From positions 496,001 to 560,000 of the forward strand of contig JAIBCL010000001.1 of assembly GCA_019694165.1 (NCBI GenBank): a stretch of DNA of 64,000 bases. Reading direction: 5' to 3'. The notes under the pieces were generated by a model. The model had not been told where the DNA came from and searched no databases. It was given only the letters and a program-made list of their open reading frames with translations. This document shows positions 1 through 64,000 of this stretch, piece after piece; positions within the stretch are counted from its first letter, which is position 1; each line of letters begins with the position of its first letter. Origin of the DNA: Verrucomicrobiaceae bacterium. Lineage in GTDB: Bacteria > Verrucomicrobiota > Verrucomicrobiia > Verrucomicrobiales > Verrucomicrobiaceae. A program made the translations under genes and the position numbers.

Positions 1-1
1 G

Positions 2-646
2 GATGCCCAGGGCTACTTCACCCTCTCGCCCTGCCCCAGCGGCGTGTTCTTCGTCCACATCGACGGCCGCACCTCCCCGTGGAGCGCATGGCCGAACGGC
101 CAATACTTCCCCACCGTCGGCAAGCAATGGGAAGCCGTCCCCGGCAAGGCCGACAACCTCGCCGCTGGCACCGGCCTCGTCTATCTGCCCTGCGTCTGCG
201 CCGGCACGCTCCAGCCCACCAGCCAGACGCAGGACACCACCATCGCCTTCCCCGCGCAGGTGCTCACGGCCAATACCGGCCTCGCCGGCACCACCGTCAG
301 CGTCCCGGCCAACTCCGTCTTCAGCGACGACGGCACGCGCGGCGGCAAGATCGGCATCGCCCCCGTGCCCGCGAACCGCCTGCCCTCGCCCCTGCCGCCC
401 GGCCTGAACCTCCCGCTCGTCATCACCGTGCAGAGCGACGGCGCCACGAACTTCGACCGCCCCGCCCCCGTCTGCTTCCCGAACCTCCCCGACCCCGTCA
501 CCGGCATCAAACCCGGCCCCGGCGAGAAAAGCGCCCTCTGGAGCTTCAATCACGACACCGGCCAATGGGAAGTCGTCGGCCCCATGACCGTCACTGCGGA
601 TGGGAATTTTGTGAAGGCGACGCTGCACGCTAAGGTGAGTGTGTGA
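2..646 (+). CDS. C-terminal part of a large secreted repeat protein (5' end outside window)
   Basis: The reading frame is open from the first complete codon at position 2, so the start lies upstream of the window. About 214 residues are visible. They are rich in Pro, Gly, Thr and Asn with few charged residues, as in extracellular beta-sandwich proteins. Stretches such as 'PGEKSALWSFNHDTGQWEVV' and 'MTVTADGNF' resemble, from memory, giant verrucomicrobial/planctomycete RHS-like or carboxypeptidase-regulatory-like surface proteins. GC is very high and codon use matches the rest of the window, unlike the block that follows. The protein stops soon after 'VTADGNF', where related proteins as I recall them continue, so this copy may have been cut by the neighbouring insertion. 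No function beyond surface/secreted repeat protein can be assigned. Confidence 0.6.
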   Translation, partial: DAQGYFTLSPCPSGVFFVHIDGRTSPWSAWPNGQYFPTVGKQWEAVPGKADNLAAGTGLVYLPCVCAGTLQPTSQTQDTTIAFPAQVLTANTGLAGTTVSVPANSVFSDDGTRGGKIGIAPVPANRLPSPLPPGLNLPLVITVQSDGATNFDRPAPVCFPNLPDPVTGIKPGPGEKSALWSFNHDTGQWEVVGPMTVTADGNFVKATLHAKVSV

Positions 647-691
647 GTCATTCGCCAATGATTGCAGCCTTGTGCTTAACCAATCACGAGG

Positions 692-707
692 CATCGTCGC
701 GACGATG
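692..707. promoter_or_regulatory. Perfect 16-bp palindrome overlapping the TIR-APAZ start codon
   Basis: CATCGTCGCGACGATG reads the same on both strands, and its last three bases are the ATG at 705 of the TIR-APAZ gene. A protein bound here, or an mRNA hairpin, would block translation or transcription start. By chance about one perfect 16-bp palindrome is expected in a window of this size, so position is the only reason to list it. Confidence 0.35.
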
Positions 708-2165
708 ACGAACCTCTCAAAGAACGACACGCCAACAAAGGATGTCTTCATCAGTTACAACCGGGCAGACGAAGCTTGGGCGAAGAAGTTGGCTGAGCGG
801 CTTGAGTCCATCCACCTGGAAAGCACACCCACTGGCCGATCACTGAGCGTGTTCTTCGCTCCGTGGGACATCGAATATGGATCGAACTTTGTGAATACTC
901 TGAACGACGGACTTAGAGCCGCGAGATATTTTGTTCCAATCATGACGCCTGAATTCTTCGGATCGGACTGGACTAATCTTGAATGGACGGATCAAGTGGC
1001 ACTCGATCCCCGCAATGCGAGCGGGCGGATTCTCCCTATTTTTCTCCGAGCTGTTTCGCTGGATGGAAAGCGGCGCATTACGATTCCACCGCCATTTAAT
1101 GTCCTCAACCGCTTCGATTTTCGAGACACTGGCTGTTTCGACACACAGTTCGACGAATTAGTGCGCGTCATCCAAGGGTTGCCGAAGAAGCGTGGAAGCA
1201 CTCATCCTTCACGACAAATTGTATCGTTCTCGAAATCAATATCGGGTGCTTCGCATCTTCACGCAAACCCTGATCAGACTGACGAACTGCTTCTGATGAA
1301 CTTGGTTGAGATTATCAGTGGGCCAGATGAAATGTGGATCGCTCCCACCAAGGCTAGGAAGCGAAATGAGGTGTGGTCTTCGGTGAAGACCAACGAGGCA
1401 TTCGTCCTCAGAAGCGATTCGATTATGGCCTTCTGCAATATGGCGGATGCTCAGTGCTCGTTGTATCCAATTGTTGAACCAGGAGGAAAAGTTCGAAGCA
1501 TGTCGCGGGTAGATGTCATCTCCGATGCTGACGGAAGAAGGACATACGTGGAGATGCTTAACGAGTGTCTGCGCGCTCACTGTAGGGAACGGAAGATTGG
1601 TATAGACTCAAAAGGACGCTACTACTTTTGGCCGAATCGCAATGAAGCCGAAGAACTTTGTGTTCGTGAGCACTCGTTTAGGTCTGAGAAACCCAGGGAG
1701 GTTGCGGCACCCAAAACTCGCCCCGACACTGAAGAACAATTCTGGGTCCACTATGCCGCGAGAATGCGATTTGAGTTCCTCGGCGATCGTCTTTTTCTTC
1801 GCATTGATCCTTCATACATCTTCACGTCGGACGGGCGGAATCCGCTCGACTCAAAGGCTACAGGGAGGCTCTCCATTCAGTGGACGGGTAAACAGCAGAA
1901 TCCTGATCTACTTCGATTGATGTTGTTTTGGATTCGTGTCTTGGCAGACGGCAAGCCAGAAGTCCGCATTGCTGCCGGAGGATCGTTTATCAAAGCGAAA
2001 GCGTTTCCAGCGTCCTCTTCTGCACACTTTGGTGTTACAGGCGATTACATTCGCATCCAGGCGCTTCTTCAGGGGGCCGAACCTACTCTTGATGACATCG
2101 TGGATGAATTGACCGAAACGGAGGATGACGATTTACAGGCCGAGGATGAGGAGGATCTATCATGA
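705..2165 (+). CDS. TIR-APAZ effector subunit of a short-Argonaute (SPARTA-type) immune system
   Basis: The 486-residue protein starts with a TIR domain (about residues 13-150) opening 'DVFISYNRADEAWAKKL'. It carries the conserved 'SDWTNLEW' segment, whose Glu (E93 from this ATG) is the expected NADase catalytic residue. The C-terminal half (about 200-460) matches the APAZ module that stands in for the missing N/PAZ half of short Argonautes, with 'GRYYFWPN', 'FLGDRLFLRIDPSYIFT' and a Trp-rich strand. The tail is very acidic. Known TIR-APAZ proteins pair with a short Argonaute, and guide-directed binding of invading DNA activates NAD(P) degradation. The stop overlaps the Argonaute ATG by four bases (ATGA), so translation is coupled. 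The frame is open from 639, but ATG 705 sits directly before the TIR domain and is preferred. GC is clearly below both flanks, suggesting transfer. A TIR-APAZ identity is strongly supported; its activity is inferred. Confidence 0.88.
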   Translation: MTNLSKNDTPTKDVFISYNRADEAWAKKLAERLESIHLESTPTGRSLSVFFAPWDIEYGSNFVNTLNDGLRAARYFVPIMTPEFFGSDWTNLEWTDQVALDPRNASGRILPIFLRAVSLDGKRRITIPPPFNVLNRFDFRDTGCFDTQFDELVRVIQGLPKKRGSTHPSRQIVSFSKSISGASHLHANPDQTDELLLMNLVEIISGPDEMWIAPTKARKRNEVWSSVKTNEAFVLRSDSIMAFCNMADAQCSLYPIVEPGGKVRSMSRVDVISDADGRRTYVEMLNECLRAHCRERKIGIDSKGRYYFWPNRNEAEELCVREHSFRSEKPREVAAPKTRPDTEEQFWVHYAARMRFEFLGDRLFLRIDPSYIFTSDGRNPLDSKATGRLSIQWTGKQQNPDLLRLMLFWIRVLADGKPEVRIAAGGSFIKAKAFPASSSAHFGVTGDYIRIQALLQGAEPTLDDIVDELTETEDDDLQAEDEEDLS

Positions 2166-3757
2166 AGCATCAAGCACGAAAGGCTTCACGAGATGAACGG
2201 AGGGAAACAGACTTGGACGCGCTTCTTGCTCGTCAGACTCCCAGCTTCCGGTGCTTTCACATTGAAGAACCTCGATTGATGTTCGGTGGTGGGAATACCG
2301 CAGTTGATCCAAAGGCTGGGATCACCGCTTTCGGCCCACTTCATAGCGATCCCCACACAGCAAGATCAATCCGTGTCGGCGTGATTGGGACTGGTAATGG
2401 CATTCACGGACTGAAGACGTATGTCGAGCGATGCCTGTCAGCTGTTGAGCCAGGACTCAACCGACGACAGAAGCACTATGATCCATTGTGTTTCCCCGAT
2501 TTTCCCGGTGCTTGTCCGGCGGTTGGGTTCCGCACCAATTTTAGCATTGAGCGAGAACGGGACATTCCGTTGAAGTTGTTCGAGCACGCGGCCTCGTCTG
2601 GTGATCCCGCGTCTCGGCTTCGCGCTGTCGTTGAACTAGTCGATAAGCAGTTGGAGATGATGAGTGCGTTGTCTCCGAGACCCGAAGTTGTGATTGTGGT
2701 GCTGCCGCGTTGTGTCGAGGACGCTTGTCGAACCATTGGCTCCAGATATAGGAGTCGGAAACAGCAGTTAACTCAGAGCGAGCGTGCTCAGCGCAGCATG
2801 GATCGCGAAGCGGCAAAGCAGAATCAGTTCATGCTTCCTCTTGAGTTCACCGAAGTCAGCAAGGTTGAGCACAAAGGCTTCTGGAACATTCATCACGCAT
2901 TGAAAGCACATGCCATGAAACACGGTATGCCAACGCAGCTTGCTTGGGAGAGCACCTTGTCTGGCGAAGGATTGACTCAAGATCCAGCAACAATGGCGTG
3001 GAATTTCTTTACCGCGCTCTATTACAAAGCCGATAATGTGCCCTGGCAACTCGAGCACTTGACCGAGAACACATGCTACGTGGGCATTGCATTCTATCGA
3101 AGTGATCCTCAGTCGAACGCTTTGCAAAGCAGCTTGGCACAAGCATTTTCTGGCCACGGCGAGGGGCTTGTGTTGCAAGGGCCGAAGTCCATTCTTGATC
3201 GCAGGGGAAATCCGATCCCTCACCTTAGCGAACACGAAGCTGAGCACCTGCTGGCCGAAGTCCTCAAGCTCTATGAGGACTTTCATCATGTATCCCCGCG
3301 TCGGGTCGTCGTTCATAAGTCTTCGCGCTTTCTGCCAGATGAGCTTGTTGGGTTTAAACGCGCCCTGACAAAAGTGGATCGACATGATTTTGTCGCGATC
3401 AACTCACATCATGATCGTCGTCTGCTGAGGATTGGAAAGGAGCCACCCGTTCGTGGCACCGCAGTCCAATTATCGGAAGGCCGTTACCTTCTTTACACGG
3501 TCGGCTATGTGCCGGCACTGCGTGACTATCCAGGAGCGCATGTTCCCGTCCCACTCGAGATTCTGGAGCATCATGGTGACAGTGGCCCCGACATCGTGTG
3601 CCAGGAGATATTGGCTCTCACCAAGTTGAACTGGAATAGTTGCAACTTCGCATGTGCAGAACCCATCACGCTTCAATTCGCTCGCAGCGTCGGAAGTATC
3701 ATTCGTGAGTTGCCGAAAGGCAGTAAGCCAAGTCGGCTCTATCGCTACTACATGTGA
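2162..3757 (+). CDS. Short prokaryotic Argonaute (MID-PIWI, catalytically inactive)
   Basis: At 531 residues this matches the length of short pAgos. A MID-like region covers roughly residues 170-300, with 'PEVVIVVLP' and 'HHALKAHAMKHGMPTQL', the latter resembling the guide 5'-phosphate pocket. A PIWI region follows (about 300-531), with 'VGIAFYR' at 307, 'VVVHKSSRF' at 382 and the C-terminal signature 'LALTKLNWNS' at 484. In slicing Argonautes the first and third of these strands carry catalytic Asp residues; here they read Ala/Phe and Ser/Ser, so target cleavage is not expected. It should load a guide and sense complementary nucleic acid, switching on the TIR partner encoded by the overlapping upstream gene. 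Like its partner it has lower GC than the flanks. No Cas, nuclease or integrase gene is adjacent, which fits a stand-alone two-gene system. Confidence 0.88.
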   Translation: MKHQARKASRDERRETDLDALLARQTPSFRCFHIEEPRLMFGGGNTAVDPKAGITAFGPLHSDPHTARSIRVGVIGTGNGIHGLKTYVERCLSAVEPGLNRRQKHYDPLCFPDFPGACPAVGFRTNFSIERERDIPLKLFEHAASSGDPASRLRAVVELVDKQLEMMSALSPRPEVVIVVLPRCVEDACRTIGSRYRSRKQQLTQSERAQRSMDREAAKQNQFMLPLEFTEVSKVEHKGFWNIHHALKAHAMKHGMPTQLAWESTLSGEGLTQDPATMAWNFFTALYYKADNVPWQLEHLTENTCYVGIAFYRSDPQSNALQSSLAQAFSGHGEGLVLQGPKSILDRRGNPIPHLSEHEAEHLLAEVLKLYEDFHHVSPRRVVVHKSSRFLPDELVGFKRALTKVDRHDFVAINSHHDRRLLRIGKEPPVRGTAVQLSEGRYLLYTVGYVPALRDYPGAHVPVPLEILEHHGDSGPDIVCQEILALTKLNWNSCNFACAEPITLQFARSVGSIIRELPKGSKPSRLYRYYM

Positions 3758-3996
3758 TGCTAGGGCCGGTGTCGGTGATCCTGCCAGCGGGGACGAATCC
3801 GAGCCAGACGATCCAGGTGCGGGCGCGGGATTTCGGCAGCGTGGTGCCCATCCGCGTGCGCCTCGTCCCCGAGAGCGGCGATGCGACGACCTACGACGCC
3901 ACCATCGACAACACCGTCAACAACCCCGCCACCACCAACGTCCCCGTCACCCTCCCCATCAACACCGGCGTCCGCATCGAGGTCTTCACGCGCTGA
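3754..3996 (+). pseudogene. C-terminal remnant of a secreted surface protein
   Basis: The open frame begins with a GTG overlapping the end of the Argonaute gene, but recognisable protein only starts at about 3762 ('GPVSVILPAGTNP'). The 70 or so residues are Thr/Val/Pro-rich beta-strand sequence ending 'TGVRIEVFTR', typical of the last domain of long verrucomicrobial exoproteins. There is no start signal, signal peptide or upstream coding in this frame, so it is most simply the tail of a gene whose body was removed when the Argonaute block arrived. High GC resumes exactly here. Confidence 0.5.
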
Positions 3997-4008
3997 TCCC
4001 GCCCGCCC

Positions 4009-4485
4009 ATGAGCAAGCTCATCTACATCGAAACCACGATCCCGAGCTTCTACCACGAGACACGGCAGAAGTAGGAGATCGTGACGATGCGAGCCTGGAC
4101 GCGGGACTGGTGGCAGAAAGCCTCGGCGGCGCATTCCTTCGTCACCTCCGATGCAGTGCTTGACGAACTGGAGGCAACGCCCGAACCCAAGCGCACCGAC
4201 TGCCTGCGATTACTGGAGGACATGCCGTTGCTGGAAGACAGCGAGGAGATCGACGATCTGGTGGAGTTCTACATCGAGCACAAACTGATGCCGGCGAGCC
4301 TCTCGGGTGATGCGCGTCATCTGGCGCTGGCCGCCCATCATGGTTGCGACATCCTCGTCACCTGGAACTGACGCCACATTGCCAACTCGAACAAACTGGA
4401 GCATATCTACCACATTCACGAACTGCTGGGCCTGCGAGCACCCGTGCTCGCGACCCCGCACCAACTCCTGGAGGCCGACAAATGA
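4009..4485 (+). pseudogene. Decayed PIN-domain toxin (VapC-like) with two in-frame stops
   Basis: Reading from ATG 4009 gives 'MSKLIYIETTIPSFYHETRQ', the usual start of a VapC-type PIN RNase. A TAG (4072-4074) comes next, then the frame continues through 'WTRDWW', 'VTSDAVLDELEATP', 'GDARHLALAAHHGCDILVTW' and a TGA (4369-4371), finishing with 'HIHELLGLRAPVL' at 4485. All three segments are in one frame and cover a complete family member of about 158 residues, including acidic residues of the PIN active site. The second stop replaces the Cys that, as I recall the family, usually follows 'TWN'. With two nonsense codons the toxin is probably dead. Confidence 0.8.
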
Positions 4486-4670
4486 AAACCGACACGATCA
4501 TGACCAGCACCGATGACCCCATCGCGGAGATTCACGAAATCCGCCGCAAACTCGCCGCGCAGCACGACAACGACCCCCACCGCATGGGCAAAGCGATTCG
4601 CGCGCACGCCAAGAGCCGCCGCACACGCCGTGTATGTGTGCAGAAACACCTTGTCCCCGCACTTGCCTGA
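4482..4670 (+). CDS. Small antitoxin-like protein paired with the PIN remnant
   Basis: This 62-residue ORF starts at an ATG that overlaps the stop of the PIN reading frame (ATGA), the coupling expected for a toxin-antitoxin pair. Its core 'DPIAEIHEIRRKLAAQHDND' resembles the short helical proteins ('DPIVEEVRRxRxxLAxxxxxD') encoded next to PIN toxins of this type. The C-terminus is basic and seems degenerate. With the toxin broken, this gene may be a passive relic. The next gene starts two bases after its stop. Confidence 0.55.
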   Translation: MKTDTIMTSTDDPIAEIHEIRRKLAAQHDNDPHRMGKAIRAHAKSRRTRRVCVQKHLVPALA

Positions 4671-4672
4671 GG

Positions 4673-5524
4673 ATGAATGGTGTTCTTCCTGGCTTCGCCC
4701 TTTGCGCTTTGCTCGTCGCGTCCGCCAGAGCAGACACGCTCATCCTCGGCTCCTCGAACGCCGCCGCTGGCTCCGTGCTGCAATTGCCATTCAACTTCAC
4801 GAACACGAACCAGATCGTGGGCATACAGTTCGATTTGAAGTTTCCCGCGTCACAGGTCGAGGCAGGGAGCGCGGTCGCCTCCAGCGCCACGACCAATCAC
4901 GCCGCCGAGTCGCGCGAGGTGGCGGCAGGCACACGACGCATCGTGCTTTACTCCGGCTCGAACCAGTTGCTCCTGAGTGATCTAGTCCTCGAGGTGCCCC
5001 TCACTTTGAAGACCGGCAGTCCGCAAGGCGGGCCGACCGTCAACGTGAGCAACATCATCCTCACCAACGCACAGGGCCAGACCTTCACGCCCACGATCAG
5101 CCGCCCGGCGCTGGATGCGTGGAGGCTTGCCAATTTCTCCGAGGCCGAGCGCAATGATCCGGGCATCATCGGCGACAACAAGGACCCGGACGGCGATGGT
5201 TTGAACAACCTGCTGGAATTCCTGATGGGTGGCAATCCCAAGCAGAAGCAAGCAACACATGAGCTGCAAACGGCGCAGGGACTCGATGTGACCGACAACC
5301 ATCACTACCTCACGTTGACCTTCCGCGCGGGGAAGAACATCACCGCTGGCACGCTTTCGGTGGAAGCCAGCGGCAATCTGCTCAACTGGAGCAGCGCCGG
5401 GATCGTACTCACGCCAACGGGTGTGGAGGACGCTACCTCGCTCGAATACGAGGCGGCCATCCAGGTGGATGGGCAGTCGCGGCAGTTCATGCGTCTGGCG
5501 GGTGCACGTAATTCGGGAAACTGA
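4673..5524 (+). CDS. Secreted cohesin-like protein with a calcium-binding DxDxDG segment
   Basis: A 283-residue protein with a signal peptide (about residues 1-20, hydrophobic core followed by 'ASARA'). The N-terminal domain (about 21-140) resembles a cohesin/carbohydrate-binding-like beta-sandwich, beginning 'LILGSSNAAAGSVLQLPF' with 'IVGIQFDLKFP', the type found in proteins that bind dockerins or sugars outside the cell. A linker with 'DNKDPDGDGLNNLLEFLMGG' follows, a thrombospondin-3/EF-hand-like calcium loop common in verrucomicrobial exported proteins, then a C-terminal beta domain ending 'FMRLAGARN'. ATG 4673 is chosen because it places the signal peptide at the N-terminus. The haloperoxidase-family gene begins three bases after the stop, suggesting co-transcription. 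The binding partner is unknown. Confidence 0.65.
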   Translation: MNGVLPGFALCALLVASARADTLILGSSNAAAGSVLQLPFNFTNTNQIVGIQFDLKFPASQVEAGSAVASSATTNHAAESREVAAGTRRIVLYSGSNQLLLSDLVLEVPLTLKTGSPQGGPTVNVSNIILTNAQGQTFTPTISRPALDAWRLANFSEAERNDPGIIGDNKDPDGDGLNNLLEFLMGGNPKQKQATHELQTAQGLDVTDNHHYLTLTFRAGKNITAGTLSVEASGNLLNWSSAGIVLTPTGVEDATSLEYEAAIQVDGQSRQFMRLAGARNSGN

Positions 5525-5527
5525 GCC

Positions 5528-6703
5528 ATGCGCTGGATCGCGCTGATCCTTTTCACAACGACATGCTCCGCAGTAGCGGGCGTGGTCGAAGACTGGAACG
5601 CGGCCTTCCTGCAAGCGGTGCGCAAAGAGACGCCGCCGCCGTGCCTCGTCTCGCGCAATCTGCCGATCATGCATTTGTCCATCCATCGGGCGGTGCAGGA
5701 CGCCATCAAGGCTGGTCTGGATGCGAAGTCGCAAGAGCAAGCCGCCTTCGACGCCGGCGAGCGAGCCTTCAAAGCTCTGTTCCCGTCGCAGCCGAAGTTG
5801 AACGACGATTTGCGTGCCAAACACGGTGGCAAAGCTTCCGCCGAGGCGATGAAAATCGCGAGCGCGGCCGTCGAGCGCACTTTCAAAGAGCGGGAGGACG
5901 ATGGCTCCAGCACCACCATCCACTACGTCCCGAGTGAAAAGCCCGGCCAATGGCGACGCACGCCGCCGAACTTCCGCCCGCCGGAGTTTCCGCATTGGGG
6001 CCAGGTGAAGCCGTTCGTCCTCGATGACGTGTCCAAGTTCCGCGCACCACCGCCGCCTGCTCTCGACAGCGAAGCTTACGCGAAGGACGTGAACGAAGTG
6101 AAAGAGATCGGAGGCAAGACGAGCACGAAGCGCACCGCTGAGCAGACCCTGATCGCCAAGTTCTGGGCCGATTTCAGCTACACGACTTCACCGGCAGGTC
6201 ACTGGAATGACATCGCCCGCGAACTGTCGCTCCGGCGCAAACTCAGCGTCGCCGAATCCGCCAAATTGTTCGCGCTGCTGAATGTGACCCTCGCCGACAC
6301 TTGCATCGCCATCTGGGACACCAAGTATCACTACAACTACTGGCGGCCGGTCACGGCGATCCAGCGCGCCGATGAAGATGGCAACGAGGCCACCATGGCG
6401 GACAGGACTTGGCTGCCTTTGCTAAACACGCCACCGCATCCCGAATACGTTTCCGGTCACTCGGGGATCAGCGGCGCGGCGGCGACGGTTCTGGAGCGCT
6501 TCTTCGGCACGGAGAACATCTCGTTTTCCGCCGAGAGCGATGACGTGAAGGACACAAGGCGGCGCTACACGTCATTCCAGGCTTGCGCTGAAGAAATCGC
6601 TATGAGCCGCATCTACGGCGGCATTCACTATCCCTCAGCAGGACGAGAAGGGCTGGTGCTCGGTCGCAGAATCGCGGAAGACTGCTACAGGGCGTTTCGC
6701 TGA
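5528..6703 (+). CDS. Vanadium-dependent haloperoxidase / PAP2-family secreted enzyme
   Basis: A 391-residue protein with a signal peptide (about 1-18). The C-terminal half carries the three phosphate/vanadate-binding motifs of the PAP2-haloperoxidase fold: 'KYHYNYWRPVTAI', 'PEYVSGHSGISGAA' and 'SRIYGGIHYPSAG'. These supply the Lys, Arg, Ser, Gly-His and terminal His that hold vanadate in haloperoxidases or phosphate in related phosphatases. Bacterial members of this length are usually annotated as vanadium-dependent haloperoxidases, but phosphatase activity cannot be excluded from sequence alone. It follows the cohesin-like gene after a three-base gap, so both products probably work outside the cytoplasmic membrane. 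A halogenase-like flavoprotein elsewhere in the window (33.9 kb) makes halogen chemistry worth considering. Confidence 0.8.
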   Translation: MRWIALILFTTTCSAVAGVVEDWNAAFLQAVRKETPPPCLVSRNLPIMHLSIHRAVQDAIKAGLDAKSQEQAAFDAGERAFKALFPSQPKLNDDLRAKHGGKASAEAMKIASAAVERTFKEREDDGSSTTIHYVPSEKPGQWRRTPPNFRPPEFPHWGQVKPFVLDDVSKFRAPPPPALDSEAYAKDVNEVKEIGGKTSTKRTAEQTLIAKFWADFSYTTSPAGHWNDIARELSLRRKLSVAESAKLFALLNVTLADTCIAIWDTKYHYNYWRPVTAIQRADEDGNEATMADRTWLPLLNTPPHPEYVSGHSGISGAAATVLERFFGTENISFSAESDDVKDTRRRYTSFQACAEEIAMSRIYGGIHYPSAGREGLVLGRRIAEDCYRAFR

Positions 6704-6775
6704 CATCGCAGGGATCGCTGGATGCGAAGCCAAGCCGCCTCGCAGGGCTGCAGCGAGAGGCTCTTGTCAAACACG

Positions 6776-7687
6776 TTATGACCACAGCGGGCTCGGATAC
6801 TCGCCGGCATCGACGAGCGCTTTGATCGAGGCCACGACCTCGGCCTTGTCTTCCGGATAGGTGACACCAAACCACTTGCCGCTCGTGTCGATCACACGCA
6901 CGTCCGCCTTGCCGGCGTTGATGAGCATGTCCACGACCTTCGGCACGTAGCACTCGGCTTTGAGATCGCTGCCGTTCTCGCGCAGGAAATCCAGGAACGC
7001 CGCACGCAGATGATCGAAGAAGTCGGGCGTGAAGCCGAAGAAGTTCATCGACACCGGTTCGTCGCCCGTCAGCTTCACCGGGGCGTCCGGATCCTCACGG
7101 TTCTCCGCGCCGCCGGAGGTCTTGAATATCTTGGTCATCTCGGTGAGCGAGGTGAGCATGCCGTCCGCGTCCGTCGTGCACACGCCGCGGGCCACGCTGC
7201 CGTGCTCGGAGAGCGTGTTCTTCAAACGGAAGCCGGCCATCGAGTAGTGTGACTTGCCGTCGTTGGGACGCGGCTTCACGAGATCATCGGCGATGACCTT
7301 GAAGGCATCACGGCCATAGAAGTCGTCCGCATTGATCATGAGGCACGGCTCCTTCACCACACCCGCTGCCGCGAGCATCGCGTGCGCGGTGCCCCACGGC
7401 TTCGTGCGGCCTTCGGGCACGGTGAAACCGGCGGGAAGGTCGTTGAGGGCCTGAAAGGCGTACTCCACCCGGATGTGCTTGCTGAAGCGGTCGCCTAGCT
7501 GCGATTTGAACTGCTCCTCGAAGTCGCGCCGGATGACGAACACCACCTTGCCGAAGCCCGCGCGGATCGCGTCGAACACCGAGTAGTCCATCACCACCTC
7601 GCCGTGGGGGCCCATGCCATCGAGTTGTTTCAGGCCGCCGTACCGGCTGCCCATGCCTGCCGCGAGAATGAGAAGAGTGGGTTTCAT
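6776..7687 (-). CDS. Nucleotidyltransferase (NTP_transferase family)
   Basis: A 303-residue protein beginning 'MKPTLLILAAGMGSRYGGLK', the G-x-G-x-R nucleotide-binding loop of sugar-phosphate nucleotidyltransferases, followed by 'AMLAAAGVVKEPCLMINADD' with the metal-binding Asp residues and 'SEHGSVARGVC'. The family makes NDP-sugars from an NTP and a sugar-1-phosphate, but this subgroup has no firm substrate, so the sugar is left open. The same frame stays open another 1.9 kb upstream through the antisense of kup. The ATG at 7687 is chosen because family homology starts exactly there. It is transcribed divergently from kup with 201 bases between the start codons. Confidence 0.85.
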   Translation of the reverse strand: MKPTLLILAAGMGSRYGGLKQLDGMGPHGEVVMDYSVFDAIRAGFGKVVFVIRRDFEEQFKSQLGDRFSKHIRVEYAFQALNDLPAGFTVPEGRTKPWGTAHAMLAAAGVVKEPCLMINADDFYGRDAFKVIADDLVKPRPNDGKSHYSMAGFRLKNTLSEHGSVARGVCTTDADGMLTSLTEMTKIFKTSGGAENREDPDAPVKLTGDEPVSMNFFGFTPDFFDHLRAAFLDFLRENGSDLKAECYVPKVVDMLINAGKADVRVIDTSGKWFGVTYPEDKAEVVASIKALVDAGEYPSPLWS

Positions 7688-7846
7688 ATCAGAAAATTGC
7701 GCGCGACAGGTGATGGATGATGCCAAAGGCGTCAACCGGAAAGCCGGCGGCGCGGAGGGTGCCCGCACGCCCTGGTGACTGGTCTGACGGCCGGCCACGC
7801 CATCTTGACTCTTGCAAGGACCGGCAGGCCGGGTAATCAAGGCGGT

Positions 7847-7888
7847 CCCCGAATGCAACGGGGCTCCGGACTGTCCCGGAGTTTTGAA
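7847..7888 (+). promoter_or_regulatory. Two stacked hairpins in the kup leader, the second hiding the ribosome binding site
   Basis: CCCCG (7847-7851) pairs with CGGGG (7859-7863). Immediately after, CTCCGG (7864-7869) pairs with CCGGAG (7876-7881). The GGAG of the second stem is the Shine-Dalgarno of kup, seven bases before its ATG, and the stem is followed by TTTT. The structure can therefore mask the ribosome site, or act as a weak intrinsic terminator. No known riboswitch class was recognised, but potassium importers are often controlled by c-di-AMP leaders. Confidence 0.45.
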
Positions 7889-9781
7889 ATGTCCGAACAC
7901 AATTCTGGAAACAAATGGGCTCTCACGCTCCTGGCGTTGGGGGTGGTCTTTGGGGACATTGGCACGAGCCCGCTCTACGCGCTCCATGAGTGCCTGAACC
8001 ATGCGCATCCCGTGCCGGGGCAGCCGCTGGGTGTACTGGGGCCCATCTCGCTGATGTTCTGGTCTCTGGTCGTGATGGTGTGCTTCAAGTACCTGACCTT
8101 CATCACCCACGCCACGAACCAGGGCGAGGGCGGCATGTTTGCCCTGCTCACGCTCTTCCGCTCGTCCAAGACCGGCTTTGGCGGCGGCACGGTGACCTGG
8201 ATCACGCTCGGCGGCGTCTTCGGCGCGTGCCTGCTGTATGGGGACGGGATGATCACGCCGGCCATCTCCGTGCTCTCCGCCGTCGAAGGCCTGAAGCACC
8301 TGAACGAAAACCTGGAGCAGTGGGTGGTGATCGTCTCCGCGCTCATCCTGCTGGTGCTCTTCATCGTGCAGCGCCACGGCACGGAAAAAATCGGCGTGGC
8401 CTTCGGGCCGGTGATGTTTCTGTGGTTCGTCACGCTGGCCGTGCTCGGCGTGATGAACATCGTGAAGCATCCCGCCGTCTTTTCCGCGCTGCTGCCCCAT
8501 CACGGATTCAATTTCCTCATCCACCACGGGCACGAGAGCCTGGTGCTCATGGGCATGGTGCTGCTGGCCGTCACAGGCTGCGAGGCGATGTATGCAGACA
8601 TCGGCCACTTCGGGCGTCCGCCGCTGGTACGGAGCTGGTATCTTCTGGTGCTGCCCTCCCTGGTGCTGAACTATCTCGGCCAGGGCGCCCTGGTGCTCTC
8701 CGACGTGGAGGCGTCTCTCGACAGCGAGCACTTCCATCACTTCTACAGCATGGTGCCGGACGCGGCGCTCATTCCCGTCATCATCCTCGCCGCCCTGGCC
8801 ACGGTGATCGCCTCGCAGGCGATGATCACCGGCGTCTTCAGCCTCACGCAGCAGGCCGTGCAGCTGGGCTACCTGCCGCGGCTGAAGATCATCCACACGT
8901 CGCAAAACGTGCGCGGCCAGATCTACATGCCGCAGGTGAACTACCTGCTCATGGTCGCCTGCATCACGCTCGTGCTCGCCTTCCGCTCTTCCAGCAATCT
9001 CGCCGCCGCCTACGGCCTCTCCGTGGCGATGGACATGACCCTCACGAGCTGCCTGTTCTTCCTCGTCGCCACGAAAGTCTGGAACTGGCCGCAATGGAAG
9101 GCTGCGCTGCCGGTGGCCGCATTTCTCATCTTCGAGCTGGGCTACCTGACCGGCAGCCTGTTGAAGTTCATGGACGGCGCATGGTTCCCGCTGACCATCG
9201 GACTGGTCATGTGGATCACCATGAAGACGTGGACCGACGGCCGCCAGATTCTCTATCAGGCGATGATGCGCGGCCGCCTGCCGGTCGAGCATCTGCTCAA
9301 CGAGATAAAGAAGGACCGCATCATCCGCGTGCCCGGCAGCGGCGTCTTCATGTCCGCCTCCGCAGAGGGGCTGCCGCTGGCACTGCTGCATCATCTGAAA
9401 CACAACAAGGCGCTGCACAAGCAGGTGGTGCTCCTGTCCGTGAAGTTCGAACCCGTGCCGCGCGTGGCAGCCGGCGAGCGCGAGTCGGTGGAGGAACTGC
9501 ACGAGGAATTCTTCCGCGTCACGCTCCACTACGGCTTCGCGGAGTCCCCCCAGGTGCTCGACGACCTGTGCCGCGCCCTCGGCGCCCACACCAAGGTGAG
9601 ACCGAATCAAATCACCTTCTACCAGAGCCGCGAGCTGCTGCTCACGAACGGCCCCGGCAAGATGGCCGTGTGGCGCAAGAAGCTCTTTGTTTTCCTCTCC
9701 CGCATCGCGCGGCCCGCCACCGGCTACTTCGAACTGCCGCCGCGGCAGGTCATCGAGCTGGGCATCCAGCTCGAGCTGTGA
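7889..9781 (+). CDS. kup: Potassium uptake protein Kup
   Basis: The 630-residue protein has the standard Kup/HAK/KUP length and pattern. Residues from about 10 show 'LALGVVFGDIGTSPLYALHE', the family signature, followed by about twelve hydrophobic segments up to roughly residue 430 and a C-terminal cytoplasmic domain ('RVPGSGVFMSASAEGLP', 'HKQVVLLSVKFEPVPRV'). It imports K+ with protons across the inner membrane. ATG 7889 is chosen over earlier in-frame codons because it directly precedes the family start ('MSEHNSGNKWALTL') and has GGAG seven bases upstream. That GGAG is inside a hairpin, suggesting regulated translation. The antisense strand is open for most of the gene, a codon-usage artefact. 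Confidence 0.95.
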   Translation: MSEHNSGNKWALTLLALGVVFGDIGTSPLYALHECLNHAHPVPGQPLGVLGPISLMFWSLVVMVCFKYLTFITHATNQGEGGMFALLTLFRSSKTGFGGGTVTWITLGGVFGACLLYGDGMITPAISVLSAVEGLKHLNENLEQWVVIVSALILLVLFIVQRHGTEKIGVAFGPVMFLWFVTLAVLGVMNIVKHPAVFSALLPHHGFNFLIHHGHESLVLMGMVLLAVTGCEAMYADIGHFGRPPLVRSWYLLVLPSLVLNYLGQGALVLSDVEASLDSEHFHHFYSMVPDAALIPVIILAALATVIASQAMITGVFSLTQQAVQLGYLPRLKIIHTSQNVRGQIYMPQVNYLLMVACITLVLAFRSSSNLAAAYGLSVAMDMTLTSCLFFLVATKVWNWPQWKAALPVAAFLIFELGYLTGSLLKFMDGAWFPLTIGLVMWITMKTWTDGRQILYQAMMRGRLPVEHLLNEIKKDRIIRVPGSGVFMSASAEGLPLALLHHLKHNKALHKQVVLLSVKFEPVPRVAAGERESVEELHEEFFRVTLHYGFAESPQVLDDLCRALGAHTKVRPNQITFYQSRELLLTNGPGKMAVWRKKLFVFLSRIARPATGYFELPPRQVIELGIQLEL

Positions 9782-9881
9782 GCCGGGTCCCGACCGGTGG
9801 TCGCCGCCACGTCAAACCGCGCTGGCAATCGGCTCAAAGTCGGGCATCATAGCACCCGCCTTCCGCCACCCCGCCATCCAC

Positions 9882-10850
9882 ATGACGAAGTCCGCATCCA
9901 CCTTCGCCCTCGCGTTTGCATTCTGCTCCGCCGCCGCCTGCGCCCAGACGACGGCACCAGCCCCAGTTCCCCCGGCAGAGGTTCCGGACGTCATCGTCCG
10001 CAAGGCGATCCCCATCGGCGAGCCTTCCCCGATGAAGACCGACGCGCTCCCGCGCGTGCTGCCGGCGGATGCGAAACGCGTCTATTCGCAATGCGTCGTG
10101 GAGAGCAATGTCATCGCCATCACCTTCGACGACGGTCCGGACCCGAAAGGCACGCCGCGCCTGCTCGACATGCTCAAGGAGCGCGGCATCAAGGCCACTT
10201 TCTTCCTCGTCGGCAAATGCGCCGCCACATGGCCGGACATCGTCAAACGCATGCACGATGAAGGCCATGAAATCGGCAATCACACATGGAACCACCTTCA
10301 GCTCACGCGCCTGAAGGATACCAAGGTCATGTCCGAGCTGCAGACCACGCACGATGCCATCTTCAAAGCCTGCGGCTTCGCCCCCACCCTCTATCGTCCG
10401 CCTTACGGCGCCACCCGCCTCGCCCAGCAGAAGTCGATTCACGACCAGTTCACCTACACCTGCATCCTCTGGGATGTGGATCCGAACGACTGGCGCTCGC
10501 CACGCTCGTCCACCAAGGTCCATGATCGCGTGCTCGCGCAGACCAAGCCCGGCTCCATCATTCTCTGCCACGACATCCACCACGAGACGGTGGACGCCAT
10601 GCCCTCAACCCTGGACGATCTCAAGGCTCGCGGGTTCCAGTTCGTCACCGTCTCACAGTTGATCAATCTCGAATCCCGCACGCTGGCGGAGCGCGCAGCC
10701 TTTGTGGCCGCAGCGAAAGCGGCCGATGCGCCAGCCGCGGCACCGTCACCCGCCCCCGTGTCCGCATCTGGCGCAACACCGGCCGCTCCTGGTGCACCTG
10801 CCCCTGCCGCATCCCCGCAGCACGCCTCGTCCGCCGCGATCGCACATTGA
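9882..10850 (+). CDS. Secreted polysaccharide deacetylase (NodB domain)
   Basis: A 322-residue protein with a signal peptide (1-20, ending around 'ACAQ') and a NodB/CE4 domain from about residue 75. The catalytic motifs are in order: 'AITFDDGPDPKGTP' (catalytic base and metal Asp), 'GHEIGNHTWNH' (metal His pair), 'YRPPYGATR', 'LWDVDPNDW' and 'IILCHDIH'. It would remove acetyl groups from N-acetylated glycans such as peptidoglycan or an exopolysaccharide. The last 50 residues form an Ala/Pro/Ser tail, likely a flexible wall-spanning or low-complexity linker. ATG 9882 puts the signal peptide first. Confidence 0.9.
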   Translation: MTKSASTFALAFAFCSAAACAQTTAPAPVPPAEVPDVIVRKAIPIGEPSPMKTDALPRVLPADAKRVYSQCVVESNVIAITFDDGPDPKGTPRLLDMLKERGIKATFFLVGKCAATWPDIVKRMHDEGHEIGNHTWNHLQLTRLKDTKVMSELQTTHDAIFKACGFAPTLYRPPYGATRLAQQKSIHDQFTYTCILWDVDPNDWRSPRSSTKVHDRVLAQTKPGSIILCHDIHHETVDAMPSTLDDLKARGFQFVTVSQLINLESRTLAERAAFVAAAKAADAPAAAPSPAPVSASGATPAAPGAPAPAASPQHASSAAIAH

Positions 10851-10959
10851 TGCGGCCCTCCCGGCGATCTTCTCCAGACTGAGGTCCCGCTTGCAAACAA
10901 CGACGGCGTCAATGAGTGCGCGCGCTGATTTGGAACGCACGCACAGACATTCTTGCGGC

Positions 10960-10989
10960 TTGCGCCCGCGCCCAGCCATCGGCTACTCT
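10960..10989 (+). promoter_or_regulatory. Promoter-like TTGCGC-N18-TACTCT, six bases before an ATG
   Basis: A -35-like TTGCGC (10960-10965) and a -10-like TACTCT (10984-10989) are followed after six bases by the ATG of the DUF2059 gene at 10996. Transcription would start at or next to the A of the start codon. The same layout is seen before three other genes in the window. Confidence 0.35.
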
Positions 10990-10995
10990 GCCGGG

Positions 10996-11493
10996 ATGAG
11001 AATAACCATTTTGTTTGTCATGGGCCTTCTCGCGGCCTCCATCGTCACCGAACCCCGCGTGCGCGCCGACGATGCCAGCCATCGCGCCGCCGTGGAGAAA
11101 CTGCTGGCGACGCTGAACATGGAGAAGACGCATGCCGCCACGCTCGAAGGCATCCTCCAGCAACAGGTGCGGGCAAACCCCTCGCTCGGACTGATCCAGG
11201 ACACGATGCGGGACTTCATGAACAAGTACATGGCCTGGTCCACCCTTAAGGAGGATGTGGTGAAACTCTACTTGGAAACCTTCAGCGAGGAGGAAGTAGG
11301 CGAGCTGAACAAGTTCTACGAGAGCGCCGCCGGCAGGAAGTACGTCGAGAAATTCCCCGCCCTCACGGCCCGCGGAATGGCGCTGGCGCAGGAGCGCCTG
11401 CAGGCGCACCTGCCGGAGCTGCAGGCCGCGTTGAAGGCCGCGGCTGAAAAACGCACGGGCGTGCCGCAGACGAATCCCGCCGGGAAAAAGTAG
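10996..11493 (+). CDS. Secreted DUF2059 protein
   Basis: A 165-residue protein with a signal peptide ('MRITILFVMGLLAASIVTE') and a helical domain of the DUF2059 type: 'HRAAVEKLLATLNMEK' at the start, 'MRDFMNKYMAWSTLKEDVVK' in the middle, and 'FSEEEVGELNKFYESAAGRK' with 'MALAQERLQAHLPELQAAL' near the end. DUF2059 proteins are periplasmic and their role is not established. The sulfatase gene begins three bases after the stop, so they are likely co-transcribed. An ATG with a -10 box six bases upstream fits an mRNA with little or no leader. Confidence 0.75.
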   Translation: MRITILFVMGLLAASIVTEPRVRADDASHRAAVEKLLATLNMEKTHAATLEGILQQQVRANPSLGLIQDTMRDFMNKYMAWSTLKEDVVKLYLETFSEEEVGELNKFYESAAGRKYVEKFPALTARGMALAQERLQAHLPELQAALKAAAEKRTGVPQTNPAGKK

Positions 11494-11496
11494 GTC

Positions 11497-12954
11497 ATGA
11501 GACTGCCGTGCCTGCTCGCCGGATGGCTCTTCGTCGCGGCTTCCGGTGCCGCGCAGCCGCCGAACGTGGTGATCATCCTCGCGGATGACCTCGGCTACGG
11601 CGACGTGGGCTGCTTCGGTGCGAAGAAGTGCCGGACTCCGGTGCTCGACCGCATGGCGGCGGAAGGCATGCGTTTCACCAGCTTCTACGTAGCCCAGGCG
11701 GTGTGCAGCGCCTCGCGCGCCGCGCTGATGACCGGCTGCTACGCGAACCGCGTCGGTCTGGCCGGGGCGCTGAACCACACCAGCCACGAAGGCATCGATC
11801 CCGCCGAGTGGCTGCTGCCGGAGATGTGCCGGGCGCGTGGCCTCGCGACGGCTGCGTTCGGCAAATGGCATCTCGGCACGCGGCCGGCCTTCAATCCGCT
11901 GCGCAACGGCTTCGATGAATTCCTCGGCCTGCCTTACTCGAATGACAACAGCAGGTACCACCCGAGCCTCGCCGCCGAGATGCCGCCGCTGCCGCTGCTC
12001 GAAGGTGAGAAGGTCATCGAGACGGATCCGGACCAGAGCACCTTCACCCGCCGCTTCACCGAGCGCGCCGTCGCCTTCATCGAAGAGCACCGGAAGCAGC
12101 CCTTCTTCCTTTACGTGCCGCACGTCATGCCGCATGTGCCCATCTTCGCCTCGGAGAAGTTCAAAGGAAAAACCGGCGCGGGACTGTATGCCGACGTGAT
12201 CGCGGAGCTGGACGCCGCCTGCGGCGACATCTTCGCGGCGCTCCGGCGCAACGGCCTCGACGAGCACACGCTGGTCATCTTCTTTTCCGACAACGGCCCC
12301 TTCCTTTCCTACGGCGGACACGCGGGATCGCCGGGGCCGTTGCGCGAGGGAAAGCTCACCACCTTCGACGGCGGCGTGCGCGTGCCGTGCATCATGCGCT
12401 GGCCGGGGAAAATCCCGCCGGGCCGCGTGTGTGACGAGCCGGTGATGGCCATCGACCTTTTGCCAACCGTGGCCGCGCTCGTCGACGGCCGGATGCCGGA
12501 GAAGAAAATCGACGGCAAGAACATCCTGCCGCTCATCCTCGGCGAACCCGGCGCGAAGTCTCCTCATGAGGCGCTCTTCTTTTACGCCGGAGACGAACTT
12601 CAGTCCGTGCGCATGGGCCGGTGGAAGCTGCATTTCGCGCATCCCTATCTCACCGTCACCACCCCGGTACGCGACGACGGAAAGCCGGCTGGCTACGGCA
12701 CCCTCAAGCCGCTCTCCATCACGCAGTCCGGCATCGAAGGCATCGCCAGCCGCCACGGCTATGGCGTGAAGCAGATCGAGGAGTCCCTCTTCGACCTCGA
12801 AACCGACCCGGGCGAGAACACCGATGTAATCGCCGTGCATCCCGACGTGGCCGCCCGCATGAGGAAGCTGGCCGCGGGCATGCGCGCGGAACTCGGTGAC
12901 GGACTCACGGGAGTGAGAGGCCGTGAAAACCGCCGCGCGGGTGAAGCGCCTTGA
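11497..12954 (+). CDS. Secreted sulfatase (formylglycine-type)
   Basis: A 485-residue protein with a short signal peptide (1-18) and the sulfatase fold. 'VVIILADDLGYGDVG' carries the calcium-binding Asp pair. 'VCSASRAALMTG' has the Cys (C70) in the C-x-[PA]-S-R motif that a formylglycine-generating enzyme converts to the catalytic aldehyde. 'GKWHLG' and 'LVIFFSDNGP' give further metal and sulfate ligands. It hydrolyses sulfate esters, most likely on sulfated polysaccharide or an aryl/sugar ester; the substrate cannot be read from sequence. A second, different sulfatase follows 102 bases downstream, a typical arrangement in planctomycetes and verrucomicrobia that feed on sulfated glycans. No maturase is encoded in the window. 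Confidence 0.9.
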   Translation: MRLPCLLAGWLFVAASGAAQPPNVVIILADDLGYGDVGCFGAKKCRTPVLDRMAAEGMRFTSFYVAQAVCSASRAALMTGCYANRVGLAGALNHTSHEGIDPAEWLLPEMCRARGLATAAFGKWHLGTRPAFNPLRNGFDEFLGLPYSNDNSRYHPSLAAEMPPLPLLEGEKVIETDPDQSTFTRRFTERAVAFIEEHRKQPFFLYVPHVMPHVPIFASEKFKGKTGAGLYADVIAELDAACGDIFAALRRNGLDEHTLVIFFSDNGPFLSYGGHAGSPGPLREGKLTTFDGGVRVPCIMRWPGKIPPGRVCDEPVMAIDLLPTVAALVDGRMPEKKIDGKNILPLILGEPGAKSPHEALFFYAGDELQSVRMGRWKLHFAHPYLTVTTPVRDDGKPAGYGTLKPLSITQSGIEGIASRHGYGVKQIEESLFDLETDPGENTDVIAVHPDVAARMRKLAAGMRAELGDGLTGVRGRENRRAGEAP

Positions 12955-13056
12955 GCGAACTCATGGCACCGCGGATGCCGCGCTCGGCGCCGGGGTGCCA
13001 CGAGTATTGCAACACAACGCAACGCTCGGTCGTTGAAGCACTCGCCTTCCCTAGAC

Positions 13057-14574
13057 ATGAAACTCATCACCACAGTCGCCGCGCTTTCGCTTCTCCCTGT
13101 CTTCACCTCGCCGCTGACCGCCGCGCAACGGCCGCCGAACATCGTCTTCATCATCGCCGACGACCTCGGCTACGGGGACCTCGGTTGCTACGGCCAGAAA
13201 ATCATCCGCACGCCAAGCATCGACCGCATGGCGGCGGAAGGGATGCGTTTCACCCAGCACTACTCCGGAAATGCCGTGTGTGCGCCCTCGCGCTGCGTAC
13301 TCATGAGCGGGCTGCATCCCGGCCATGCCTTCATCCGTGACAACCGCAGCATCCAGCCCGAAGGCCAGTGGCCCATCCCGACGGAGACCCTGATCATCCC
13401 CGAGGCGCTCAAGACGCTGGGCTACACGAGCGGCGGCTTCGGCAAATGGGGACTAGGCGGCCCCGGCACCACGGGCGAGCCGCTGAAGCAGGGCTTCGAT
13501 CGCTGGTATGGCTACAACTGCCAGGGCGTCGCGCATAATTTCTACCCCGCCTATCTCTGGGACAACGACCGCCAGGTGAAGCTGAACAACGCGGAGTTCA
13601 GCGGCGACGGTGGCAAGCTCGACCCCGGCGCGGACCCGAACGACCCGAAAAGCTACGCGAAGTTCACCAGCAAGGAGTACTCCGCCGATCTCATCGCCGA
13701 GCAGGCGCGCGCGTTTGCGAAGGCGAACAAGGACCGCCCCTTCTTCCTCTACTGGCCCACCACCGTGCCGCATCTCGCGCTGCAGGTTCCGGAAGACTCG
13801 CTGCAGGAGTACCTCGGCAAATTCGACGATCCGCCCTACACCGGCGGCAAAGGCTACCTGCCGCACTTCAAGCCGCGCGCCGCCTACGCCGCGATGGTCA
13901 CGCGGCTGGATCGCGAGATCGGCCGCATGATGGACCTCGTCAAAGAACTCGGCCTCGACGAAAACACGATCTTCGTCTTCACCAGCGACAACGGCGCGCT
14001 GGCCGGCCCGCACGAAGGCTACGCCGGCACGGATGCGGCCTTCTTCAAATCCAACGGCCCGCTGCGCAGCGGCAAGGGCTCGCTCTACGAAGGCGGCTTC
14101 CGCGAGCCGTGCATCGTACGCTGGAGCGGAAAGGTCAAAGCAGGCAGCGTGAGCGAGCGCGTCACCGGCTTCGAAGACTGGCTGCCCACGCTGCTCGAAC
14201 TCGCCGGCGCGAAGTCAACGCCCGGGAACCTCGACGGCGTCAGCTTCGCCCCCACGCTGCTTGGCGGGACGCAGGCGGCACGGCCTTTTCTTTACCGCGA
14301 ATTCCCCAGTTACGGCGGACAGCAGTGCGTGCGTATCGGCGACTGGAAGGGCATCCGTCAGGGCCTCAAACCCGGCGCGGCCAAGAACCGTGGCGGCGAT
14401 GCCAAGGCGAAGCCCAATCTCCACATCGAACTCTACAATCTCGCCACCGATCTGGCCGAGACAAAAGACGTGTCGGCGGATCACCCGGATATCATCGCGA
14501 AGATGGAGGGCATCATGAAATCCCAGCACGTCAATTCGAAGGACTTTCCGCTGCCCGTACTGGACGGAAAGTAA
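13057..14574 (+). CDS. Secreted arylsulfatase-family sulfatase
   Basis: The 505-residue protein starts at ATG 13057 with a signal peptide ('MKLITTVAALSLLPVFTSPL'); the frame is open from a TTG eight codons earlier, which is less likely. Motifs are 'IVFIIADDLGYGDLGCYG' (calcium Asp pair), 'NAVCAPSRCVLMSG' with the formylglycine Cys C75 in the canonical C-x-P-x-R form, 'GFGKWGLGGPG', and 'IFVFTSDNGA'. It resembles arylsulfatase A/N-acetylgalactosamine-6-sulfatase-type enzymes. Compared with the preceding sulfatase it has longer internal loops ('LKQGFDRWYGYNCQGVAHNF'), so the two probably attack different sulfate positions. It may belong to the same transcription unit. Confidence 0.9.
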   Translation: MKLITTVAALSLLPVFTSPLTAAQRPPNIVFIIADDLGYGDLGCYGQKIIRTPSIDRMAAEGMRFTQHYSGNAVCAPSRCVLMSGLHPGHAFIRDNRSIQPEGQWPIPTETLIIPEALKTLGYTSGGFGKWGLGGPGTTGEPLKQGFDRWYGYNCQGVAHNFYPAYLWDNDRQVKLNNAEFSGDGGKLDPGADPNDPKSYAKFTSKEYSADLIAEQARAFAKANKDRPFFLYWPTTVPHLALQVPEDSLQEYLGKFDDPPYTGGKGYLPHFKPRAAYAAMVTRLDREIGRMMDLVKELGLDENTIFVFTSDNGALAGPHEGYAGTDAAFFKSNGPLRSGKGSLYEGGFREPCIVRWSGKVKAGSVSERVTGFEDWLPTLLELAGAKSTPGNLDGVSFAPTLLGGTQAARPFLYREFPSYGGQQCVRIGDWKGIRQGLKPGAAKNRGGDAKAKPNLHIELYNLATDLAETKDVSADHPDIIAKMEGIMKSQHVNSKDFPLPVLDGK

Positions 14575-14725
14575 GGGGCCAAAGGGCTGCGATCATCAAA
14601 AACGACGAACTCCTGTCCGCTCCTGAAGCACTCGGCGGCCCCGTCCCCACCGCAAAGCGCGGCTGGACTCACGCGCGCGTGGTTGCTCCGGGCCATCAAG
14701 GACAACCGGGAGAGACGCTCTCGGA

Positions 14726-14885
14726 ACCAGGGGTTACGCATGAAATGCCTCTGTGAGTCTGGTGCTTCTGAATTGTCCCGCAAGATTCAGGGGTTCCGCA
14801 GATGGAATGAAGCTGGAATTCAATCTGTGGAGTCCTGAATCTTGTGGGAATCCACTGCAAATGTCTTCATGCGTAAGCCCTGTAT
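14726..14885. repeat. Imperfect large inverted repeat between sulfatase and Uma2 remnant
   Basis: Two diverged copies of one sequence face each other. The outer blocks are AGGGGTTACGCATGAA (left) and TTCATGCGTAAGCCCT (right, about 14868-14884), with 15 of 16 positions complementary. The inner blocks are CCCGCAAGATTCAGG (14777-14791) and CCTGAATCTTGTGGG (14834-14848), with 14 of 15 complementary. The centre is near GGAATTCAATC. This fills most of the 371-base gap (14575-14945) and could be a MITE-like element or a strong transcription barrier. No coding sequence is seen in it. Confidence 0.6.
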
Positions 14886-14911
14886 CGGAACTCTCGATTC
14901 CCGCGTAGCGG

Positions 14912-14939
14912 TTGACCGTCCCTGCGCCGCTGATAGACT
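14912..14939 (+). promoter_or_regulatory. Promoter TTGACC-N16-TAGACT
   Basis: TTGACC (14912-14917) and TAGACT (14934-14939) are separated by 16 bases. The ATG of the Uma2-like gene is only six bases beyond the -10 box, so the transcript would be leaderless or nearly so. This is the clearest sigma-70-like promoter in the window. Confidence 0.5.
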
Positions 14940-14945
14940 TCGCCC

Positions 14946-15293
14946 ATGAGCCGCCTCGCCCCGCAACGCAAACCGCAGCCCGGACGCGACCTCTTTTCGT
15001 TCGACGTGTACCACGGGATTGTGGAGTCCGGCTTCTTCAAGCGGGGGGACCAGATCCAGCTCGCCGGAGGAGAACTCGTCGTGATGCCACCGCCCAGCCC
15101 CGAACACTCCGCCAGTCCAATTTCGCTGCGCTACCGAATTCAGAGTCTGATTCCCAACGAGCTGATCGTTCGAGGGTCGCAGCCCGTGACGGTGCCACCC
15201 AACTCCGAACCGGAACCGGATTTGTGCATCGTGCGCCGCAACGCCGACCACTACAAATCGGCGCACCCAGGTCCGAAGGACGTGCTGCTCTGA
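14946..15293 (+). pseudogene. Truncated Uma2-family (DUF820) nuclease
   Basis: The 115-residue product matches the N-terminal two thirds of the Uma2 family, whose members are about 190 residues and have a PD-(D/E)XK nuclease-like fold. Visible are 'FSFDVYHGIVESGFFKRGD', 'LAGGELVVMPPPSPEH' and 'NSEPEPDLCIVRR', the last holding the first catalytic Asp. The sequence stops at 'PKDVLL', just where the strand with the catalytic Glu and Lys ('IEVS...K') should follow, so the protein lacks most of its active site. The VWA gene begins 11 bases later. Probably a relic, although it retains a good promoter. Confidence 0.65.
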
Positions 15294-15303
15294 TGGTTCC
15301 CTG

Positions 15304-17910
15304 ATGGACTGGGAATCACCATACCTGCTGCTGCTCGCCATTCCGGCGCTCGTCGTGCTGATGTGGATCGAGCAGCGCTCGACGCATCCGATGTCTTCGG
15401 TGCGAAAGCGATTGCTGCTCGTGGTGCGTGCGCTGCTGGTGATGATGGCGCTCGTGGCACTCGCCGGTCCCGCGCGCGTCGTACAGAGCGGCAGGCGCTC
15501 GCTGGTCATGGTGCTGGATGCGAGCGAGAGCCTCGGTGAAGAAGGCCTGAAGTCTGTGTTCGCGCGCGCCCGGACGATTCAGAAACAGGCGCCGGCGGGC
15601 GTGGACACTTCGTTCGTACTGCTCGGCGATGAGCCGGCCGTGCTGGCGCCCGAGACGAAACTCGACGCTGAAGCGACACAGGTTGAATGGCAGAAGAAGC
15701 GCGGGAGAGACAGCGATTATCAAAAGGCTGTCGAGTTCGCCACAGCGCTTTTTCCCGCGGGCACAAGCCGGCACATTGTCTTGATCGGTGATGGCCATGA
15801 GACGCGCGGCTCTTTGCTGGATGTGGCGAAGGAAGCGGCGGCGACCGGCATCAAGCTGCACGTCGCACCAGTGTCGGGACCCAAGAAGCCGGACATCCGC
15901 GTGCGCGAGCTGACGCCAAACCGCTCCCGGCTGCACGAAGGCGCGAGCTTGAAACTGCGCGCGGTGATCGAGAGCACGGCAGATGGCAGCGGCACGCTGA
16001 AACTTTTTGAAAACGGCGTCGAAGTGGAGAAGCGGCCGGTGAGCGTAAAGGGCGGCCAGTCGCATGAGGAGACTTTCACCCGCACGCCGCCGGCGGGAAA
16101 CATCTACAAATACCGTGCCATGGTCGAGGGATTCCCGAACGACACAATCACGGCGAACAACGACGCGCTCACCATCGTCGATGTGCGTGGTCGCCTGCGG
16201 CTGCTTTATCTCGAAGGTGACGCGGGCGAGGGGCAGTATTTGATCCAGGCGATGGAGAAGGAAGGCATGACGCTCGATTTGCGGCAGCCAGGCTCGATTC
16301 CTTCCACGCTCGACGACTTCGCGGGCTACGACGGCATCATCATCTCCGACATCCCGGCCTTCCAAGTCGGCGACAAGGCGATGACTGCTGTGCGCGACTA
16401 CGTGGACAAGCTCGGCGGCGGGCTCTTGATGCTCGGCGGACCAAACTCATTCGGCGTGGGCGGCTACTACCGCACTCCCATCGAGGAAGTGCTGCCGGTG
16501 CGCTTGCAGTCGCCGGACGAAGAGGAAAAGCAATCGTCCGCCGTCGCGCTGGTGATCGACCGCTCGGGTTCCATGGCCGGCGAGAAGCTCGAGATGGCAA
16601 AGTCGGCCGCCATCGCCACTGCGGAAGTTCTCACGAAGAACGACTACATCGGCGTGTACGCTTTCGACTCAGACGCGCATGTGGTCTCGCAAATGGCGCG
16701 GATCAATTCGGTGGCTCAAGTGGCCGCGGCCATCTCCACCATAGCGCCGGGCGGCGGCACGAACTTGCAGCCCGCCTTCGCGCAGGCCCGGCAGGCGCTG
16801 CAGCGCGTGAAGGCCAAGGTGAAGCACATGATCATCCTGACCGACGGCCAGACCGCCGGCACCGGCTACGAGGCCTTTGGCGCCCAGTGCCTCAACGAAG
16901 GCATGACGATCTCTACGGTCGCCATCGGCCAGGGATCGCACGTCGGGCTGCTGCAAGGCATCGCCGCGGCTGGCGGCGGCCAGGCTTACACAACCACGGA
17001 CGCCAGCAGCATCACGCGCATCTTCACGCAGGACACGCTCATGCACACAGGGCGCATGATCCGCGAGGAGCCGTTTGTGCCAAACATGGTGGAGAAGCAT
17101 CCGATCCTGGCAGGCTGGGAGGAATTCGAACCGCCAATGTTGCTCGGCTGCGTGAAGACACTGCGCAAGGCCACCGCGCAGGTACCGCTGGTCACCGATC
17201 TCGGTGATCCGCTGCTCGCGCACTGGCGCTTCGGCCTCGGCAAGGTCACCGCCTTCACCTCCGATGCGAAGTCGCGCTGGGCATCCCTGTGGATCAGCCG
17301 CTGGGATGGTTTCGGACGATTCTGGTCGCAGGTGCTGCGCGAGACCGCACGCCCTCCGCAGGGGCAGAACATGGACCTTGGCTGCGAACTGCGCGGCGAG
17401 GATGCACGCATCACCGTCGATCTGCTCGAAGACGCCGGTACGCGTCAGAACAACGCGCGCGTCGAGGCCGAGGTCTTCTTCGTCGCCGCCGACGCGCTCG
17501 GCGCGCCGTTGAAGCCCGTCTCCAAATCCACGCTCACACAATGCGGCCCCGGCCTGTATGAAGGCGCGTTCCGCCCCGACCAGCCCGGCGTGTATCTCGT
17601 GCGAGCGCAATCCGGCGCCGAGATGGTGAGCGCCGGACTCGTCCACAATCCCTCGTCTGAAGCCAGCCTCGGCACCGTGAACGAACCGCTGCTCAAAGAA
17701 GCCGCGCGCATCACCGGCGGCAAATTCATGTCCGATGACAAGCTCCCCGACCTCACCACGACCAAAGCCACGCAGTTCATCGAACTCTGGCCGCACGTCA
17801 TCATCGCCCTCCTGCTCCTCTTCCTCGCCGATGTCGCCATCCGGAGGTGGGAGCATGTGGAGGGGATTTGGGAGAGCGTGATTGCGTCCCGCCCCACACG
17901 GAGCCGGTGA
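15304..17910 (+). CDS. Large membrane-anchored VWA-domain protein with glutamine-amidotransferase-like module
   Basis: An 868-residue protein. Two N-terminal membrane helices (about 7-23 and 37-55) precede a first VWA-like fold with 'LDASESLGEEG' at 71. An Ig-like region (200-290) and a class I glutamine-amidotransferase-like segment ('LRLLYLEGDAGEGQYLI', 'GGGLLMLGGPNSFG') without the catalytic Cys follow. A second VWA has a complete MIDAS metal site ('VIDRSGSM', D419-S423), 'APGGGTNL' and 'IILTDGQT'. The C-terminus ends in a third membrane helix at about 832-850 and a short basic tail. Related proteins occur beside BatA/MoxR-type complexes, but no MoxR ATPase is in this window. The role is probably binding or assembly of envelope proteins in a divalent-metal-dependent way. 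Confidence 0.8.
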   Translation: MDWESPYLLLLAIPALVVLMWIEQRSTHPMSSVRKRLLLVVRALLVMMALVALAGPARVVQSGRRSLVMVLDASESLGEEGLKSVFARARTIQKQAPAGVDTSFVLLGDEPAVLAPETKLDAEATQVEWQKKRGRDSDYQKAVEFATALFPAGTSRHIVLIGDGHETRGSLLDVAKEAAATGIKLHVAPVSGPKKPDIRVRELTPNRSRLHEGASLKLRAVIESTADGSGTLKLFENGVEVEKRPVSVKGGQSHEETFTRTPPAGNIYKYRAMVEGFPNDTITANNDALTIVDVRGRLRLLYLEGDAGEGQYLIQAMEKEGMTLDLRQPGSIPSTLDDFAGYDGIIISDIPAFQVGDKAMTAVRDYVDKLGGGLLMLGGPNSFGVGGYYRTPIEEVLPVRLQSPDEEEKQSSAVALVIDRSGSMAGEKLEMAKSAAIATAEVLTKNDYIGVYAFDSDAHVVSQMARINSVAQVAAAISTIAPGGGTNLQPAFAQARQALQRVKAKVKHMIILTDGQTAGTGYEAFGAQCLNEGMTISTVAIGQGSHVGLLQGIAAAGGGQAYTTTDASSITRIFTQDTLMHTGRMIREEPFVPNMVEKHPILAGWEEFEPPMLLGCVKTLRKATAQVPLVTDLGDPLLAHWRFGLGKVTAFTSDAKSRWASLWISRWDGFGRFWSQVLRETARPPQGQNMDLGCELRGEDARITVDLLEDAGTRQNNARVEAEVFFVAADALGAPLKPVSKSTLTQCGPGLYEGAFRPDQPGVYLVRAQSGAEMVSAGLVHNPSSEASLGTVNEPLLKEAARITGGKFMSDDKLPDLTTTKATQFIELWPHVIIALLLLFLADVAIRRWEHVEGIWESVIASRPTRSR

Positions 17911-18141
17911 CCACGAGCTTCAATCACCACCACCGTCAACACGCAGCGCATTCTGGACGGCAACGTCGTCGTGATCGACGACATCAGCACGGCAGCAAGG
18001 CAATACCTGGTGGACATGAATATCCGGTCGCTCACCAAAGATCAACGGACCCTGCTGGCTGCCGGCTTCGAGGATGCTGAGGACCGGCAGAAAGGGCTTC
18101 GGTCGTTTTCGAGGCGTTTGGTCGGGAATACTCAAGCGTGA
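17911..18141 (+). pseudogene. Possible short coding remnant after the VWA gene
   Basis: In the same frame as the VWA gene, directly after its stop, 76 codons are open to TGA 18139. They give plausible protein such as 'RILDGNVVVIDDISTAARQY' and 'LTKDQRTLLAAGFEDAEDRQ'. No convincing start (a GTG or ATG lies inside) or ribosome site is present, and no family was recognised. It may be the tail of a degraded gene or chance. Confidence 0.25.
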
Positions 18142-18198
18142 TTTCATGAGGCCGGCTCGCACCTTGCCCTCCGCATTTCCTGCGTAGAATGCAACCAT

Positions 18199-18366
18199 AT
18201 GAACGCACGAACGACCGGACGGAACCGCCAGATCGAGGAGACGTTGGTGGCGGAGTTGACGCCTCGGGCGGGCGTGGGCCGGTGGAGTCGGGCTGTGCAG
18301 GCATGGCTGTCCGCTTCGGTTGCAGTCCAGCGCGCGGCGGAGAACAATCACCGGCTTCTTCGATGA
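18199..18366 (+). CDS. Small protein upstream of and overlapping the Rieske gene
   Basis: A 55-residue ORF starting 'MNARTTGRNRQIEETLVAEL' and ending 'RAAENNHRLLR', predicted basic and helical. Its TGA overlaps the ATG of the Rieske gene in an ATGA arrangement (18363-18366), typical of translational coupling. A -10-like TAGAAT (18185-18190) lies eight bases before its ATG with a weak TTGCCC 15 bases further up. No family was recognised. The alternative reading, a long frame from 18189 running into the Rieske protein, would put 58 Gly/Pro/Ser-rich residues before its export signal and is less likely. Confidence 0.5.
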   Translation: MNARTTGRNRQIEETLVAELTPRAGVGRWSRAVQAWLSASVAVQRAAENNHRLLR

Positions 18367-19112
18367 ACCCGTCGCCGTCATGCCGACAATGCCCTCGTTC
18401 GCTATCCCGGCGGCAGTGGATCAGGCGTCTGGCGCTCGGCACGGCGGCTCTTGCGAGCCTGTCGGACCGTGGCATGGAATCGCGCTCGCTCGCGGCCGCC
18501 GATTTGCGCGACCTGCTGAAGATTGACGTGGGCCTGATTCCTTCGCTCGCGTTGAACGGCGGTTCTGCCATCGTCACTTTCGACGGGAGCGCGACACGAC
18601 TGCTCATCAACCGGGAGTCGGACACAGATTTCCATGTTCTCGATCCTCGATGTACTCACCAAGGGTGCATCGTCGATCCCTACAGCATCGCGAGCAACAC
18701 CATCTTCTGTCCGTGCCACAGTTCGCGATACGACATCAGCGGACACGTCGTACGCGGACCTGCGGTGAGTGATCTCTTCAAGTTCAAGGCAAGCTTCGAT
18801 GGCGCGTCAGTTTTGTCGGTGGAGGTTCCCGGTTTCGTCCACCACCTTGAAGACGTGAGCGTGGCATCTGCCGTGGCCGGCTCCACGCGGCTGTGCCTGA
18901 CATTTCCCACCATCAGCGGCGCGGACTACCAGGTGTGCCACTCGCCGACCCTTGCGGAGCCGTTCGCTCCCGCTGCCTTTTCCAGCACGCCGTCCGGCAT
19001 GGCCGACCAGAACTCCCTCCGCGGCACGGGTGCCGTCACTTCGGTGTATGTGGACTCGGCGGACGCGACCGCTTTCTACCGCCTCGACCTGTTGATCTAT
19101 CAACTGGCCTGA
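18363..19112 (+). CDS. Exported Rieske [2Fe-2S] protein
   Basis: The 249-residue protein starts at ATG 18363 and has a twin-arginine-like signal ('SRRQWIRRLALGTAALASL') at about residues 14-32, as for many folded Rieske proteins. The cluster ligands are in two motifs: 'CTHQGC' and 'CPCHSSRYD' (Cys-x-His ... Cys-x-x-His), with 'GHVVRGPAV' after them. The C-terminal 100 residues form an extra beta domain ending 'DATAFYRLDLLIY', resembling the result-type domains ('YxVxxSxxL') of verrucomicrobial secreted proteins. The usual partner cytochrome b is not encoded nearby, so it is probably a stand-alone exported electron-transfer protein rather than a bc1 subunit. Confidence 0.85.
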   Translation: MNPSPSCRQCPRSLSRRQWIRRLALGTAALASLSDRGMESRSLAAADLRDLLKIDVGLIPSLALNGGSAIVTFDGSATRLLINRESDTDFHVLDPRCTHQGCIVDPYSIASNTIFCPCHSSRYDISGHVVRGPAVSDLFKFKASFDGASVLSVEVPGFVHHLEDVSVASAVAGSTRLCLTFPTISGADYQVCHSPTLAEPFAPAAFSSTPSGMADQNSLRGTGAVTSVYVDSADATAFYRLDLLIYQLA

Positions 19113-19160
19113 CCAGGCCAACCGGCAGAGACTTCCAGCGACGGGTGTTCCAGAAAAGCA

Positions 19161-19184
19161 GAGCGGGCCGGTGACGGCCCGCTC
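19161..19184 (-). terminator. Perfect 10-bp hairpin with GTGA loop between convergent genes
   Basis: GAGCGGGCCG (19161-19170), loop GTGA, CGGCCCGCTC (19175-19184). The loop is of the stable GNRA class on the plus strand. Read on the minus strand the stem is followed by TGCTTTTC, so it best fits a terminator for the beta-propeller operon that ends at 19236. It may also stop the Rieske transcript. Confidence 0.6.
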
Positions 19185-19235
19185 GCCAACAAACTTGACC
19201 GCACGCAACCAAACAGGTCGCGCGGTTTCACTGCC

Positions 19236-20798
19236 TCACTTCACCGGCTTGGCACCGTCCTTGAAGGCATAGAGATGTGTGTGCGTGCTCAAGTAGAGCA
19301 CGCCGTTCGCGGCGACGGGGGTTCCCATCACGGGGGCTGGGAATTCGATGCTCCCGATCTCCTTCAATTCCTTGCCTTCGGCGAGGATGAAGAGTTCGCC
19401 CTCTTCGTTGCCGAGATAGATCTTGCCATCAACGATGAGCGGGCTGCTCCAGATGTGGCCCTTGGTGTCGAACTTCCAGTACTCCTTGCCAGTTTTCGCA
19501 TCGAGACAGAAGAGGCGGCCGGTGTAGTCGCACGCGTAGAGCAGACCATCCTTGGCGGCGGGCGTGCTGATGGTGCGCTCCAATCCCTTGAAGGTCCACT
19601 TCGCCGCGAGTTCGCCGGTGCCGCCGGGGTCGATGCAGCTAAGCTGGCCGACGCCTTCGCCGTGCTCGGGGTCCTGACCGATGGCAACGTAGAGAAGGCC
19701 GTCGGCGAAGGTGGGCGTCGCAATGAGTTCGGACGGGCCGTCGTATTCGGCATATTTTTTCTTCTCGCCCTTGTCGTCGAAACGGTACTCCTTCGGACAG
19801 GCGTTGTACTTCCAGACAATGGGCAGTTCGCTCACGGCGTCGTCGATTTTCTTCTTCTCAGAAGCCGGACCCATGCCGTAAACCCAGCCATCGCCGGCAG
19901 CAAAAACGATCTGCGACTTGCCGCCGACCGTGATCGACGAAGGCGACGACCAATTGCAGTGCATGATGTTCTCAGAAACCTTTGCGTCGGCGGGGATCTC
20001 TGCCTCGTATTCGCCGGTCTCAGCATTCACCGCGACGAAGCTAGGAGCCGTCGGAGCTGGCAGATTGCTGTGCGACCAATCGACGCCGTTCGAGGTGGCG
20101 ACGTAAACTTTGCCATCGACAACGAGCGGATAGTTCGAGGCGATGTTGTGCGGAAAGACACCGAGTTCCTTGCGCATGTCATAGACCCAAAGGATGTCGG
20201 CGTCCGTGCTGTCCACTTCCGGCGTGACGGGTTTGCCGTCCTTGTCAGGCGTGGTCATGTATTTGGCCTCGTCCTGCATGCCTTGATTGCCGTCTTCCAT
20301 GCCCTTCACGTCGAAGCAGAGGATTTCGCAGCGATTCGTCACCACGTAGCCTTTATCGCCGACGATGGTGGGGCTGGAGCACATGCCGAGGAATTCCCAG
20401 TCGGACACTTTGCCGGCACCGAGCTTCGGAGCGACGAGCTGCCATTTGAAGGCACCGGTCTTTTCATCGAAGCACATCACGATCCCGCGGTCGCCCTGAT
20501 GCTTCGGGCTGCGCGGGGATTCGTTGTTCGTGCCGACGAAGACGCGGCCGTTGGCGACAGTGACCGTCCCGTAGGACTGCGAACCGAGCTTCGCGACCCA
20601 GAGGCAGTTCTCCGTGGTGGCCATGTCGATCTCTTCGCTGCCGGACTTCTTCTTGCCGGGGTTTAGCTTGATGGGCATGCCTTTTTCAGACGAGACCATG
20701 TTACGCACATTGGTGCCACCCCATTGGGGCCAGTCGGCTGCGCGTACGGCGAAAGTCATCCCGAAGACTGCGAGGAGTGAGTAATAAATGGATTTCAT
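19236..20798 (-). CDS. Secreted PQQ-type beta-propeller protein
   Basis: A 520-residue protein with a signal peptide ('MKSIYYSLLAVFGMTFAVRA'). It contains repeated blades of the PQQ/WD40-like type: 'VTVANGRVFVGTNNE', 'VMCFDEKTGAFKWQ', 'PLVVDGKVYVATSNG', 'LLYACDYTGRLFCLDAKTGK', 'SSPLIVDGKIYLGNEEGELF' and 'MGTPVAANGVLYLSTHTHLY'. The A-x-D-x-x-T-G-K-x-x-W repeats form a seven- or eight-bladed propeller. No quinoprotein dehydrogenase active site is evident, so it is more likely a binding scaffold than an enzyme. It lies 36 bases downstream of a related, longer propeller gene on the same strand and is followed by a hairpin terminator. Confidence 0.82.
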   Translation of the reverse strand: MKSIYYSLLAVFGMTFAVRAADWPQWGGTNVRNMVSSEKGMPIKLNPGKKKSGSEEIDMATTENCLWVAKLGSQSYGTVTVANGRVFVGTNNESPRSPKHQGDRGIVMCFDEKTGAFKWQLVAPKLGAGKVSDWEFLGMCSSPTIVGDKGYVVTNRCEILCFDVKGMEDGNQGMQDEAKYMTTPDKDGKPVTPEVDSTDADILWVYDMRKELGVFPHNIASNYPLVVDGKVYVATSNGVDWSHSNLPAPTAPSFVAVNAETGEYEAEIPADAKVSENIMHCNWSSPSSITVGGKSQIVFAAGDGWVYGMGPASEKKKIDDAVSELPIVWKYNACPKEYRFDDKGEKKKYAEYDGPSELIATPTFADGLLYVAIGQDPEHGEGVGQLSCIDPGGTGELAAKWTFKGLERTISTPAAKDGLLYACDYTGRLFCLDAKTGKEYWKFDTKGHIWSSPLIVDGKIYLGNEEGELFILAEGKELKEIGSIEFPAPVMGTPVAANGVLYLSTHTHLYAFKDGAKPVK

Positions 20799-20834
20799 GC
20801 GGATTAGAGGATTCGTTGGATTGAGCAGTTGGGA

Positions 20835-23159
20835 TTACTTGTTCGGAGTGACGAGCACGTTGTCGAGGTAAACGCGCTTCTGATGCTGCGGGCTGAAGCC
20901 AAAGATGCCGGGCGAACCCTGGAGATGCACGGGATTGACCTTCGCTTCGAGCGTCCACGCATCGGGCTCGGGCTGGCCTTGCTCCCACACTTTGGCGGAC
21001 ACGGTGCCGTTCACATTGTCGGCATCGACGGTCACCTTCGTTTTGAGCGTGTACCACTTCATCGCCTCGACTTTGAAGGGCGCGGTGCGCTTCAGGCGCT
21101 CGAAGTTCGAACTGATCTCGAGTTCGTTGGCGTTGCCCTTGAGCTGGATGAGGTAGCGCTGATTGATCACGCCCACATCGGACTTCACGCGGCGGTTGCC
21201 GTCGGTCATCACGTCGGCCTGCACGGTGTAGTTGCTCATGGCCTCGGTGCCGAGGAACACGGTCGCACGCTGGAAGAGCAGACGGTCGAAGGATTTGCCG
21301 AGAACATTGTTGCCCACCAGCTTGTTGTCCGGAGTGGGGTTTGCCATCACCTGGAATTTGAAGCGCGCGCCGATCCACGGCAGCGGCGGATAGGCCATCT
21401 TGTAGGCAGCGTTGCCGGCGGCGTCGGCTGGCACTTCTTCGGTCAGTTCGAACTTCTCGAAGTCCTGCTTGATCGGCGGCGGCGGCAGCACGCGGCCGCG
21501 CACAGTGCCGAAGATTCCGCCGTCAGCCGTCGCCTTGAATGCGCCAGCGGCAGGTTTCGCATCGGCATCGGCGACGAGTTCGTTGGCGTCGTTGAACTTC
21601 GCAGTCTCAATCTTTGCTTTCACCTTGGCGGTCGGCGGGATGAAGGTTTCCCACGATGCCTTCTTCACCTCGGCGACCGGGAATCCGTTCGCATCAACGC
21701 TGCGCAGCCGGAAAGAAGACTTCCCGCCCGGAGCCACGACAAATTCAGCCGGGATGATCTGCAAGGCGGCGGGCGCACCGGCCTTCGGCATCTCGACCTC
21801 CGGTGCCTTGTCCTTGGTGATGCCGGAGTTCGTGATCTTGAAGGCATAGAACTTCGCCTGAGTATGCACGAAAAGCATGCCATTCGCCACGGCGGGCTGG
21901 GCGAGACCGGTCCCTTCGAGTTTGATCTTTTGGACGATCTCCGCCTTGTCCTTGCCGGGCTTCACTACGGTGATGCCGGCCTGCTCGGTGATGAAGTACA
22001 CGAGGCCGTCGATCACCAGTGGAGAACTGTGGATGTTGTGCGCGGCGACCTGGATTTCCCATTCCTTCTCTCCGGTGTCGGCGTTCACGGACGACATGTT
22101 GCCATCGTCATCAACCATCACGATGTGGCCTTCATAAAGGACGGGGCTGCTCGTCTCGGAGCGCAAATGTATGCGCCATTTCTCATTCGCAAGCCAGGCA
22201 TCCTTGTTCACCTCAGGATCGAACACCATTTGCTCCTTGTCGAAGTGCTCGGGCAGCTTCACGGCGATGAGGCGACCCTTGTCCGCCGTGTCCACGTTTT
22301 CCTCACCGTGGGTCATAATGATCGTATTCTTGTACAGCAGCGGCGTGCTGTTCACCCCGCCCTTGCTCATCTTATGACGCCACAGCGGCTTGCCATTCCG
22401 CGCATTGACCGCCACGATGTTGCCGCAGCCTGTGCCGGCGTAAAAGACGCGCTTTCCATCGCGGGTCTCGAGAACCGGGGTGGAGAAGGAGGAATCCTTC
22501 GGCGGCGACTCGCCGGGCATCGTGGACCACACGAGTTCACCGTTTTCCTTGTCGAAGGCATAAAAGCGGTCTGCCGCCGGGCCGTCGGCGCCCCAGTTTG
22601 ACGTGATGCCGCGGACGATGACGAGATCGCCCTCGATCACCGGACAGCCGACCTTCGAGTTTGGAAAGGTCATGCGTCCGATTTTCTCCATCAGCGACTG
22701 GCGCCACAGTTCCTTGCCTTCGAAGGTCCAGCAGCCGAAGACGCCGTAGGCGGTGAGCAGATAGACACACTTCGTTTCGGGATCGACGCATGGCGAGCCG
22801 ATGGAGTAGCGGTTATAGACCGTGTCGGAGATGAAATCCTTGATCGAGACCTCCCACTTCTTCTTGCCTGTCTTGGCGTCCATGCAGGTGAGGCACTCGG
22901 CGAGTTCCTCCTTCTCACCATGGTAGCCAAAGCTGAAAAGCAGCCCATCGACGACCACCGGCGTCCCGCGGCCATGCGAGTCATAAGTCCAGGCCGGCTT
23001 CTCGCTCAACTTCGCCTTCTTATAATGCTCAAGGCTGACGCCCGTGTTGAGTGGACCACGCCATGTCAGCCAGTCATTGGCATGAAGCAGCACGGAGGAC
23101 GAGGTGACGGCGGCCAGGAGAGCGGCCAGCCGGATTCCGGAGCGGGAAACAAGACGCAT
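20835..23159 (-). CDS. Secreted PQQ-type beta-propeller protein with C-terminal sandwich domain
   Basis: From ATG 23159 the product is 774 residues with a signal peptide ('SGIRLAALLAAVTSSSVLLH'). The first 430 residues are propeller blades ('LTCMDAKTGKKKWEVSIKD', 'GTGCGNIVAVNARNGKPLW', 'MSSVNADTGEKEWEIQ', 'SPLVIDGLVYFITEQAG'). A middle domain contains 'PAEFVVAPGGKSSFRLRSVD', and the last 180 residues look like a LamG/DUF1080-type beta-sandwich ('YTVQADVMTDGNRRVKSDVG', 'FGFSPQHQKRVYLDNVLVTP'). Such sandwich domains bind glycans. The frame is open 60 codons further upstream, but the signal peptide fixes the start. It is first in a two-gene operon with the 520-residue propeller. Confidence 0.82.
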   Translation of the reverse strand: MRLVSRSGIRLAALLAAVTSSSVLLHANDWLTWRGPLNTGVSLEHYKKAKLSEKPAWTYDSHGRGTPVVVDGLLFSFGYHGEKEELAECLTCMDAKTGKKKWEVSIKDFISDTVYNRYSIGSPCVDPETKCVYLLTAYGVFGCWTFEGKELWRQSLMEKIGRMTFPNSKVGCPVIEGDLVIVRGITSNWGADGPAADRFYAFDKENGELVWSTMPGESPPKDSSFSTPVLETRDGKRVFYAGTGCGNIVAVNARNGKPLWRHKMSKGGVNSTPLLYKNTIIMTHGEENVDTADKGRLIAVKLPEHFDKEQMVFDPEVNKDAWLANEKWRIHLRSETSSPVLYEGHIVMVDDDGNMSSVNADTGEKEWEIQVAAHNIHSSPLVIDGLVYFITEQAGITVVKPGKDKAEIVQKIKLEGTGLAQPAVANGMLFVHTQAKFYAFKITNSGITKDKAPEVEMPKAGAPAALQIIPAEFVVAPGGKSSFRLRSVDANGFPVAEVKKASWETFIPPTAKVKAKIETAKFNDANELVADADAKPAAGAFKATADGGIFGTVRGRVLPPPPIKQDFEKFELTEEVPADAAGNAAYKMAYPPLPWIGARFKFQVMANPTPDNKLVGNNVLGKSFDRLLFQRATVFLGTEAMSNYTVQADVMTDGNRRVKSDVGVINQRYLIQLKGNANELEISSNFERLKRTAPFKVEAMKWYTLKTKVTVDADNVNGTVSAKVWEQGQPEPDAWTLEAKVNPVHLQGSPGIFGFSPQHQKRVYLDNVLVTPNK

Positions 23160-23713
23160 GGTGGGGGACAGTTTTTGGGATGAGGGGGCCATCCTTGATC
23201 GGACCGTCTGGCAATCAACCCGTTTTTCGGTTCGGGAAGACCCTCGCAGTAACGAAGCACAAATGGCAGAGCGTTCAGAACGCCTCCCGCTTCGCACTCT
23301 TTCGCTTCGTTCAGGCCGGTTCTCTCGGATCGTCCTCAACGGAACATCGCCATGTCGTCACTCCCCAAATCCGATGCGAGATAGTCAACCCTCGCCCCCA
23401 GTCTTGCTTTCCGCGGACCGGATCGTCGCCCCCTCCGTCCCCCTCTCCCATGTCTCGGCAGTTACCCACATCGCCTCCCGGGATCACAATTCACTGGATT
23501 GAGTAAAACGAGTGCAATTCTCGGCCTGCCGACCCTCACCATGAACCGTGCCATGCTGGCACCTTCACCGGAACCTTGGGCCCACCTCCTTCTTGACCGG
23601 GCCGCCAAAAACGTGTCAAGACACTTTCTCCTGAAATTTTCAGAAAAACGCCCTTTGCCCGCCGATCAGAATTGAGAATCAGCGAACTTTTTTCAAAATG
23701 GCGGGATCACTGG
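23160..23713. other. Non-coding stretch upstream of the propeller operon
   Basis: No convincing gene is seen on either strand. Short open frames here have no recognisable protein. The GC content falls from about 23.6 kb on, and the part next to 23159 should contain the promoter of the beta-propeller operon, which could not be pinned down. Confidence 0.4.
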
Positions 23714-23742
23714 TTGACGGGGGCGATCAAAGTTTTTAACAT
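23714..23742 (+). promoter_or_regulatory. Promoter TTGACG-N17-TAACAT with no gene downstream
   Basis: TTGACG (23714-23719) and TAACAT (23737-23742) are 17 bases apart, a good sigma-70 match in a locally AT-richer stretch. Nothing coding follows on the plus strand before a hairpin 110 bases later, so it may drive a small RNA. Confidence 0.4.
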
Positions 23743-23748
23743 CACGCC

Positions 23749-23893
23749 GTCTGTTGAAGGCTTCTTCGCGGATCACATTTTGCCCGGCTTCGCGGCTAGA
23801 CAATTTGTGCCAACCGATCCTCCTCGTTGTTGGTTGCTGGATCGCAAAAAATTGGCTCTCCGGTTCCGCATGCCGGAGAGCCAAATTTGTTTT
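23749..23893 (+). ncRNA. Candidate small RNA between promoter and hairpin terminator
   Basis: A transcript from the promoter at 23714-23742 would end after the hairpin at 23852-23884, giving about 145 nt. Inside, CAATTT can pair with AAATTG, and GATCC with GGATC further in. The sequence is not recognised as 6S, tmRNA, RNase P or SRP RNA. Support is limited to the promoter/terminator pairing and the lack of a protein. Confidence 0.3.
23852..23884 (-). terminator. Strong intrinsic terminator of the GTPase operon
   Basis: TTGGCTCTCCGG (23852-23863) and CCGGAGAGCCAA (23873-23884) form a perfect 12-bp stem with a nine-base loop. On the minus strand the stem is followed by a run of six T residues, a textbook rho-independent terminator 45 bases after the GTPase stop. 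On the plus strand it is followed by ATTTGTTTT, so it may work in both directions. Confidence 0.8.
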
Positions 23894-23928
23894 CGGGTGA
23901 TGCGATGTTGTCCGCAACACGATCACCA

Positions 23929-25392
23929 TCACGACCAACGAACTTCGCGCGGATAGAGTCGCTTCAACAGCTCTCGCGCGCAGTCATGAACGAGGTGCTC
24001 CATCTCCCGCACGATGACTTCTGGTCGCGCCTGTTTCTCGACGGAATGCTTCCAAACCTGATCGACCGCATCTGCAAACGTCTCGATCACCTTTGCGCAC
24101 GCTTCATGCCAGTGGGCCGGCTGCACGCCATCACGCCACTCGCCGCGACCGCGGCCAAAGTGCGCGACGGCGAGATAGCAGAGCAGCACGAGCCGCACCT
24201 GCTCTCGGAAATGTTCGCGTGACCAGTGAAGTCGCCCGTCATCGGCCCGCACGAGATTGTAGGTGCGAATCAATGCATAGGCACCGAGTCCGCTGGCGAG
24301 TCCGCCGAGAAGAGCGCCGCCGCCGAACGTCATGCCGCCGAGTTTCAAATCCGCGATGAGTCCACCCATCGCTCCGCCGGCGAAGCTTGCCACCACGCCC
24401 CAGATGCTCTCCGACACCTGCTGTGGCTGATGGAAATGCTCCTTCGCCACCTCTTGCATGCGACGCTCGGCCGAGCCTTCGAGCCCGTGCAGCGCGATGA
24501 GTTCATTCGTCGTATGCTCGAGTCGCTCGGCGAGTTTGGTCGCGAGTTTCTGCCTTGCATCGGTGTATTCGCGATTGATGTCGCCACGACCGATGCCCAT
24601 GCGCTCAATCAGCGTCTCGGCGCGGACTTCGACACCATCGAGCACGGATGACGTGAGCTGGACGGCCAGCAATTTCACCGATTGCTCGAAGACGGCCACG
24701 TTTTGCTCGTGCCATGCCTCTTTGATCTCACCAAACGCTGTCGCCTTCTCCTTCGACAGCATCGCGCCGATTGAGTCGAGCAGGACATCCTCCTGCACCC
24801 AGCAGCGGGCGAAGGCGTCGAAGTTCAGCACATCGCGGACGACCGGATGCTTCGTCAGGTGATCTTTCCAGAGTTTCAACTCCGCCGCTTCGACGTGTGG
24901 CTCATGCGGCGGGCCGGTTTGATTCAGAAGCGCAAGCACCGGCTTTCCCACCCAGCTCAGAATCTCCATCTCCTGCGCCACGTAGCCCGCGCCTTCCGGC
25001 GACTCGGCGGCATTCACGAGATAAAGCACGACGTCAGCCTCCTCGCGCACATTTTTCAGCGCCTGCTGACTGCACCAGAGCGGTTTGTCGGTGAAGCGAT
25101 CCCACGTTTGCACGAGGAACCACAGCAGCGGTTTGTCGAAGCGCTTCAGCCGCTTCAGCAGCCGCGCCGTATCACCGAAGCCGGGCGTGTCCCACAGTTG
25201 CAGCACCGCGCCGCCCGTCTCGATGAGCGTGTGCTCTTCATTGAAAACCGTCACATGCGGCGCATCGCGCACCTCGCCGACATCGCGGCGCAGGAGCGTG
25301 CGCGCGAGCGTGGTCTTGCCCGCGTTTGTGTGTGACACAAGGCTGAGCGTGACCGTCTGAGTGTCGGGGGCTGGCACAGTGGCGACGGGCAT
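23929..25392 (-). CDS. GTPase with C-terminal DUF3482 domain
   Basis: A 487-residue protein. The N-terminal G domain has a P-loop 'SHTNAGKTT' (the first Gly of the usual motif is Ser), the G3 motif 'WDTPGFGD' and a G4-like 'LLNQTG'. The second half fits DUF3482, including a Gly-zipper membrane hairpin ('VVASFAGGAMGGLIADLKLG', 'GGALLGGLASGLGAYAL'), suggesting insertion in or association with the inner membrane. ATG 25392 is chosen; a TTG at 25428 would extend it into the upstream gene. The DUF2868 gene ends 13 bases upstream and the two form an operon. DUF3482 GTPases usually sit beside DUF2868 proteins in other bacteria, so the pair is probably a functional unit of unknown role. Confidence 0.82.
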   Translation of the reverse strand: MPVATVPAPDTQTVTLSLVSHTNAGKTTLARTLLRRDVGEVRDAPHVTVFNEEHTLIETGGAVLQLWDTPGFGDTARLLKRLKRFDKPLLWFLVQTWDRFTDKPLWCSQQALKNVREEADVVLYLVNAAESPEGAGYVAQEMEILSWVGKPVLALLNQTGPPHEPHVEAAELKLWKDHLTKHPVVRDVLNFDAFARCWVQEDVLLDSIGAMLSKEKATAFGEIKEAWHEQNVAVFEQSVKLLAVQLTSSVLDGVEVRAETLIERMGIGRGDINREYTDARQKLATKLAERLEHTTNELIALHGLEGSAERRMQEVAKEHFHQPQQVSESIWGVVASFAGGAMGGLIADLKLGGMTFGGGALLGGLASGLGAYALIRTYNLVRADDGRLHWSREHFREQVRLVLLCYLAVAHFGRGRGEWRDGVQPAHWHEACAKVIETFADAVDQVWKHSVEKQARPEVIVREMEHLVHDCARELLKRLYPREVRWS

Positions 25393-25405
25393 TTCGGAAG
25401 GCAGT

Positions 25406-26854
25406 TCAACGTGTCTCCGACTCTGCAACTCTCAAACGGTTCATCGCGGTTTCGTCACCCGTGCACGCGGTCTCGTCAGTCACGCTCGCCAGCATGCGAT
25501 TCCATAAGACGCTCCGGCTCTCGATGTGCTCCGTCGTCCAGCGACCACTCACACTCGTCGCATCGAGCAGCGCGATCAGTTTCCCATCGGCAAAACGCGA
25601 GCGCAGCTTGCTGCGAACCTCGGAGACCAATCTCCGCTGCACCTCCGCCTCGGGCGTCGTGGCGAATTGAAACACGATCACTGCCAGCGGTGTCGCCGGA
25701 GTCCACGACGCCGCAAACTCATCTTCATCACCGCTCGCGATCATCTGAAACTCGACGCTCGCCATACCACCGATTCGCTCCTGAATCGCGCGCGACCAGC
25801 GCGACTTCGACACTTCGTCGGTCGCCACGCCATGCAAAAGTGCCGTCACCTTTTCCCCGCCGCCTTCGATCATGCGCAGCAATCGCCGGGCCAGCGAATC
25901 CCATCCAAGCCCACGCCACTGCTGCTCAATGCGCACCTCGCAGCGGCGCAATGTCCAGCCAGCAAGCAACAAACGCGGCAGAACCACGAGCAGCATGAGC
26001 GTCGCCGCATACAAATGGATCCACGGCAGCGCAGCCGCCGAATTCGCGACTGTTCCGCTCGTCCGCTGCATTCCCGCGATGGCATCCACCGGCACCGCGA
26101 TCCCTGTCATGTGAGAAGCCGGCCAAAAAAGCGTCGAGAAAAATACCTCGGCCTGTTTCGGTCCCAGCAACGTGCTCTCCCACACCGCCCGATATTCATG
26201 CGACCAACCCTTCGCATACATACCGACGCAACTCCCCATAGCCAGCAACGCCGCACCGACATGCAGCCAGGCACGAAAGCGCGATCCCGTGCGCTCACGT
26301 TCCATCGGCCGCACCTGCTTTTGAAAAGTTTCCACATGCACCGCGGCCGGCGTCGGGCGGTCAGTTGATCCCTTTCGCAGATCGAGATAAGCGAAACGCG
26401 ACCAATGATCGTCGTCACCTCCTGCGCTCGGCTTCAATTCGACCACCACACTCGCGATCATCACCACCGCATTCCAAAGCAGCAGCCCGACCAGCGGCAG
26501 CGCGAGCAGATTGATCTCCCGCTCCGAACCAATCCCTGTTAGTCCAAAGCCAATCACAAACGCCAAGAGCCATCCAGCAACCGCCACCGACCAGTTCCCT
26601 GCCCTGATCGTCATCTGCGCCAGCACAGCCATCGTTTTGTCGCCCGACACCTCCGCCTTCAACCAAACCGTGCGCCGCGCAAGAAAGCCATCAACCTCCC
26701 GCGCACTCATCGAAGTCTCATCATCCGCTCGCAACGATCCCTTGCTCCGAGCCGTCGCCTCCCGCCGTTTCTCGCCACTCAACAATTCCCCGCCCACGTC
26801 CGCCTCTTCGAGCGAACGCCAGCGCAAAACATCGAGCCGCTGATGCCAGTTCAT
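25406..26854 (-). CDS. DUF2868 membrane protein, partner of the GTPase
   Basis: About 482 residues from ATG 26854, preceded by TAGGA at suitable distance; an ATG three codons upstream and a TTG at 26959 are alternatives. The order is an N-terminal helical region ('RLDVLRWRSLEEADVG'), two close membrane helices ('WSVAVAGWLLAFVIGFGLTG', 'LALPLVGLLLWNAVVMIASV'), a soluble stretch, two more helices ('AWLHVGAALLAMGSCVGMYA', 'IHLYAATLMLLVVLPRLLLA') and a C-terminal alpha/beta domain. This matches the DUF2868 family, which is encoded next to DUF3482 GTPases. The C-terminal domain may contact the GTPase. Function unknown. Confidence 0.78.
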   Translation of the reverse strand: MNWHQRLDVLRWRSLEEADVGGELLSGEKRREATARSKGSLRADDETSMSAREVDGFLARRTVWLKAEVSGDKTMAVLAQMTIRAGNWSVAVAGWLLAFVIGFGLTGIGSEREINLLALPLVGLLLWNAVVMIASVVVELKPSAGGDDDHWSRFAYLDLRKGSTDRPTPAAVHVETFQKQVRPMERERTGSRFRAWLHVGAALLAMGSCVGMYAKGWSHEYRAVWESTLLGPKQAEVFFSTLFWPASHMTGIAVPVDAIAGMQRTSGTVANSAAALPWIHLYAATLMLLVVLPRLLLAGWTLRRCEVRIEQQWRGLGWDSLARRLLRMIEGGGEKVTALLHGVATDEVSKSRWSRAIQERIGGMASVEFQMIASGDEDEFAASWTPATPLAVIVFQFATTPEAEVQRRLVSEVRSKLRSRFADGKLIALLDATSVSGRWTTEHIESRSVLWNRMLASVTDETACTGDETAMNRLRVAESETR

Positions 26855-26970
26855 TGGCGGCATCCTATAGGCACCTGTTGCTTTCGGCAATGGAGCGAAC
26901 GGAACGTTTGCCTTGGCCTGCGGCACAAGGCGGTGTCGTGCCGGCAACGGTGCCCCCAACCGGAGCCGCC

Positions 26971-28050
26971 TTACCGCGCAGGTTCCGCCCGGCCAATCAC
27001 CGCCTCGTTCAAGCGAATGACACCGACGTGCCGGCTGCGTAGCCCGGCCATCAGCGTCGCCAGCGCGCCCGCTCGGCGTTGGTTCCGCAGCATCGCTCCT
27101 ACCTCGCTCCTGAGGTCCGCGATCGACGGCACCCGGGCGGGCTGCTTTTCGATGAGATGGATGATGTGCCAGCCGAGTTTCGTCTCCACAGGGCCGCTCG
27201 TCTGGCCTTCGCCGAGTTGCCCAACGGCGTCCATGAAGTCATCAGGCATTCGGCCGCGCGCACACCAGCCGAGAGTACCGCCATGCTTCTTTGTGCGTTC
27301 GTCGTCGGAGAACTCGGCGGCCAGATCCCCAAACGCCGCCTCGCCTGCCATCAGCTTGCGGTAAATCTCGCGAATTTCGGGCTCACGGTCGGGCTTCTTC
27401 GGATCATGCGTGGTCAGGTAGATGTGGGCCACGCCGTAGCGGGCGGGCAGCGCCGTTTTCTCCCGGTTGTCACGCAGCCATGCGGCCACGTCTTCGTCCG
27501 TCACTTCTGCGGTCAAGGCGGCGAGTTTGGACTCGATCCATGCCTGATCGTCGAGCGCCTCGCGCATCTCATCCTTCAACTGCGCCTCCGTCATCTGCCG
27601 CAGGCCGAGCCTCCTTTGATAGTCGCCCTCAATCTCGAACTGACGGGAAAACGCCGTCCACTCCTCGCCTGCCGCAGGTCCGTTTCGCACCTGAAAACCT
27701 TCCATCGCTCGCGCGGTGCGCACGAGCCGGTCACCCACCAGCTTGTCGATCACCGCACGCCGCGCCCCGGCCTCCTCCTCCGGCGTCAAATCAGACCAGA
27801 CCCTGCCAGTCCGCCAGAGGTGATCACGCAGCGCCTCCTCCATCGAGCGCAGTGTGATCGCCTCAGAAAAAACCTGCGCCGCGATCTCACCGGTGGAGTG
27901 CGCACCCGCTGCATCGGTTCTCTCGGCTGACGGAGCGGGCGCAGCAGGGCCAGGCTGATTCGCGTGCAGTCGCAGCCCCCAGCCGACGCTGAGCATGAAC
28001 GTTGAGGCGAGAAAGACGGCGACTCTGGACCTGTGGCATCGCATCGTCAT
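26971..28050 (-). CDS. Periplasmic peptidyl-prolyl isomerase (parvulin/PpiC type)
   Basis: From ATG 28050 the product is 359 residues with a signal peptide ('SRVAVFLASTFMLSVGWGL'). ATG codons at 28083 and 28044 are alternatives; the nearest ones fit a normal signal peptide better. A SurA_N-like helical region (about 60-190) precedes a parvulin domain with 'VAHIYLTTHD', 'GDLAAEFSDDERTKKHGGTL', 'LGEGQTSGPVETKLGWHIIH' and 'LIEKQPARVPS', the usual order of rotamase strands. It should assist folding of exported proteins, like SurA/PrsA. It lies downstream of the DegT gene on the same strand with a 67-base gap. Confidence 0.88.
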   Translation of the reverse strand: MTMRCHRSRVAVFLASTFMLSVGWGLRLHANQPGPAAPAPSAERTDAAGAHSTGEIAAQVFSEAITLRSMEEALRDHLWRTGRVWSDLTPEEEAGARRAVIDKLVGDRLVRTARAMEGFQVRNGPAAGEEWTAFSRQFEIEGDYQRRLGLRQMTEAQLKDEMREALDDQAWIESKLAALTAEVTDEDVAAWLRDNREKTALPARYGVAHIYLTTHDPKKPDREPEIREIYRKLMAGEAAFGDLAAEFSDDERTKKHGGTLGWCARGRMPDDFMDAVGQLGEGQTSGPVETKLGWHIIHLIEKQPARVPSIADLRSEVGAMLRNQRRAGALATLMAGLRSRHVGVIRLNEAVIGRAEPAR

Positions 28051-28117
28051 CGGCTCGTCGCGGTTCTTCGATTCGGCGGGCATCACCCGCCCGGCGCGGG
28101 CACGGCACCGCGCCCGC

Positions 28118-29308
28118 TTAGGAAACGAACCCGGCGATCGCGGCGATCACCTCGTCCTGATGCGCACGCGGCAGCTCGGGATATATCGGGATCGAGATCG
28201 CCTCGCCGGCCAGCCGGTGGGCCACCTCGCAACTGGAGCGGGCGGCCTCCGGCAGATCGGCAAAACACTTCTGCTGGTCCATCGTCACCGGATAGTAAAT
28301 CTCGCAGCCGATCTTCTTCGTGCCGAGGAAGTTCTTGAACTCGTCGCGCTTCCCATCCCCGACGATGCGCAGCGTGTACTGATTCCAGATGTGATCGTTG
28401 TGCGGGTAGGCCGCCGGCAGCACGATCTTCGCGCCCTTCGCGGCGAGAGCGGCTTCGTTGTTCGCGGCGCAGCGGCCCTCCGCTACATCCGCCACCACCA
28501 CGCCCGGCAGCTTCGAGAGTTCGGCGGTGTAGCGCGCGGCGTTTTCACGGCGCAATCTGGTGTAGTCCGCGTAGCGCCTGAGTTTCACGAGGATGAGCGC
28601 GGCCTGGAGCGTGTCGATGCGGAAGTTCCCGCCGACGAAGTGGTGGTAGTACTTCGGCTTCGAGCCGTGGGTGCGCAGAATGCGCGCACGCTCGGCCAGC
28701 GCATCGTCATTGCACACGACCATGCCGCCGTCGCCGAAGCCGCCGAGATTCTTGGAAGGAAAGAAGCTGTAGGTCCCGAAGTCGCCGATGGTCCCCGTGC
28801 CCTTGCCTTTGTAATTGGCGCCGATGGATTGCGCGCCGTCCTCGATCACACTGAGGCCGTGCTCCTTCGCCAACGCCATCACCGCGTCCATGTCCGCGCT
28901 CTGGCCGAAGAGATGCACGGGGATGATGCACTTCGTATGCTTCGTGATCTTCTTGCGCGCGGCGTTCACGTCCACGTTGAAGCACACCGGGCAGGAATCG
29001 ACGAACACCGGCGTGGCGCCCACGCGTGAGACCGCTCCGGCGGTGGCGAAGAACGTGAAGGTCGGGCACAGCACCTCGTCGCCCGGACCGATGCCAAGCG
29101 CCATGAGCGCCAGGAGGAGCGCATCCGTGCCGGACGAGACGCCGATGCCATGCTTGGCTCCCACCATGGTCGCCACCTGCTGCTCCAGCTCGCCGATCTC
29201 GGGGCCCATGATGAACTTGCCCTCGCGCAGCACCTTGGTGAAAGCGGCGGTCAGTTCGGATTCGAGCGGAAGATTCTGGGCATTGACGTCGAGAAGCGGG
29301 ACGGGCAT
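28118..29308 (-). CDS. DegT/DnrJ/EryC1/StrS sugar aminotransferase
   Basis: The 396-residue protein starts at ATG 29308 ('MPVPLLDVNAQNLPLESEL') and has the full family pattern: 'GVSSGTDALLLALMALGIGP', 'DEVLCPTFTFFATAGAVSRV', 'VIEDGAQSIGANYKGKG' (cofactor-binding Asp and Gln), and 'SFFPSKNLGGFGDGGMVV', whose Lys is the PLP Schiff-base residue. These enzymes transfer an amino group to a keto sugar nucleotide for cell-surface glycans. 'NFRIDTLQAAIL'-type and 'YPVTMDQQKCF' segments complete the fold. It is not inside a glycan cluster here; the closest sugar genes are at 57.8 kb. A second family member begins at 63451. Confidence 0.9.
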   Translation of the reverse strand: MPVPLLDVNAQNLPLESELTAAFTKVLREGKFIMGPEIGELEQQVATMVGAKHGIGVSSGTDALLLALMALGIGPGDEVLCPTFTFFATAGAVSRVGATPVFVDSCPVCFNVDVNAARKKITKHTKCIIPVHLFGQSADMDAVMALAKEHGLSVIEDGAQSIGANYKGKGTGTIGDFGTYSFFPSKNLGGFGDGGMVVCNDDALAERARILRTHGSKPKYYHHFVGGNFRIDTLQAALILVKLRRYADYTRLRRENAARYTAELSKLPGVVVADVAEGRCAANNEAALAAKGAKIVLPAAYPHNDHIWNQYTLRIVGDGKRDEFKNFLGTKKIGCEIYYPVTMDQQKCFADLPEAARSSCEVAHRLAGEAISIPIYPELPRAHQDEVIAAIAGFVS

Positions 29309-29484
29309 GGCGGAGTGGATTTCAGATTTCAGACAACAGGTTTGCAAAGACGGAGAGCGTCCAGGCGGAGCGCCTCACGGAGTCGCGAAGCGGCTCTCTA
29401 TTTGGAGCACGCCTGCGGTGATGCAAGACGATTTAGCATGGTGACGCACCCCATCGAGCGGGGTTCTCCCTGCCCCGGCGGCCA

Positions 29485-29507
29485 CTGCCGGCACTTTCTT
29501 CCGGCAG
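29485..29507 (-). terminator. Weak hairpin after the LysR gene
   Basis: CTGCCGG (29485-29491) and CCGGCAG (29501-29507) form a 7-bp stem just beyond the LysR stop codon. No T-run follows, so a terminator role is only suggested by position. The remaining sequence up to the DegT gene shows no gene. Confidence 0.3.
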
Positions 29508-29519
29508 GAATCCGACGGC

Positions 29520-30473
29520 TCAAGAATGCGCCTGCGCCCGTGGGTGCCGTCCGGTCTCCGCCCCGTCCGGCTTCCACAGCAAGCCCGACTTCTGCCACTC
29601 GCGCGCCAGCTCGCGGAAGGCTGCTGTCGGCGGATCGTCCCGCTCATCGCTCCACACGATCACGAGCGGCACCGTGTGCGCGGGTGTGAGAGGGATCACT
29701 TTCAAGCGTGCTCCAGATGCATTGGTGGAGATGCCTTCAGAAATGATGCCGACGCCCGCGCCCGCTTCGACGTAGCTGAGCACCGTGCCGATGAGGCTGG
29801 GTGTGTGGGCCATCGTCGGCGTGAATCCGGCGGCGCGGCATGCGGCGATGATCTCATCGTGCAAGCCCACGCCCTCGCGCCGCGCCAGCACGACGAGCGC
29901 CTCGCGTGCGAGCGTCTTCCACGCGAGCGCCTTCTTCTTCGCGAGCGGATCCGCGTCTGGCACCACGGCGCACAGGCGCTCGTTGCGCAGCAACATCGTG
30001 CGCAGGCCCAGCGCGTGGTGCGAATGCACGGGGCGCGTGATGGCGATCGAGAGCCGCCCCTTCGCCACCATCTCCCACACGCGCTCCGGCGTGCGCTCCT
30101 CCAGGTGCACGGCCACGCGCGGAAAACGTCGGCGGTACTCGTACAGCAGGCGGCCGAGAAACGGCTGCGTCGGCGGACCGATGTAGCCGAGGCGCAGCTC
30201 GCCCTCCTCGCCTGCCGCCGTGCGCTGCACTCGACGGATCGATTCCGCGAGCCGGTCGAGCGTGACCGCCGTCTCGTGCAGCAAGACATTGCCTGCGGGC
30301 GTGAGGCGTACGTTACGGCGGTTTCGCTCGAAGAGCCGCGTGCGCAGCTCGCGCTCCAGTTCTTGAATCGCGCGGCTCAATGCCGGCTGCGCCACATGCA
30401 GCCGCCGCGCCGCGCGCGAGAAGCTCAGTTCTTCAGCGACGGCCTGGAAGTAGCGGAGATGTCGGAGGTCCAT
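29520..30473 (-). CDS. LysR-family transcriptional regulator
   Basis: A 317-residue protein starting 'MDLRHLRYFQAVAEELSFSR', with the winged helix-turn-helix in residues 1-60 ('AARRLHVAQPALSRAIQELE') and the substrate-binding domain from about 90 ('GELRLGYIGPPTQPFLGRLL', 'RLSIAITRPVHSHHAL'). The first domain binds DNA; the second senses a small ligand, often aromatic. The nearest divergent gene is the porin at 30814, across 340 bases that contain a repeat element, so the regulated target is uncertain. A typical CatR/BenM-like size. The tail after 'LAREWQKSGLLWKP' is short and polar. Confidence 0.9.
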   Translation of the reverse strand: MDLRHLRYFQAVAEELSFSRAARRLHVAQPALSRAIQELERELRTRLFERNRRNVRLTPAGNVLLHETAVTLDRLAESIRRVQRTAAGEEGELRLGYIGPPTQPFLGRLLYEYRRRFPRVAVHLEERTPERVWEMVAKGRLSIAITRPVHSHHALGLRTMLLRNERLCAVVPDADPLAKKKALAWKTLAREALVVLARREGVGLHDEIIAACRAAGFTPTMAHTPSLIGTVLSYVEAGAGVGIISEGISTNASGARLKVIPLTPAHTVPLVIVWSDERDDPPTAAFRELAREWQKSGLLWKPDGAETGRHPRAQAHS

Positions 30474-30523
30474 GAATGGCAGGGGCGAGTGGTTTTCGAT
30501 TTATGCATACGCAGGTGACAAAT

Positions 30524-30696
30524 CCCCCCTCACCTCAGCCCTCTCCCCAAGGGAGAGGGAGATGATGGCGCTGCCGCGCCAAATCATGGAGCAGGGGCTT
30601 CTTGTCCCTTCGGGCGTTGTCTGTCCGCGTTCACACAGTCGAGCGGCAGCTCGTTCTGCTCCCTCTCCCATTGGGAGAGGGCTGGGGTGAGGGGGA
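30524..30696. repeat. Inverted-repeat element with CCCTCACC...GGTGAGGG ends (MITE-like)
   Basis: The left arm (30524-30561) reads CCCCCCTCACCTCAGCCCTC... and ends in GGGAGAGGGAG. The right arm (30659-30696) is its reverse complement with a few mismatches. Each arm also folds on itself (CTCTCCC..GGGAGAG). About 97 bases lie between. Such CCCTCACC/CTCTCCC elements are dispersed in many bacterial genomes as short mobile or REP-like repeats. The rest of the 340-base gap (30474-30813) shows no gene and must hold the promoters of the LysR and porin genes. Confidence 0.7.
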
Positions 30697-30813
30697 CGAA
30701 TGGGCCTGTGTGTTCTTCTCCGCACGCGCCGACCACTTATACCCGTCCGGCATCAATGCGATAGCAAAAGTCTATTTTGGATCGACTGCGATCTGGTGAA
30801 CAAATTCCGCCGA

Positions 30814-32133
30814 ATGACGCGCGCCACGCTTCTCGCCACACTCGCTTTCACCCTGCCGCCCGCCTTTTCATCCGCCGGAGAAAAGAACGCGGCTCCCGCG
30901 GCGGAGGACACGCTGACCTTCAGCCTCGAAGCGCGCGTGCGTGGCGAGTGGCGCGAGAATAATTACGATTTCGACAACGGCACAGACGCGCTCACCGATG
31001 ATCAGTGGCTGCTCACCCGGCTGCGTCTCGGTGTCGATTGGAAGCCGGCGCACTGGCTGCACTTCTACGTCGAGGGCCAGGACACGCGCGAGTTCTTCAG
31101 CGACCGGCCAGATGTGATCGGCCAAAACGGCGCGGAAGGTGATGACCCGCTCGATTTGCGACAGGGCTACGTGGAGATCGGCGAACCCCAGCATGGCCTC
31201 AGCGCGAAGATCGGCCGCCAAACGATGATCTATGGCGACAAGCGACTCATCAGCTCCGGTGAGTGGACGAACCCCAGCCGCAGCTTTGACTCAATTCGTT
31301 TTCATTACGCGGGCGAGAAGTGGTGGCTCGATGCCTTCACCTCGAGCGTCGTGCGATTCCGCGATGCCGAATTCAATCTCAGCGACTGGCTTGACGATGC
31401 GGACGCACGCGATGAATTCTTCAGCGGTCTCTATTTCAGCACCACGGCGCTCGACGTCCAGGTCACCGATGTTTATGTGCTGGAACTCCACGAAGAGGAC
31501 AAAGGCGGCAGCGATTTCGTCACGCTCGGCACGCGCATGAAGGCCGATCCGCTCAAGCTCGCCGGCTGGGACTATGAGACGGAGATGGCCGTACAGTTCG
31601 GTGAGCGATTCGGCAAGGACTTGCGCGCCTTCGCGGGGCACTGGGGCGGCGGCTACAACTGGCTCCACTCCTCATGGAAACCGCGCGTCGGTCTGGAGTA
31701 CAACTACTCGACCGGCGACTCGAATGCCGCCGACGGCCGCGTGGGCACATTCCAGAATCTGTTCCCGACCAACCATCTCTACTACGGCTACATGGATGTG
31801 TTCTCGTGGCAGAACCTGCACAATCCAGCGCTCAAGCTGAGCGTGGAGCCGTCGGAAAAAGTGAAGGTGGGTCTCGACTACCATCTGTTCTGGCTCGCGA
31901 ACACGAACGACGCCTGGTATCGCTCGAATCAGATCACCACCGTGCGCCCCATCACGCCGGGTGCCGGCAGCTACGAGGGCAGCGAGATCGACTTCACCGT
32001 ACTGTGGAAGGCGCTCAAGCAGTTCGACGTGCAAGCCGGCTACTCGCACTTCTTCGCCGGTCATTACTTGAGCGACACCGGTGCGTCGAGTGACTCGGAC
32101 TTCGCCTATCTGATGATGACCTTCAAACTGTGA
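30814..32133 (+). CDS. Outer-membrane porin of the alginate-export type
   Basis: The 439-residue protein from ATG 30814 has a signal peptide ('TRATLLATLAFTLPPAFSSA') and a body of alternating hydrophobic/polar strands ending in aromatic 'FAYLMMTFKL', the terminal Phe-x-Leu expected for insertion by the BAM complex. Strands such as 'LEARVRGEWRENNYDF', 'HWLHFYVEGQDTREFF', 'AKIGRQTMIYGDKRLIS' and 'RSFDSIRFHYAGEKWWLDAF' match the alginate_exp/porin family, a beta-barrel for sugars or other solutes. The inner-membrane antiporter gene starts 13 bases after the stop, suggesting a common transcript. The solute is not evident. Confidence 0.8.
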   Translation: MTRATLLATLAFTLPPAFSSAGEKNAAPAAEDTLTFSLEARVRGEWRENNYDFDNGTDALTDDQWLLTRLRLGVDWKPAHWLHFYVEGQDTREFFSDRPDVIGQNGAEGDDPLDLRQGYVEIGEPQHGLSAKIGRQTMIYGDKRLISSGEWTNPSRSFDSIRFHYAGEKWWLDAFTSSVVRFRDAEFNLSDWLDDADARDEFFSGLYFSTTALDVQVTDVYVLELHEEDKGGSDFVTLGTRMKADPLKLAGWDYETEMAVQFGERFGKDLRAFAGHWGGGYNWLHSSWKPRVGLEYNYSTGDSNAADGRVGTFQNLFPTNHLYYGYMDVFSWQNLHNPALKLSVEPSEKVKVGLDYHLFWLANTNDAWYRSNQITTVRPITPGAGSYEGSEIDFTVLWKALKQFDVQAGYSHFFAGHYLSDTGASSDSDFAYLMMTFKL

Positions 32134-32145
32134 TCCAACGCGCAC

Positions 32146-33444
32146 ATGAACAACGTCCACCTCGCAGTCCAGTTCTTCCTCCAAATCGCCGTGATCCTGC
32201 TCTTCTGCCGGATCGTGGGTGCCATCGCCGCACGCCTCGGGCAGCCGCAGGTCGTGGCGGAGATGATCGCGGGCGTGCTGCTCGGTCCGTCGCTCTTCGG
32301 CTTGCTCTGGCCCGAGGCTCAGCAGTGGCTTTTTCCATGGGACAAGGCGCAAACGGCGCGCGACACGCAGTGCTATTTGTTTCCCGCCTCGCAGCTCGGT
32401 CTGGCGCTTTACATGTTCATCGTCGGCATGGAGTTCCGGGTGGACATCGTGCAGCGGCGGCTGAAGAGCAGCATCGCGGTGTCGCTTGCCGGCATGGTCA
32501 CGCCGTTCGTGCTCGGCGCGGCCCTGGCGTGGGTTTTCTACCATCACACGGACTTGTTTCCGAAAAAGACGACGCTCACCGAGGCGATGCTGTTCCTCGG
32601 CGCTTCGATGTGCATCACCGCCTTCCCGATGCTCGCGCGCATCATTCATTTCAAAAACCTGGGCGGCACGACGATGGGCACGGTCGCCATCGGCGCCGGC
32701 GCGATTGACGATGCGACGGCGTGGGCGCTCCTCGCGGTGGTGCTCGCCAGCTTCGATCAAAACTGGAGCCACGCGCTGACGAACATCGGCGGCGGCATCG
32801 CTTATGTGACCGTCGCGCTGGTGCTGATCAAACCGCTGCTCAAACGCGCCGAGCCGCTCTTTAACGAAGACGGCATGATGAGCGATGGCGGCCTCGTCGT
32901 CGGCCTCGCGCTCATGGCGCTGGGCGCATGGTTCACCGACATGATCGGGCTGCATGCCGTCTTCGGCGCGTTTGTCATGGGCTGTGCCATGCCGCGCGGG
33001 ATGATGACGCGCGATCTCACGGCCCGCATCCAGCCGCTTGCGGTGGCCTTGCTGCTGCCACTCTTCTTCACCTACTCCGGCCTGAACACCAAGATCGGGC
33101 TGCTGAACACAGGCTTTCTCTGGCTGATGTGCGCCGCGGTGCTGGTGGCGGCAGTGCTCGGGAAGGGCGTGGCCTGCTGGCTCGCCGCCCGCGCCACGGG
33201 CATCAGCAACCGCGAGGCGCTCGGCATCGGCACGCTGATGAATGCGCGCGGCCTGATGGAGCTGATCATCATCAACATCGGCCTCCAGCGCGGTGTGATC
33301 TCCGAGGGCCTCTTCGCCACGCTCGTCATCATGGCCGTGATCACCACGCTCATGGCGTCCCCCATTTTCGAGCGTCTCGTCGGCACCGGCACTTACAAGC
33401 CGGAGCCCGAGCCCGCGCTGGAGCCGGAGAAGCGGATGGTATGA
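32146..33444 (+). CDS. CPA2-family cation:proton antiporter
   Basis: A 432-residue membrane protein with about twelve hydrophobic segments. Typical CPA2 features are 'GQPQVVAEMIAGVLLGPSLF' near the start, 'FIVGMEFRVDIVQRRLKSS', 'AIGAGAIDDATAWALLAVVL' with the paired Asp residues of the ion site, and 'ALGIGTLMNARGLMELIIIN', the conserved Arg-Gly segment. It exchanges Na+ or K+ for protons across the cytoplasmic membrane. There is no RCK/TrkA-N domain at the C-terminus, unlike KefB/KefC. It follows the porin by 13 bases. Confidence 0.9.
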   Translation: MNNVHLAVQFFLQIAVILLFCRIVGAIAARLGQPQVVAEMIAGVLLGPSLFGLLWPEAQQWLFPWDKAQTARDTQCYLFPASQLGLALYMFIVGMEFRVDIVQRRLKSSIAVSLAGMVTPFVLGAALAWVFYHHTDLFPKKTTLTEAMLFLGASMCITAFPMLARIIHFKNLGGTTMGTVAIGAGAIDDATAWALLAVVLASFDQNWSHALTNIGGGIAYVTVALVLIKPLLKRAEPLFNEDGMMSDGGLVVGLALMALGAWFTDMIGLHAVFGAFVMGCAMPRGMMTRDLTARIQPLAVALLLPLFFTYSGLNTKIGLLNTGFLWLMCAAVLVAAVLGKGVACWLAARATGISNREALGIGTLMNARGLMELIIINIGLQRGVISEGLFATLVIMAVITTLMASPIFERLVGTGTYKPEPEPALEPEKRMV

Positions 33445-33534
33445 GCGAGCGTGAAGGCAAATCTTTGTTCGTAGTGCTCAGTGCGCAGTGCTCAGTTGAG
33501 AAATCAAAACGTGATGCGGGATCGAAACCACATT

Positions 33535-33783
33535 CCAGCCCCAACGGGGCGAGATAACAAAGCCCAGGGCAAGTTCGCGCAGCGAATGCAGCCCTGGGGT
33601 TGCGCGACGCAACGTCCGGAATCTAGGACAAGCCCTGAAAGGGCGGGACAACTTCCCGTCGCGGCATTGTCTCGCCCTTTCAGGGCTTCGCCTTTGGCAT
33701 TGATGTTCCTTGTCGCCGACCCAGAGCTGCGATCACTCCGTGATCTTGCCCTGGGCTTTGGTGTCCCGCCCCGATGGGGCTGG
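33535..33783. repeat. Nested inverted-repeat element of about 250 bp
   Basis: The outer arms (33535-33573 and 33745-33783) are complementary over 39 bases with four mismatches, starting CCAGCCCC and ending CCCAGGGCAAG. An inner pair (about 33629-33651 and 33667-33690) shares AAGCCCTGAAAGGGCG. The whole can fold into one long two-tier hairpin. I recall similar GC-rich elements dispersed in planctomycete and verrucomicrobial genomes and often mis-annotated as short proteins. The gap between antiporter and flavoprotein (33445-33889) holds nothing else but the short tandem repeat at its end. Confidence 0.7.
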
Positions 33784-33830
33784 ATAAAATCGAATGACAC
33801 GCACGCTGATTCAGTACCGCCGCCAGCCAT

Positions 33831-33866
33831 TGAATCCGGAATCTTGAATCCTGAATCCTGAATCTT
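33831..33866. repeat. Short tandem repeat of GAATC(C/T) units
   Basis: Four to five units of the form TGAATCC / GAATCTT follow one another directly (GAATCCGGAATCTTGAATCC and two more). It lies between the nested hairpin element and the flavoprotein start at 33890. No function is evident. Confidence 0.55.
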
Positions 33867-33889
33867 AACCACTCATCCCTCCTCACCCC

Positions 33890-35137
33890 ATGACCTACGA
33901 CGCCATCATCATCGGAGCCGGCCCCTCGGGAACGAGCGCGGCGGCGATCCTTGCCGAATACGGACACAAGGTGCTCATCCTCGAACGCGAGAAGTTCCCG
34001 CGCTATCGCATCGGCGAGTCGCTGATTCCGTTCACTTACGGGCCGCTCGAGCGACTCGGCCTCATCCCGAAGCTCAAGAAGTCACACTTCATCAAGAAGT
34101 ACAGCGTTTGCTTTGTGCAGCCGGATGGCAAAGCCACGCAGCCCTTCTACTTCTTCAACCGCTACGACCGCGACACCATCGCCCAGTCGTGGCAGGTGCT
34201 GCGCTCCGAGTTCGACCAGATGATGATGGACAATGCCCGCGAGCGAGGCGCCGAAGCCATCGAAGAAATGTCAGTCACGGAATTGATCAAGGAAGACGGC
34301 CGCGTCGTCGGCGTGCGGGCTGCCGACAAGAGCGGCAATCTCACGGAATACCGCGCGCGCATCACGCTCGACTGCACGGGGAAGGAAGCCTTTGCCTCCA
34401 CGCGCAACGGATGGCGCGTTCGCGATCCGTATCTCAACAAGGTCGCCGTCTGGACCTACTACAAAGGGTCGAAGCGCGAGCCAGGCATCGACGAAGGCCA
34501 GACGACGATCGCCTTCGTCCCCGAGAAAGGCTGGTTCTGGCACATCCCGCAGCACGACGACATGGTGAGCGTCGGTGTCGTCGCTGAAGGCAAATACCTC
34601 AGTCGCGATGGCGTGAGGGATCCGAAGCACATGTTTGAGCGCGAGGTGAAGGAGAACAAATGGATCGAAGACCACCTCAGCACCGGCGCATCGACCGGAC
34701 AATACTGGATCACCAGCGAGTACTCGCATCACTCAAAGCACTGCTCGTCGCCCGGGTTGCTGCTTGTCGGCGATTCGCTCGCCTTTCTCGATCCCGTCTT
34801 CAGCAGCGGCGTGATGCTCGCGCTGAAATGCGGCGTGCTTGCCGGCGAGGAAATTCACAGGGGCATAGTCAAAGGCGATCTCTCGCCCGAACACTTCGCC
34901 GGCTACGGCGCGGCCATCCGCCAGGGCGTGGAGAACATGCGGAAGCTGGTCTATGCCTTCTACGAGCCCGACTTCTCCTTCGCCCAGGTCATCAAACACT
35001 ACCCCGACGCCGCCGGAGAAATCACCGACTGCCTCTCCGGCGACGTGAACAAAGACTTCTCCCAGCTCTGGACCCGCATTCGCGAGTTCGTCCCTCTGCC
35101 GGACGAACTGCCTTACGGCGTGCCTTTGGCGGCGTGA
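33890..35137 (+). CDS. FAD-dependent oxidoreductase with halogenase motifs
   Basis: A 415-residue flavoprotein. 'IIIGAGPSGTSAAAIL' at residue 6 is the FAD-binding loop; 'EREKFPRYRIGESLIP' at 32 is shared by geranylgeranyl reductases and flavin halogenases. The two halogenase hallmarks are present: 'WFWHIP' (W-x-W-x-I-P, 215-220), which keeps such enzymes from acting as monooxygenases, and 'FLDPVFSSG' (299-307) of the F-x-x-P-x-x-S-x-G type. A Lys pair at 69-70 ('FIKKYS') sits where pyrrole/phenol halogenases carry the catalytic Lys. It could therefore be a flavin-dependent halogenase, though many relatives are only annotated as NAD(P)/FAD oxidoreductases. No flavin reductase or carrier protein is encoded alongside. 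It is followed by a convergent short gene. Confidence 0.75.
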   Translation: MTYDAIIIGAGPSGTSAAAILAEYGHKVLILEREKFPRYRIGESLIPFTYGPLERLGLIPKLKKSHFIKKYSVCFVQPDGKATQPFYFFNRYDRDTIAQSWQVLRSEFDQMMMDNARERGAEAIEEMSVTELIKEDGRVVGVRAADKSGNLTEYRARITLDCTGKEAFASTRNGWRVRDPYLNKVAVWTYYKGSKREPGIDEGQTTIAFVPEKGWFWHIPQHDDMVSVGVVAEGKYLSRDGVRDPKHMFEREVKENKWIEDHLSTGASTGQYWITSEYSHHSKHCSSPGLLLVGDSLAFLDPVFSSGVMLALKCGVLAGEEIHRGIVKGDLSPEHFAGYGAAIRQGVENMRKLVYAFYEPDFSFAQVIKHYPDAAGEITDCLSGDVNKDFSQLWTRIREFVPLPDELPYGVPLAA

Positions 35138-35146
35138 ATCCCCCCC

Positions 35147-35416
35147 TCACTCCCGGCCGGGCAGCACGACGCCTTCACGGATCTCCCGCCGCCACGCCAC
35201 CGGATCGGTGATGTCCCGGTATGGGTTGAGTTCGCGGACTTCCTCCAGCGCCGCCTTGCGCTGGGCGATAATCTCCGGCGTGGTTGAGACCTCCTGGCGC
35301 TTGGGTTTCTCCCCTGCGGGCGTCAGCAGCACCGTCAGTTGGTTGTCGGAGAGATCCAGCGACTCCGGCAACTCGGCGCCGGCGAAAGATTTGAAAATTC
35401 GGCGACGGTTGTTCAT
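35147..35416 (-). CDS. Small antitoxin-like protein without visible partner
   Basis: An 89-residue protein starting 'MNNRRRIFKSFAGAELPESL'. The C-terminus 'ITDPVAWRREIREGVVLPGR' resembles the tails of short antitoxins (the 'DPxAWxREIRxDRxLPGR' type) found with PIN toxins in verrucomicrobia and cyanobacteria; this is from memory. No toxin gene is adjacent: glutaredoxin lies upstream, the flavoprotein ends ten bases beyond on the other strand. It may be a solitary remnant, or a protein of another function. Confidence 0.5.
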   Translation of the reverse strand: MNNRRRIFKSFAGAELPESLDLSDNQLTVLLTPAGEKPKRQEVSTTPEIIAQRKAALEEVRELNPYRDITDPVAWRREIREGVVLPGRE

Positions 35417-35435
35417 GGCATGAGATGCGGGGGGT

Positions 35436-35684
35436 TCAGGATAGACCCCTGCGCTTCAAAAACGGGATGAGTTCATCGACACCGAAGTCGGCGAGCACTT
35501 CGCCGTCCCAGTCCATCGTGGGCGCTTTGGTCTGGCCGCTGAGGTCGATCATGGCCTGCATCGCCTGGCGATCGCCGCTGACAACTATCTTCCGGTACTC
35601 AATGCCCTTGGCGTCGAGGAAGTCGATGACCTCATCACACCAGGGGCAGCCTGTCTTGACGTAAAGAACCGGAGTCGTGCTCAT
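35436..35684 (-). CDS. Glutaredoxin-family protein
   Basis: An 82-residue protein from ATG 35684 (an ATG at 35693 is an alternative; the upstream extension to 35885 is overlap with the neighbouring gene). It begins 'STTPVLYVKTGCPWCDEVID' with the C-P-W-C active site and carries 'KAPTMDWDGEVLADFGVDEL', the cis-Pro-like and glutathione-binding side of the fold; the family usually has Thr-Val-Pro where this has Lys-Ala-Pro. It should reduce disulfides or glutathione mixed disulfides in the cytoplasm. It lies between two unrelated small and large minus-strand genes. Confidence 0.85.
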   Translation of the reverse strand: MSTTPVLYVKTGCPWCDEVIDFLDAKGIEYRKIVVSGDRQAMQAMIDLSGQTKAPTMDWDGEVLADFGVDELIPFLKRRGLS

Positions 35685-35778
35685 GGCGGCCATTCCACAA
35701 TGAAACACCCGTGACGTCAACTGAGTTGGAACTCTCCGTCCGCCAACATACGGGGCGCGGCGTGCCCCGTCGCACCAC

Positions 35779-36807
35779 TCAGGCCAGATGCTTCGCGAGC
35801 GTGACCTCGAGGTTCTTCTCCACCACATCCCCCATGCAGGTACAGCCGTCGAAGGCACTGGATTGATGATACTCGCCAAGCTCACGCTTGAGGGTGGCCA
35901 CTTTTTCCGGCGGCTCCGCGGGCTGGCGTTTCATGCAGGAGAGCAAGGCCGAGACACGCTGGTGCTCGGCCAGATAGCGCCGCGCGATGAGGCTGCGCTC
36001 CTCATCCTGGTACTGCCGCATCGTGGGCATGTTCAGGCAGGTGGTGCACAGGTGGATGACGGGATTGTTCTCCTTGAAGAACTGCGGTAGATAGACATTG
36101 CGCCTGCCTTCATAGCTCTGCTGGTCGAAGTCGATGGCGCGCACGCGGTATTGCACGTCCTCGAAGTCGGGGGTAATGTCGATGACGTAGTTGTAGCTGC
36201 GCATGTCGCCGAGCAGGCGGATGAAGCAGCGCTCGGAGAATTTCACGAACTCCTTGGCGATGCGGACCTTGTTCAGATCGGGACGCTCAAGGTAATCGCG
36301 GATGAAGACATCGCCGGGCACACCGGCGATGTGCTCCTCGACGAGCGTCCCGCTGTGGGCCAGGTAATTGATGCGGTTTGGCGAGAGGAGGTGCTCCAGC
36401 TCGAGGCCGTAGATGCGCGAGGCATCGGATATCTTCATGTAGAAGTGGTCGTAGTTGTCATTGTACTGGTTCACGATGCGCACGCGGAAGGGGCGCGAGT
36501 TCCCAAACTCGCAAAAGTCCACGCGCTCCACGAAGAGATGCGGCACGGCCAGCAGCTCGCCCGTGCGCAGCAGCGAGTAAATGCTCGTCAGGCGCGGATA
36601 CAGCGTGCGCTGCGTCTCCATGTCATAGACCACGCTGGCCCAGTGCGTGGGATTCCCCGCGCGGTCGAAGAGCGGGTAGCGCTCCGAGAAGGCGAGCATG
36701 TCCTGGTAGGTGGCAGGCAGCGAGAACATGCGCCCGAACTGGTCAAGATAAGAAGCCAGCTCGTCACTGGTGCCGATGAAGTCCTTGCGCTTCGTGATGA
36801 TAACCAT
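35779..36807 (-). CDS. Unrecognised protein with a kinase-fold-like catalytic segment
   Basis: A 342-residue protein from ATG 36807 ('MVIITKRKDFIGTSDELASY'). I do not recognise the family. Near the middle 'GTLVEEHIAGVPGDVFIRDY' resembles the hinge strand of aminoglycoside-phosphotransferase-like kinases. It is followed by 'LLGDMRSYNYVID', matching the catalytic loop pattern G-D-x-x-x-x-N, and 'VRAIDFDQQS', matching the metal-binding 'I-D-F-D' of that fold. The C-terminus has 'CTTCLNMPTMRQYQDEERSL' and 'SSAFDGCTCMGDVVEKNLEV'. So it may phosphorylate a small molecule or protein, or be a degenerate homologue. It lies 39 bases upstream of nothing obvious but 39 bases downstream of the coiled-coil lipoprotein gene on the same strand, suggesting co-expression. 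Confidence 0.6.
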   Translation of the reverse strand: MVIITKRKDFIGTSDELASYLDQFGRMFSLPATYQDMLAFSERYPLFDRAGNPTHWASVVYDMETQRTLYPRLTSIYSLLRTGELLAVPHLFVERVDFCEFGNSRPFRVRIVNQYNDNYDHFYMKISDASRIYGLELEHLLSPNRINYLAHSGTLVEEHIAGVPGDVFIRDYLERPDLNKVRIAKEFVKFSERCFIRLLGDMRSYNYVIDITPDFEDVQYRVRAIDFDQQSYEGRRNVYLPQFFKENNPVIHLCTTCLNMPTMRQYQDEERSLIARRYLAEHQRVSALLSCMKRQPAEPPEKVATLKRELGEYHQSSAFDGCTCMGDVVEKNLEVTLAKHLA

Positions 36808-36846
36808 GGGGCGGGATCCGCGCACGCAGGCGGGTGCAACCGGAGG

Positions 36847-37683
36847 CTAAGGAATTTTCACGCGCGTCCTCCGCGGGTCCTTGGCGATGAGCTCCTTCTG
36901 CTTCGTTCTTAGCGTACGGATCTCGGCTTCCAGGGTGGTGATCTTCATGTCATACACGTTCACCGTGCGCGCCAGTGCCCCCGAGTCCACTCCGCGCGCC
37001 TTCGCCATCGAAAGGGTCGAAACCGCCTCGGACCGCGCCTTTCGGATCTTGGCTTCGTCGGCCTCGCGGTTTGCGATCCCCTGCTGCAGTTCCAGCATTT
37101 CGGCGTCGTGTCTGCGGATCGCTTCATCAATGGAGAGGGGCGCAGCCTCGCTCGTCTGGCGTGTGAAGGAAATGGTGCGGTACTCACCAGGCTTCTCGAT
37201 GCCGAAGAGCTTGCGGACCGTGTCCGGCAAGTCAGCCCAGGGAAACTTCTTCGGACCCGAGCTGTGGATCGTCGAGAGAATTTCCTCGGTGGCTTCCTTG
37301 ACGACCACATCGGTGTACGACTTCCCGTCAACGACGAGATCACCAAGTTTCATGCCCGAAGCACGGGAGCGCATGCTCAGCTTGTACTGCGAGCGGTAGG
37401 AGGCGTAGTCCTTCTGCAATTGCTCCAGAGTCCGGCGGGCGGACTCGAGTTCCTTCTCCATCCTGCCGGTTTCCTCCTTCAGACCGTCGCGTTCCTTGCC
37501 CAGGGAATTGATCTGCATCTTCAGCCGGTTGATCTCGCTCTGCGTGGACGTCTGCTGGTCCGTCAAGGTGCGGATTTCATTCTGCAGCCGGTCGATCTGC
37601 GCCTGATCTTCCCGGCACCCGGCAAGGACGAGCAAAGAAAGAACCGCGATGCAGGAAATGATGCTGGGGGGCTTCGTATTCAT
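36847..37683 (-). CDS. Coiled-coil lipoprotein
   Basis: A 278-residue protein with a lipoprotein signal: hydrophobic 'IISCIAVLSLLVLAGC' with the acylated Cys at residue 23, so it is anchored in a membrane. Residues about 27-95 form a long heptad coiled coil ('IDRLQNEIRTLTDQQTSTQS', 'LKEETGRMEKELESARRTLE'), a middle globular part follows ('KLGDLVVDGKSYTDVVVKEA', 'RTISFTRQTSEAAPLSID'), then a second coiled coil (about 185-265) and a basic end. No enzyme motif is seen. It may span or tether periplasmic structures. It is on the same strand, and 39 bases upstream, of the kinase-fold-like gene. Confidence 0.7.
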   Translation of the reverse strand: MNTKPPSIISCIAVLSLLVLAGCREDQAQIDRLQNEIRTLTDQQTSTQSEINRLKMQINSLGKERDGLKEETGRMEKELESARRTLEQLQKDYASYRSQYKLSMRSRASGMKLGDLVVDGKSYTDVVVKEATEEILSTIHSSGPKKFPWADLPDTVRKLFGIEKPGEYRTISFTRQTSEAAPLSIDEAIRRHDAEMLELQQGIANREADEAKIRKARSEAVSTLSMAKARGVDSGALARTVNVYDMKITTLEAEIRTLRTKQKELIAKDPRRTRVKIP

Positions 37684-37821
37684 GGGAGCATATGCCCGGG
37701 ATTTGCCGGAGCCAGGGCATCCTAGGGACCCGCGAGAAACCTGGCAAGCCTTGTCTTCATTTTTTCACGCAACGAGTTCGGCTGCCACCGGCTGCACCTT
37801 CCCCGCTCCCCTTGCGCGCAG

Positions 37822-38697
37822 TCAAGTCACGCGCCGTTCCAACACCCATGCGACGGCCTGCTGCCGGCTGCCCACTCCGAGCTTTTTGAAGATGTGCTCG
37901 ACGTGGCGGTTCACCGTATGGAGCGAGACCTCGAGTATCTCGCCGATCTCGGCGTTCTTTTTCCCCTGGCAAATCCAGAACATCACCTCCGCTTCCCGTC
38001 TGGTAAGGCCAAGCGTGCGGATGCGCTCGATGGCGGCCAGGGCGGAGTCCTCGCGCAGGAGCAGATAGCACCGCTCCGCGTCATCATCGCGCCAGCAGAG
38101 CGTCACGACGAGACACCGGCCGCCGTCCACCATCTCCAGCGGCGCATTCACGGGCAGACGGCCTGTGCAGAGCGCCGTGAGCCACTGGCGGACGGCAGCC
38201 GGCAACCGCGTGCGCGTGGCGAAACGAACGTGCTCCAGGGCCGCTCCGAAGAAGCGCAAAGCCGCCTTCTCACCCTCGAGGATGCTGCCGTCCGGAGACA
38301 CCACGACCAGCTCTCCGATGACGGAACCGGGGGACGGCAACGCATCCGCGACTGCGGCCTCCGTCATCGGATCGCGCCCGGCGACGGTACTGCGCGGCGA
38401 GTCCGTGGTGGAAAATGTGAACGTGTGCACGCCCACTCGAATCTGGTCCTCGTCGCCCAACGCGCGTGGGTGGCGCACGCGCACGCCGTTGACCAGCACT
38501 CCATTCCGGCTGCCGACGTCCGTGACCCACCAGTGGCCGCCGCATTGGAAGATCATCGCATGACGGCGGGAGATGTCGGCTTCCTTCAGCCTCAGGTCAT
38601 TGCCACGCGCGCGGCCGATGAGGAATGGATTCCCGACCCGGTACCGCTCCTGCTTGCCGATCAAATGCGCGCTGCCGTTCTCTCCCGTTTCCTCCAT
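37822..38697 (-). CDS. FHA-domain transcription regulator with LuxR-type HTH
   Basis: A 291-residue protein. The FHA domain (about 15-105) has its phosphothreonine-binding signature: 'FLIGRARGNDLRL', 'ADISRRHAMI' and 'VGSRNGVLVNG'. A middle region (about 120-215) looks like a PAS-type domain ('IGELVVVSPDGSILEGEKAA'). The C-terminal LuxR/FixJ-type HTH (about 225-285) reads 'LTRREAEVMFWICQGKKNAE' and 'EVSLHTVNRHVEHIFKKLGV'. An FHA-LuxR fusion links phosphothreonine sensing directly to DNA binding, so it probably responds to a Ser/Thr kinase. It is transcribed away from a small Cys-rich gene, and a palindrome lies in the 137 bases between them. A PP2C phosphatase and kinase-like proteins are in the same 9 kb. 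Confidence 0.88.
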   Translation of the reverse strand: MEETGENGSAHLIGKQERYRVGNPFLIGRARGNDLRLKEADISRRHAMIFQCGGHWWVTDVGSRNGVLVNGVRVRHPRALGDEDQIRVGVHTFTFSTTDSPRSTVAGRDPMTEAAVADALPSPGSVIGELVVVSPDGSILEGEKAALRFFGAALEHVRFATRTRLPAAVRQWLTALCTGRLPVNAPLEMVDGGRCLVVTLCWRDDDAERCYLLLREDSALAAIERIRTLGLTRREAEVMFWICQGKKNAEIGEILEVSLHTVNRHVEHIFKKLGVGSRQQAVAWVLERRVT

Positions 38698-38782
38698 TTG
38701 GCATCACCATTTTTATGCGGCCCGGGCTGCCGCGCAATCCCCAATCCGGGCCTCCGGAGCCGGACCGGCGGCCTGGGGGCGT

Positions 38783-38800
38783 ATTGGCAGTTCTGCCAAT
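38783..38800. promoter_or_regulatory. 18-bp palindromic operator candidate
   Basis: ATTGGCAGTTCTGCCAAT has perfect 8-bp arms around a two-base centre. It lies in the gap between the divergent FHA-LuxR and Cys-rich genes, about 35 bases before the ATG of the latter, where the -35 region of its promoter would be. It is a good candidate binding site for a dimeric regulator, perhaps the FHA-LuxR protein itself. Confidence 0.5.
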
Positions 38801-38822
38801 AGCGCGAATCGGGCAATCTGGA

Positions 38823-38828
38823 TATAGA
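38823..38828 (+). promoter_or_regulatory. -10-like TATAGA six bases before an ATG
   Basis: TATAGA (38823-38828) is followed by GTGTCC and then the ATG of the Cys-rich gene at 38835, again leaving no room for a ribosome site. The expected -35 position overlaps or abuts the end of the palindrome, without a good TTGACA match, which fits a promoter needing an activator. Confidence 0.35.
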
Positions 38829-38834
38829 GTGTCC

Positions 38835-39077
38835 ATGCAAGAAGCAATCAGACATGTCTGCCAGGGAAAACTCGACGCCGGGTCCGCAATCGCGCAGTGC
38901 GGTTTCGCCGGTGCGGTCGCCGGCTTGGACGCCGTTTTTGTCCGTGCGTTGCTCTTCTCCTCACGGCGGCACCGCCCCACCTGCGCACTGTGCCTGCAAT
39001 GCACTCGCTGTGCGGACGATCCGCAAGCCGTCTGCGAGCTGTGTGCGCATTGCGCACTCTGCCATCCCGGGGACTGA
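38835..39077 (+). CDS. Small Cys-rich protein divergent from the FHA-LuxR gene
   Basis: An 80-residue protein starting 'MQEAIRHVCQGKLDAGSAIA'. The first half is hydrophobic/Ala-rich ('GFAGAVAGLDAVFVRALLF'), possibly a membrane helix. The C-terminal 30 residues carry eight Cys in short spacing ('CALCLQCTRCADDPQAVCEL', 'CAHCALCHPGD'), in C-x-x-C and C-x2-C arrangements fit for Zn or an Fe-S cluster. No known family was recognised. The frame is open further upstream to 38625, but this ATG has a -10 box and palindrome directly before it. The opposite strand is also open here, so coding is not proven. The exported isomerase gene starts 70 bases later. Confidence 0.5.
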   Translation: MQEAIRHVCQGKLDAGSAIAQCGFAGAVAGLDAVFVRALLFSSRRHRPTCALCLQCTRCADDPQAVCELCAHCALCHPGD

Positions 39078-39146
39078 CGCGGAAGGTTCATGGATGAAGC
39101 CGGTTGCCATGGAGCGTTGTTTGAGGCAACAAGGATTCACCCACGC

Positions 39147-40055
39147 ATGAAACGACGCCGCTTTCTCCAGCACATCGCCGCCTCCTCCGCCGCCGCCCTG
39201 CCACACGTCACCAGCGCCGCGGCTCCTGCATGGAGGCTCAACTACATGCTCGCCTCGTCGATGTACGGCGGCTTGAAACTCGCCGACATCCTCCCCGAGG
39301 TGAAGAAGACCGGTGCCACGAGCATCGAACTCTGGCCGAAGAAATGGGGCACGCAGCGCGAGGAACTCGACGAGATCGGCCATGACCGCTTTGCCTCCAT
39401 GCTCAAGGAGCACGGCCTGGGCTTCGGCGGCACCACTCGCTACGACTTAGGGCCTTTCGGCCTCACCGACGAGATCACGATCATCAAGAAGCTCGGCGGC
39501 TCCATCATCGTCACCGGCGGCGCGGGCAACTACAAGCTCGAAGGCGATGCCCTGAAGGCCGAGGTGAAGGGCTTCGTCGAGAAGATGAAGCCGCACGCCG
39601 CGCTCGCCGCGGAGAACGGCATCACCATCGGCATCGAGAACCACATCAACAACATCATCGACACGCCGAACTCCCTGCTCTGGCTGGCCGATTTCACGCG
39701 CGACATGCCCGGCATCGGCATCGCCCTTGCGCCTTATCATCTGCCGCAGGACACCAAATGGCTGGCCGACATCATCACCCACTGCGACAAGAAGCTCACC
39801 CTCTTCTATGCCTGGGAGCACGGCATGGGCTGCATGAAGCCCATGCCGAAAGACGAAGAAGTCCAGCAGCTTCCCGGCCGCGGCAAGCTCGACTGGAAGC
39901 CGCTGCTTTCCGCCCTCAGACAGATCAACTTCACCGGCCCGACCGAGATCTTCATGCACCCCACGCCTCGCGGCATCCCCATCATGCCCACGCTGGCGGA
40001 ATCCACCGCCGAGATCGTACGTGCCCGCGAGTTTCTCGACAAGATCACCGTCTGA
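39147..40055 (+). CDS. Exported sugar phosphate isomerase/epimerase-like TIM barrel
   Basis: A 302-residue protein from ATG 39147, beginning with an Arg-rich export signal ('MKRRRFLQHIAASSAAALPH'), similar to twin-arginine signals. The body matches the AP endonuclease 2/xylose isomerase-like TIM barrel: 'EVKKTGATSIELWPKKWGTQ', 'NGITIGIENHINNIIDTPNS', 'GIGIALAPYHLPQD' and 'FTGPTEIFMHPTP'. Members isomerise or epimerise sugars or sugar derivatives and often use a divalent metal bound by Glu, Asp and His. The last strand has 'EIFMHP' where the metal Glu is expected. Such exported isomerase-like proteins are abundant in verrucomicrobia and planctomycetes. The substrate is unknown. A second, cytoplasmic family member is at 46932. 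Confidence 0.82.
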   Translation: MKRRRFLQHIAASSAAALPHVTSAAAPAWRLNYMLASSMYGGLKLADILPEVKKTGATSIELWPKKWGTQREELDEIGHDRFASMLKEHGLGFGGTTRYDLGPFGLTDEITIIKKLGGSIIVTGGAGNYKLEGDALKAEVKGFVEKMKPHAALAAENGITIGIENHINNIIDTPNSLLWLADFTRDMPGIGIALAPYHLPQDTKWLADIITHCDKKLTLFYAWEHGMGCMKPMPKDEEVQQLPGRGKLDWKPLLSALRQINFTGPTEIFMHPTPRGIPIMPTLAESTAEIVRAREFLDKITV

Positions 40056-40200
40056 ACATGCGCCGCGGCACCGCCCCCGGCAGCGGACACGCCATCCTCG
40101 TGCGCAACCTCAATCAAAACCGAGGCGCTCGCCCAAGCGCCGCCACCCGACACCAGTGATTTCACCCGGCTGCAATCCGAGTAACCGGCTGGCGGACATC

Positions 40201-41010
40201 ATGCGCGGTTTCACGCCGGGCCAGATGGCGGTGCTCTCCGTGTTGCTGGCACTTGGTGGAGCCATGCTCGCCACGTCCGCACGCCTGCTCATCGTGCCGG
40301 TCACGATCCCGGAGATAAATGCGCTGCTGCTGCCGGCCACGATGCTGGCCGCCACAGCGTCGTTCATCCACGGTTGGATCACATTCTCACTGCGCGGCGC
40401 GATCGTGTTTTTTGCGCTCTCGGCCGTGTGCGGATTGGTGGCCGAGATCGTGGGCGGCCGCCTCCCGGTCTTCGGCGCCACGTATGAGTATGCGCCTGGT
40501 CTGGGACCGCGGATTTTCGGCGTGGTGCCGGTCTTCGTGCCGCTGGCGTGGTTTTTCCTGTCCTTCCAGTCGCTCGCGGTGCTGCGTCCGCTCCTGCGAA
40601 GCCGCGCCATGCCCGCCGCGCTGCGCGCCGCAGCCTGTGCATCGCTGCTGACGGCATTCGATCTTCTGCTTGATCCGCTGGCCACCGCCCTGGGCCTGTG
40701 GCGCTGGGACGAAGCGGGCGCCTTGTTTGGCGTGCCCGCGCTCAACTCCGCCGGCTGGTTCGCCACCGGCCTCTGCATCTTCAGCCTCGTCTTCCGGTTG
40801 GTGAAGGCTCGCCCGCCGGAGCACCACACCGCGTTTGCCCGCGCAGTGGACATCCTGTCCGCGCTGATGACCGGACTCACCACACTCGTGCTCATCGGAG
40901 TCGCCATGCGCGTGATGCGGCCGTCGGCCTATCCAGCGATCATGCTGATCATGACCGTGCCGCCCTGGCTGGTCTGGATGAAACACCTGCTGATCAACCG
41001 TCGCCTTTGA
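40201..41010 (+). CDS. CruF-like carotenoid-biosynthesis membrane protein (DUF422)
   Basis: A 269-residue protein with about seven membrane helices. Its best-conserved segments are 'AEIVGGRLPVFGATYEYAPG', 'VVPVFVPLAWFFLSFQS', 'AFDLLLDPLATALGLWRWDE' and 'GVPALNSAGWF', which match the CruF/DUF422 family of carotenoid 1',2'-hydratases and relatives. In those enzymes Asp and Glu residues in these segments act on the terminal isoprene of a carotenoid. No other carotenoid gene is seen nearby, so the real substrate may be a different isoprenoid or lipid. The radical SAM gene follows after 19 bases and looks co-transcribed. Confidence 0.75.
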   Translation: MRGFTPGQMAVLSVLLALGGAMLATSARLLIVPVTIPEINALLLPATMLAATASFIHGWITFSLRGAIVFFALSAVCGLVAEIVGGRLPVFGATYEYAPGLGPRIFGVVPVFVPLAWFFLSFQSLAVLRPLLRSRAMPAALRAAACASLLTAFDLLLDPLATALGLWRWDEAGALFGVPALNSAGWFATGLCIFSLVFRLVKARPPEHHTAFARAVDILSALMTGLTTLVLIGVAMRVMRPSAYPAIMLIMTVPPWLVWMKHLLINRRL

Positions 41011-41029
41011 TTCACCGCACTCGTCAATC

Positions 41030-42526
41030 ATGCCCGCCATGCGCACATCCGGAGCGAGTCGCGTTCTCAAATCCACCACCAGCCGCTGCCCCGTCTGCAG
41101 GCTGTCCTGCGCGGCCACGGTGGAGGAGCGCGGCGGCAAGGTTTTCCTGAGCCGCACCTGCGCGACGCACGGCCCGTTCACAGCGTGCATCGCGAGCGAT
41201 GCGCGGTTTTACTGGCTGGCGAAAGGGAAGGACGAGAACCGCGAGGGAGCATGCTGCGCCGGCGGCGCATGCTGCGCGGCGGACGGCAAGAACGCCGGAA
41301 CGCTGGGACGGAACGCGGGAGGGCGCGGGGAGAATCCCATCGAGATGCTCTCGACATGCCTCGCACTCATCGAGATCGTGAACTCGTGCAATCTCGCGTG
41401 CCCGACGTGCTACGCGGACTCGCCGCCAAACCGGCCGCTCGTGGCCGATGCGATTGAACAAACGGACGGCGTAGATCAGCCGTCAGCGCACGCGAGCACC
41501 CGCGTTTCCGGCGTGGTGCCCGCCGACGACATCAAACGCCGCGTGGACGACGTGATCGCGCGGAAGGGCCGGATCGAAATCCTCCAGTTCTCCGGCGGCG
41601 AGCCCACGCTGCACCCTGATCTCATCGATCTGTGCCGCTGGGCGAAACATCACGAACACATCGACTTCCTGCTGCTGAACACGAACGGCGTGCGCCTGGC
41701 GAAGGAGCCGGAGCTTTGCGCGCAGCTTGGCGGCGTTTTCAGGGACGGCGGCATGCAGATTTATCTGCAGTTCGACGGTGTGCAGGAGGCCGGCCAGCGG
41801 TCCCTCCGCGGCGCCGATCTGCGCGCGATGCGCGAGAAGGCCATTGCCCGGCTCGCGGCGGCAGGCATCCCGGTCACGCTCGCGATGACCGTCACGCGCG
41901 AGAACCTGCCGCACCTCTGGAGTGCGGTGGAGTTTGGACTGAAGAATCCGGCCGTTCACGGCATCACTTTCCAGCCGGAGTTTCTCAGCGGGCGGAATGC
42001 AGCGCATGACGGCGCCTCGAAACGCTCGATGGTCACATGCGGAAACCCTTTTCAGAAAGCGGCGCATGAGTGCCCGGAACGGCTCAACACCGCGGACATC
42101 ATCCTCGGCGCAGTGGAGCAGTCGGGCGGGCAGTTGCGCTTCGAGGACTTCACTCCCCTGCCCTGCGGCGACCCGAACTGCGCCACCATCGGCTACCTCA
42201 TCCGTCAGGCAGGCCGTGTGTGGCATGTGAGCGACTTCCTCGATTTCACGAAGCTGCAGGGTTTCCTGCACGACAAGGTCCACTACACCCTGGCGGATCT
42301 CGCCCGGTGCGGCTGCGAGAACACTGAACTCGGCGAGCTGCTCAAGACGCTGGAACACACACGCAGCATGGCCTTCCGCATCATGGTGAAGCCCTTCATG
42401 GACGCGTGGACCTGGGACGAAGACCGCATCGACCGCTGCTGCACGCATGTGATCAGGCCCGACGGAAAGCTCGACTCCTTCTGCCGCTACTACTCGGGCT
42501 TTCCCGACGCATCGCCCTCATGCTGA
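41030..42526 (+). CDS. Radical SAM protein of the MJ0619/Tes-like type
   Basis: A 498-residue protein (a second ATG at 41039 is equally possible). An N-terminal zinc-ribbon-like part ('SRCPVCRLSCAATVEERGGK', 'CATHG') is followed by the radical SAM motif 'SCNLACPTCYADS', whose three Cys bind the 4Fe-4S cluster, and 'ILQFSGGEPTLHPDLIDLC' (SAM-binding GGE). C-terminal Cys-rich segments ('CGDPNCATIGYL', 'LARCGCENTE', 'RIDRCCTHVIRPDGKLDSFC') suggest extra clusters. The layout fits the MJ0619-type family, which includes tetraether synthase Tes and pterin methylases. A Cys-rich insertion 'GACCAGGACCAADG' before the radical SAM core is odd. A role in lipid tail modification is inferred from the neighbours: a CruF-like protein before and an Lgt-like protein 94 bases after. 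Confidence 0.8.
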   Translation: MPAMRTSGASRVLKSTTSRCPVCRLSCAATVEERGGKVFLSRTCATHGPFTACIASDARFYWLAKGKDENREGACCAGGACCAADGKNAGTLGRNAGGRGENPIEMLSTCLALIEIVNSCNLACPTCYADSPPNRPLVADAIEQTDGVDQPSAHASTRVSGVVPADDIKRRVDDVIARKGRIEILQFSGGEPTLHPDLIDLCRWAKHHEHIDFLLLNTNGVRLAKEPELCAQLGGVFRDGGMQIYLQFDGVQEAGQRSLRGADLRAMREKAIARLAAAGIPVTLAMTVTRENLPHLWSAVEFGLKNPAVHGITFQPEFLSGRNAAHDGASKRSMVTCGNPFQKAAHECPERLNTADIILGAVEQSGGQLRFEDFTPLPCGDPNCATIGYLIRQAGRVWHVSDFLDFTKLQGFLHDKVHYTLADLARCGCENTELGELLKTLEHTRSMAFRIMVKPFMDAWTWDEDRIDRCCTHVIRPDGKLDSFCRYYSGFPDASPSC

Positions 42527-42620
42527 CATGGGCGCAAAGAAACCCTGCGGGAGCAAGGATGCCCCGGACTGAAACGGCCTTGAATCCTCCGCACCTTTTC
42601 GCCGTGATGCCAAAGCCTGC

Positions 42621-43352
42621 ATGCACGAACTGATCCCACAAACCGGAGGCGCGTATGCGGTCCTCATGCTGACGGGGATTGCGGTGAGCGCGGCGTACTG
42701 GTTTCGCCGCGGCCGGCACGATCCGGCGCTGCTCGTCATTTACATCGGTGCGCTTGGCGGTGCGTTTGCCGGCGCAAAGCTGGCCTACGTCTTCGCCGAG
42801 ATCGCGTCCGACTGGAACCGGCCTGATTTCTGGCTGCGGCTGGCCACGGGCAAGTCCATCGTCGGCGGCCTGCTCGGCGGCTACGCAGGCGTGGAGGCGA
42901 TGAAGAAGCTGGTCGGACACGAAAAATCCACGGGCGATGCCTTTGCCCTGATCCTGCCCGTGGCCCTGCTGCTCGGGCGCGCGGGCTGCTGGCTGCACGG
43001 GTGCTGTCTCGGAAGAAGCGTGCCGGCGGATTTCCCCCTCACGCTGCGTGACGCCGAGGGCGTCACCCGCTGGCCCGCGGTGCCGGTGGAGATGGCATTC
43101 CTCGCCGTGATGTTTGCACTCATGGCGTTCTGGAAATGGAGCGGTCGCCATCGCGACCGGCTGTTCTTCATCTTCCTGGCCGCCTATGGCGCCTTTCGCT
43201 TCACACACGAGTGGCTGCGGGACACTCCGAAGTGGGCCGGCGTGGCGAGCGGCTATCAGGTCCTCTCCGCCGGGATGACGGTGCTGGGCGCGGTCATGTT
43301 CGTGCGCCGGGGACGTCGGACGCGCGCCTTGCCCGGGCGGCCCCAGGACTGA
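42621..43352 (+). CDS. Divergent prolipoprotein-diacylglyceryl-transferase-like membrane protein
   Basis: A 243-residue protein with about seven membrane helices and the Lgt layout: 'GKSIVGGLLGGYAGVEAMKK' (the Gly-rich Lgt segment) and 'AYGAFRFTHEWLRDTP' with the conserved Arg and Glu. The Lgt signature 'G-R-x-G-N-x-x-N-x-E' is replaced by 'GRAGCWLHGCCLG', with Cys where Asn and Glu should be. Residues important for diacylglyceryl transfer are therefore missing or changed. It is more likely a paralogous transferase, acting on another lipid, than the essential lipoprotein enzyme. It is in line with the radical SAM gene and converges with the PP2C gene, six bases away. Confidence 0.75.
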   Translation: MHELIPQTGGAYAVLMLTGIAVSAAYWFRRGRHDPALLVIYIGALGGAFAGAKLAYVFAEIASDWNRPDFWLRLATGKSIVGGLLGGYAGVEAMKKLVGHEKSTGDAFALILPVALLLGRAGCWLHGCCLGRSVPADFPLTLRDAEGVTRWPAVPVEMAFLAVMFALMAFWKWSGRHRDRLFFIFLAAYGAFRFTHEWLRDTPKWAGVASGYQVLSAGMTVLGAVMFVRRGRRTRALPGRPQD

Positions 43353-43358
43353 CTCAGA

Positions 43359-44198
43359 CTACTTTCCCAGTTCCACCACCACCGCCGTCGTGTTGTCGCG
43401 TCCTGAATGCTCGACGGCAGACTCCACCAGAAGCTGCGCCGCGGAGCGCTTCGCGACATCGCGGCGCTTCTTGCGGACAAGCTCTTCAAGCGCGTGGTCC
43501 CAGAGGCCATCGACAAGACCGTCCGTGCAGAGCAGAAACCGGTCGCCGGGCTGGCAGCCCACCGCGCCGACCTGCGGATCGGTGAACTGATGGCCTGCAC
43601 CGAGCGCCTTGGAGAGGATGTTCTTGCGCGGATGCGTGCGCTGCTCACGCTCGTTGATCTTGCCGTTGCGGCGCAGCCAGCCGACGTGGCTGTCATCTTC
43701 CGAAACCTGGCGGATGCCGCCCTCGGCGGGCAGGTAGTACAGCCGGCTGTCGCCGATGTGGGCGAAGTAGAGCCAGCCGGGCGTGAACCACGCGAGCGTG
43801 AGCGTGGCACCCATGCCGGCGCACTCGTCGTAGCTCTCCCCCAGCTTCGTCAGCTCCGCATGCACATGGGTGAAGATGTCCGTGAGAATGTCGGCAAAGC
43901 CCGAGGATATGCCCTGCGCCGACGCTCCAAAGCTGCGCGGCAGCAACCGCATGATTTTCTCCGTGGCTATCTTGCTGGCGAACTCACCGGACTTCTCCCC
44001 TCCCATGCCGTCGCTCACGGCGAAGACAAAGTCGGCGTTTTCCATGGACGCCTCGCCGATCTTGCCGAGGTAGCGCACTTCGCGCGCGTCGAAGGTGAGC
44101 GCGAGGAATGAGTCCTCGTTGTTCTTGCGCACAGTGCCGGGATGCGTCATGCCGGACCAGGTGATCTTCGTTGGGATGCCGCCGCCGTTTTCCATCAT
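43359..44198 (-). CDS. PP2C-family Ser/Thr protein phosphatase
   Basis: A 279-residue protein with the PP2C motifs in order: 'TVRKNNEDSFLAL' (metal Asp), 'FVFAVSDGMGGEKSGEFAS' (catalytic metal site), 'MGATLTLAWF', 'LYFAHIGDSRLYYL', 'LLCTDGLVDGL' and 'GRDNTTAVVV' with the final Asp. It is a stand-alone soluble catalytic domain that dephosphorylates Ser/Thr. It starts at ATG 44198, overlapping the stop of the mini-kinase gene (ATGA), so the two are translated together and form a kinase/phosphatase pair. It could also reset the phospho-signal read by the FHA regulator 5 kb away. Confidence 0.92.
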   Translation of the reverse strand: MMENGGGIPTKITWSGMTHPGTVRKNNEDSFLALTFDAREVRYLGKIGEASMENADFVFAVSDGMGGEKSGEFASKIATEKIMRLLPRSFGASAQGISSGFADILTDIFTHVHAELTKLGESYDECAGMGATLTLAWFTPGWLYFAHIGDSRLYYLPAEGGIRQVSEDDSHVGWLRRNGKINEREQRTHPRKNILSKALGAGHQFTDPQVGAVGCQPGDRFLLCTDGLVDGLWDHALEELVRKKRRDVAKRSAAQLLVESAVEHSGRDNTTAVVVELGK

Positions 44199-44608
44199 CG
44201 CTCCATTCCGATCTCCGGTTTCAGTCCGATGTTTTCCTTGATGAGCGTCGCGAACTCGAAGTCGATGATGCAGAAGCGGCCGTCGCTCGCACGGTAGGTG
44301 ATGTTGCGCATGAAGGGGTCCTCATGCCGCACACCGTAGGTCTCCAGTTCAGCGTACAACTCCTTCATGCGCTGCTCGCCGAGGTGGTCCACGCGCGCGC
44401 CACAGTTCGTGGTCACCATCTTCAGATTCTCCGGCTCGAGTTCCAGCACGCGCGGCACGAAGGAGCAGCCCTTCTCCTCAAGGAACTTCAAAACGCGCAC
44501 CTCGTTCTCGAAGCGATCCTTCGCGTGATGACCGCGGAAGGTCTTGTGGACCCGCCCGTCGTACCCGATGCGGACCAGTGCCCGCGGAGTGTCTTTGGCT
44601 TCACGCAT
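44195..44608 (-). CDS. Mini protein-kinase-like protein paired with the PP2C phosphatase
   Basis: A 137-residue protein from ATG 44608 with GGAG about 12 bases upstream; an earlier in-frame start at 44689 is unlikely. Despite its size it has kinase-like marks: 'RVHKTFRGHHAKDRFENEVR' (candidate nucleotide-binding Lys and the helix-C Glu), 'VRHEDPFMRNITYR' matching the catalytic loop H-x-D-x-x-x-x-N, and 'FCIIDFEFATLI' matching the metal-binding D-F-G/E. Most of the usual C-lobe is absent, so it is about half the size of normal Hanks kinases, more like the RIO/lipopolysaccharide kinase type. The coupling to PP2C suggests that they act on one substrate. Confidence 0.7.
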   Translation of the reverse strand: MREAKDTPRALVRIGYDGRVHKTFRGHHAKDRFENEVRVLKFLEEKGCSFVPRVLELEPENLKMVTTNCGARVDHLGEQRMKELYAELETYGVRHEDPFMRNITYRASDGRFCIIDFEFATLIKENIGLKPEIGMER

Positions 44609-44744
44609 GTAAGAGAAGCTCCATCGTGTCATCCGCCACGCCGCGGGGCAAGGGGGAAACCGTGTCTGATATTGCGCGGCGGAGGGCACATCACGCGTGG
44701 TCAGCGTGGAAGTGATGCGTCCGACACGCGCAGAAACGCGGTCC

Positions 44745-44772
44745 TTGACCGCTGTAGTCCCGAACGTAGGCT
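44745..44772 (+). promoter_or_regulatory. Promoter TTGACC-N16-TAGGCT
   Basis: TTGACC (44745-44750) and TAGGCT (44767-44772) with 16 bases between, the same -35 and spacing as the promoter at 14912. The downstream gene at 44798 has a proper leader with a Shine-Dalgarno AGAAGGAA ending eight bases before its ATG. Confidence 0.5.
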
Positions 44773-44797
44773 CAACGCCGCCAGAAGGAATCTCACC

Positions 44798-45001
44798 ATG
44801 AGCACGAAACGAGCAAGACCAGGAACGAGGCAGGCGTCAAGCGCGGGCAGCCGGACGAAGAAGGTGGAGGCCACCATTTCCGACGTGGTAACCAAGCGGA
44901 GAAGCGGGCCGGCATCTTCCAGCGAGGTGGAGGCTGCTGCAGTCATGGGCAAGACCATCTCGATGGACCAGTTTCTCTCGAAGATCGGCTGGAAAAAGTG
45001 A
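44798..45001 (+). CDS. Small basic protein with good promoter and ribosome site
   Basis: A 67-residue ORF: 'MSTKRARPGTRQASSAGSRT' then 'KKVEATISDVVTKRRSGPAS' and a C-terminal 'GKTISMDQFLSKIGWKK'. The N-terminal half is Lys/Arg/Ser-rich and probably disordered, the end helical. AGAAGGAA lies just before the ATG and a TTGACC/TAGGCT promoter 25 bases further up, so it is probably real. No family is recognised. The S41 peptidase gene starts 51 bases later on the same strand and they may share a transcript. Confidence 0.6.
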   Translation: MSTKRARPGTRQASSAGSRTKKVEATISDVVTKRRSGPASSSEVEAAAVMGKTISMDQFLSKIGWKK

Positions 45002-45052
45002 TCTCCTGCAGTCGTGGGCCGGAATGTGCAGCAGTAGATCGGGAAAGCAGCC

Positions 45053-46891
45053 ATGCCAGTGAAGCAACCAAAGGCCGCCACTCCATTGAACGAGGAAGAG
45101 CGCCGGAAGATCGTCAACGCGGCGCTGGCGTTGATCGAGCAGGTGTATGTGCATCTTCCGCTGAAGCGAGCGATGCATGCCATCAACCCTGCGCAGCGTC
45201 TGCGCCTGCTGGCACAGCAGTGCGGAGGCATGTCCGAGCGGGAGTTTCACAATGAAATGCTTTCCATCTTCCTGCGGCTGCGTGATCTGCACACGAACTA
45301 CATCCTGCCCAGGCCCTACCGCGACTACACGGCCTATCTGCCATTCCGCCTCGGGCAATTTCACGACAACGGTGAACGCAAGTATGTCGTGACGCAGGTC
45401 TTCCGAAAGCTGGTGGCAGACAACGAAGAAGACAAGGCTTTCAAGCCCGGGGTGATCGTCACGCACTGGAATGGCATTCCCATCGACCGTGCCGTTGACA
45501 TCAACGCGGACCGCGAGGCCGGCAGCAATGCGGCGGCACGGCACGCACGCGGTCTGGAATCCCTGACGCTGCGCTGGATGGGCATGTCCCTGCCGCCCGA
45601 TGAAGAGTGGGTGGAGGTGACCTATCATGACGCGCAGCCGCCGGGCACGCCACGGTCGGTGAAACTGGGATGGAAGTTTTATGGCAGCAAGGCGGCGGAG
45701 AAGGACGTGGGCACCGCCGGCGGCGCACGGGCCACGATGCTCGGCCTCGACAAGCGGGCGGAGGTGGAGCGGCGAGTGCGCTCGTGGGTCTTCCGCACCG
45801 CCGAGCGCGATCTCTCCATCGAGGCAAAGCCAGGCCCCACGCTCGAAACATCCACTCCCGACGTCTTTCCCCGCTGCGGCAATGTGAAGACGCCGTCAGG
45901 CCAGTTTGGCTACATCCGCATCGCCACCTTCAGCGTGCCGGACGATCAGGCGTTCGTTCGCGAATTTGTCCGGCTCACGCGCCGGCTCAGCCAGCGCGGA
46001 CTGATCATCGACGTACGCGGAAATCCGGGCGGACGTGTTCCGGCAGGCGAGCGCCTGCTCCAATGCCTGACGCCCCGGCGCATCGAGCCGGAGCAGTTTC
46101 ATTTCATCAATTCCCCATCCACGCTGCGGATCGCGGCGAACGACGGTTTCCAGGCATGGCGCGCCTCCATCGAGCAGGCCACGGCGATCGGCACGGAATT
46201 CTCCGCCGGCCATCCGCTGCTGCCCGTGGCGGCCTACAACGACATCGGCCAGACCTACCAGGGTCCCGTCGTGCTCATCACCGATGCGCTGTGCTACAGC
46301 ACCACGGACATCTTTGCCGCCGGCTTCCAGGATCATGAGATCGGCGTCATCATCGGCGTGGGAGAGAACACGGGCGCGGGCGGCGCGAACGTATGGGACT
46401 ACGGCTTGCTGCGCGAGTTTCTCCCGGGTTCGAATTCCCTGTTCCCGCCGCTGCCGCGCGGTGCGGACTTCCGCGTGGCGGTGCGGCGCACCACGCGCGT
46501 GCTCGCTCGCTCTGGCACGCCGCTGGAGGACCTCGGTGTAAGGCCGGATGAGCTTCATCTCATGACGCGGCGCGACGTGTTGCATGGCAATGTCGATCTG
46601 ATCAATCGCGCCGCCGAAATCCTCGCGCAAAAACCCGGCCAACGTCTCACGGCCAAGGTGGTGAAAGGCCGGGTCGGCTCGCCCGCCACCGTCATACTTG
46701 ACGCGGAGAACATCGACCGGGTGGATGTCCACGTAAACGAGCGGCCTCTGACATCGCTGGACGTGCCGCTGTCGATGCGAGCACGCCGGATCAAGATCGC
46801 CCGCCCCGATCGCGCGCGCGGGCGCAACGTCGTGGAACTGCGCGGATACCGCGGCGGCAAGCTCGTGGCAGCCACTCGTGTGCGCTGCTGA
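45053..46891 (+). CDS. S41-family serine peptidase (C-terminal-processing type), cytoplasmic
   Basis: A 612-residue protein without a signal peptide. Residues about 20-200 form a helical/strand N-terminal region; a PDZ-like part is not clearly seen. The S41 core (about 280-470) includes 'GYIRIATFSVPDDQAFVREF', 'GLIIDVRGNPGG' (conserved strand-Gly segment), 'GPVVLITDALCYSTTDIFAA' with the Ser nucleophile in 'CYST', and 'GVIIGVGENTGAGG'. The C-terminal 110 residues form an extra beta domain ('ATVILDAENIDRVDVHVNER'). Such tail-specific peptidases cleave C-terminal ends of target proteins. The lack of an export signal is unusual for the family. A Shine-Dalgarno-like GGGAAAG is before ATG 45053. 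Confidence 0.82.
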   Translation: MPVKQPKAATPLNEEERRKIVNAALALIEQVYVHLPLKRAMHAINPAQRLRLLAQQCGGMSEREFHNEMLSIFLRLRDLHTNYILPRPYRDYTAYLPFRLGQFHDNGERKYVVTQVFRKLVADNEEDKAFKPGVIVTHWNGIPIDRAVDINADREAGSNAAARHARGLESLTLRWMGMSLPPDEEWVEVTYHDAQPPGTPRSVKLGWKFYGSKAAEKDVGTAGGARATMLGLDKRAEVERRVRSWVFRTAERDLSIEAKPGPTLETSTPDVFPRCGNVKTPSGQFGYIRIATFSVPDDQAFVREFVRLTRRLSQRGLIIDVRGNPGGRVPAGERLLQCLTPRRIEPEQFHFINSPSTLRIAANDGFQAWRASIEQATAIGTEFSAGHPLLPVAAYNDIGQTYQGPVVLITDALCYSTTDIFAAGFQDHEIGVIIGVGENTGAGGANVWDYGLLREFLPGSNSLFPPLPRGADFRVAVRRTTRVLARSGTPLEDLGVRPDELHLMTRRDVLHGNVDLINRAAEILAQKPGQRLTAKVVKGRVGSPATVILDAENIDRVDVHVNERPLTSLDVPLSMRARRIKIARPDRARGRNVVELRGYRGGKLVAATRVRC

Positions 46892-46931
46892 GGTGTCAGG
46901 CGTTCCAACAAGCCGGCACGAAAACATCGTG

Positions 46932-47747
46932 TCACACAGCGAGCTGCGCCTTCAAATACTCGATGCTCTTCCGCGCGATGGTTTCTGGTCCGGGTGAATA
47001 GTCGAAGACTTCCACCGAGAGGTAGCCGTCGTATTTCACCTCGCGCAGCGCGGCGATGATGGGTTCGTATTTCACCTCGCCCATGCCGGGGCCGAGGAGG
47101 TTCGGGTCGTTCGCGTGGAAGTGGACGAACCACTCCTTGCTTTCACGAATGATGTCCGGGATCGGCTTGGATTCGTCGCTCATCGCCTTCACGTCGAGGT
47201 GCAGCTTGCACGCCGGGTGATCGACCATTTTGCACAAGCGGACGGTTTCCTCGGCGCTGTTCAGGAAATTCGTCTCCTTCCGGCCGAGTGGTTCGATGGC
47301 AAGGGTCACGCCGTATTGTCCTGCCGTCTCGGCGACTTCGTGCAGCGTGTCGGCTGCGCGCTTGAAGGCGTCGTCGTAGCTCCACTCGGGCAGTGTGTTG
47401 CGTGCCTTCGGGCTGCCCCAGACCATGATGCGGCCGCCTGTGGTGGCGCAGATGCGGACCATCCGCCGCGCAAATTTCACCGTCTCACGCCGCACGAGGG
47501 CGTCGGGCGTGGTGATGTGAAACCAAGTCGGCTTCGTCAGCAGCCAGTGCAGGCCGAGAATCTCAAGCCCGTGCGCTTTCGCTTTTGCACAGAGCGATAG
47601 CGCATCGGCATCGGTGAGATCGCGCGGATCGTCGGCCAGGGTGAAGGGTGCCAGTTCCAGCGCGTGGTAGCCGGCCGCAGCCGCGTCCTCACAAGTTTTG
47701 TCGAATGTCCAGCCCTGGTAGGTCTCGTTGCAGATGGCAAATTTCAT
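46932..47747 (-). CDS. Sugar phosphate isomerase/epimerase (TIM barrel)
   Basis: A 271-residue cytoplasmic protein from ATG 47747 ('MKFAICNETYQGWTFDKTCE'). It has the full xylose-isomerase-like barrel: 'GYHALELAPFTLADDPRDLT', 'GLEILGLHWLL', 'YGVTLAIEPLGRKETNFLNS' (metal Glu), 'LHLDVKAMSDESKPIPDIIR' (metal Asp), 'FVHFHANDPNLLGPGMGEVK' (metal His) and 'YDGYLSVEVFDYSPGPET' (last metal Glu). The usual role is isomerisation or epimerisation of a ketose, keto-acid or inositol derivative. The divergent neighbour is a DAO-type oxidase 233 bases away, which may act in the same pathway. ATG 47747 is chosen because family homology begins there. Confidence 0.88.
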   Translation of the reverse strand: MKFAICNETYQGWTFDKTCEDAAAAGYHALELAPFTLADDPRDLTDADALSLCAKAKAHGLEILGLHWLLTKPTWFHITTPDALVRRETVKFARRMVRICATTGGRIMVWGSPKARNTLPEWSYDDAFKRAADTLHEVAETAGQYGVTLAIEPLGRKETNFLNSAEETVRLCKMVDHPACKLHLDVKAMSDESKPIPDIIRESKEWFVHFHANDPNLLGPGMGEVKYEPIIAALREVKYDGYLSVEVFDYSPGPETIARKSIEYLKAQLAV

Positions 47748-47980
47748 TGCGCATTGTTGGCAAGAAAGGACGGGGGATTCAAGGGGGCAGTGTTGGGCGT
47801 TCGGTTTTTGGGAGCGGCGTTCAGTTTTCAGTCCTTGGCTTTGGACATCGGAAATACGATGCAGGTGGCCAGCTCGGGCAATGCGCCGGATGGTGCCACG
47901 ACACCGACCATCGAACACCGAACAATGAATACTGAACACTCCCGCCCGCATCCATCGTTACCCGCGCAACATCCACTCCC

Positions 47981-49156
47981 ATGAAATCTCGTTCCATCCT
48001 TATCATCGGCGGCGGTGTCTTCGGAGTCACGGCGGCCATCGAACTTCGAGAGCGCGGCTGGCAGGTCTCCTTGCTCGATCAAGGCGAAGTGCCGCATGTG
48101 GATGCGGCCTCCACGGACATCAGCAAGGTCGTGCGCATGGACTACGGTGCGGACGCGATCTACACGGAGATGGCGGAGCAGTCGCTCGACGGCTGGCTCC
48201 GGTGGAATGCGACGTGGGAGCGACCGCTGTATCATGCCGACGGTTTTCTCCTGATGACGCGCCGGGCGCAGATGAAGCCCGGCGGCTTTGAGCACGAGAG
48301 CTTCCACTTCCTGACAAAGCGTGACCATGAGCTGCATCGCGTGCGCCGCACCGATCTGCGCCGGCTCCACCCCGCCTGGAATGCCGACCGCTACGGCGAC
48401 GGCTATTTCAATCCGAACGGCGGTTGGGCCGAGAGCGGCAGAGCGATCGCGAAGCTCAAGTCCATCGCCGCCGAGGCCGGTGTCCGCCTGCACGACGGCG
48501 CTGCCTTTGGATCGCTCGTCGAGAAGCGCTCAAAGGTCACCGGAGTGCGTTCGACGGACGGACGCGAGTGGAAGGCCGACTTGGTGCTCGCTGCTGCCGG
48601 CGCGTGGACGCCGTTTCTATTTCCCGATCTGCAACGAATGATGCGCACGAGCGGCCAGCCCGTCGTGCATTTCAAACCGAAGAAGCCCGCGGCATTCCGT
48701 GCACCGGCCTTCCCGGTGTGGGGCGCGGACATCGCGCTGACCGGCTGGTATGGCTTCCCCGCCACGCCCGACGGCATCGTGAAAGTGGCGAATCACGGCC
48801 CTGGCGTGCCGATAACCGATCCGGCCCAGCCGCGTGTGGTCACCGACGGCCAGATCACTTTGTTCCGCGACTTTCTGGGCGAGACGTTTCCGTCCCTGGC
48901 GGATGCAAAGATCGCCGGCACGCGGCAGTGCTGGTATTGCGACACGTTCGACGGCCACTTCTGGATCGATCACCACCCACAACGCCCCGGCCTGGTGATC
49001 GCCGCTGGCGACAGCGGTCATGCCTTCAAGTTCGCACCGGTGCTCGGCAACCTCATCGCCGATGTGGTGGAGCAGAAGCCCGGCCTCTGGTCGCACCGCT
49101 TCGCATGGCGTGAAGCCGCGGTCGCCGGCAGCGACGGAGCCCGGTCAAAGAAGTGA
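47981..49156 (+). CDS. FAD-dependent amine/D-amino acid oxidase-family enzyme
   Basis: A 391-residue flavoprotein starting 'KSRSILIIGGGVFGVTAAIE' (FAD-binding loop), followed by 'ASTDISKVVRMDYGADAIYT' and 'RLHPAWNADRYGDGYFNPNG', similar to sarcosine oxidase and N-methyltryptophan oxidase (DAO family). The C-terminal 'CWYCDTFDGHFWIDHHPQRP' and 'GLVIAAGDSGHAFKFAPVLG' segments match the covalent-flavin/active-site end of monomeric sarcosine oxidases. It oxidises a secondary amine or amino acid and gives peroxide. The substrate is unknown. It is divergent to the isomerase gene at 46932 and converges with the giant Fn3 gene. Confidence 0.85.
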   Translation: MKSRSILIIGGGVFGVTAAIELRERGWQVSLLDQGEVPHVDAASTDISKVVRMDYGADAIYTEMAEQSLDGWLRWNATWERPLYHADGFLLMTRRAQMKPGGFEHESFHFLTKRDHELHRVRRTDLRRLHPAWNADRYGDGYFNPNGGWAESGRAIAKLKSIAAEAGVRLHDGAAFGSLVEKRSKVTGVRSTDGREWKADLVLAAAGAWTPFLFPDLQRMMRTSGQPVVHFKPKKPAAFRAPAFPVWGADIALTGWYGFPATPDGIVKVANHGPGVPITDPAQPRVVTDGQITLFRDFLGETFPSLADAKIAGTRQCWYCDTFDGHFWIDHHPQRPGLVIAAGDSGHAFKFAPVLGNLIADVVEQKPGLWSHRFAWREAAVAGSDGARSKK

Positions 49157-49207
49157 CGAGGCTGAAACAACCGGCCAGACACCGGCCCCCAGGAGCAGCC
49201 CACCCGG

Positions 49208-52200
49208 TCAGGGCGAAGCGACCTTGACGCGCAGAAAGCGCTGGACACCGGTGGTTAGGGCGGCGGTGTCCTTGACCGTGAGCAAGGTGTGATCCGGATT
49301 ATCCACGGCGGAGACGACGTTGGCGGCAGCGAACCCATCGAGTGTCGTCCAGATCGTGGTCCAGCCCCCGGTGGCGAGATCACCCGATGCCTCGGCGGTG
49401 TAGGTGAGATTGGTGAACTTGCGGACCTTGAAGGTGATCGTTCCTTTTTGATCGGGGCCGAAGGTTTGGGCATTCGGAGTGAGGTGAGTGGACTCGCCTG
49501 CTGACATGGGATTTGTCATGAAAGCAAATTCTTCGAGATTCGTGTCACCGTCACCGTCCGCGTCGTCGGCGGGGCCATCTTTGCCGACGGGCAGCCCCTG
49601 GCTGGCGGCCCAATTGCTGAAGAACGATCCCACCGTCACCGTGACGGCCTGATCGACCGAGCGGCCTTCGAGGTCCGTAGCGCGCACGGTGACGGTGCTG
49701 GTGCCCACCGATCCCGGCGTAAGCGTGAGACTCCCGCCGGCGAGCGATGGCGTGACCACGGCGGCATTTGAATTGCTCACGACCGAATAGGCGAGCACGG
49801 GCAGCGACGTCACGGAATTGATCTTCACGGACTGGGTATTGTTCATGGCGGCAGGCGCGGTCGCAGCATTGAAAGGATAGTCGGCGAAGGAGCTGGCCGT
49901 GCCGTCCACGGTCACGTTGTAGGTGCCGGTGGGCAGCCCCGCAAGCTGGTCAGCCACGGCCATCCCAGGGGCCGTAACGCGCGCAAAGGCCGTGAAGCCA
50001 CCGTTCTGCGAATCGAGGTTCGGCCCGTTGTTGGCGAGATTGACGAAGAACTGGTTGGTGCCGCTGTTCGGATCGCCGCCAAGCTTGGCAAGCGCCACAG
50101 TGCCGCGGATATTGGAGATGCCAGGCTCATTGGTGACCGGCGGCTGCGTGGGCACCTTGACGAATGCCGTGGCGGCGGCACCCGCACGGAACCCTCCGCC
50201 TTGGGCGACAAACCCGGCAATGCTCCGGTGGAAGACCGTGTTCGCGTAGTCGCCTCGATTCACATAGCCCATGAAATTAGCCACATGCAGCGGCGTGGCG
50301 GCATTGAAGAGGACGAAGTCCATGTTGCCGCCATTGGCAGAGAGGTTTGTGTTCACGCGCACCGCAGACGAGGCATCGGGATCGGTGAACTTGTCTGACA
50401 ACGGGACGGAAACGGGAGTGCCCGGCGAGAGCGTCTGTGCCGGGATAGCGTTCGCCACCGCCGGCGGCTGCAGGACACGGATGGCGAGCGTGTTGTTGTG
50501 GGTCCAGCCATTGGCAAATGTCACCTGCACTGGGCACTTGGTGACACCGGTGCCGGTCGGCGTACCAGAGATCTCCCCCGTGGATGAATTGAACGACAAG
50601 CCCGCAGGCAGGCTGGTGATGTTGCGGGATACAACCGAAGAACTCGTGGTGGTGGAAAGCGTGTACGGCGTCATCGCCTCGTCCTTGTGGACTTCGATGT
50701 ACACGGCGCTGGTCATTGCGTCGGGTGCGGTCACCGTCAGAGCGGAGGACATGGTGGAATAGATTTCCCCTGACGGACTGAGAGCATAGAAAGCCTCGAC
50801 GAAAAACTCCTTCGAGGAACCGGGCGAGAGGGCGACCGCCACGGACGTGGCACTGGCAGCCGTTGCCGCGATGATCGTGGGAGCCGTGCCCGAGCCGGCC
50901 GGGCGCGAGAGGACATAGTAGCCGTGCTCGAGTCCCGAATTGTCGTTCCAGTTCAAGGTGACCGACGTCTCTGCGAGTGTTCCCGATTGCACACGGAGAT
51001 TGGTCGGCGGCGTCAGGTCCGGCATCGTAACTGTCGCGACATTGCTGTAGGCGGTGTAAACTCGGCTCGCTCCACCTTTGTAGGCGCGCAAGCGCATCTG
51101 CACCTGGGTGGAAGGCGGAAAGGTACCGACGCCGCCGCCGCTCTGGTAGCGTGCGAAATCCGTTTGGCTGAGCGTGCCCAGCACCTGATACGCACCGCCG
51201 GCCGTGCTGGCCTCGATCTCGACGCCCTCCTCCGTGGTCGCATTGTCACTCCAGAATAACTGAATCAGCCCATTGTCAGCGGGAGCGGACAGCCGCAAGT
51301 TGGTCGGCGGATCGAAATTCGCCTGCTTGGTGGAGAGCACCGTCGCGAAACTGGTGGACACCACCCGAAAAGGACCGTTCCCCCTCACCGCACGGACTTG
51401 AAAGTCAAACACATCATTAGCCGCGAACAACACCACCGATCCCGAGTTGTTGTAGTGCCCGACGTAGCCCACGCCGACGCCGGTCGGCGTGCCTGGCGTG
51501 TCACCAGCTATAACCTGAAGTGTCCGCCAAGTGCTCTCCAGACTGCCCTTCTCCTGAATTTCGAAGCCCGTCTCATCGGTCGATTTGTCATCCCATGACA
51601 GCCCATACACATAGTAGGCACCCGACGGGTAGGAGGCGACGGCCATATTGATTGGCGATGCCGGCGGCGCGGCGACGGATCCCGGCATCGCCAAGGTGAC
51701 CGTATTGCTGTATCCCGTGTAGTCCGCAGTCTGGCCGTAGGCGGTGGTCCATCTCCGTGCCCGCATCCGCAATTCGTAGGTCTTACCCGCCTGGAAATAG
51801 TTCGGCAAATCTGCCTGCGTGAGATTGAAGAGCGGCTCCGTCACAGTCTGGAAGGCACTGCCGACAACCGACGTGTCACGCCCTTCCAGTTGGAAGACGT
51901 CCTCGAGATCCGAGTTGTCCGTCCACGTCAGGCGCGGGACACCTCCGATCACGCTTGCGGCCAGCCCGCTGGGCGCGGTCCATGCAACGGATGCCGGCAC
52001 AACGACGCTGGCAACCGTGGACCAGGCCGAATAGGTCTTCGTCGTCGTTCCCGAATAAGCACGCACGTCGAAGTAGATGATCGAGCCGACGGGATTCGTG
52101 TACGTGTTGACATAGACGTGACCGTAAGTCGAACCGGCGGCCACATCGAGGGCAAGAGTCCGCCCCGTCCCTTCGCTGTTGCCCAGCGTCCAGACTTCGA

Positions 52201-53080
52201 ATCCCGTTTCGTCGGATGAATTGTCCGTCCAATTGACTTTGTAACCGTAGAAGTCCGAACTCAGCTTGCTGACCGTGGCATTGAGCATCGTGGGCGCAGT
52301 CGGGCCGGCGGTGATCGTGCCGGGCACGGCGACGCTGGAGATGCTCGAATAGGGCGTGTAGGTCGTCGTGGAAGTGTTGTAGGCTCCCACCCATCGTCGA
52401 GCACGCATCCTCACCTCGTAGGTCTTGCCGGCCTGGAAGTAGTTGGGAATGTCGGTGGTGGTCAGATTGAAGCTCATCTGCGCCACCAATTGGAAAGCGC
52501 TGCCGACAATGGACGTGTCACGCGCCTCGATCTCAAACCGGTCCTCCTGATTGGAATTGTCCGTCCAGTCTAGCCGCAGGGTCGTGGTACCGCTGAGGAT
52601 CGAGGCACTCGTGATCGCCGGGGCATTGAAGGAGAACGGACCCGTGGCTGCGTTCGGCCAGTTGATCACAGCGGAAGTCGCCGGCCATCCCGAAACCGCC
52701 GTGGGCGACGGCCACACCCCTTTGTAGGCCCGGGAGATGAACTGGATCGTGGTCCCTACAGGCAGCGCTCCCGCATCGATGACCACGAGCGTGGCAGTCT
52801 GGTTCGCCCCAGTGGTGGTCAAATACTGCCAGTCCGCCGTGACACCGTAGATGTAGTAAGCCACCTCAAATCCATCCTCATCGTTTGAATTGTCCTGCCA
52901 GGTCATGCGGAACCCGAGGCTGCTGGTGCTCAGGTAGGAGAAGGTCGCCGCGAAATTGCTCGGCGCGGCTGGCGGAAGCTGAGCACTGGAGATTGAGGCG
53001 ACCAGAAGCCATCCCAACAGGCAGACCAGCAGCGCCGAAAGTCTTGGAGAACGGATGGGGCGGGCTTCAGTGGTTTTCAT
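49208..53080 (-). CDS. Giant secreted Fn3-repeat protein with cyclophilin domain
   Basis: From ATG 53080 the product is about 1290 residues (an ATG at 53116 is an alternative) with a signal peptide ('LSALLVCLLGWLLVASISSA'). About seven Fn3-type repeats follow, each with a 'W-x-D-N-S-x-x-E-x-x-F-E' core ('LGFRMTWQDNSNDEDGFEV', 'YKVNWTDNSSDETGFEVW', 'TLNWNDNSGLEHGYYVL'). A putative-Ig strand pair 'ITSLPAGLSFNSSTGEISG' precedes a cyclophilin peptidyl-prolyl isomerase ('TVFHRSIAGFVAQGGGFRAG' with the catalytic Arg; 'GTNQFFVNL'; 'GGFTAFARV'). The C-terminal part has 'DDADGDGDTNLEEFAFMTNP', a calcium-loop segment, and a final beta domain. Fn3 repeats near 51.8 and 52.4 kb are nearly identical, a recent duplication. 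Cyclophilins fused to repeat exoproteins are seen in verrucomicrobia; function is probably at the cell surface. Confidence 0.85.
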   Translation of the reverse strand: MKTTEARPIRSPRLSALLVCLLGWLLVASISSAQLPPAAPSNFAATFSYLSTSSLGFRMTWQDNSNDEDGFEVAYYIYGVTADWQYLTTTGANQTATLVVIDAGALPVGTTIQFISRAYKGVWPSPTAVSGWPATSAVINWPNAATGPFSFNAPAITSASILSGTTTLRLDWTDNSNQEDRFEIEARDTSIVGSAFQLVAQMSFNLTTTDIPNYFQAGKTYEVRMRARRWVGAYNTSTTTYTPYSSISSVAVPGTITAGPTAPTMLNATVSKLSSDFYGYKVNWTDNSSDETGFEVWTLGNSEGTGRTLALDVAAGSTYGHVYVNTYTNPVGSIIYFDVRAYSGTTTKTYSAWSTVASVVVPASVAWTAPSGLAASVIGGVPRLTWTDNSDLEDVFQLEGRDTSVVGSAFQTVTEPLFNLTQADLPNYFQAGKTYELRMRARRWTTAYGQTADYTGYSNTVTLAMPGSVAAPPASPINMAVASYPSGAYYVYGLSWDDKSTDETGFEIQEKGSLESTWRTLQVIAGDTPGTPTGVGVGYVGHYNNSGSVVLFAANDVFDFQVRAVRGNGPFRVVSTSFATVLSTKQANFDPPTNLRLSAPADNGLIQLFWSDNATTEEGVEIEASTAGGAYQVLGTLSQTDFARYQSGGGVGTFPPSTQVQMRLRAYKGGASRVYTAYSNVATVTMPDLTPPTNLRVQSGTLAETSVTLNWNDNSGLEHGYYVLSRPAGSGTAPTIIAATAASATSVAVALSPGSSKEFFVEAFYALSPSGEIYSTMSSALTVTAPDAMTSAVYIEVHKDEAMTPYTLSTTTSSSVVSRNITSLPAGLSFNSSTGEISGTPTGTGVTKCPVQVTFANGWTHNNTLAIRVLQPPAVANAIPAQTLSPGTPVSVPLSDKFTDPDASSAVRVNTNLSANGGNMDFVLFNAATPLHVANFMGYVNRGDYANTVFHRSIAGFVAQGGGFRAGAAATAFVKVPTQPPVTNEPGISNIRGTVALAKLGGDPNSGTNQFFVNLANNGPNLDSQNGGFTAFARVTAPGMAVADQLAGLPTGTYNVTVDGTASSFADYPFNAATAPAAMNNTQSVKINSVTSLPVLAYSVVSNSNAAVVTPSLAGGSLTLTPGSVGTSTVTVRATDLEGRSVDQAVTVTVGSFFSNWAASQGLPVGKDGPADDADGDGDTNLEEFAFMTNPMSAGESTHLTPNAQTFGPDQKGTITFKVRKFTNLTYTAEASGDLATGGWTTIWTTLDGFAAANVVSAVDNPDHTLLTVKDTAALTTGVQRFLRVKVASP

Positions 53081-53399
53081 TTCGGTGCAAACCGTGATTT
53101 TCGAAAACTTGTTCATGAATCTGATGAGCTGGATCGGGATATTAGTTCGAAATTCAGGCAACGGTCAATCCTCAATGACCTCGTTGCAGGCCGGCCGGTC
53201 GAGAAAACCTCGGGAATGGACAAGTCACCGCCGCGACCGTTCGATCATTCTACCCAGTCCCGCTGCGGCGGATGGCCGGGGGCGGCCTTCGGGCGCTGCC
53301 TCGACGGGTGCCGGACAATGTTGATGGAAACTGGGCCCGCCTATGCCCTGTCGAGTGTATTCCCTTGAACTGCCTGTTTGCATGGGGTTAAAGACGAAA

Positions 53400-54602
53400 A
53401 TGAAGAACATCGCAATCATCGGCGGCGGACTCGTCGGGCTGGGCACGGCGCTCGGGCTGCAAAGGCGGAAGCCCGGCCACCAGCTCATCGTCTTGGAGAA
53501 GGAGGCGGAGGTCGCCCAGCACCAGTCGAGTCACAATTCGGGCGTGCTGCACTGCGGCCTCTATTACCAGCCCGGTTCGTTGAAGGCGCGGCTCGCGGTC
53601 GATGGCATCCGGCAGATGATCGCCTTCTGCCAGCAGCACGGCATCGCGCATGAAGTGTGCGGCAAGATCGTGCTCGCCGTCGATGACGCAGAAGTCACGC
53701 GGCTGCGCGACCTGCACGCGCGCGGCACGGCCAATGGCCTGGATGGATTGCGCTGGATGACACCGGACGAAATCGCCGAGCGCGAGCCCTTTGCGCGCGG
53801 CAAAGCGGCGCTGCTCGTGCCGGAGGAAGGCATCGTGGACTATCTCGCCGTGGCGCGGCAGATGAAAAAGCTGCTGGCCGATGGCGGCGCGCGCGTGGTC
53901 ACCAGCTCGGAGGTAAAAGCGATCCGCCGCGATGGCGGCGAGCAGGTCGTGGTGACGCGCGACACCGAGCTGCGCGCGGATTTCATCGTGAACTGCGGCG
54001 GGCTGCATTGCGACCGCATCGCCGAAATGGCCGGCCTGCATCCGCGTTGCCGCATCATTCCGTTTCGCGGTGATTACTTCAAGCTATCCGAGCGTGGCCA
54101 GCGGCTCGTGCGTCACCTCATTTATCCCGTGCCCGATCCGCGCTTCCCGTTTCTCGGCGTGCACTTCACGCGCATGATCGGCGGTGGCGTGGAGGCCGGA
54201 CCCAATGCCGTGCTCGCCACGAAGCGCGAGGGCTACCGCAAGACCGATTTCTCCCTGCGCGACGTGGCGGACTACGCCACCTTCGGCGGCTTCTACCGCT
54301 TCCTCATGCGCTATCCGAAGGCCGCCGCCAGCGAGCTGATCAACTCCGCCAGCAAAAGCATCTTCCTGTCCAATCTCCAGCGCCTCGTGCCCGACATCCA
54401 GATGGACGACCTCTCCACCGAAGGCGGCGCGGGCGTACGCGCGCAGGCCATTGATGAGGAGGGCAAGCCGGTGATGGATTTCCTCTTCGAGGAAGCACCG
54501 GGACAGCTTCATGTGCTCAATGCGCCATCGCCGGGCGCCACTGCATCACTGGCTATCGGCGAGCACATCGCCGCGAAGGTCGCGGGGCAACTGCCCGCTT
54601 GA
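53400..54602 (+). CDS. lhgO: L-2-hydroxyglutarate oxidase
   Basis: A 400-residue flavoprotein from ATG 53400. 'IAIIGGGLVGLGTALGLQ' is the FAD loop, and 'AQHQSSHNSGVLHCGLYY' the family's diagnostic segment, whose His-Ser-Asn residues lie at the flavin. Further family segments are 'FIVNCGGLHCDRIAEMAG', 'IPFRGDYFKL', 'FPFLGVHFTRMIGGGVEAGP' and 'VLNAPSPGATASLAIGEHI'. LhgO oxidises L-2-hydroxyglutarate to 2-oxoglutarate, passing electrons to the membrane quinone pool. No partner CsiD or GabD gene is near, so it probably acts as metabolite repair. About 280 bases of divergent spacer to the Fn3 gene contain no recognised feature. Confidence 0.93.
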   Translation: MKNIAIIGGGLVGLGTALGLQRRKPGHQLIVLEKEAEVAQHQSSHNSGVLHCGLYYQPGSLKARLAVDGIRQMIAFCQQHGIAHEVCGKIVLAVDDAEVTRLRDLHARGTANGLDGLRWMTPDEIAEREPFARGKAALLVPEEGIVDYLAVARQMKKLLADGGARVVTSSEVKAIRRDGGEQVVVTRDTELRADFIVNCGGLHCDRIAEMAGLHPRCRIIPFRGDYFKLSERGQRLVRHLIYPVPDPRFPFLGVHFTRMIGGGVEAGPNAVLATKREGYRKTDFSLRDVADYATFGGFYRFLMRYPKAAASELINSASKSIFLSNLQRLVPDIQMDDLSTEGGAGVRAQAIDEEGKPVMDFLFEEAPGQLHVLNAPSPGATASLAIGEHIAAKVAGQLPA

Positions 54603-54637
54603 CGCCCCAGGCGTCCGGAGGCGCCTGCACTTCATGT

Positions 54638-54667
54638 TTGACGCGGCGGGCACCTGCCCTCTAGTCC
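54638..54667 (+). promoter_or_regulatory. Promoter TTGACG-N18-TAGTCC before the MmeI-type gene
   Basis: TTGACG (54638-54643) and TAGTCC (54662-54667) are 18 bases apart. The ATG of the restriction-modification gene is six bases later (54674), with no Shine-Dalgarno between, so translation may be leaderless. Confidence 0.4.
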
Positions 54668-54673
54668 GCCCCT

Positions 54674-57600
54674 ATGCCCGACTCCCGTTCCGAGAAACTC
54701 GCCGCCTTCGTCCAGTGGAGCCATGCGCACATCACCGGCGATGAGAAAGGGCAGGCGCAAATCTTCCTCGACCGGCTGTTTCAAGCTTTCGGTCACGCAG
54801 GGGCGCTCGATGTCGGCGGTGAGGCCGAGTGCCGCATTCGCAAGGGCAAGGAAGACGGCGGCGGCACCAGCTTTGCCGATTATGTCTGGAAGCCTGTAGT
54901 GCTTATTGAGATGAAGAAGCGCGGGGAAAAGCTCTCGAAGCACTACCGCCAGGCATTCGATTACTGGACGCGCCTCGTGCCGGGCCGGCCGCGCTACGTC
55001 GTGCTGTGCAACTTCGACGAGTTCCACGTCTATGACTTTGAGACGCAGATGGACTCGCCGGTCGGCGCGGTCGCGCTGGCTGATCTGCCGGAGCACTACG
55101 GGCCGCTGAATTTCCTCTTCCCCGGCCAGCCCGCGCCGCGTTTTGAGAATGACCGCGTCGCCGTCACGCGCGAGGCCGCCGATTGTCTCGCGGACTGCTT
55201 CAAGAAGCTCCGCAAGCGGGGCGTCGATCAGCCCACCGCTCAGCGCTTCATCCTGCAGATCCTCGTCTCCCTCTTCGCCGAGGACATCGACCTGCTGCCG
55301 AAGTACTTCGTCACCGAGTTGCTCAATGAGATCACTTCCCCTGCCGGCAGCTACGATCTGCTCGGCGGCCTGTTCACCGCGATGAACACCTCGCCCGCAC
55401 CCGTCGGTGGACGGTTCAAAGGCGTCGCGTATTTCAATGGCGGCCTTTTCGCCGAGCCGGCGCGCGTGGAGTTGCAGGACCTCGAACTCGTCGCGCTGCG
55501 CAAGGCCGCCACGTTCGATTGGAAAAAGGTCCAGCCGGAAATCTTCGGCACGCTCTTCGAGCACTCGCTCGATGACGGCAAACTCGCCGGCACGAAGAAC
55601 GAGCGACGCGCCACTGGCGCGCACTTCACGCATCCGGCGGACATCATGAAGATCGTCGGCCCCACCATCGTCGAGCCGTGGCGCGAGTTGATCGAGGAGG
55701 CAAAGACCGTGAAGCGCCTGCGCGATCTCATCGCACGCCTCTCTCACTTCCGCGTGCTCGATCCCGCGTGCGGCTCCGGCAACTTCCTCTACATAGCCTA
55801 CCGCGAGTTGAAGCGGCTGGAGGCGCGCTTGTTCGAGCGGCTGGAGGAGGAGTCGAAAAAGGAAGCGAAGCACTCCGACCAGATGCGCCTCTCCTTCCTC
55901 TCGGCGCAGAACTTCTACGGCATGGACATCAACTCCTTCGCCGTCGAGATCGCGAAGGTCACCATGATGATCGCGCGAAAGCTCGCCATCGATGAGTTGC
56001 ACATCACCGAGCGCGCGCTGCCGCTGGACAATCTCGACCAGAACTTCATCGCCGCCGATGCGCTGGTGACCAATGACGTGCGCACCCCGTGGCCCGCCGC
56101 CGATGTCATCATTGGCAATCCGCCCTTCATCGGCGCGAAGTTCCTCAAGCCGCAGCTCGGCCCGGACAAGGTGAAGACGCTCCGCCGCCTTTATCCCGAA
56201 GTGCCCGGCATGGCCGACTACTGCGTCTATTGGATCCGCCGCGCGCACGATCATCTGCCGCCTTGCACGAAGGACGATCCCGTCGCCGGCCGCGCCGGCC
56301 TCGTCGGCACGCAGAACATACGCAACAATCAGTCCCGCGTCGGCGGCCTCGATCATGTCGTGCAAACCGGGACCATCATCGAAGCCGTGGACAATCAGCC
56401 GTGGAGCGGCGAGGCGAACGTCCATGTCTCGATTGCCAACTGGATGAAGACACAAGACCCGGCCCTAGTGCCGAAGACTCGGCGGCTCTGGTTCAAGGCC
56501 GAGCCAACGGCGGCGATGAAGAACGCGCGGAAGAAACAGGGGAAGACAGCGGCAAAAGATTACGAGCTTGGATTTCGCGATGCCACTGAAATCAATTCCG
56601 CGCTTAGCGATCAAACGGATGTGAGCGCCGCAGGTCCGCTGCTCTGCAACACCGCTCCACAACGCTGCTTCAATGGACAGATGCTCGGGCATCAGGGCTT
56701 CCTGCTCACGGGTGATCAGCGTGCCGAAATCATCAAGCACGATTCGCGCTCTGCGGAGATCATTCATCCGTATCTGAACGGCGTTGAAGTGCTCACCCTC
56801 GGCGGCGCGGGTGAACGCTTCGTCCTCGACTTCGAGCAGATGGATCAACTCACCGCCGCAACTTATCCCGGCGCGTTCGGGTGGGTGAAGGAGCGAGTCT
56901 TGCCGGATCGCCAAAAGAAGGCGGAAGAAGGCAAGGATGCCGAGGGCAACCTGCGCCCTCATCACAAGGCGTTTCTCTCGCGCTGGTGGCAGCTTGGCTT
57001 CGGCCGTCCTGAAATGCTGTCCGTGATCAAACCTCTGCCGCGCTATCTCGCGTGCGCCTATGTCACGAAACGTCCCATTTTCCTTTTCATCTCGCGCGAG
57101 TTTCGCCCGAGCAATCTGATTCAAGTCTTCGGGTTCGCCGATGATTACAGTTTCGGAGTTCTGCAATCGCATGCGCACTGGCTGTGGTTCACGACCAAGT
57201 GCGGCAAGCTGAAATCAGATTTCCGCTACAGCGCCGAATCTGTCTTCGACACCTTCCCCTGGCCGCAGAGTCCCGGCGTGAGAGCCATCAAGGCGGTGGC
57301 CGCCGCCGGGAGGGAAGTGCGGCGCATCCGGGCGGAGGCACTGCCGAAAATGAAAGGCGGCCTGCGCGCTCTCTACCGCACGCTGGAACTGCCCGGTGCC
57401 AATCCACTCAAAGACGCTCACGCCGCGCTCGATGCCGCCGTGCTGGAAGCCTATGGCTTCTCGGCCAAAGGTGATCTGCTGGCGCAGCTTCTCGCGCTGA
57501 ATCAGGATGTGGCCGCGCGCATCGAGAAAGGCCTGCCCGTCACGGCTCCCGGGCTGCCTCTGCCGGCGGACAGGCGCAGCGCTTTCATCACGACCGATTG

Positions 57601-57724
57601 CATCGGCTCGCCCGCCACCGATGACAGCACCGCTGAATCCTACGGCGCTGCGGCTCACTTCCACGGGGTCTTTCTTCGTGAAGAAGGCAGCGGATACAGC
57701 GCAAAATCCGGCAACGCTTCTTGA
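54674..57724 (+). CDS. Single-chain restriction-modification enzyme (MmeI-type, Type IIL)
   Basis: A 1016-residue protein combining all activities. The N-terminal nuclease (about 1-150) has a PD-(D/E)xK core, 'GTSFADYVWKPVVLIEMKKR' (Asp ... Glu-x-Lys). A helical spacer follows (about 150-330). The DNA methyltransferase (about 330-560) has the SAM motif 'LDPACGSGNFLYIAYRELK' and motif IV 'IIGNPPFIGAK', the N-P-P-F of N6-adenine methylases. The target-recognition domain (about 620-860) includes 'AEIIHPYLNGVEVLTLG' and 'SAESVFDTFPWPQ', followed by a short helical tail. MmeI-type enzymes methylate one strand and cut 20 or so bases away. No separate methylase is adjacent, as expected. The recognition site cannot be read by eye. 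Confidence 0.9.
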   Translation: MPDSRSEKLAAFVQWSHAHITGDEKGQAQIFLDRLFQAFGHAGALDVGGEAECRIRKGKEDGGGTSFADYVWKPVVLIEMKKRGEKLSKHYRQAFDYWTRLVPGRPRYVVLCNFDEFHVYDFETQMDSPVGAVALADLPEHYGPLNFLFPGQPAPRFENDRVAVTREAADCLADCFKKLRKRGVDQPTAQRFILQILVSLFAEDIDLLPKYFVTELLNEITSPAGSYDLLGGLFTAMNTSPAPVGGRFKGVAYFNGGLFAEPARVELQDLELVALRKAATFDWKKVQPEIFGTLFEHSLDDGKLAGTKNERRATGAHFTHPADIMKIVGPTIVEPWRELIEEAKTVKRLRDLIARLSHFRVLDPACGSGNFLYIAYRELKRLEARLFERLEEESKKEAKHSDQMRLSFLSAQNFYGMDINSFAVEIAKVTMMIARKLAIDELHITERALPLDNLDQNFIAADALVTNDVRTPWPAADVIIGNPPFIGAKFLKPQLGPDKVKTLRRLYPEVPGMADYCVYWIRRAHDHLPPCTKDDPVAGRAGLVGTQNIRNNQSRVGGLDHVVQTGTIIEAVDNQPWSGEANVHVSIANWMKTQDPALVPKTRRLWFKAEPTAAMKNARKKQGKTAAKDYELGFRDATEINSALSDQTDVSAAGPLLCNTAPQRCFNGQMLGHQGFLLTGDQRAEIIKHDSRSAEIIHPYLNGVEVLTLGGAGERFVLDFEQMDQLTAATYPGAFGWVKERVLPDRQKKAEEGKDAEGNLRPHHKAFLSRWWQLGFGRPEMLSVIKPLPRYLACAYVTKRPIFLFISREFRPSNLIQVFGFADDYSFGVLQSHAHWLWFTTKCGKLKSDFRYSAESVFDTFPWPQSPGVRAIKAVAAAGREVRRIRAEALPKMKGGLRALYRTLELPGANPLKDAHAALDAAVLEAYGFSAKGDLLAQLLALNQDVAARIEKGLPVTAPGLPLPADRRSAFITTDCIGSPATDDSTAESYGAAAHFHGVFLREEGSGYSAKSGNAS

Positions 57725-57847
57725 ACTGTCCGCCGGGGCCATTGGTCACCGTCTCCCCGCGATTTGCGTGCGTTTGGCGCACAGGTGGCAGCCGCCCGTT
57801 TATCGGCTTGACGCCCCTCTTGTCATGTGGAAACCAACCCCCTCACG

Positions 57848-58840
57848 ATGCAACTCGACAACCAACGCATTCTCGTCATCGGCGGTGCGGGCCTGATCGG
57901 CTCGCACGTGGTGGATCAGCTTCTGCTTGAGCCGGTGAAGGAGGTGCTCATCTACGACAACTTCACGCGGGGGCGCGAGGACAACATCCGCGCCGCTTTG
58001 CGTGATCCGCGCTGCAAGGTCTTTGAAATCGGCGGAGACATCACGCAACCGGACATCTTGAACAAGGCGATGGAAGGCATCGACGGGGTGGTGCATCTGG
58101 CGGCGCTCTGGCTGCTGCACTGCCATGAGTTTCCGGAGAGCGCGTTCGATGTGAACATCAAAGGCACATTCAATGTGATCATGGCCGCCATCCGCGCGAA
58201 GGTGAAGCGGGTGGTGTATTCGTCGTCGGCTTCGGTCTATGGCAATGCGCTGGAGCTGCCGATGACGGAGGAGCACCCGTACAACAATGACACCTTTTAC
58301 GGGGCGACGAAGATCGCCGGCGAGCACATGTTCAAGTCGCTGGGCAAGCGCTACGGGCTGGACTGGGCGGGGCTGCGCTACATGAACGTGTATGGGCCGC
58401 GCCAGGATTACAAGGGGGCGTACATCGCGGTGATGCACAAGATTTTGGACCGGCTGGACAATGGCCTGCGCCCGCAGGTGTATGGGGACGGCTCGCAGCA
58501 GTATGATTTCATCGCGGTGGAGGATGTGGCGCGCGCGAATGTGTGCGCGCTGAAGTCGTCGGCCTCGGGCAAGAATTACAACGTGGGGCGCGGCATCGGC
58601 ACGTCGATCAAGGAGCTGACGGAGCTGCTGATCCGCCTTTCCGGAAAGCAGGCTGAGATCGAGTACATGCCTGCCGGACTCACCTTCGTGACGAACCGCA
58701 TCGGCAGCACGGAAGCGGCGGAGAAGGACCTCGGCTTCAAGTGGAAGATCGACCTTGAGGAAGGCATGAAGAAGCTCATCGACTGGCGCGCCGCCGACGT
58801 CGAGGCGCTCAAGCAGAGGCGCAGCGGCGAGCGAGGCTGA
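57848..58840 (+). CDS. NAD-dependent nucleotide-sugar epimerase/dehydratase
   Basis: A 330-residue protein from ATG 57848 (a GTG seven codons upstream is less likely). Features of the extended SDR family are 'ILVIGGAGLIGSHVVDQLL' (NAD loop), 'VVHLAALWLLHCHEFPESAF', 'VYSSSASVYGNALELPMTEE' and 'FYGATKIAGEHMF', with the catalytic Tyr and Lys (Y-x-x-x-K). Family members act on UDP- or dTDP-sugars, changing stereochemistry or removing water. Gene order with asparagine synthetase and DegT suggests a role in a surface glycan. It is the first gene of the cluster, 123 bases after the restriction enzyme gene. Confidence 0.88.
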   Translation: MQLDNQRILVIGGAGLIGSHVVDQLLLEPVKEVLIYDNFTRGREDNIRAALRDPRCKVFEIGGDITQPDILNKAMEGIDGVVHLAALWLLHCHEFPESAFDVNIKGTFNVIMAAIRAKVKRVVYSSSASVYGNALELPMTEEHPYNNDTFYGATKIAGEHMFKSLGKRYGLDWAGLRYMNVYGPRQDYKGAYIAVMHKILDRLDNGLRPQVYGDGSQQYDFIAVEDVARANVCALKSSASGKNYNVGRGIGTSIKELTELLIRLSGKQAEIEYMPAGLTFVTNRIGSTEAAEKDLGFKWKIDLEEGMKKLIDWRAADVEALKQRRSGERG

Positions 58841-58848
58841 TATACGCG

Positions 58849-59700
58849 ATGCGAGTGCTGCTCACAGGCGCGACGGGCTTCATCGGGCGGCATCTGATCC
58901 CCGTGCTGCAAGCCGCAGGACACGAGGTGACCGGCGCCGGCCGCCAGCCCGCGCGGCCTCCGGGCGCGGACATCGGCTGGATCACTTGGGACATGGCCTC
59001 AGGCGCTCCGCCGCCGTTGCCGGAGGTGGATGCGGTGATGCATCTGGCACAGGCAAATGCCCGGCTTCCGGATGGCGCGCTGGAAATCCACACGCTCGCC
59101 ACCACTGCGGCGCTGCATCTGCTTGAGCACGCGCGCCGCTGCGGCGCGGAGCGGTTTGTGCTCGCTTCGACGGGCAATGTTTACGGCTTTTCCGACCGGC
59201 CGTTTGTCGAGTCCGATCCGCAGCGACCGTCCGGGCTTTATGCCTCGGCGAAATGCTACGCGGAGAATCTCGTCGAGTCCTTCCAGCCCTTCTTGCGGAC
59301 GGCGATCCTGCGTTTGTTCGGACCGTACGGCCCTGGACAGACCGCGCGGCTGATCCCTGACATCATCGCGCGCGTGCGCGAGTCGCGACCCGTGGTGCTC
59401 AAAGGCGGCGGTCAGCCGCGGCTGACTCCTATCTTCATCACCGATGTGTGCGAGCTGTTCACCCGTTCATTGTCCATCGGGACAGATGCCAAGGTGAATC
59501 TGGCGGGCGATGAACACGCCGGGCTGCGAGAGATCGCGGAGATCGCCGGCAGCATCATGGGAATCACGCCTGCGCTGCAGATAAGCGACGAGCCGGGCTG
59601 CGGTGACCTCACCGGTGACAATCGCGCTATGAAGGCGCTGTTCGGCGACCTGCCGCTCGTGCCGCTGCGCGAGGGCATCCGGCGCGCCATCGAGGGCTGA
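58849..59700 (+). CDS. NAD-dependent epimerase/dehydratase-family protein
   Basis: A 283-residue extended SDR protein starting 'MRVLLTGATGFIGRHLIPVL' (G-x-x-G-x-x-G), with 'VDAVMHLAQANARLPDGA', 'RFVLASTGNVYGFSDRPFVE' and 'LYASAKCYAENLVESF' carrying the Tyr-x-x-x-Lys pair. 'LFGPYGPGQTARLIPDIIAR' and 'ITDVCELFTRSL' complete the pattern. It differs from the preceding epimerase and is shorter. Probably it reduces or epimerises an NDP-sugar intermediate of the same glycan. The gap from the previous stop is eight bases and to the next start 17 bases. Confidence 0.85.
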   Translation: MRVLLTGATGFIGRHLIPVLQAAGHEVTGAGRQPARPPGADIGWITWDMASGAPPPLPEVDAVMHLAQANARLPDGALEIHTLATTAALHLLEHARRCGAERFVLASTGNVYGFSDRPFVESDPQRPSGLYASAKCYAENLVESFQPFLRTAILRLFGPYGPGQTARLIPDIIARVRESRPVVLKGGGQPRLTPIFITDVCELFTRSLSIGTDAKVNLAGDEHAGLREIAEIAGSIMGITPALQISDEPGCGDLTGDNRAMKALFGDLPLVPLREGIRRAIEG

Positions 59701-59717
59701 GGGATTCTGTTTTCGTC

Positions 59718-61700
59718 ATGTGCGGCATCGTCGGCTCATACCATCAGAAAGGCGAGGCACAGCCGCCGGCGCTGCTGCGGCGCATGACGGAAGCGATGAG
59801 CCACCGCGGACCCGACGGCGAGGGATTCTTCTTCGCGAACACGATCAGCGGCACGCACGACTTTGCGGATGAATCACGGCGCAACGTCGAGCGGGCGAAT
59901 CTCGCCTTCGGCCACCGGCGGCTGGCGATCCTCGATCTCAGCGCGGCGGGCCGGCAGCCGATGGTGGATGCCAGCGGCTCGTTCGCCATCACTTACAATG
60001 GGGAGATCTACAACCACCTCGAAATTCGGCGCGAGCTCGAAGCGCAGGGCGTGAAGTTTTTCTCGCGCACCGACACTGAGACCGTGCTGCAAGCTTACGC
60101 GATGTGGGGCGACGCGTGCGTGGAGCGCTTCAATGGCATGTTCGCCTTCGCCATCTGGGACAGGCCGGGCCGCAGACTCTTCCTCGCGCGCGACCGCTTC
60201 GGCGTGAAGCCTCTCTACTATGCGGCGGTGGGCGACTCCTTCGTCTTCGGCTCCGAGATCAAGGCGATGCTGCCCCACCCTGCCCTCTCGCGCCGCGTGT
60301 GCGCGGGTGCGCTGGACGAGTACTTCACGTTTCAGAACGTGCTCACCGACCGCACGCTCTTCGACGGCGTGCACTTGCTGCCGGCGGGCCATCTGCTCTC
60401 GATTGATCTGCGTGAAACGGCGGCTTCCGGCGGCGTCGCGGGCCGCATCACGCGGCGGCAGTACTGGGACTACTCGATTCCGAAGCAGCCGCTCGACATC
60501 ACGCTCGACGAGGCAGCGGAGGAGACACGGCGGCTTTTCGTGCGTGCGGTGGAGCGCCAGTTGATGAGCGATGTGCCGGTGGGCGCCTACCTGAGCGGCG
60601 GCATGGACTCGGGATCCATCGTCGCCATCGCCTCACGCGAGATGAAGTCGCGCGGGATGGGCCGCTTTCACTCCTTCACCGGTGGCTTCGACATGTCATC
60701 GGCCTCCGGCCTTGAGATGGGTTGCGATGAACGGCAGTCTGCCGAGGTGCTGGCGAATCTTTTCAAGACCGAACACTATGAGAACGTGCTGCACGCCGGC
60801 GACATGGAGCATGTGATGCCGGAACTGATCTGGCACCTTGAAGACCTGCGCGTGGGCCAGTGCTACCCGAACTACTACACGAGCCGGCTGGCGAGCAAGT
60901 TCGTCAAGGTCTGCCTCGCCGGTTCCGGCGGGGACGAACTTTTCGCCGGCTATCCGTGGCGCTACTACCAGGCCATCGCCGGCGGCGGCGCATCGTTTCT
61001 CGAAAGCTACTACCGTTTCTGGCAGCGGCTGGTGCCGGATGCGGAGAAGCCTGCGCTTCTGCGCGATGCCGCGCGCAATGAAGCCGGGGCGCAGTCGTCG
61101 TTCGACATTTTCAAGGGCGTCATCGCCGGACTCGGGCGCGCGGCGGAGACGGCGGAGGACTGCGTCAACCTGTGCCTCTACTTCGAGTTGAAGACCTTCC
61201 TCAACGGCCTGCTCGTCGTCGATGACAAAGTGAGCATGGCGCACTCGATGGAGACGCGCGTGCCGTTCCTCGACAACGATCTGGCCGACTTCGCACTGCG
61301 GCTGCCCGTGAACCTGAAACTCAAGAACCTCGCCGCGCGCGTCACCGACGGCGGCGACGAGAACGACGTACGCACCCGCAGCAGCTACGAGGTGCGCACG
61401 CACGACGGCAAGATGGTGCTGCGCCAGGCGATGCACGGCCTGGTGCCGCTGGATACCGTCGAGCGCACCAAGCAGGGCTTCAGCGCGCCGGACGCAAGCT
61501 GGTTCCGGGGCGAGAGCATCGACTACATCGACCGCCTCCTGCTGCGTGAAGACGCGCGCATTTACGACTACCTGCAGCCCGCCTACGTCCGCGCCAAGAT
61601 CAAGGAACACGAAGCAGGCAAGGCAAACCACCGCCTGTTCATCTGGTCGGTGCTTTCCTTCGAGTGGTGGTGCCGGAAGTTTCTCGACGGAGCGGCATGA
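59718..61700 (+). CDS. asnB: Asparagine synthase (glutamine-hydrolysing)
   Basis: A 660-residue protein with the N-terminal class II amidotransferase beginning 'MCGIVGSYHQKGEAQPPALL'; Cys2 is the catalytic residue after Met removal. 'ITYNGEIYNHLEIRRELEAQ' and 'RDRFGVKPLYYAAVGDSFVF' follow. The C-terminal synthetase domain has the ATP pyrophosphatase loop 'VGAYLSGGMDSGSIVAIA' and 'CLAGSGGDELFAGYPWRYYQ'. In surface-glycan clusters AsnB-like enzymes often amidate a sugar acid or other acceptor rather than aspartate, so the substrate is open. Its stop overlaps the next ATG (ATGA). Confidence 0.9.
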   Translation: MCGIVGSYHQKGEAQPPALLRRMTEAMSHRGPDGEGFFFANTISGTHDFADESRRNVERANLAFGHRRLAILDLSAAGRQPMVDASGSFAITYNGEIYNHLEIRRELEAQGVKFFSRTDTETVLQAYAMWGDACVERFNGMFAFAIWDRPGRRLFLARDRFGVKPLYYAAVGDSFVFGSEIKAMLPHPALSRRVCAGALDEYFTFQNVLTDRTLFDGVHLLPAGHLLSIDLRETAASGGVAGRITRRQYWDYSIPKQPLDITLDEAAEETRRLFVRAVERQLMSDVPVGAYLSGGMDSGSIVAIASREMKSRGMGRFHSFTGGFDMSSASGLEMGCDERQSAEVLANLFKTEHYENVLHAGDMEHVMPELIWHLEDLRVGQCYPNYYTSRLASKFVKVCLAGSGGDELFAGYPWRYYQAIAGGGASFLESYYRFWQRLVPDAEKPALLRDAARNEAGAQSSFDIFKGVIAGLGRAAETAEDCVNLCLYFELKTFLNGLLVVDDKVSMAHSMETRVPFLDNDLADFALRLPVNLKLKNLAARVTDGGDENDVRTRSSYEVRTHDGKMVLRQAMHGLVPLDTVERTKQGFSAPDASWFRGESIDYIDRLLLREDARIYDYLQPAYVRAKIKEHEAGKANHRLFIWSVLSFEWWCRKFLDGAA

Positions 61701-62434
61701 CCGCTCCCACGCCGGCCATGGACACGCAGCATCGCAGCTTGAACGACCTGCTCGCCATCCACGATACCGCCATCGTACTGCAGGCGCGCATGTCGTCGAG
61801 CCGGGTACCGGGCAAGATGCTGCGGGAGGCGGGAGGCAGGCCGCTCATGGAGCATGTTATCGCCCGCTTCCGCCACGCGGGTCCGCTGGATCGTGTGTGG
61901 CTGGCCACCTCGGAGGAATCCGACGATGATCCGCTGGCGCAGTGCGGCGCCAGGCTCGGGGTGCGCGTCTATCGCGGGAGTCTGCACGATGTGGCAGCGC
62001 GGCTGCTCGGTCTGGCCCGGCAGGAGGGCTTCCGCGCGCTGGTCCGCATCAGCGCGGACAGCCCGTTCATGGATGTGGATGTGGTGCGAGAGGTGATGGA
62101 GCTTTTCTCGCCGGACGTGGATCTGGCGACGAATGTCGGCAAACGGACCTTCCCAAAAGGACAATCCGTCGAGGTCATCCGCGTCTCCTCCCTGGCGGCC
62201 GCCCACTCCGAGATGACCGCCGATGATCGCGAGCATGTGACCACTTTTTTCTACCGGAATCCACACCGTATCCGGATGGTGAATCTCGACAGCGGAACCA
62301 GCCACGGCGAGGTGCGCATGGTGGTGGACACCGAGGATGACTGGCGGCGCTTCCAGCGGGCGGTGGAGACGCTCGGCCCCGGCCTCGATCTGATGAACTG
62401 GAGACAAATCATGGCTTTGCTCGATGGACAGTAA
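61697..62434 (+). CDS. Cytidylyltransferase-like protein (SpsF type)
   Basis: A 245-residue protein from ATG 61697, overlapping the AsnB stop by four bases. The NTP-binding segment 'IVLQARMSSSRVPGKMLREA' contains the R-x-x-S-x-R-x-P-x-K pattern of CMP-Kdo/CMP-sialate synthetases, and 'LVRISADSPFMDVDVVREVM' has the metal-binding Asp. 'VNLDSGTSHGEVRMVVDTED' is typical of the SpsF family of spore-coat-like polysaccharide proteins. It should make a CMP-activated nonulosonate- or keto-sugar-like donor. Reading starts at residue 12 of a longer open frame. Confidence 0.85.
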   Translation: MTAPTPAMDTQHRSLNDLLAIHDTAIVLQARMSSSRVPGKMLREAGGRPLMEHVIARFRHAGPLDRVWLATSEESDDDPLAQCGARLGVRVYRGSLHDVAARLLGLARQEGFRALVRISADSPFMDVDVVREVMELFSPDVDLATNVGKRTFPKGQSVEVIRVSSLAAAHSEMTADDREHVTTFFYRNPHRIRMVNLDSGTSHGEVRMVVDTEDDWRRFQRAVETLGPGLDLMNWRQIMALLDGQ

Positions 62435-63437
62435 CGGGAACATTCGCGTGGGCATCATCGGCCTCGGCGTCGGCGAGCGGCACATCCGCTGCTTCCAGGC
62501 GCACCCCCGCTGCCGCGTGACGGCGCTTTGCGATCTGGATGCCTCCAGGCTCGCGTCCACCAGCAGCCTCGTCCCCGATGCGCGCCTGACCCAGAATGCC
62601 GATGAGCTGCTCACGGCTCCCGACATCGATGCAGTATCCATCGCCAGTTATGACGACGCGCACTGCCGCCAGGCTCTGCGCGCCATCGAGCACGGCAAGC
62701 ATCTGCTGGTGGAGAAGCCGATGTGCGTGAGCGAAGACGAAGCCCGGAGCATCCGCCGCGCGCTGTCGGCACACCCCGAAATCAAGCTCACCTCGAACCA
62801 TGTGCTGCGCCTTTCCTCCCGCTTTCAGGAGCTGAAGCGCCGCATCAGCGAGGGCGAGTTTGGCGACATCTACCACATGGAGGGCGACTACCAATACGGC
62901 CGGCTCCACAAAATCACCCACGGCTGGCGCGGCCGGCTCGAGCACTATTCCGTGGTGCTCGGCGGTGCCATCCATGTGATCGACCTGCTCTTATGGCTCA
63001 CGGGTGACGAGGTGGCGGAAGTGACGGCCTGCGGCAACCGCATCGCCAGCCGCGGCTCCGGTTTCCGCTTCGACGACTTCGTGGTGGCTCTGTTGAAGCT
63101 GAAGAGCGGCGCCGTCGCCAAGGTGAGCGCGAATTTCGGCTGCCCGCGCCCGCACTTTCACGCAGTCGAAATCCACGGCACGCGGAAGCTTTTCATCAAC
63201 CGGCCCGATGCCGCCGAAATCCACGGCTCCACAGACAAAAACGCGACGCCGGAATTGATGCACACGCCCTATCGGGACTACCAAAAAAAGGAATTGATTT
63301 GCAGTTTTATCGACGCAATTCTCGGCTCCGGCCCGCCCTTGGTGAGCCCCGAGGATGTTTTTCGCACCCTGAGCGTCTGCTTCGCGATCAACAAAGCCGC
63401 GGCCACCGGCGCGACGGTCGCCCCTGAACCTCTCTGA
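62424..63437 (+). CDS. Gfo/Idh/MocA-family oxidoreductase
   Basis: A 337-residue protein starting 'NIRVGIIGLGVGERHIRCF' (NAD(P)-binding G-x-G-x-x-G/E), with 'HGKHLLVEKPMCVSEDEARS' containing the catalytic 'E-K-P' Lys, 'YHMEGDYQYGRLHKITHGWR' and 'HYSVVLGGAIHVIDLLLWL' with conserved Asp and His of the family. It oxidises or reduces an NDP-sugar or inositol. The ATG overlaps the previous gene by 11 bases. Its genome position next to DegT suggests production of a 3-keto- or 4-keto-sugar that the aminotransferase then converts. Confidence 0.88.
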   Translation: MDSNGNIRVGIIGLGVGERHIRCFQAHPRCRVTALCDLDASRLASTSSLVPDARLTQNADELLTAPDIDAVSIASYDDAHCRQALRAIEHGKHLLVEKPMCVSEDEARSIRRALSAHPEIKLTSNHVLRLSSRFQELKRRISEGEFGDIYHMEGDYQYGRLHKITHGWRGRLEHYSVVLGGAIHVIDLLLWLTGDEVAEVTACGNRIASRGSGFRFDDFVVALLKLKSGAVAKVSANFGCPRPHFHAVEIHGTRKLFINRPDAAEIHGSTDKNATPELMHTPYRDYQKKELICSFIDAILGSGPPLVSPEDVFRTLSVCFAINKAAATGATVAPEPL

Positions 63438-63450
63438 GCGCCCAGATTTC

Positions 63451-64000
63451 ATGCCCGAACCAGCTCGCGTCATCCCGTTTGCCAGACCTGTCATTGGCGA
63501 CGCTGAAAAGAATGTGGCCCTGGAAGTGCTGAATGGACACGTCCTCGTGCACGGCCCGCGCATTCATGACTTCGAGCACGCCTTTGCGGACTGGACGAAT
63601 GCGCCGGGAGCGGTGGCGCTCTCGTCCTGCACCGCCGGCCTGCATCTGGCCTACTTCGGTCGCGGACTCGGCGCGGGAGACGAGGTGATCGTGCCGGCGA
63701 TGACGCATGTGGCCACCGCGCACGCGGTGGAACTGGTCGGCGCCACGCCGGTCTTCGTCGATGCGGAGGCCGCGACTGGAAACATCGACATCGACCAGAT
63801 CGAAGCCGCCATCACGCCTCGCACCAAGGCGCTGTCAGTCGTCCACTACCTCGGGATGCCTGTGGACATGGACCGCATCAACGCCATCGCGCAAAAGCAC
63901 GGCTTGTTTGTGGTCGAGGATTGCGCACTGGCGATCGGCAGCTTCTTCAAGGGCGTCCACGCCGGATTGCACGGCGACATCGGCCTGTTTTCGTTTTATC
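63451..64000 (+). CDS. DegT/DnrJ/EryC1/StrS aminotransferase (3' end outside window)
   Basis: The frame starts at ATG 63451, 13 bases after the previous stop, and stays open to the window end (about 183 residues). It shows the family beginning 'IPFARPVIGDAEKNVALEVL', 'NAPGAVALSSCTAGLHLAYF' (cofactor phosphate-binding Ser/Thr region), 'GDEVIVPAMTHVATAHAVEL' and 'GLFVVEDCALAIGSFFKGVH' with the cofactor-binding Asp. The PLP-binding Lys should come within a few residues of the cut ('GDIGLFSFY'). With the preceding dehydrogenase it probably makes an aminosugar for the surface glycan. Confidence 0.88.
   Translation, partial: MPEPARVIPFARPVIGDAEKNVALEVLNGHVLVHGPRIHDFEHAFADWTNAPGAVALSSCTAGLHLAYFGRGLGAGDEVIVPAMTHVATAHAVELVGATPVFVDAEAATGNIDIDQIEAAITPRTKALSVVHYLGMPVDMDRINAIAQKHGLFVVEDCALAIGSFFKGVHAGLHGDIGLFSFY

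Follow-up and report, generated by a model that had tools for sequence, protein, structure and literature searches.

A conserved gene pair encoding a tetraether-synthase-like radical SAM protein and a divergent Lgt-like protein, and its possible role with small G-x-C membrane proteins

The DNA analysed is a stretch of 64,000 nucleotides from a Verrucomicrobiaceae bacterium (the window). A preliminary description of this DNA had placed three consecutive genes here, and the three open reading frames, CruF-like, radical SAM and Lgt-like, were all found on the same strand. The features of the locus are as follows (Tes, tetraether synthase):

40201..41010, + strand: CruF-like gene (PF04240), inside the open reading frame 40021-41010 with its start taken as 40201; Pfam Caroten_synth 119 bits, above cut-off.
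41030..42526, + strand: radical SAM protein of 498 aa with a predicted Tes fold, the first of the two conserved enzymes; Pfam Radical_SAM 62.5 bits and Zn_ribbon_HMPTM 53 bits, above cut-off.
41087..41170, + strand: rubredoxin-like site C20-X2-C23-X20-C44-X2-H47, counted directly on the translation.
41387..41410, + strand: radical SAM cluster motif C120-X3-C124-X2-C127, present in 35/35 of the window clade.
42164..42484, + strand: C-terminal cluster region with C379, C384, C427, C429, C470, C471 and C485.
42621..43352, + strand: Lgt-like protein of 243 aa with 7 TM helices, the second of the two conserved enzymes; Pfam LGT 82.3 bits, above cut-off.
42975..43007, + strand: signature GRAGCWLHGCC (canonical Lgt GRLGNFINGEL), with C123, C128 and C129 in 29/29 window-clade Lgt-like proteins.

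An Rfam search gave zero matches within the window, a promoter scan detected none, and a terminator scan returned eight terminator-like sites, most of them intragenic. The Pfam scan took in 8 proteins, and among the flanking genes covered there was no DVU_1556-type methyltransferase. When six-frame open reading frames were clustered all against all to look for further conserved neighbours, off-frame reading frames dominated the result.

The three genes had been proposed to form a lipid trio. The neighbourhood survey upheld the radical SAM and Lgt-like duo but not conservation as a three-gene unit. The CruF-like gene was found at none of the 122 homologous radical SAM loci examined and in only one other genome among 57 relatives, and on these grounds it was rejected as a member of the system. 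Its scores against the CruF hydratase families lie below both cut-offs (TIGR03460, 77.6 bits against 154.7; NF045693, 74.5 against 400). It is a bystander, outside the conserved system, and is probably co-transcribed with the pair at the window locus.

The two remaining genes belong together, as had been suggested. Of 80 named loci, which come from many phyla, 62 have an Lgt-like gene close to the radical SAM gene, always on the same strand. In a phylum sample of 288 genomes, all nine that bear the radical SAM gene also have the Lgt-like gene, eight of them on the same contig. The radical SAM and Lgt-like genes are a strongly conserved pair across deep branches.

A profile search with the radical SAM protein matched 7TOL at 2.7e-78. 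Its AF2 model (pLDDT 79.4) aligned with 7TOM over 400 residues (Z 39.9, rmsd 2.8, 29% identity), the next unrelated structure scoring 19.2. As modelled, the protein has the Tes fold over its whole length, and both results bear out the claimed kinship with MJ0619/Tes. The cysteines C20, C23 and C44 of the rubredoxin-like site occur in 34 of 35 window-clade rows, the remaining row being a gap. From the N-terminal auxiliary cluster of Tes (three Cys and a His) the window protein keeps C75 and C81, but their spacing is different and no His partner could be assigned. Met439 and Tyr459, reported in a legend of PMC9433317 as completely conserved in archaeal Tes homologues, correspond to K454 and V474. 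The score against the NCBIfam Tes/GDGT-MAS model is 153.8 bits, below the cut-off of 450, and the best NCBIfam match is TrsS (NF045646), at 198.2 bits with a cut-off of 490. In a quick tree, in which locus L147 sits on a long branch, the window protein is far from archaeal Tes (loci L145 and L146). In the tree comparison proposed earlier, the protein groups neither with archaeal Tes nor with the methyltransferase-linked TrsS-type branch. A selenocysteine considered in the radical SAM gene of one genome (G321) was rejected, since the in-gene TGA proved to be the terminal stop.

The AF2 model of the Lgt-like protein (pLDDT 93.4) matched E. coli Lgt (5AZB) at Z 14.6 over 221 residues, with the next match at 6.1. 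Together with the Pfam LGT score, this modelled Lgt fold agrees with the earlier description of a divergent Lgt; the TIGR00544 score, 32.3 bits, is below the cut-off of 118.9. The window genome also carries two canonical Lgts. The replacement of the signature Asn and Glu by Cys was likewise recovered: residues 119-131 read GRAGCWLHGCCLG, and the alignment to E. coli Lgt equates Asn146 with C123 and Glu151 with C128. The preliminary description had overlooked the loss of the catalytic His103, whose equivalent is V81. Among the 62 Lgt-like proteins this position is never His, and the Asn146 equivalent is Cys in 60. Because every tested His103 mutant and N146A of E. coli Lgt are reported as inactive (PMC8689077, PMC4728403), the Lgt-like protein may be a lipid-binding pseudoenzyme or may act otherwise. 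The phosphatidylglycerol (PG)-binding residues R143, E202, Y235, R239 and R246 of E. coli correspond to R120, E157, Y189, R193 and R200 in the window protein, which also keeps E243, as E197; R143, Y235 and R239 are kept in 62/62 Lgt-like proteins and E202 in 60/62. Judged by this alignment, the predicted PG-binding residues are retained in all phyla.

A third component had also been overlooked. In many bacteria small proteins with 2-3 TM helices are encoded beside the pair, and their G-x-C cysteine closes a TM helix 5-14 residues before the C-terminus (84 cysteines lie in this range). The 62 loci yielded 95 small proteins on the same strand near the pair, 5 on the opposite strand and 13 far from it. 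A cysteine within the last 22 aa was present in 74 of 103 small proteins (shuffle mean 43.5, maximum 60 in 2000). This late cysteine occurred in 67/95 near and 4/13 far small proteins (p 0.0098), a comparison of short proteins called by a crude, codon-based method with a far control of only 13 genes. With the stricter motif the same near-far contrast was not significant (p 0.14), and an earlier control with too few far genes gave p 0.18. The other 29 of the 103 have no late cysteine; some of them have G-x-C after TM1, which is a post-hoc extension of the motif. In a 12-row alignment the cysteine is the sole invariant column, mean column identity being 28%. Pfam and NCBIfam scans of the small proteins gave none above cut-off.

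The cysteine is C-terminal in 58 of the 76 small proteins with the TM-end motif, which do not have the form of an N-terminal signal peptide with lipobox. Lysine and arginine are more numerous before the TM helix than after the cysteine in 62 of these 76, fewer in 4 and tied in 10. From this charge pattern the cysteine is predicted to lie on the outer membrane face, as does the lipobox cysteine where Lgt meets it. A prediction fixed beforehand was tried on 19 further Flavobacteriaceae loci: 18 of 19 had a small protein by the strict motif, all 19 had an Lgt-like protein in which position 146 is Cys and His103 is absent, and the strict motif was found in 0/8 opposite-strand small TM open reading frames used as a control. 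By genome, the radical SAM gene and the small protein occurred together in 13, singly in 2+2 and neither in 40 (p 4e-9), the exceptions being G013 and G021 (small protein only) and G015 and G042 (radical SAM only). In the relative G031 the radical SAM protein, the Lgt-like protein and the small protein have all decayed together. The window operon contains no substrate-type small protein; an intact one is encoded on another contig of that genome, unlinked to the pair.

The composition of the system, radical SAM protein, Lgt-like protein and small protein, is well supported, the three being found together on one strand across many phyla, and the chemistry is what we infer from it. Our leading interpretation, held tentatively, is a three-part membrane-protein modification system in which the Lgt-like protein lipidates the small-protein cysteine and the Tes-like enzyme acts on the lipid chain. 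The small proteins would be the substrates. The Lgt-like protein would bind PG or a relative and transfer a diacylglyceryl-type lipid to the small-protein cysteine, its own Cys123 replacing the His103/Asn146 chemistry, and signal-peptide cleavage would be unnecessary because the substrate cysteine is not N-terminal. As the Tes-like enzyme is expected to be cytosolic and the outer-face cysteine would be out of its reach, it would work on a hydrophobic chain, forming a C-C or C-S bond at the lipid tail or acting on the lipid before transfer. We counted this separation, radical SAM protein in the cytosol and small-protein cysteine outside, against the mechanism. The small membrane protein would end up with a lipid anchor that has been modified and may be cross-linked. 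In the window organism the gene for this substrate would lie on another contig, the position that it usually holds being taken by the CruF-like gene. A bolder version, which we consider improbable as it stands, is an undescribed, multi-phylum post-translational modification: the Tes-like enzyme and the His-less, Cys-bearing Lgt homologue would lipidate the outer-face G-x-C cysteine of small multi-pass proteins and remodel the tail covalently, for example by linking it with another lipid or with the opposite leaflet, giving an anchor made without a signal peptide.

The trio proposed earlier could also survive, minus CruF, as a free-lipid module, in which the Tes-like enzyme joins or alters tails, synthesis or transfer of the lipid falls to the Lgt-like protein, and the small proteins serve as subunits or regulators. 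The Tes fold and the retained PG pocket are in keeping with this, as are the lipid-tail chemistry known for MJ0619 (PMC9433317), the proposal of Zeng et al. that bacterial Tes homologues make brGDGTs (PMC8941075) and the ICMT/PEMT-like methyltransferase at some loci (L139 among those scanned). However, a lone invariant cysteine in divergent, multi-copy small proteins is a pattern typical of substrates and not of subunits, and the enzyme lacks the Met439 and Tyr459 found in archaeal Tes; this module is a possibility of rather low probability. Because small G-x-C proteins lie beside the pair, a system that modifies membrane proteins is at least as likely.

A little lower still we place a RiPP-like route, in which the radical SAM enzyme cross-links the small protein (thioether or C-C) while it is still in the cytosol, leaving the Lgt-like protein no more than the task of holding or inserting it. 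Tandem small proteins, four in locus L082, do look like precursor arrays, and the next structural neighbours of the enzyme are radical SAM maturases of Cys peptides (SkfB 18.0, SuiB 18.2). Yet its resemblance to Tes extends over the full length, at a Z score of 39.9 against 18-19 for peptide maturases; moreover, the small-protein cysteine sits in a TM end and the lipid-binding residues of the Lgt-like protein are kept in all phyla.

That the module of the window genome is disrupted and being lost, through CruF-like insertion and displacement of the substrate gene, seems to us quite unlikely: the operon does lack the small protein and the relative G031 shows decay, but both enzymes are intact with all conserved residues present, and so is the small protein on another contig. 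Least probable of all is a TrsS-type enzyme of a methyltransferase-linked system with an incidental Lgt-like neighbour, which would fit the top NCBIfam match and the DVU_1556-family methyltransferase of Lgt-less loci such as L105, but the score is far short of the cut-off, such a methyltransferase was not found in the window loci, and the Lgt-like pairing spans deep branches.

Hundreds of bacterial Tes homologues have been found and were guessed to make membrane-spanning lipids (PMC8941075). Our search of the open-licence PMC literature found no paper linking them to an Lgt-type protein or a small-protein substrate. If the favoured interpretation of a membrane-protein modification system is true, it would give a large group of so far unassigned bacterial radical SAM enzymes a concrete substrate, partner and site, and would make bacterial Tes matches unsafe as markers of tetraether lipid producers. 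It would also reveal a reworked Lgt active site, with cysteine replacing essential histidine/asparagine chemistry, in a family that is a drug target. Flavobacteriaceae isolates allow a direct test of the system.

Among known systems, the closest to the radical SAM protein is Tes/GDGT-MAS (MJ0619, 7TOL/7TOM), with which it has in common the radical SAM motif and the RCC.H and F.C..Y elements. The rubredoxin spacing C-X2-C-X20-C-X2-H is also identical to that of Tes (C9X2C12X20C33X2H36, PMC9433317). It differs in its extra conserved cysteines 379, 427 and 429 and in its Lgt-like partner, which the archaeal Tes loci L145 and L146 did not show. A neighbouring DVU_1556-type methyltransferase defines TrsS; the Lgt-less relatives have one, whereas the window branch does not. 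Mss, the membrane-spanning lipid synthase of Sahonero-Canavesi et al. (2022), is similar by description: it too is a radical SAM enzyme from bacteria whose targets are fatty chains (PMC11868695). The Lgt-like protein shares with the prolipoprotein diacylglyceryl transferase Lgt of E. coli its fold and the residues R143, E202, Y235, R239, E243 and R246, but is without His103 and has Cys for both Asn146 and Glu151. The small proteins resemble the lipoprotein lipobox in having a cysteine that follows a small residue where an in-to-out TM helix reaches the outer face, and the RiPP-lipoprotein hybrids (PMC12636315) likewise combine a modifying enzyme with Lgt-type lipidation. Unlike in both of these, the cysteine here usually lies close to the C-terminal end of a protein with several TM helices, and in place of the MNIO enzyme there is a radical SAM enzyme with a dedicated Lgt-like protein.

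Three consecutive genes were proposed as a membrane-lipid module in the preliminary description:

40201-43352, + strand, three genes on one strand: CruF-like, radical SAM and LGT family, in that order
40201-41010, + strand, CruF-like gene (PF04240 family match)
41030-42526, + strand, radical SAM protein, 498 aa, with an HMPTM zinc ribbon (domain match)
42621-43352, + strand, LGT-family protein, 243 aa (domain match)

As a conserved unit, the trio did not hold. The window CruF-like protein matched none of the 122 wide loci collected and none of the 15 relatives' loci described below. Relatives of its gene were found in 1 of 57 other related genomes at E 1e-10, and since it has almost no relatives there, it is probably a recent arrival in the window genome (7.8 Mb, 66 contigs).

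The association of the radical SAM and Lgt-like genes was, by contrast with that of the trio, borne out by the neighbourhood survey. Strong homologues of the radical SAM protein (E ≤ 4e-46) were present in 15 of 57 related genomes, in one of them as a fragment; the other 14 genomes provided 15 loci, 13 of which carry an Lgt-like gene on the same strand, while in the remaining two the contig stops immediately past the radical SAM gene. Among 288 genomes sampled from the phylum, the radical SAM profile matched nine; all nine contain an Lgt-like gene, in eight cases on the same contig within ~5 kb. In one genome (G031, locus L048 on contig C29) none of the three genes is intact: radical SAM and Lgt-like remain as fragments, and the gene for the small protein contains an internal TGA; this joint decay fits the expectation for one unit.

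A GTDB genome scan with the radical SAM alignment as query extended the distribution. An Lgt-like gene is found in 62 of the best 80 named loci, in every case on the same strand, and these 62 belong to Verrucomicrobiota, Planctomycetota, Bacteroidota, Bacillota, Pseudomonadota, Acidobacteriota, Chloroflexota, Elusimicrobiota and Cyanobacteriota, plus a Woesearchaeota bin. For several of the 18 loci lacking it, the stretch ends close to the radical SAM gene. Sequence clustering placed Lgt-less L101, L102, L104, L105, L115, L132 and L138 in a SAM methyltransferase cluster (the L105 enzyme matches the DVU_1556 family at 130 bits, below the cut-off of 155); these methyltransferase loci are a separate, TrsS-like arrangement. 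This set includes a Nitrosotalea archaeon with a true Tes (L146) elsewhere in its genome, so archaeal and bacterial-type Tes-like enzymes coexist. In a quick tree of 82 radical SAM proteins, the window protein, whose nearest named relatives are Verrucomicrobiaceae, belongs to a Verrucomicrobiota/Planctomycetota branch of 35 rows, with support 100, set apart from the two archaeal Tes included, and several deep branches hold Lgt-linked proteins.

Additional genes occur at some loci. Distant branches have an ICMT/PEMT-like membrane methyltransferase next to the pair or between its two genes (L139:8357-9004 by Pfam scan; L062:8090-8746, L064:8853-9455 and L111:2413-2922, similar by sequence reading), and in one genus a DUF7133/cytochrome c gene separates the two (L034:12147-14750 by Pfam; L036:1469-4072).

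The AF2 model of the Lgt-like protein (pLDDT 93.4) matched E. coli Lgt with Z 14.6 over 221 residues, the next structure scoring 6.1. Residues were tabulated for 62 pair-linked proteins (the window and 61 loci). His103, essential in E. coli Lgt according to PMC8689077 and PMC4728403, is present in none, and Cys replaces Asn146 in 60; R143, Y235 and R239 are retained in all 62 and E202 in 60. The position of Glu151, described in PMC4728403 as binding the phosphatidylglycerol head group in E. coli, is Cys in 29/29 proteins of the window branch, whereas all 19 from the Bacteroidota/Bacillota/Pseudomonadota group have a hydrophobic residue there. Judged from these alignments, the lipid pocket is kept and the catalytic chemistry must differ from that of Lgt. 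Two further Lgt genes in the window genome both have the canonical His and Asn, so the housekeeping role does not fall to the window copy. An Lgt-like gene of the other type (GRIGCFLSG) lies upstream of the radical SAM gene in G140, of the same class as the window (L063:7184-7861); both types are thus present in one phylum.

Small proteins with two or three TM helices are encoded adjacent to the pair. With a crude codon-based gene caller, the 62 Lgt-linked loci gave 95 such genes near the pair on the same strand, compared with 5 on the other strand and 13 at a distance. The near set comprises 103 proteins from loci with and without an Lgt-like gene; a Cys falls within the final 22 residues in 74 of them, whereas 2000 shuffles gave a mean of 43.5 and a maximum of 60. 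Of the cysteines, 84 lie 5-14 residues from the C-terminus, and position -2 relative to the late Cys is most often Gly (34/74). With only 13 far genes for comparison, near and far proteins differed in late Cys alone (p 0.0098) and not significantly in the stricter motif (p 0.14). In a 12-row alignment of window-side proteins Cys is the sole invariant column (mean column identity 28%). At several Pseudomonadota loci, as noticed afterwards, G-x-C follows the first TM helix instead. Four tandem G-x-C-type proteins lie between the two enzyme genes at L082:9348-11092, and at least six surround the pair at L073. Lys plus Arg are more numerous before the TM segment than after the Cys in 62/76 proteins, fewer in 4 and tied in 10, an excess inflated because the tail is often shorter than the preceding segment; the Cys is predicted to be on the outer face.

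Co-occurrence of the radical SAM gene and the small protein (A4 profile) was measured in the 57 related genomes: both were present in 13, radical SAM only in 2, small protein only in 2 and neither in 40 (p 4e-9, ignoring kinship). The small protein of the window genome (119 aa, 3 TM, several late cysteines) is encoded on a different contig, at C6:12329-12598 (E 1.4e-11), so the genomic link holds without adjacency. The enzyme is present in 20/149 Flavobacteriaceae genomes, and a prediction set down beforehand was checked in 19 further genomes of this family, a test not fully independent because two Flavobacterium loci had been seen earlier. All 19 have an Lgt-like gene with Cys at 146 and no His103, and in 18 of them a small protein satisfies the strict motif; in the remaining genome, the late Cys is accompanied by Gly at -3. 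None of eight opposite-strand small TM ORFs at the Flavobacteriaceae loci had the motif.

Beyond the observed composition, conservation, folds and residue swaps, we infer that the Lgt-like protein would lipidate the Cys of the small protein, using its own Cys123, and that the cytosolic radical SAM enzyme would work on a hydrophobic chain. The two steps are given to separate enzymes because an iron-sulphur enzyme in the cytosol faces a Cys on the outer side; this topological gap is the chief weakness of the proposed mechanism, and a free-lipid reading and a RiPP-type reading are both kept as rivals to it.

Both enzymes fall in known superfamilies, and the literature searched contained no described system matching the enzyme pair with a dedicated Cys-bearing small membrane protein. 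If the small proteins are not substrates, the finding shrinks to a variant of the bacterial Tes-homologue group. The AF2 model of the radical SAM protein (pLDDT 79.4) matched Tes (7TOM) with Z 39.9 over 400 residues, the best unrelated match being MoaA (Z 19.2), and the residue spacing of its rubredoxin-like site, C-X2-C-X20-C-X2-H, exactly matches the one given for Tes MJ0619 in PMC9433317. However, two residues that the same paper gives as completely conserved in archaeal enzymes, Met439 and Tyr459, are K454 and V474 here, and there are additional conserved cysteines at 379, 427 and 429. The window protein thus uses the Tes scaffold, yet lies outside the archaeal Tes family as that family is defined.
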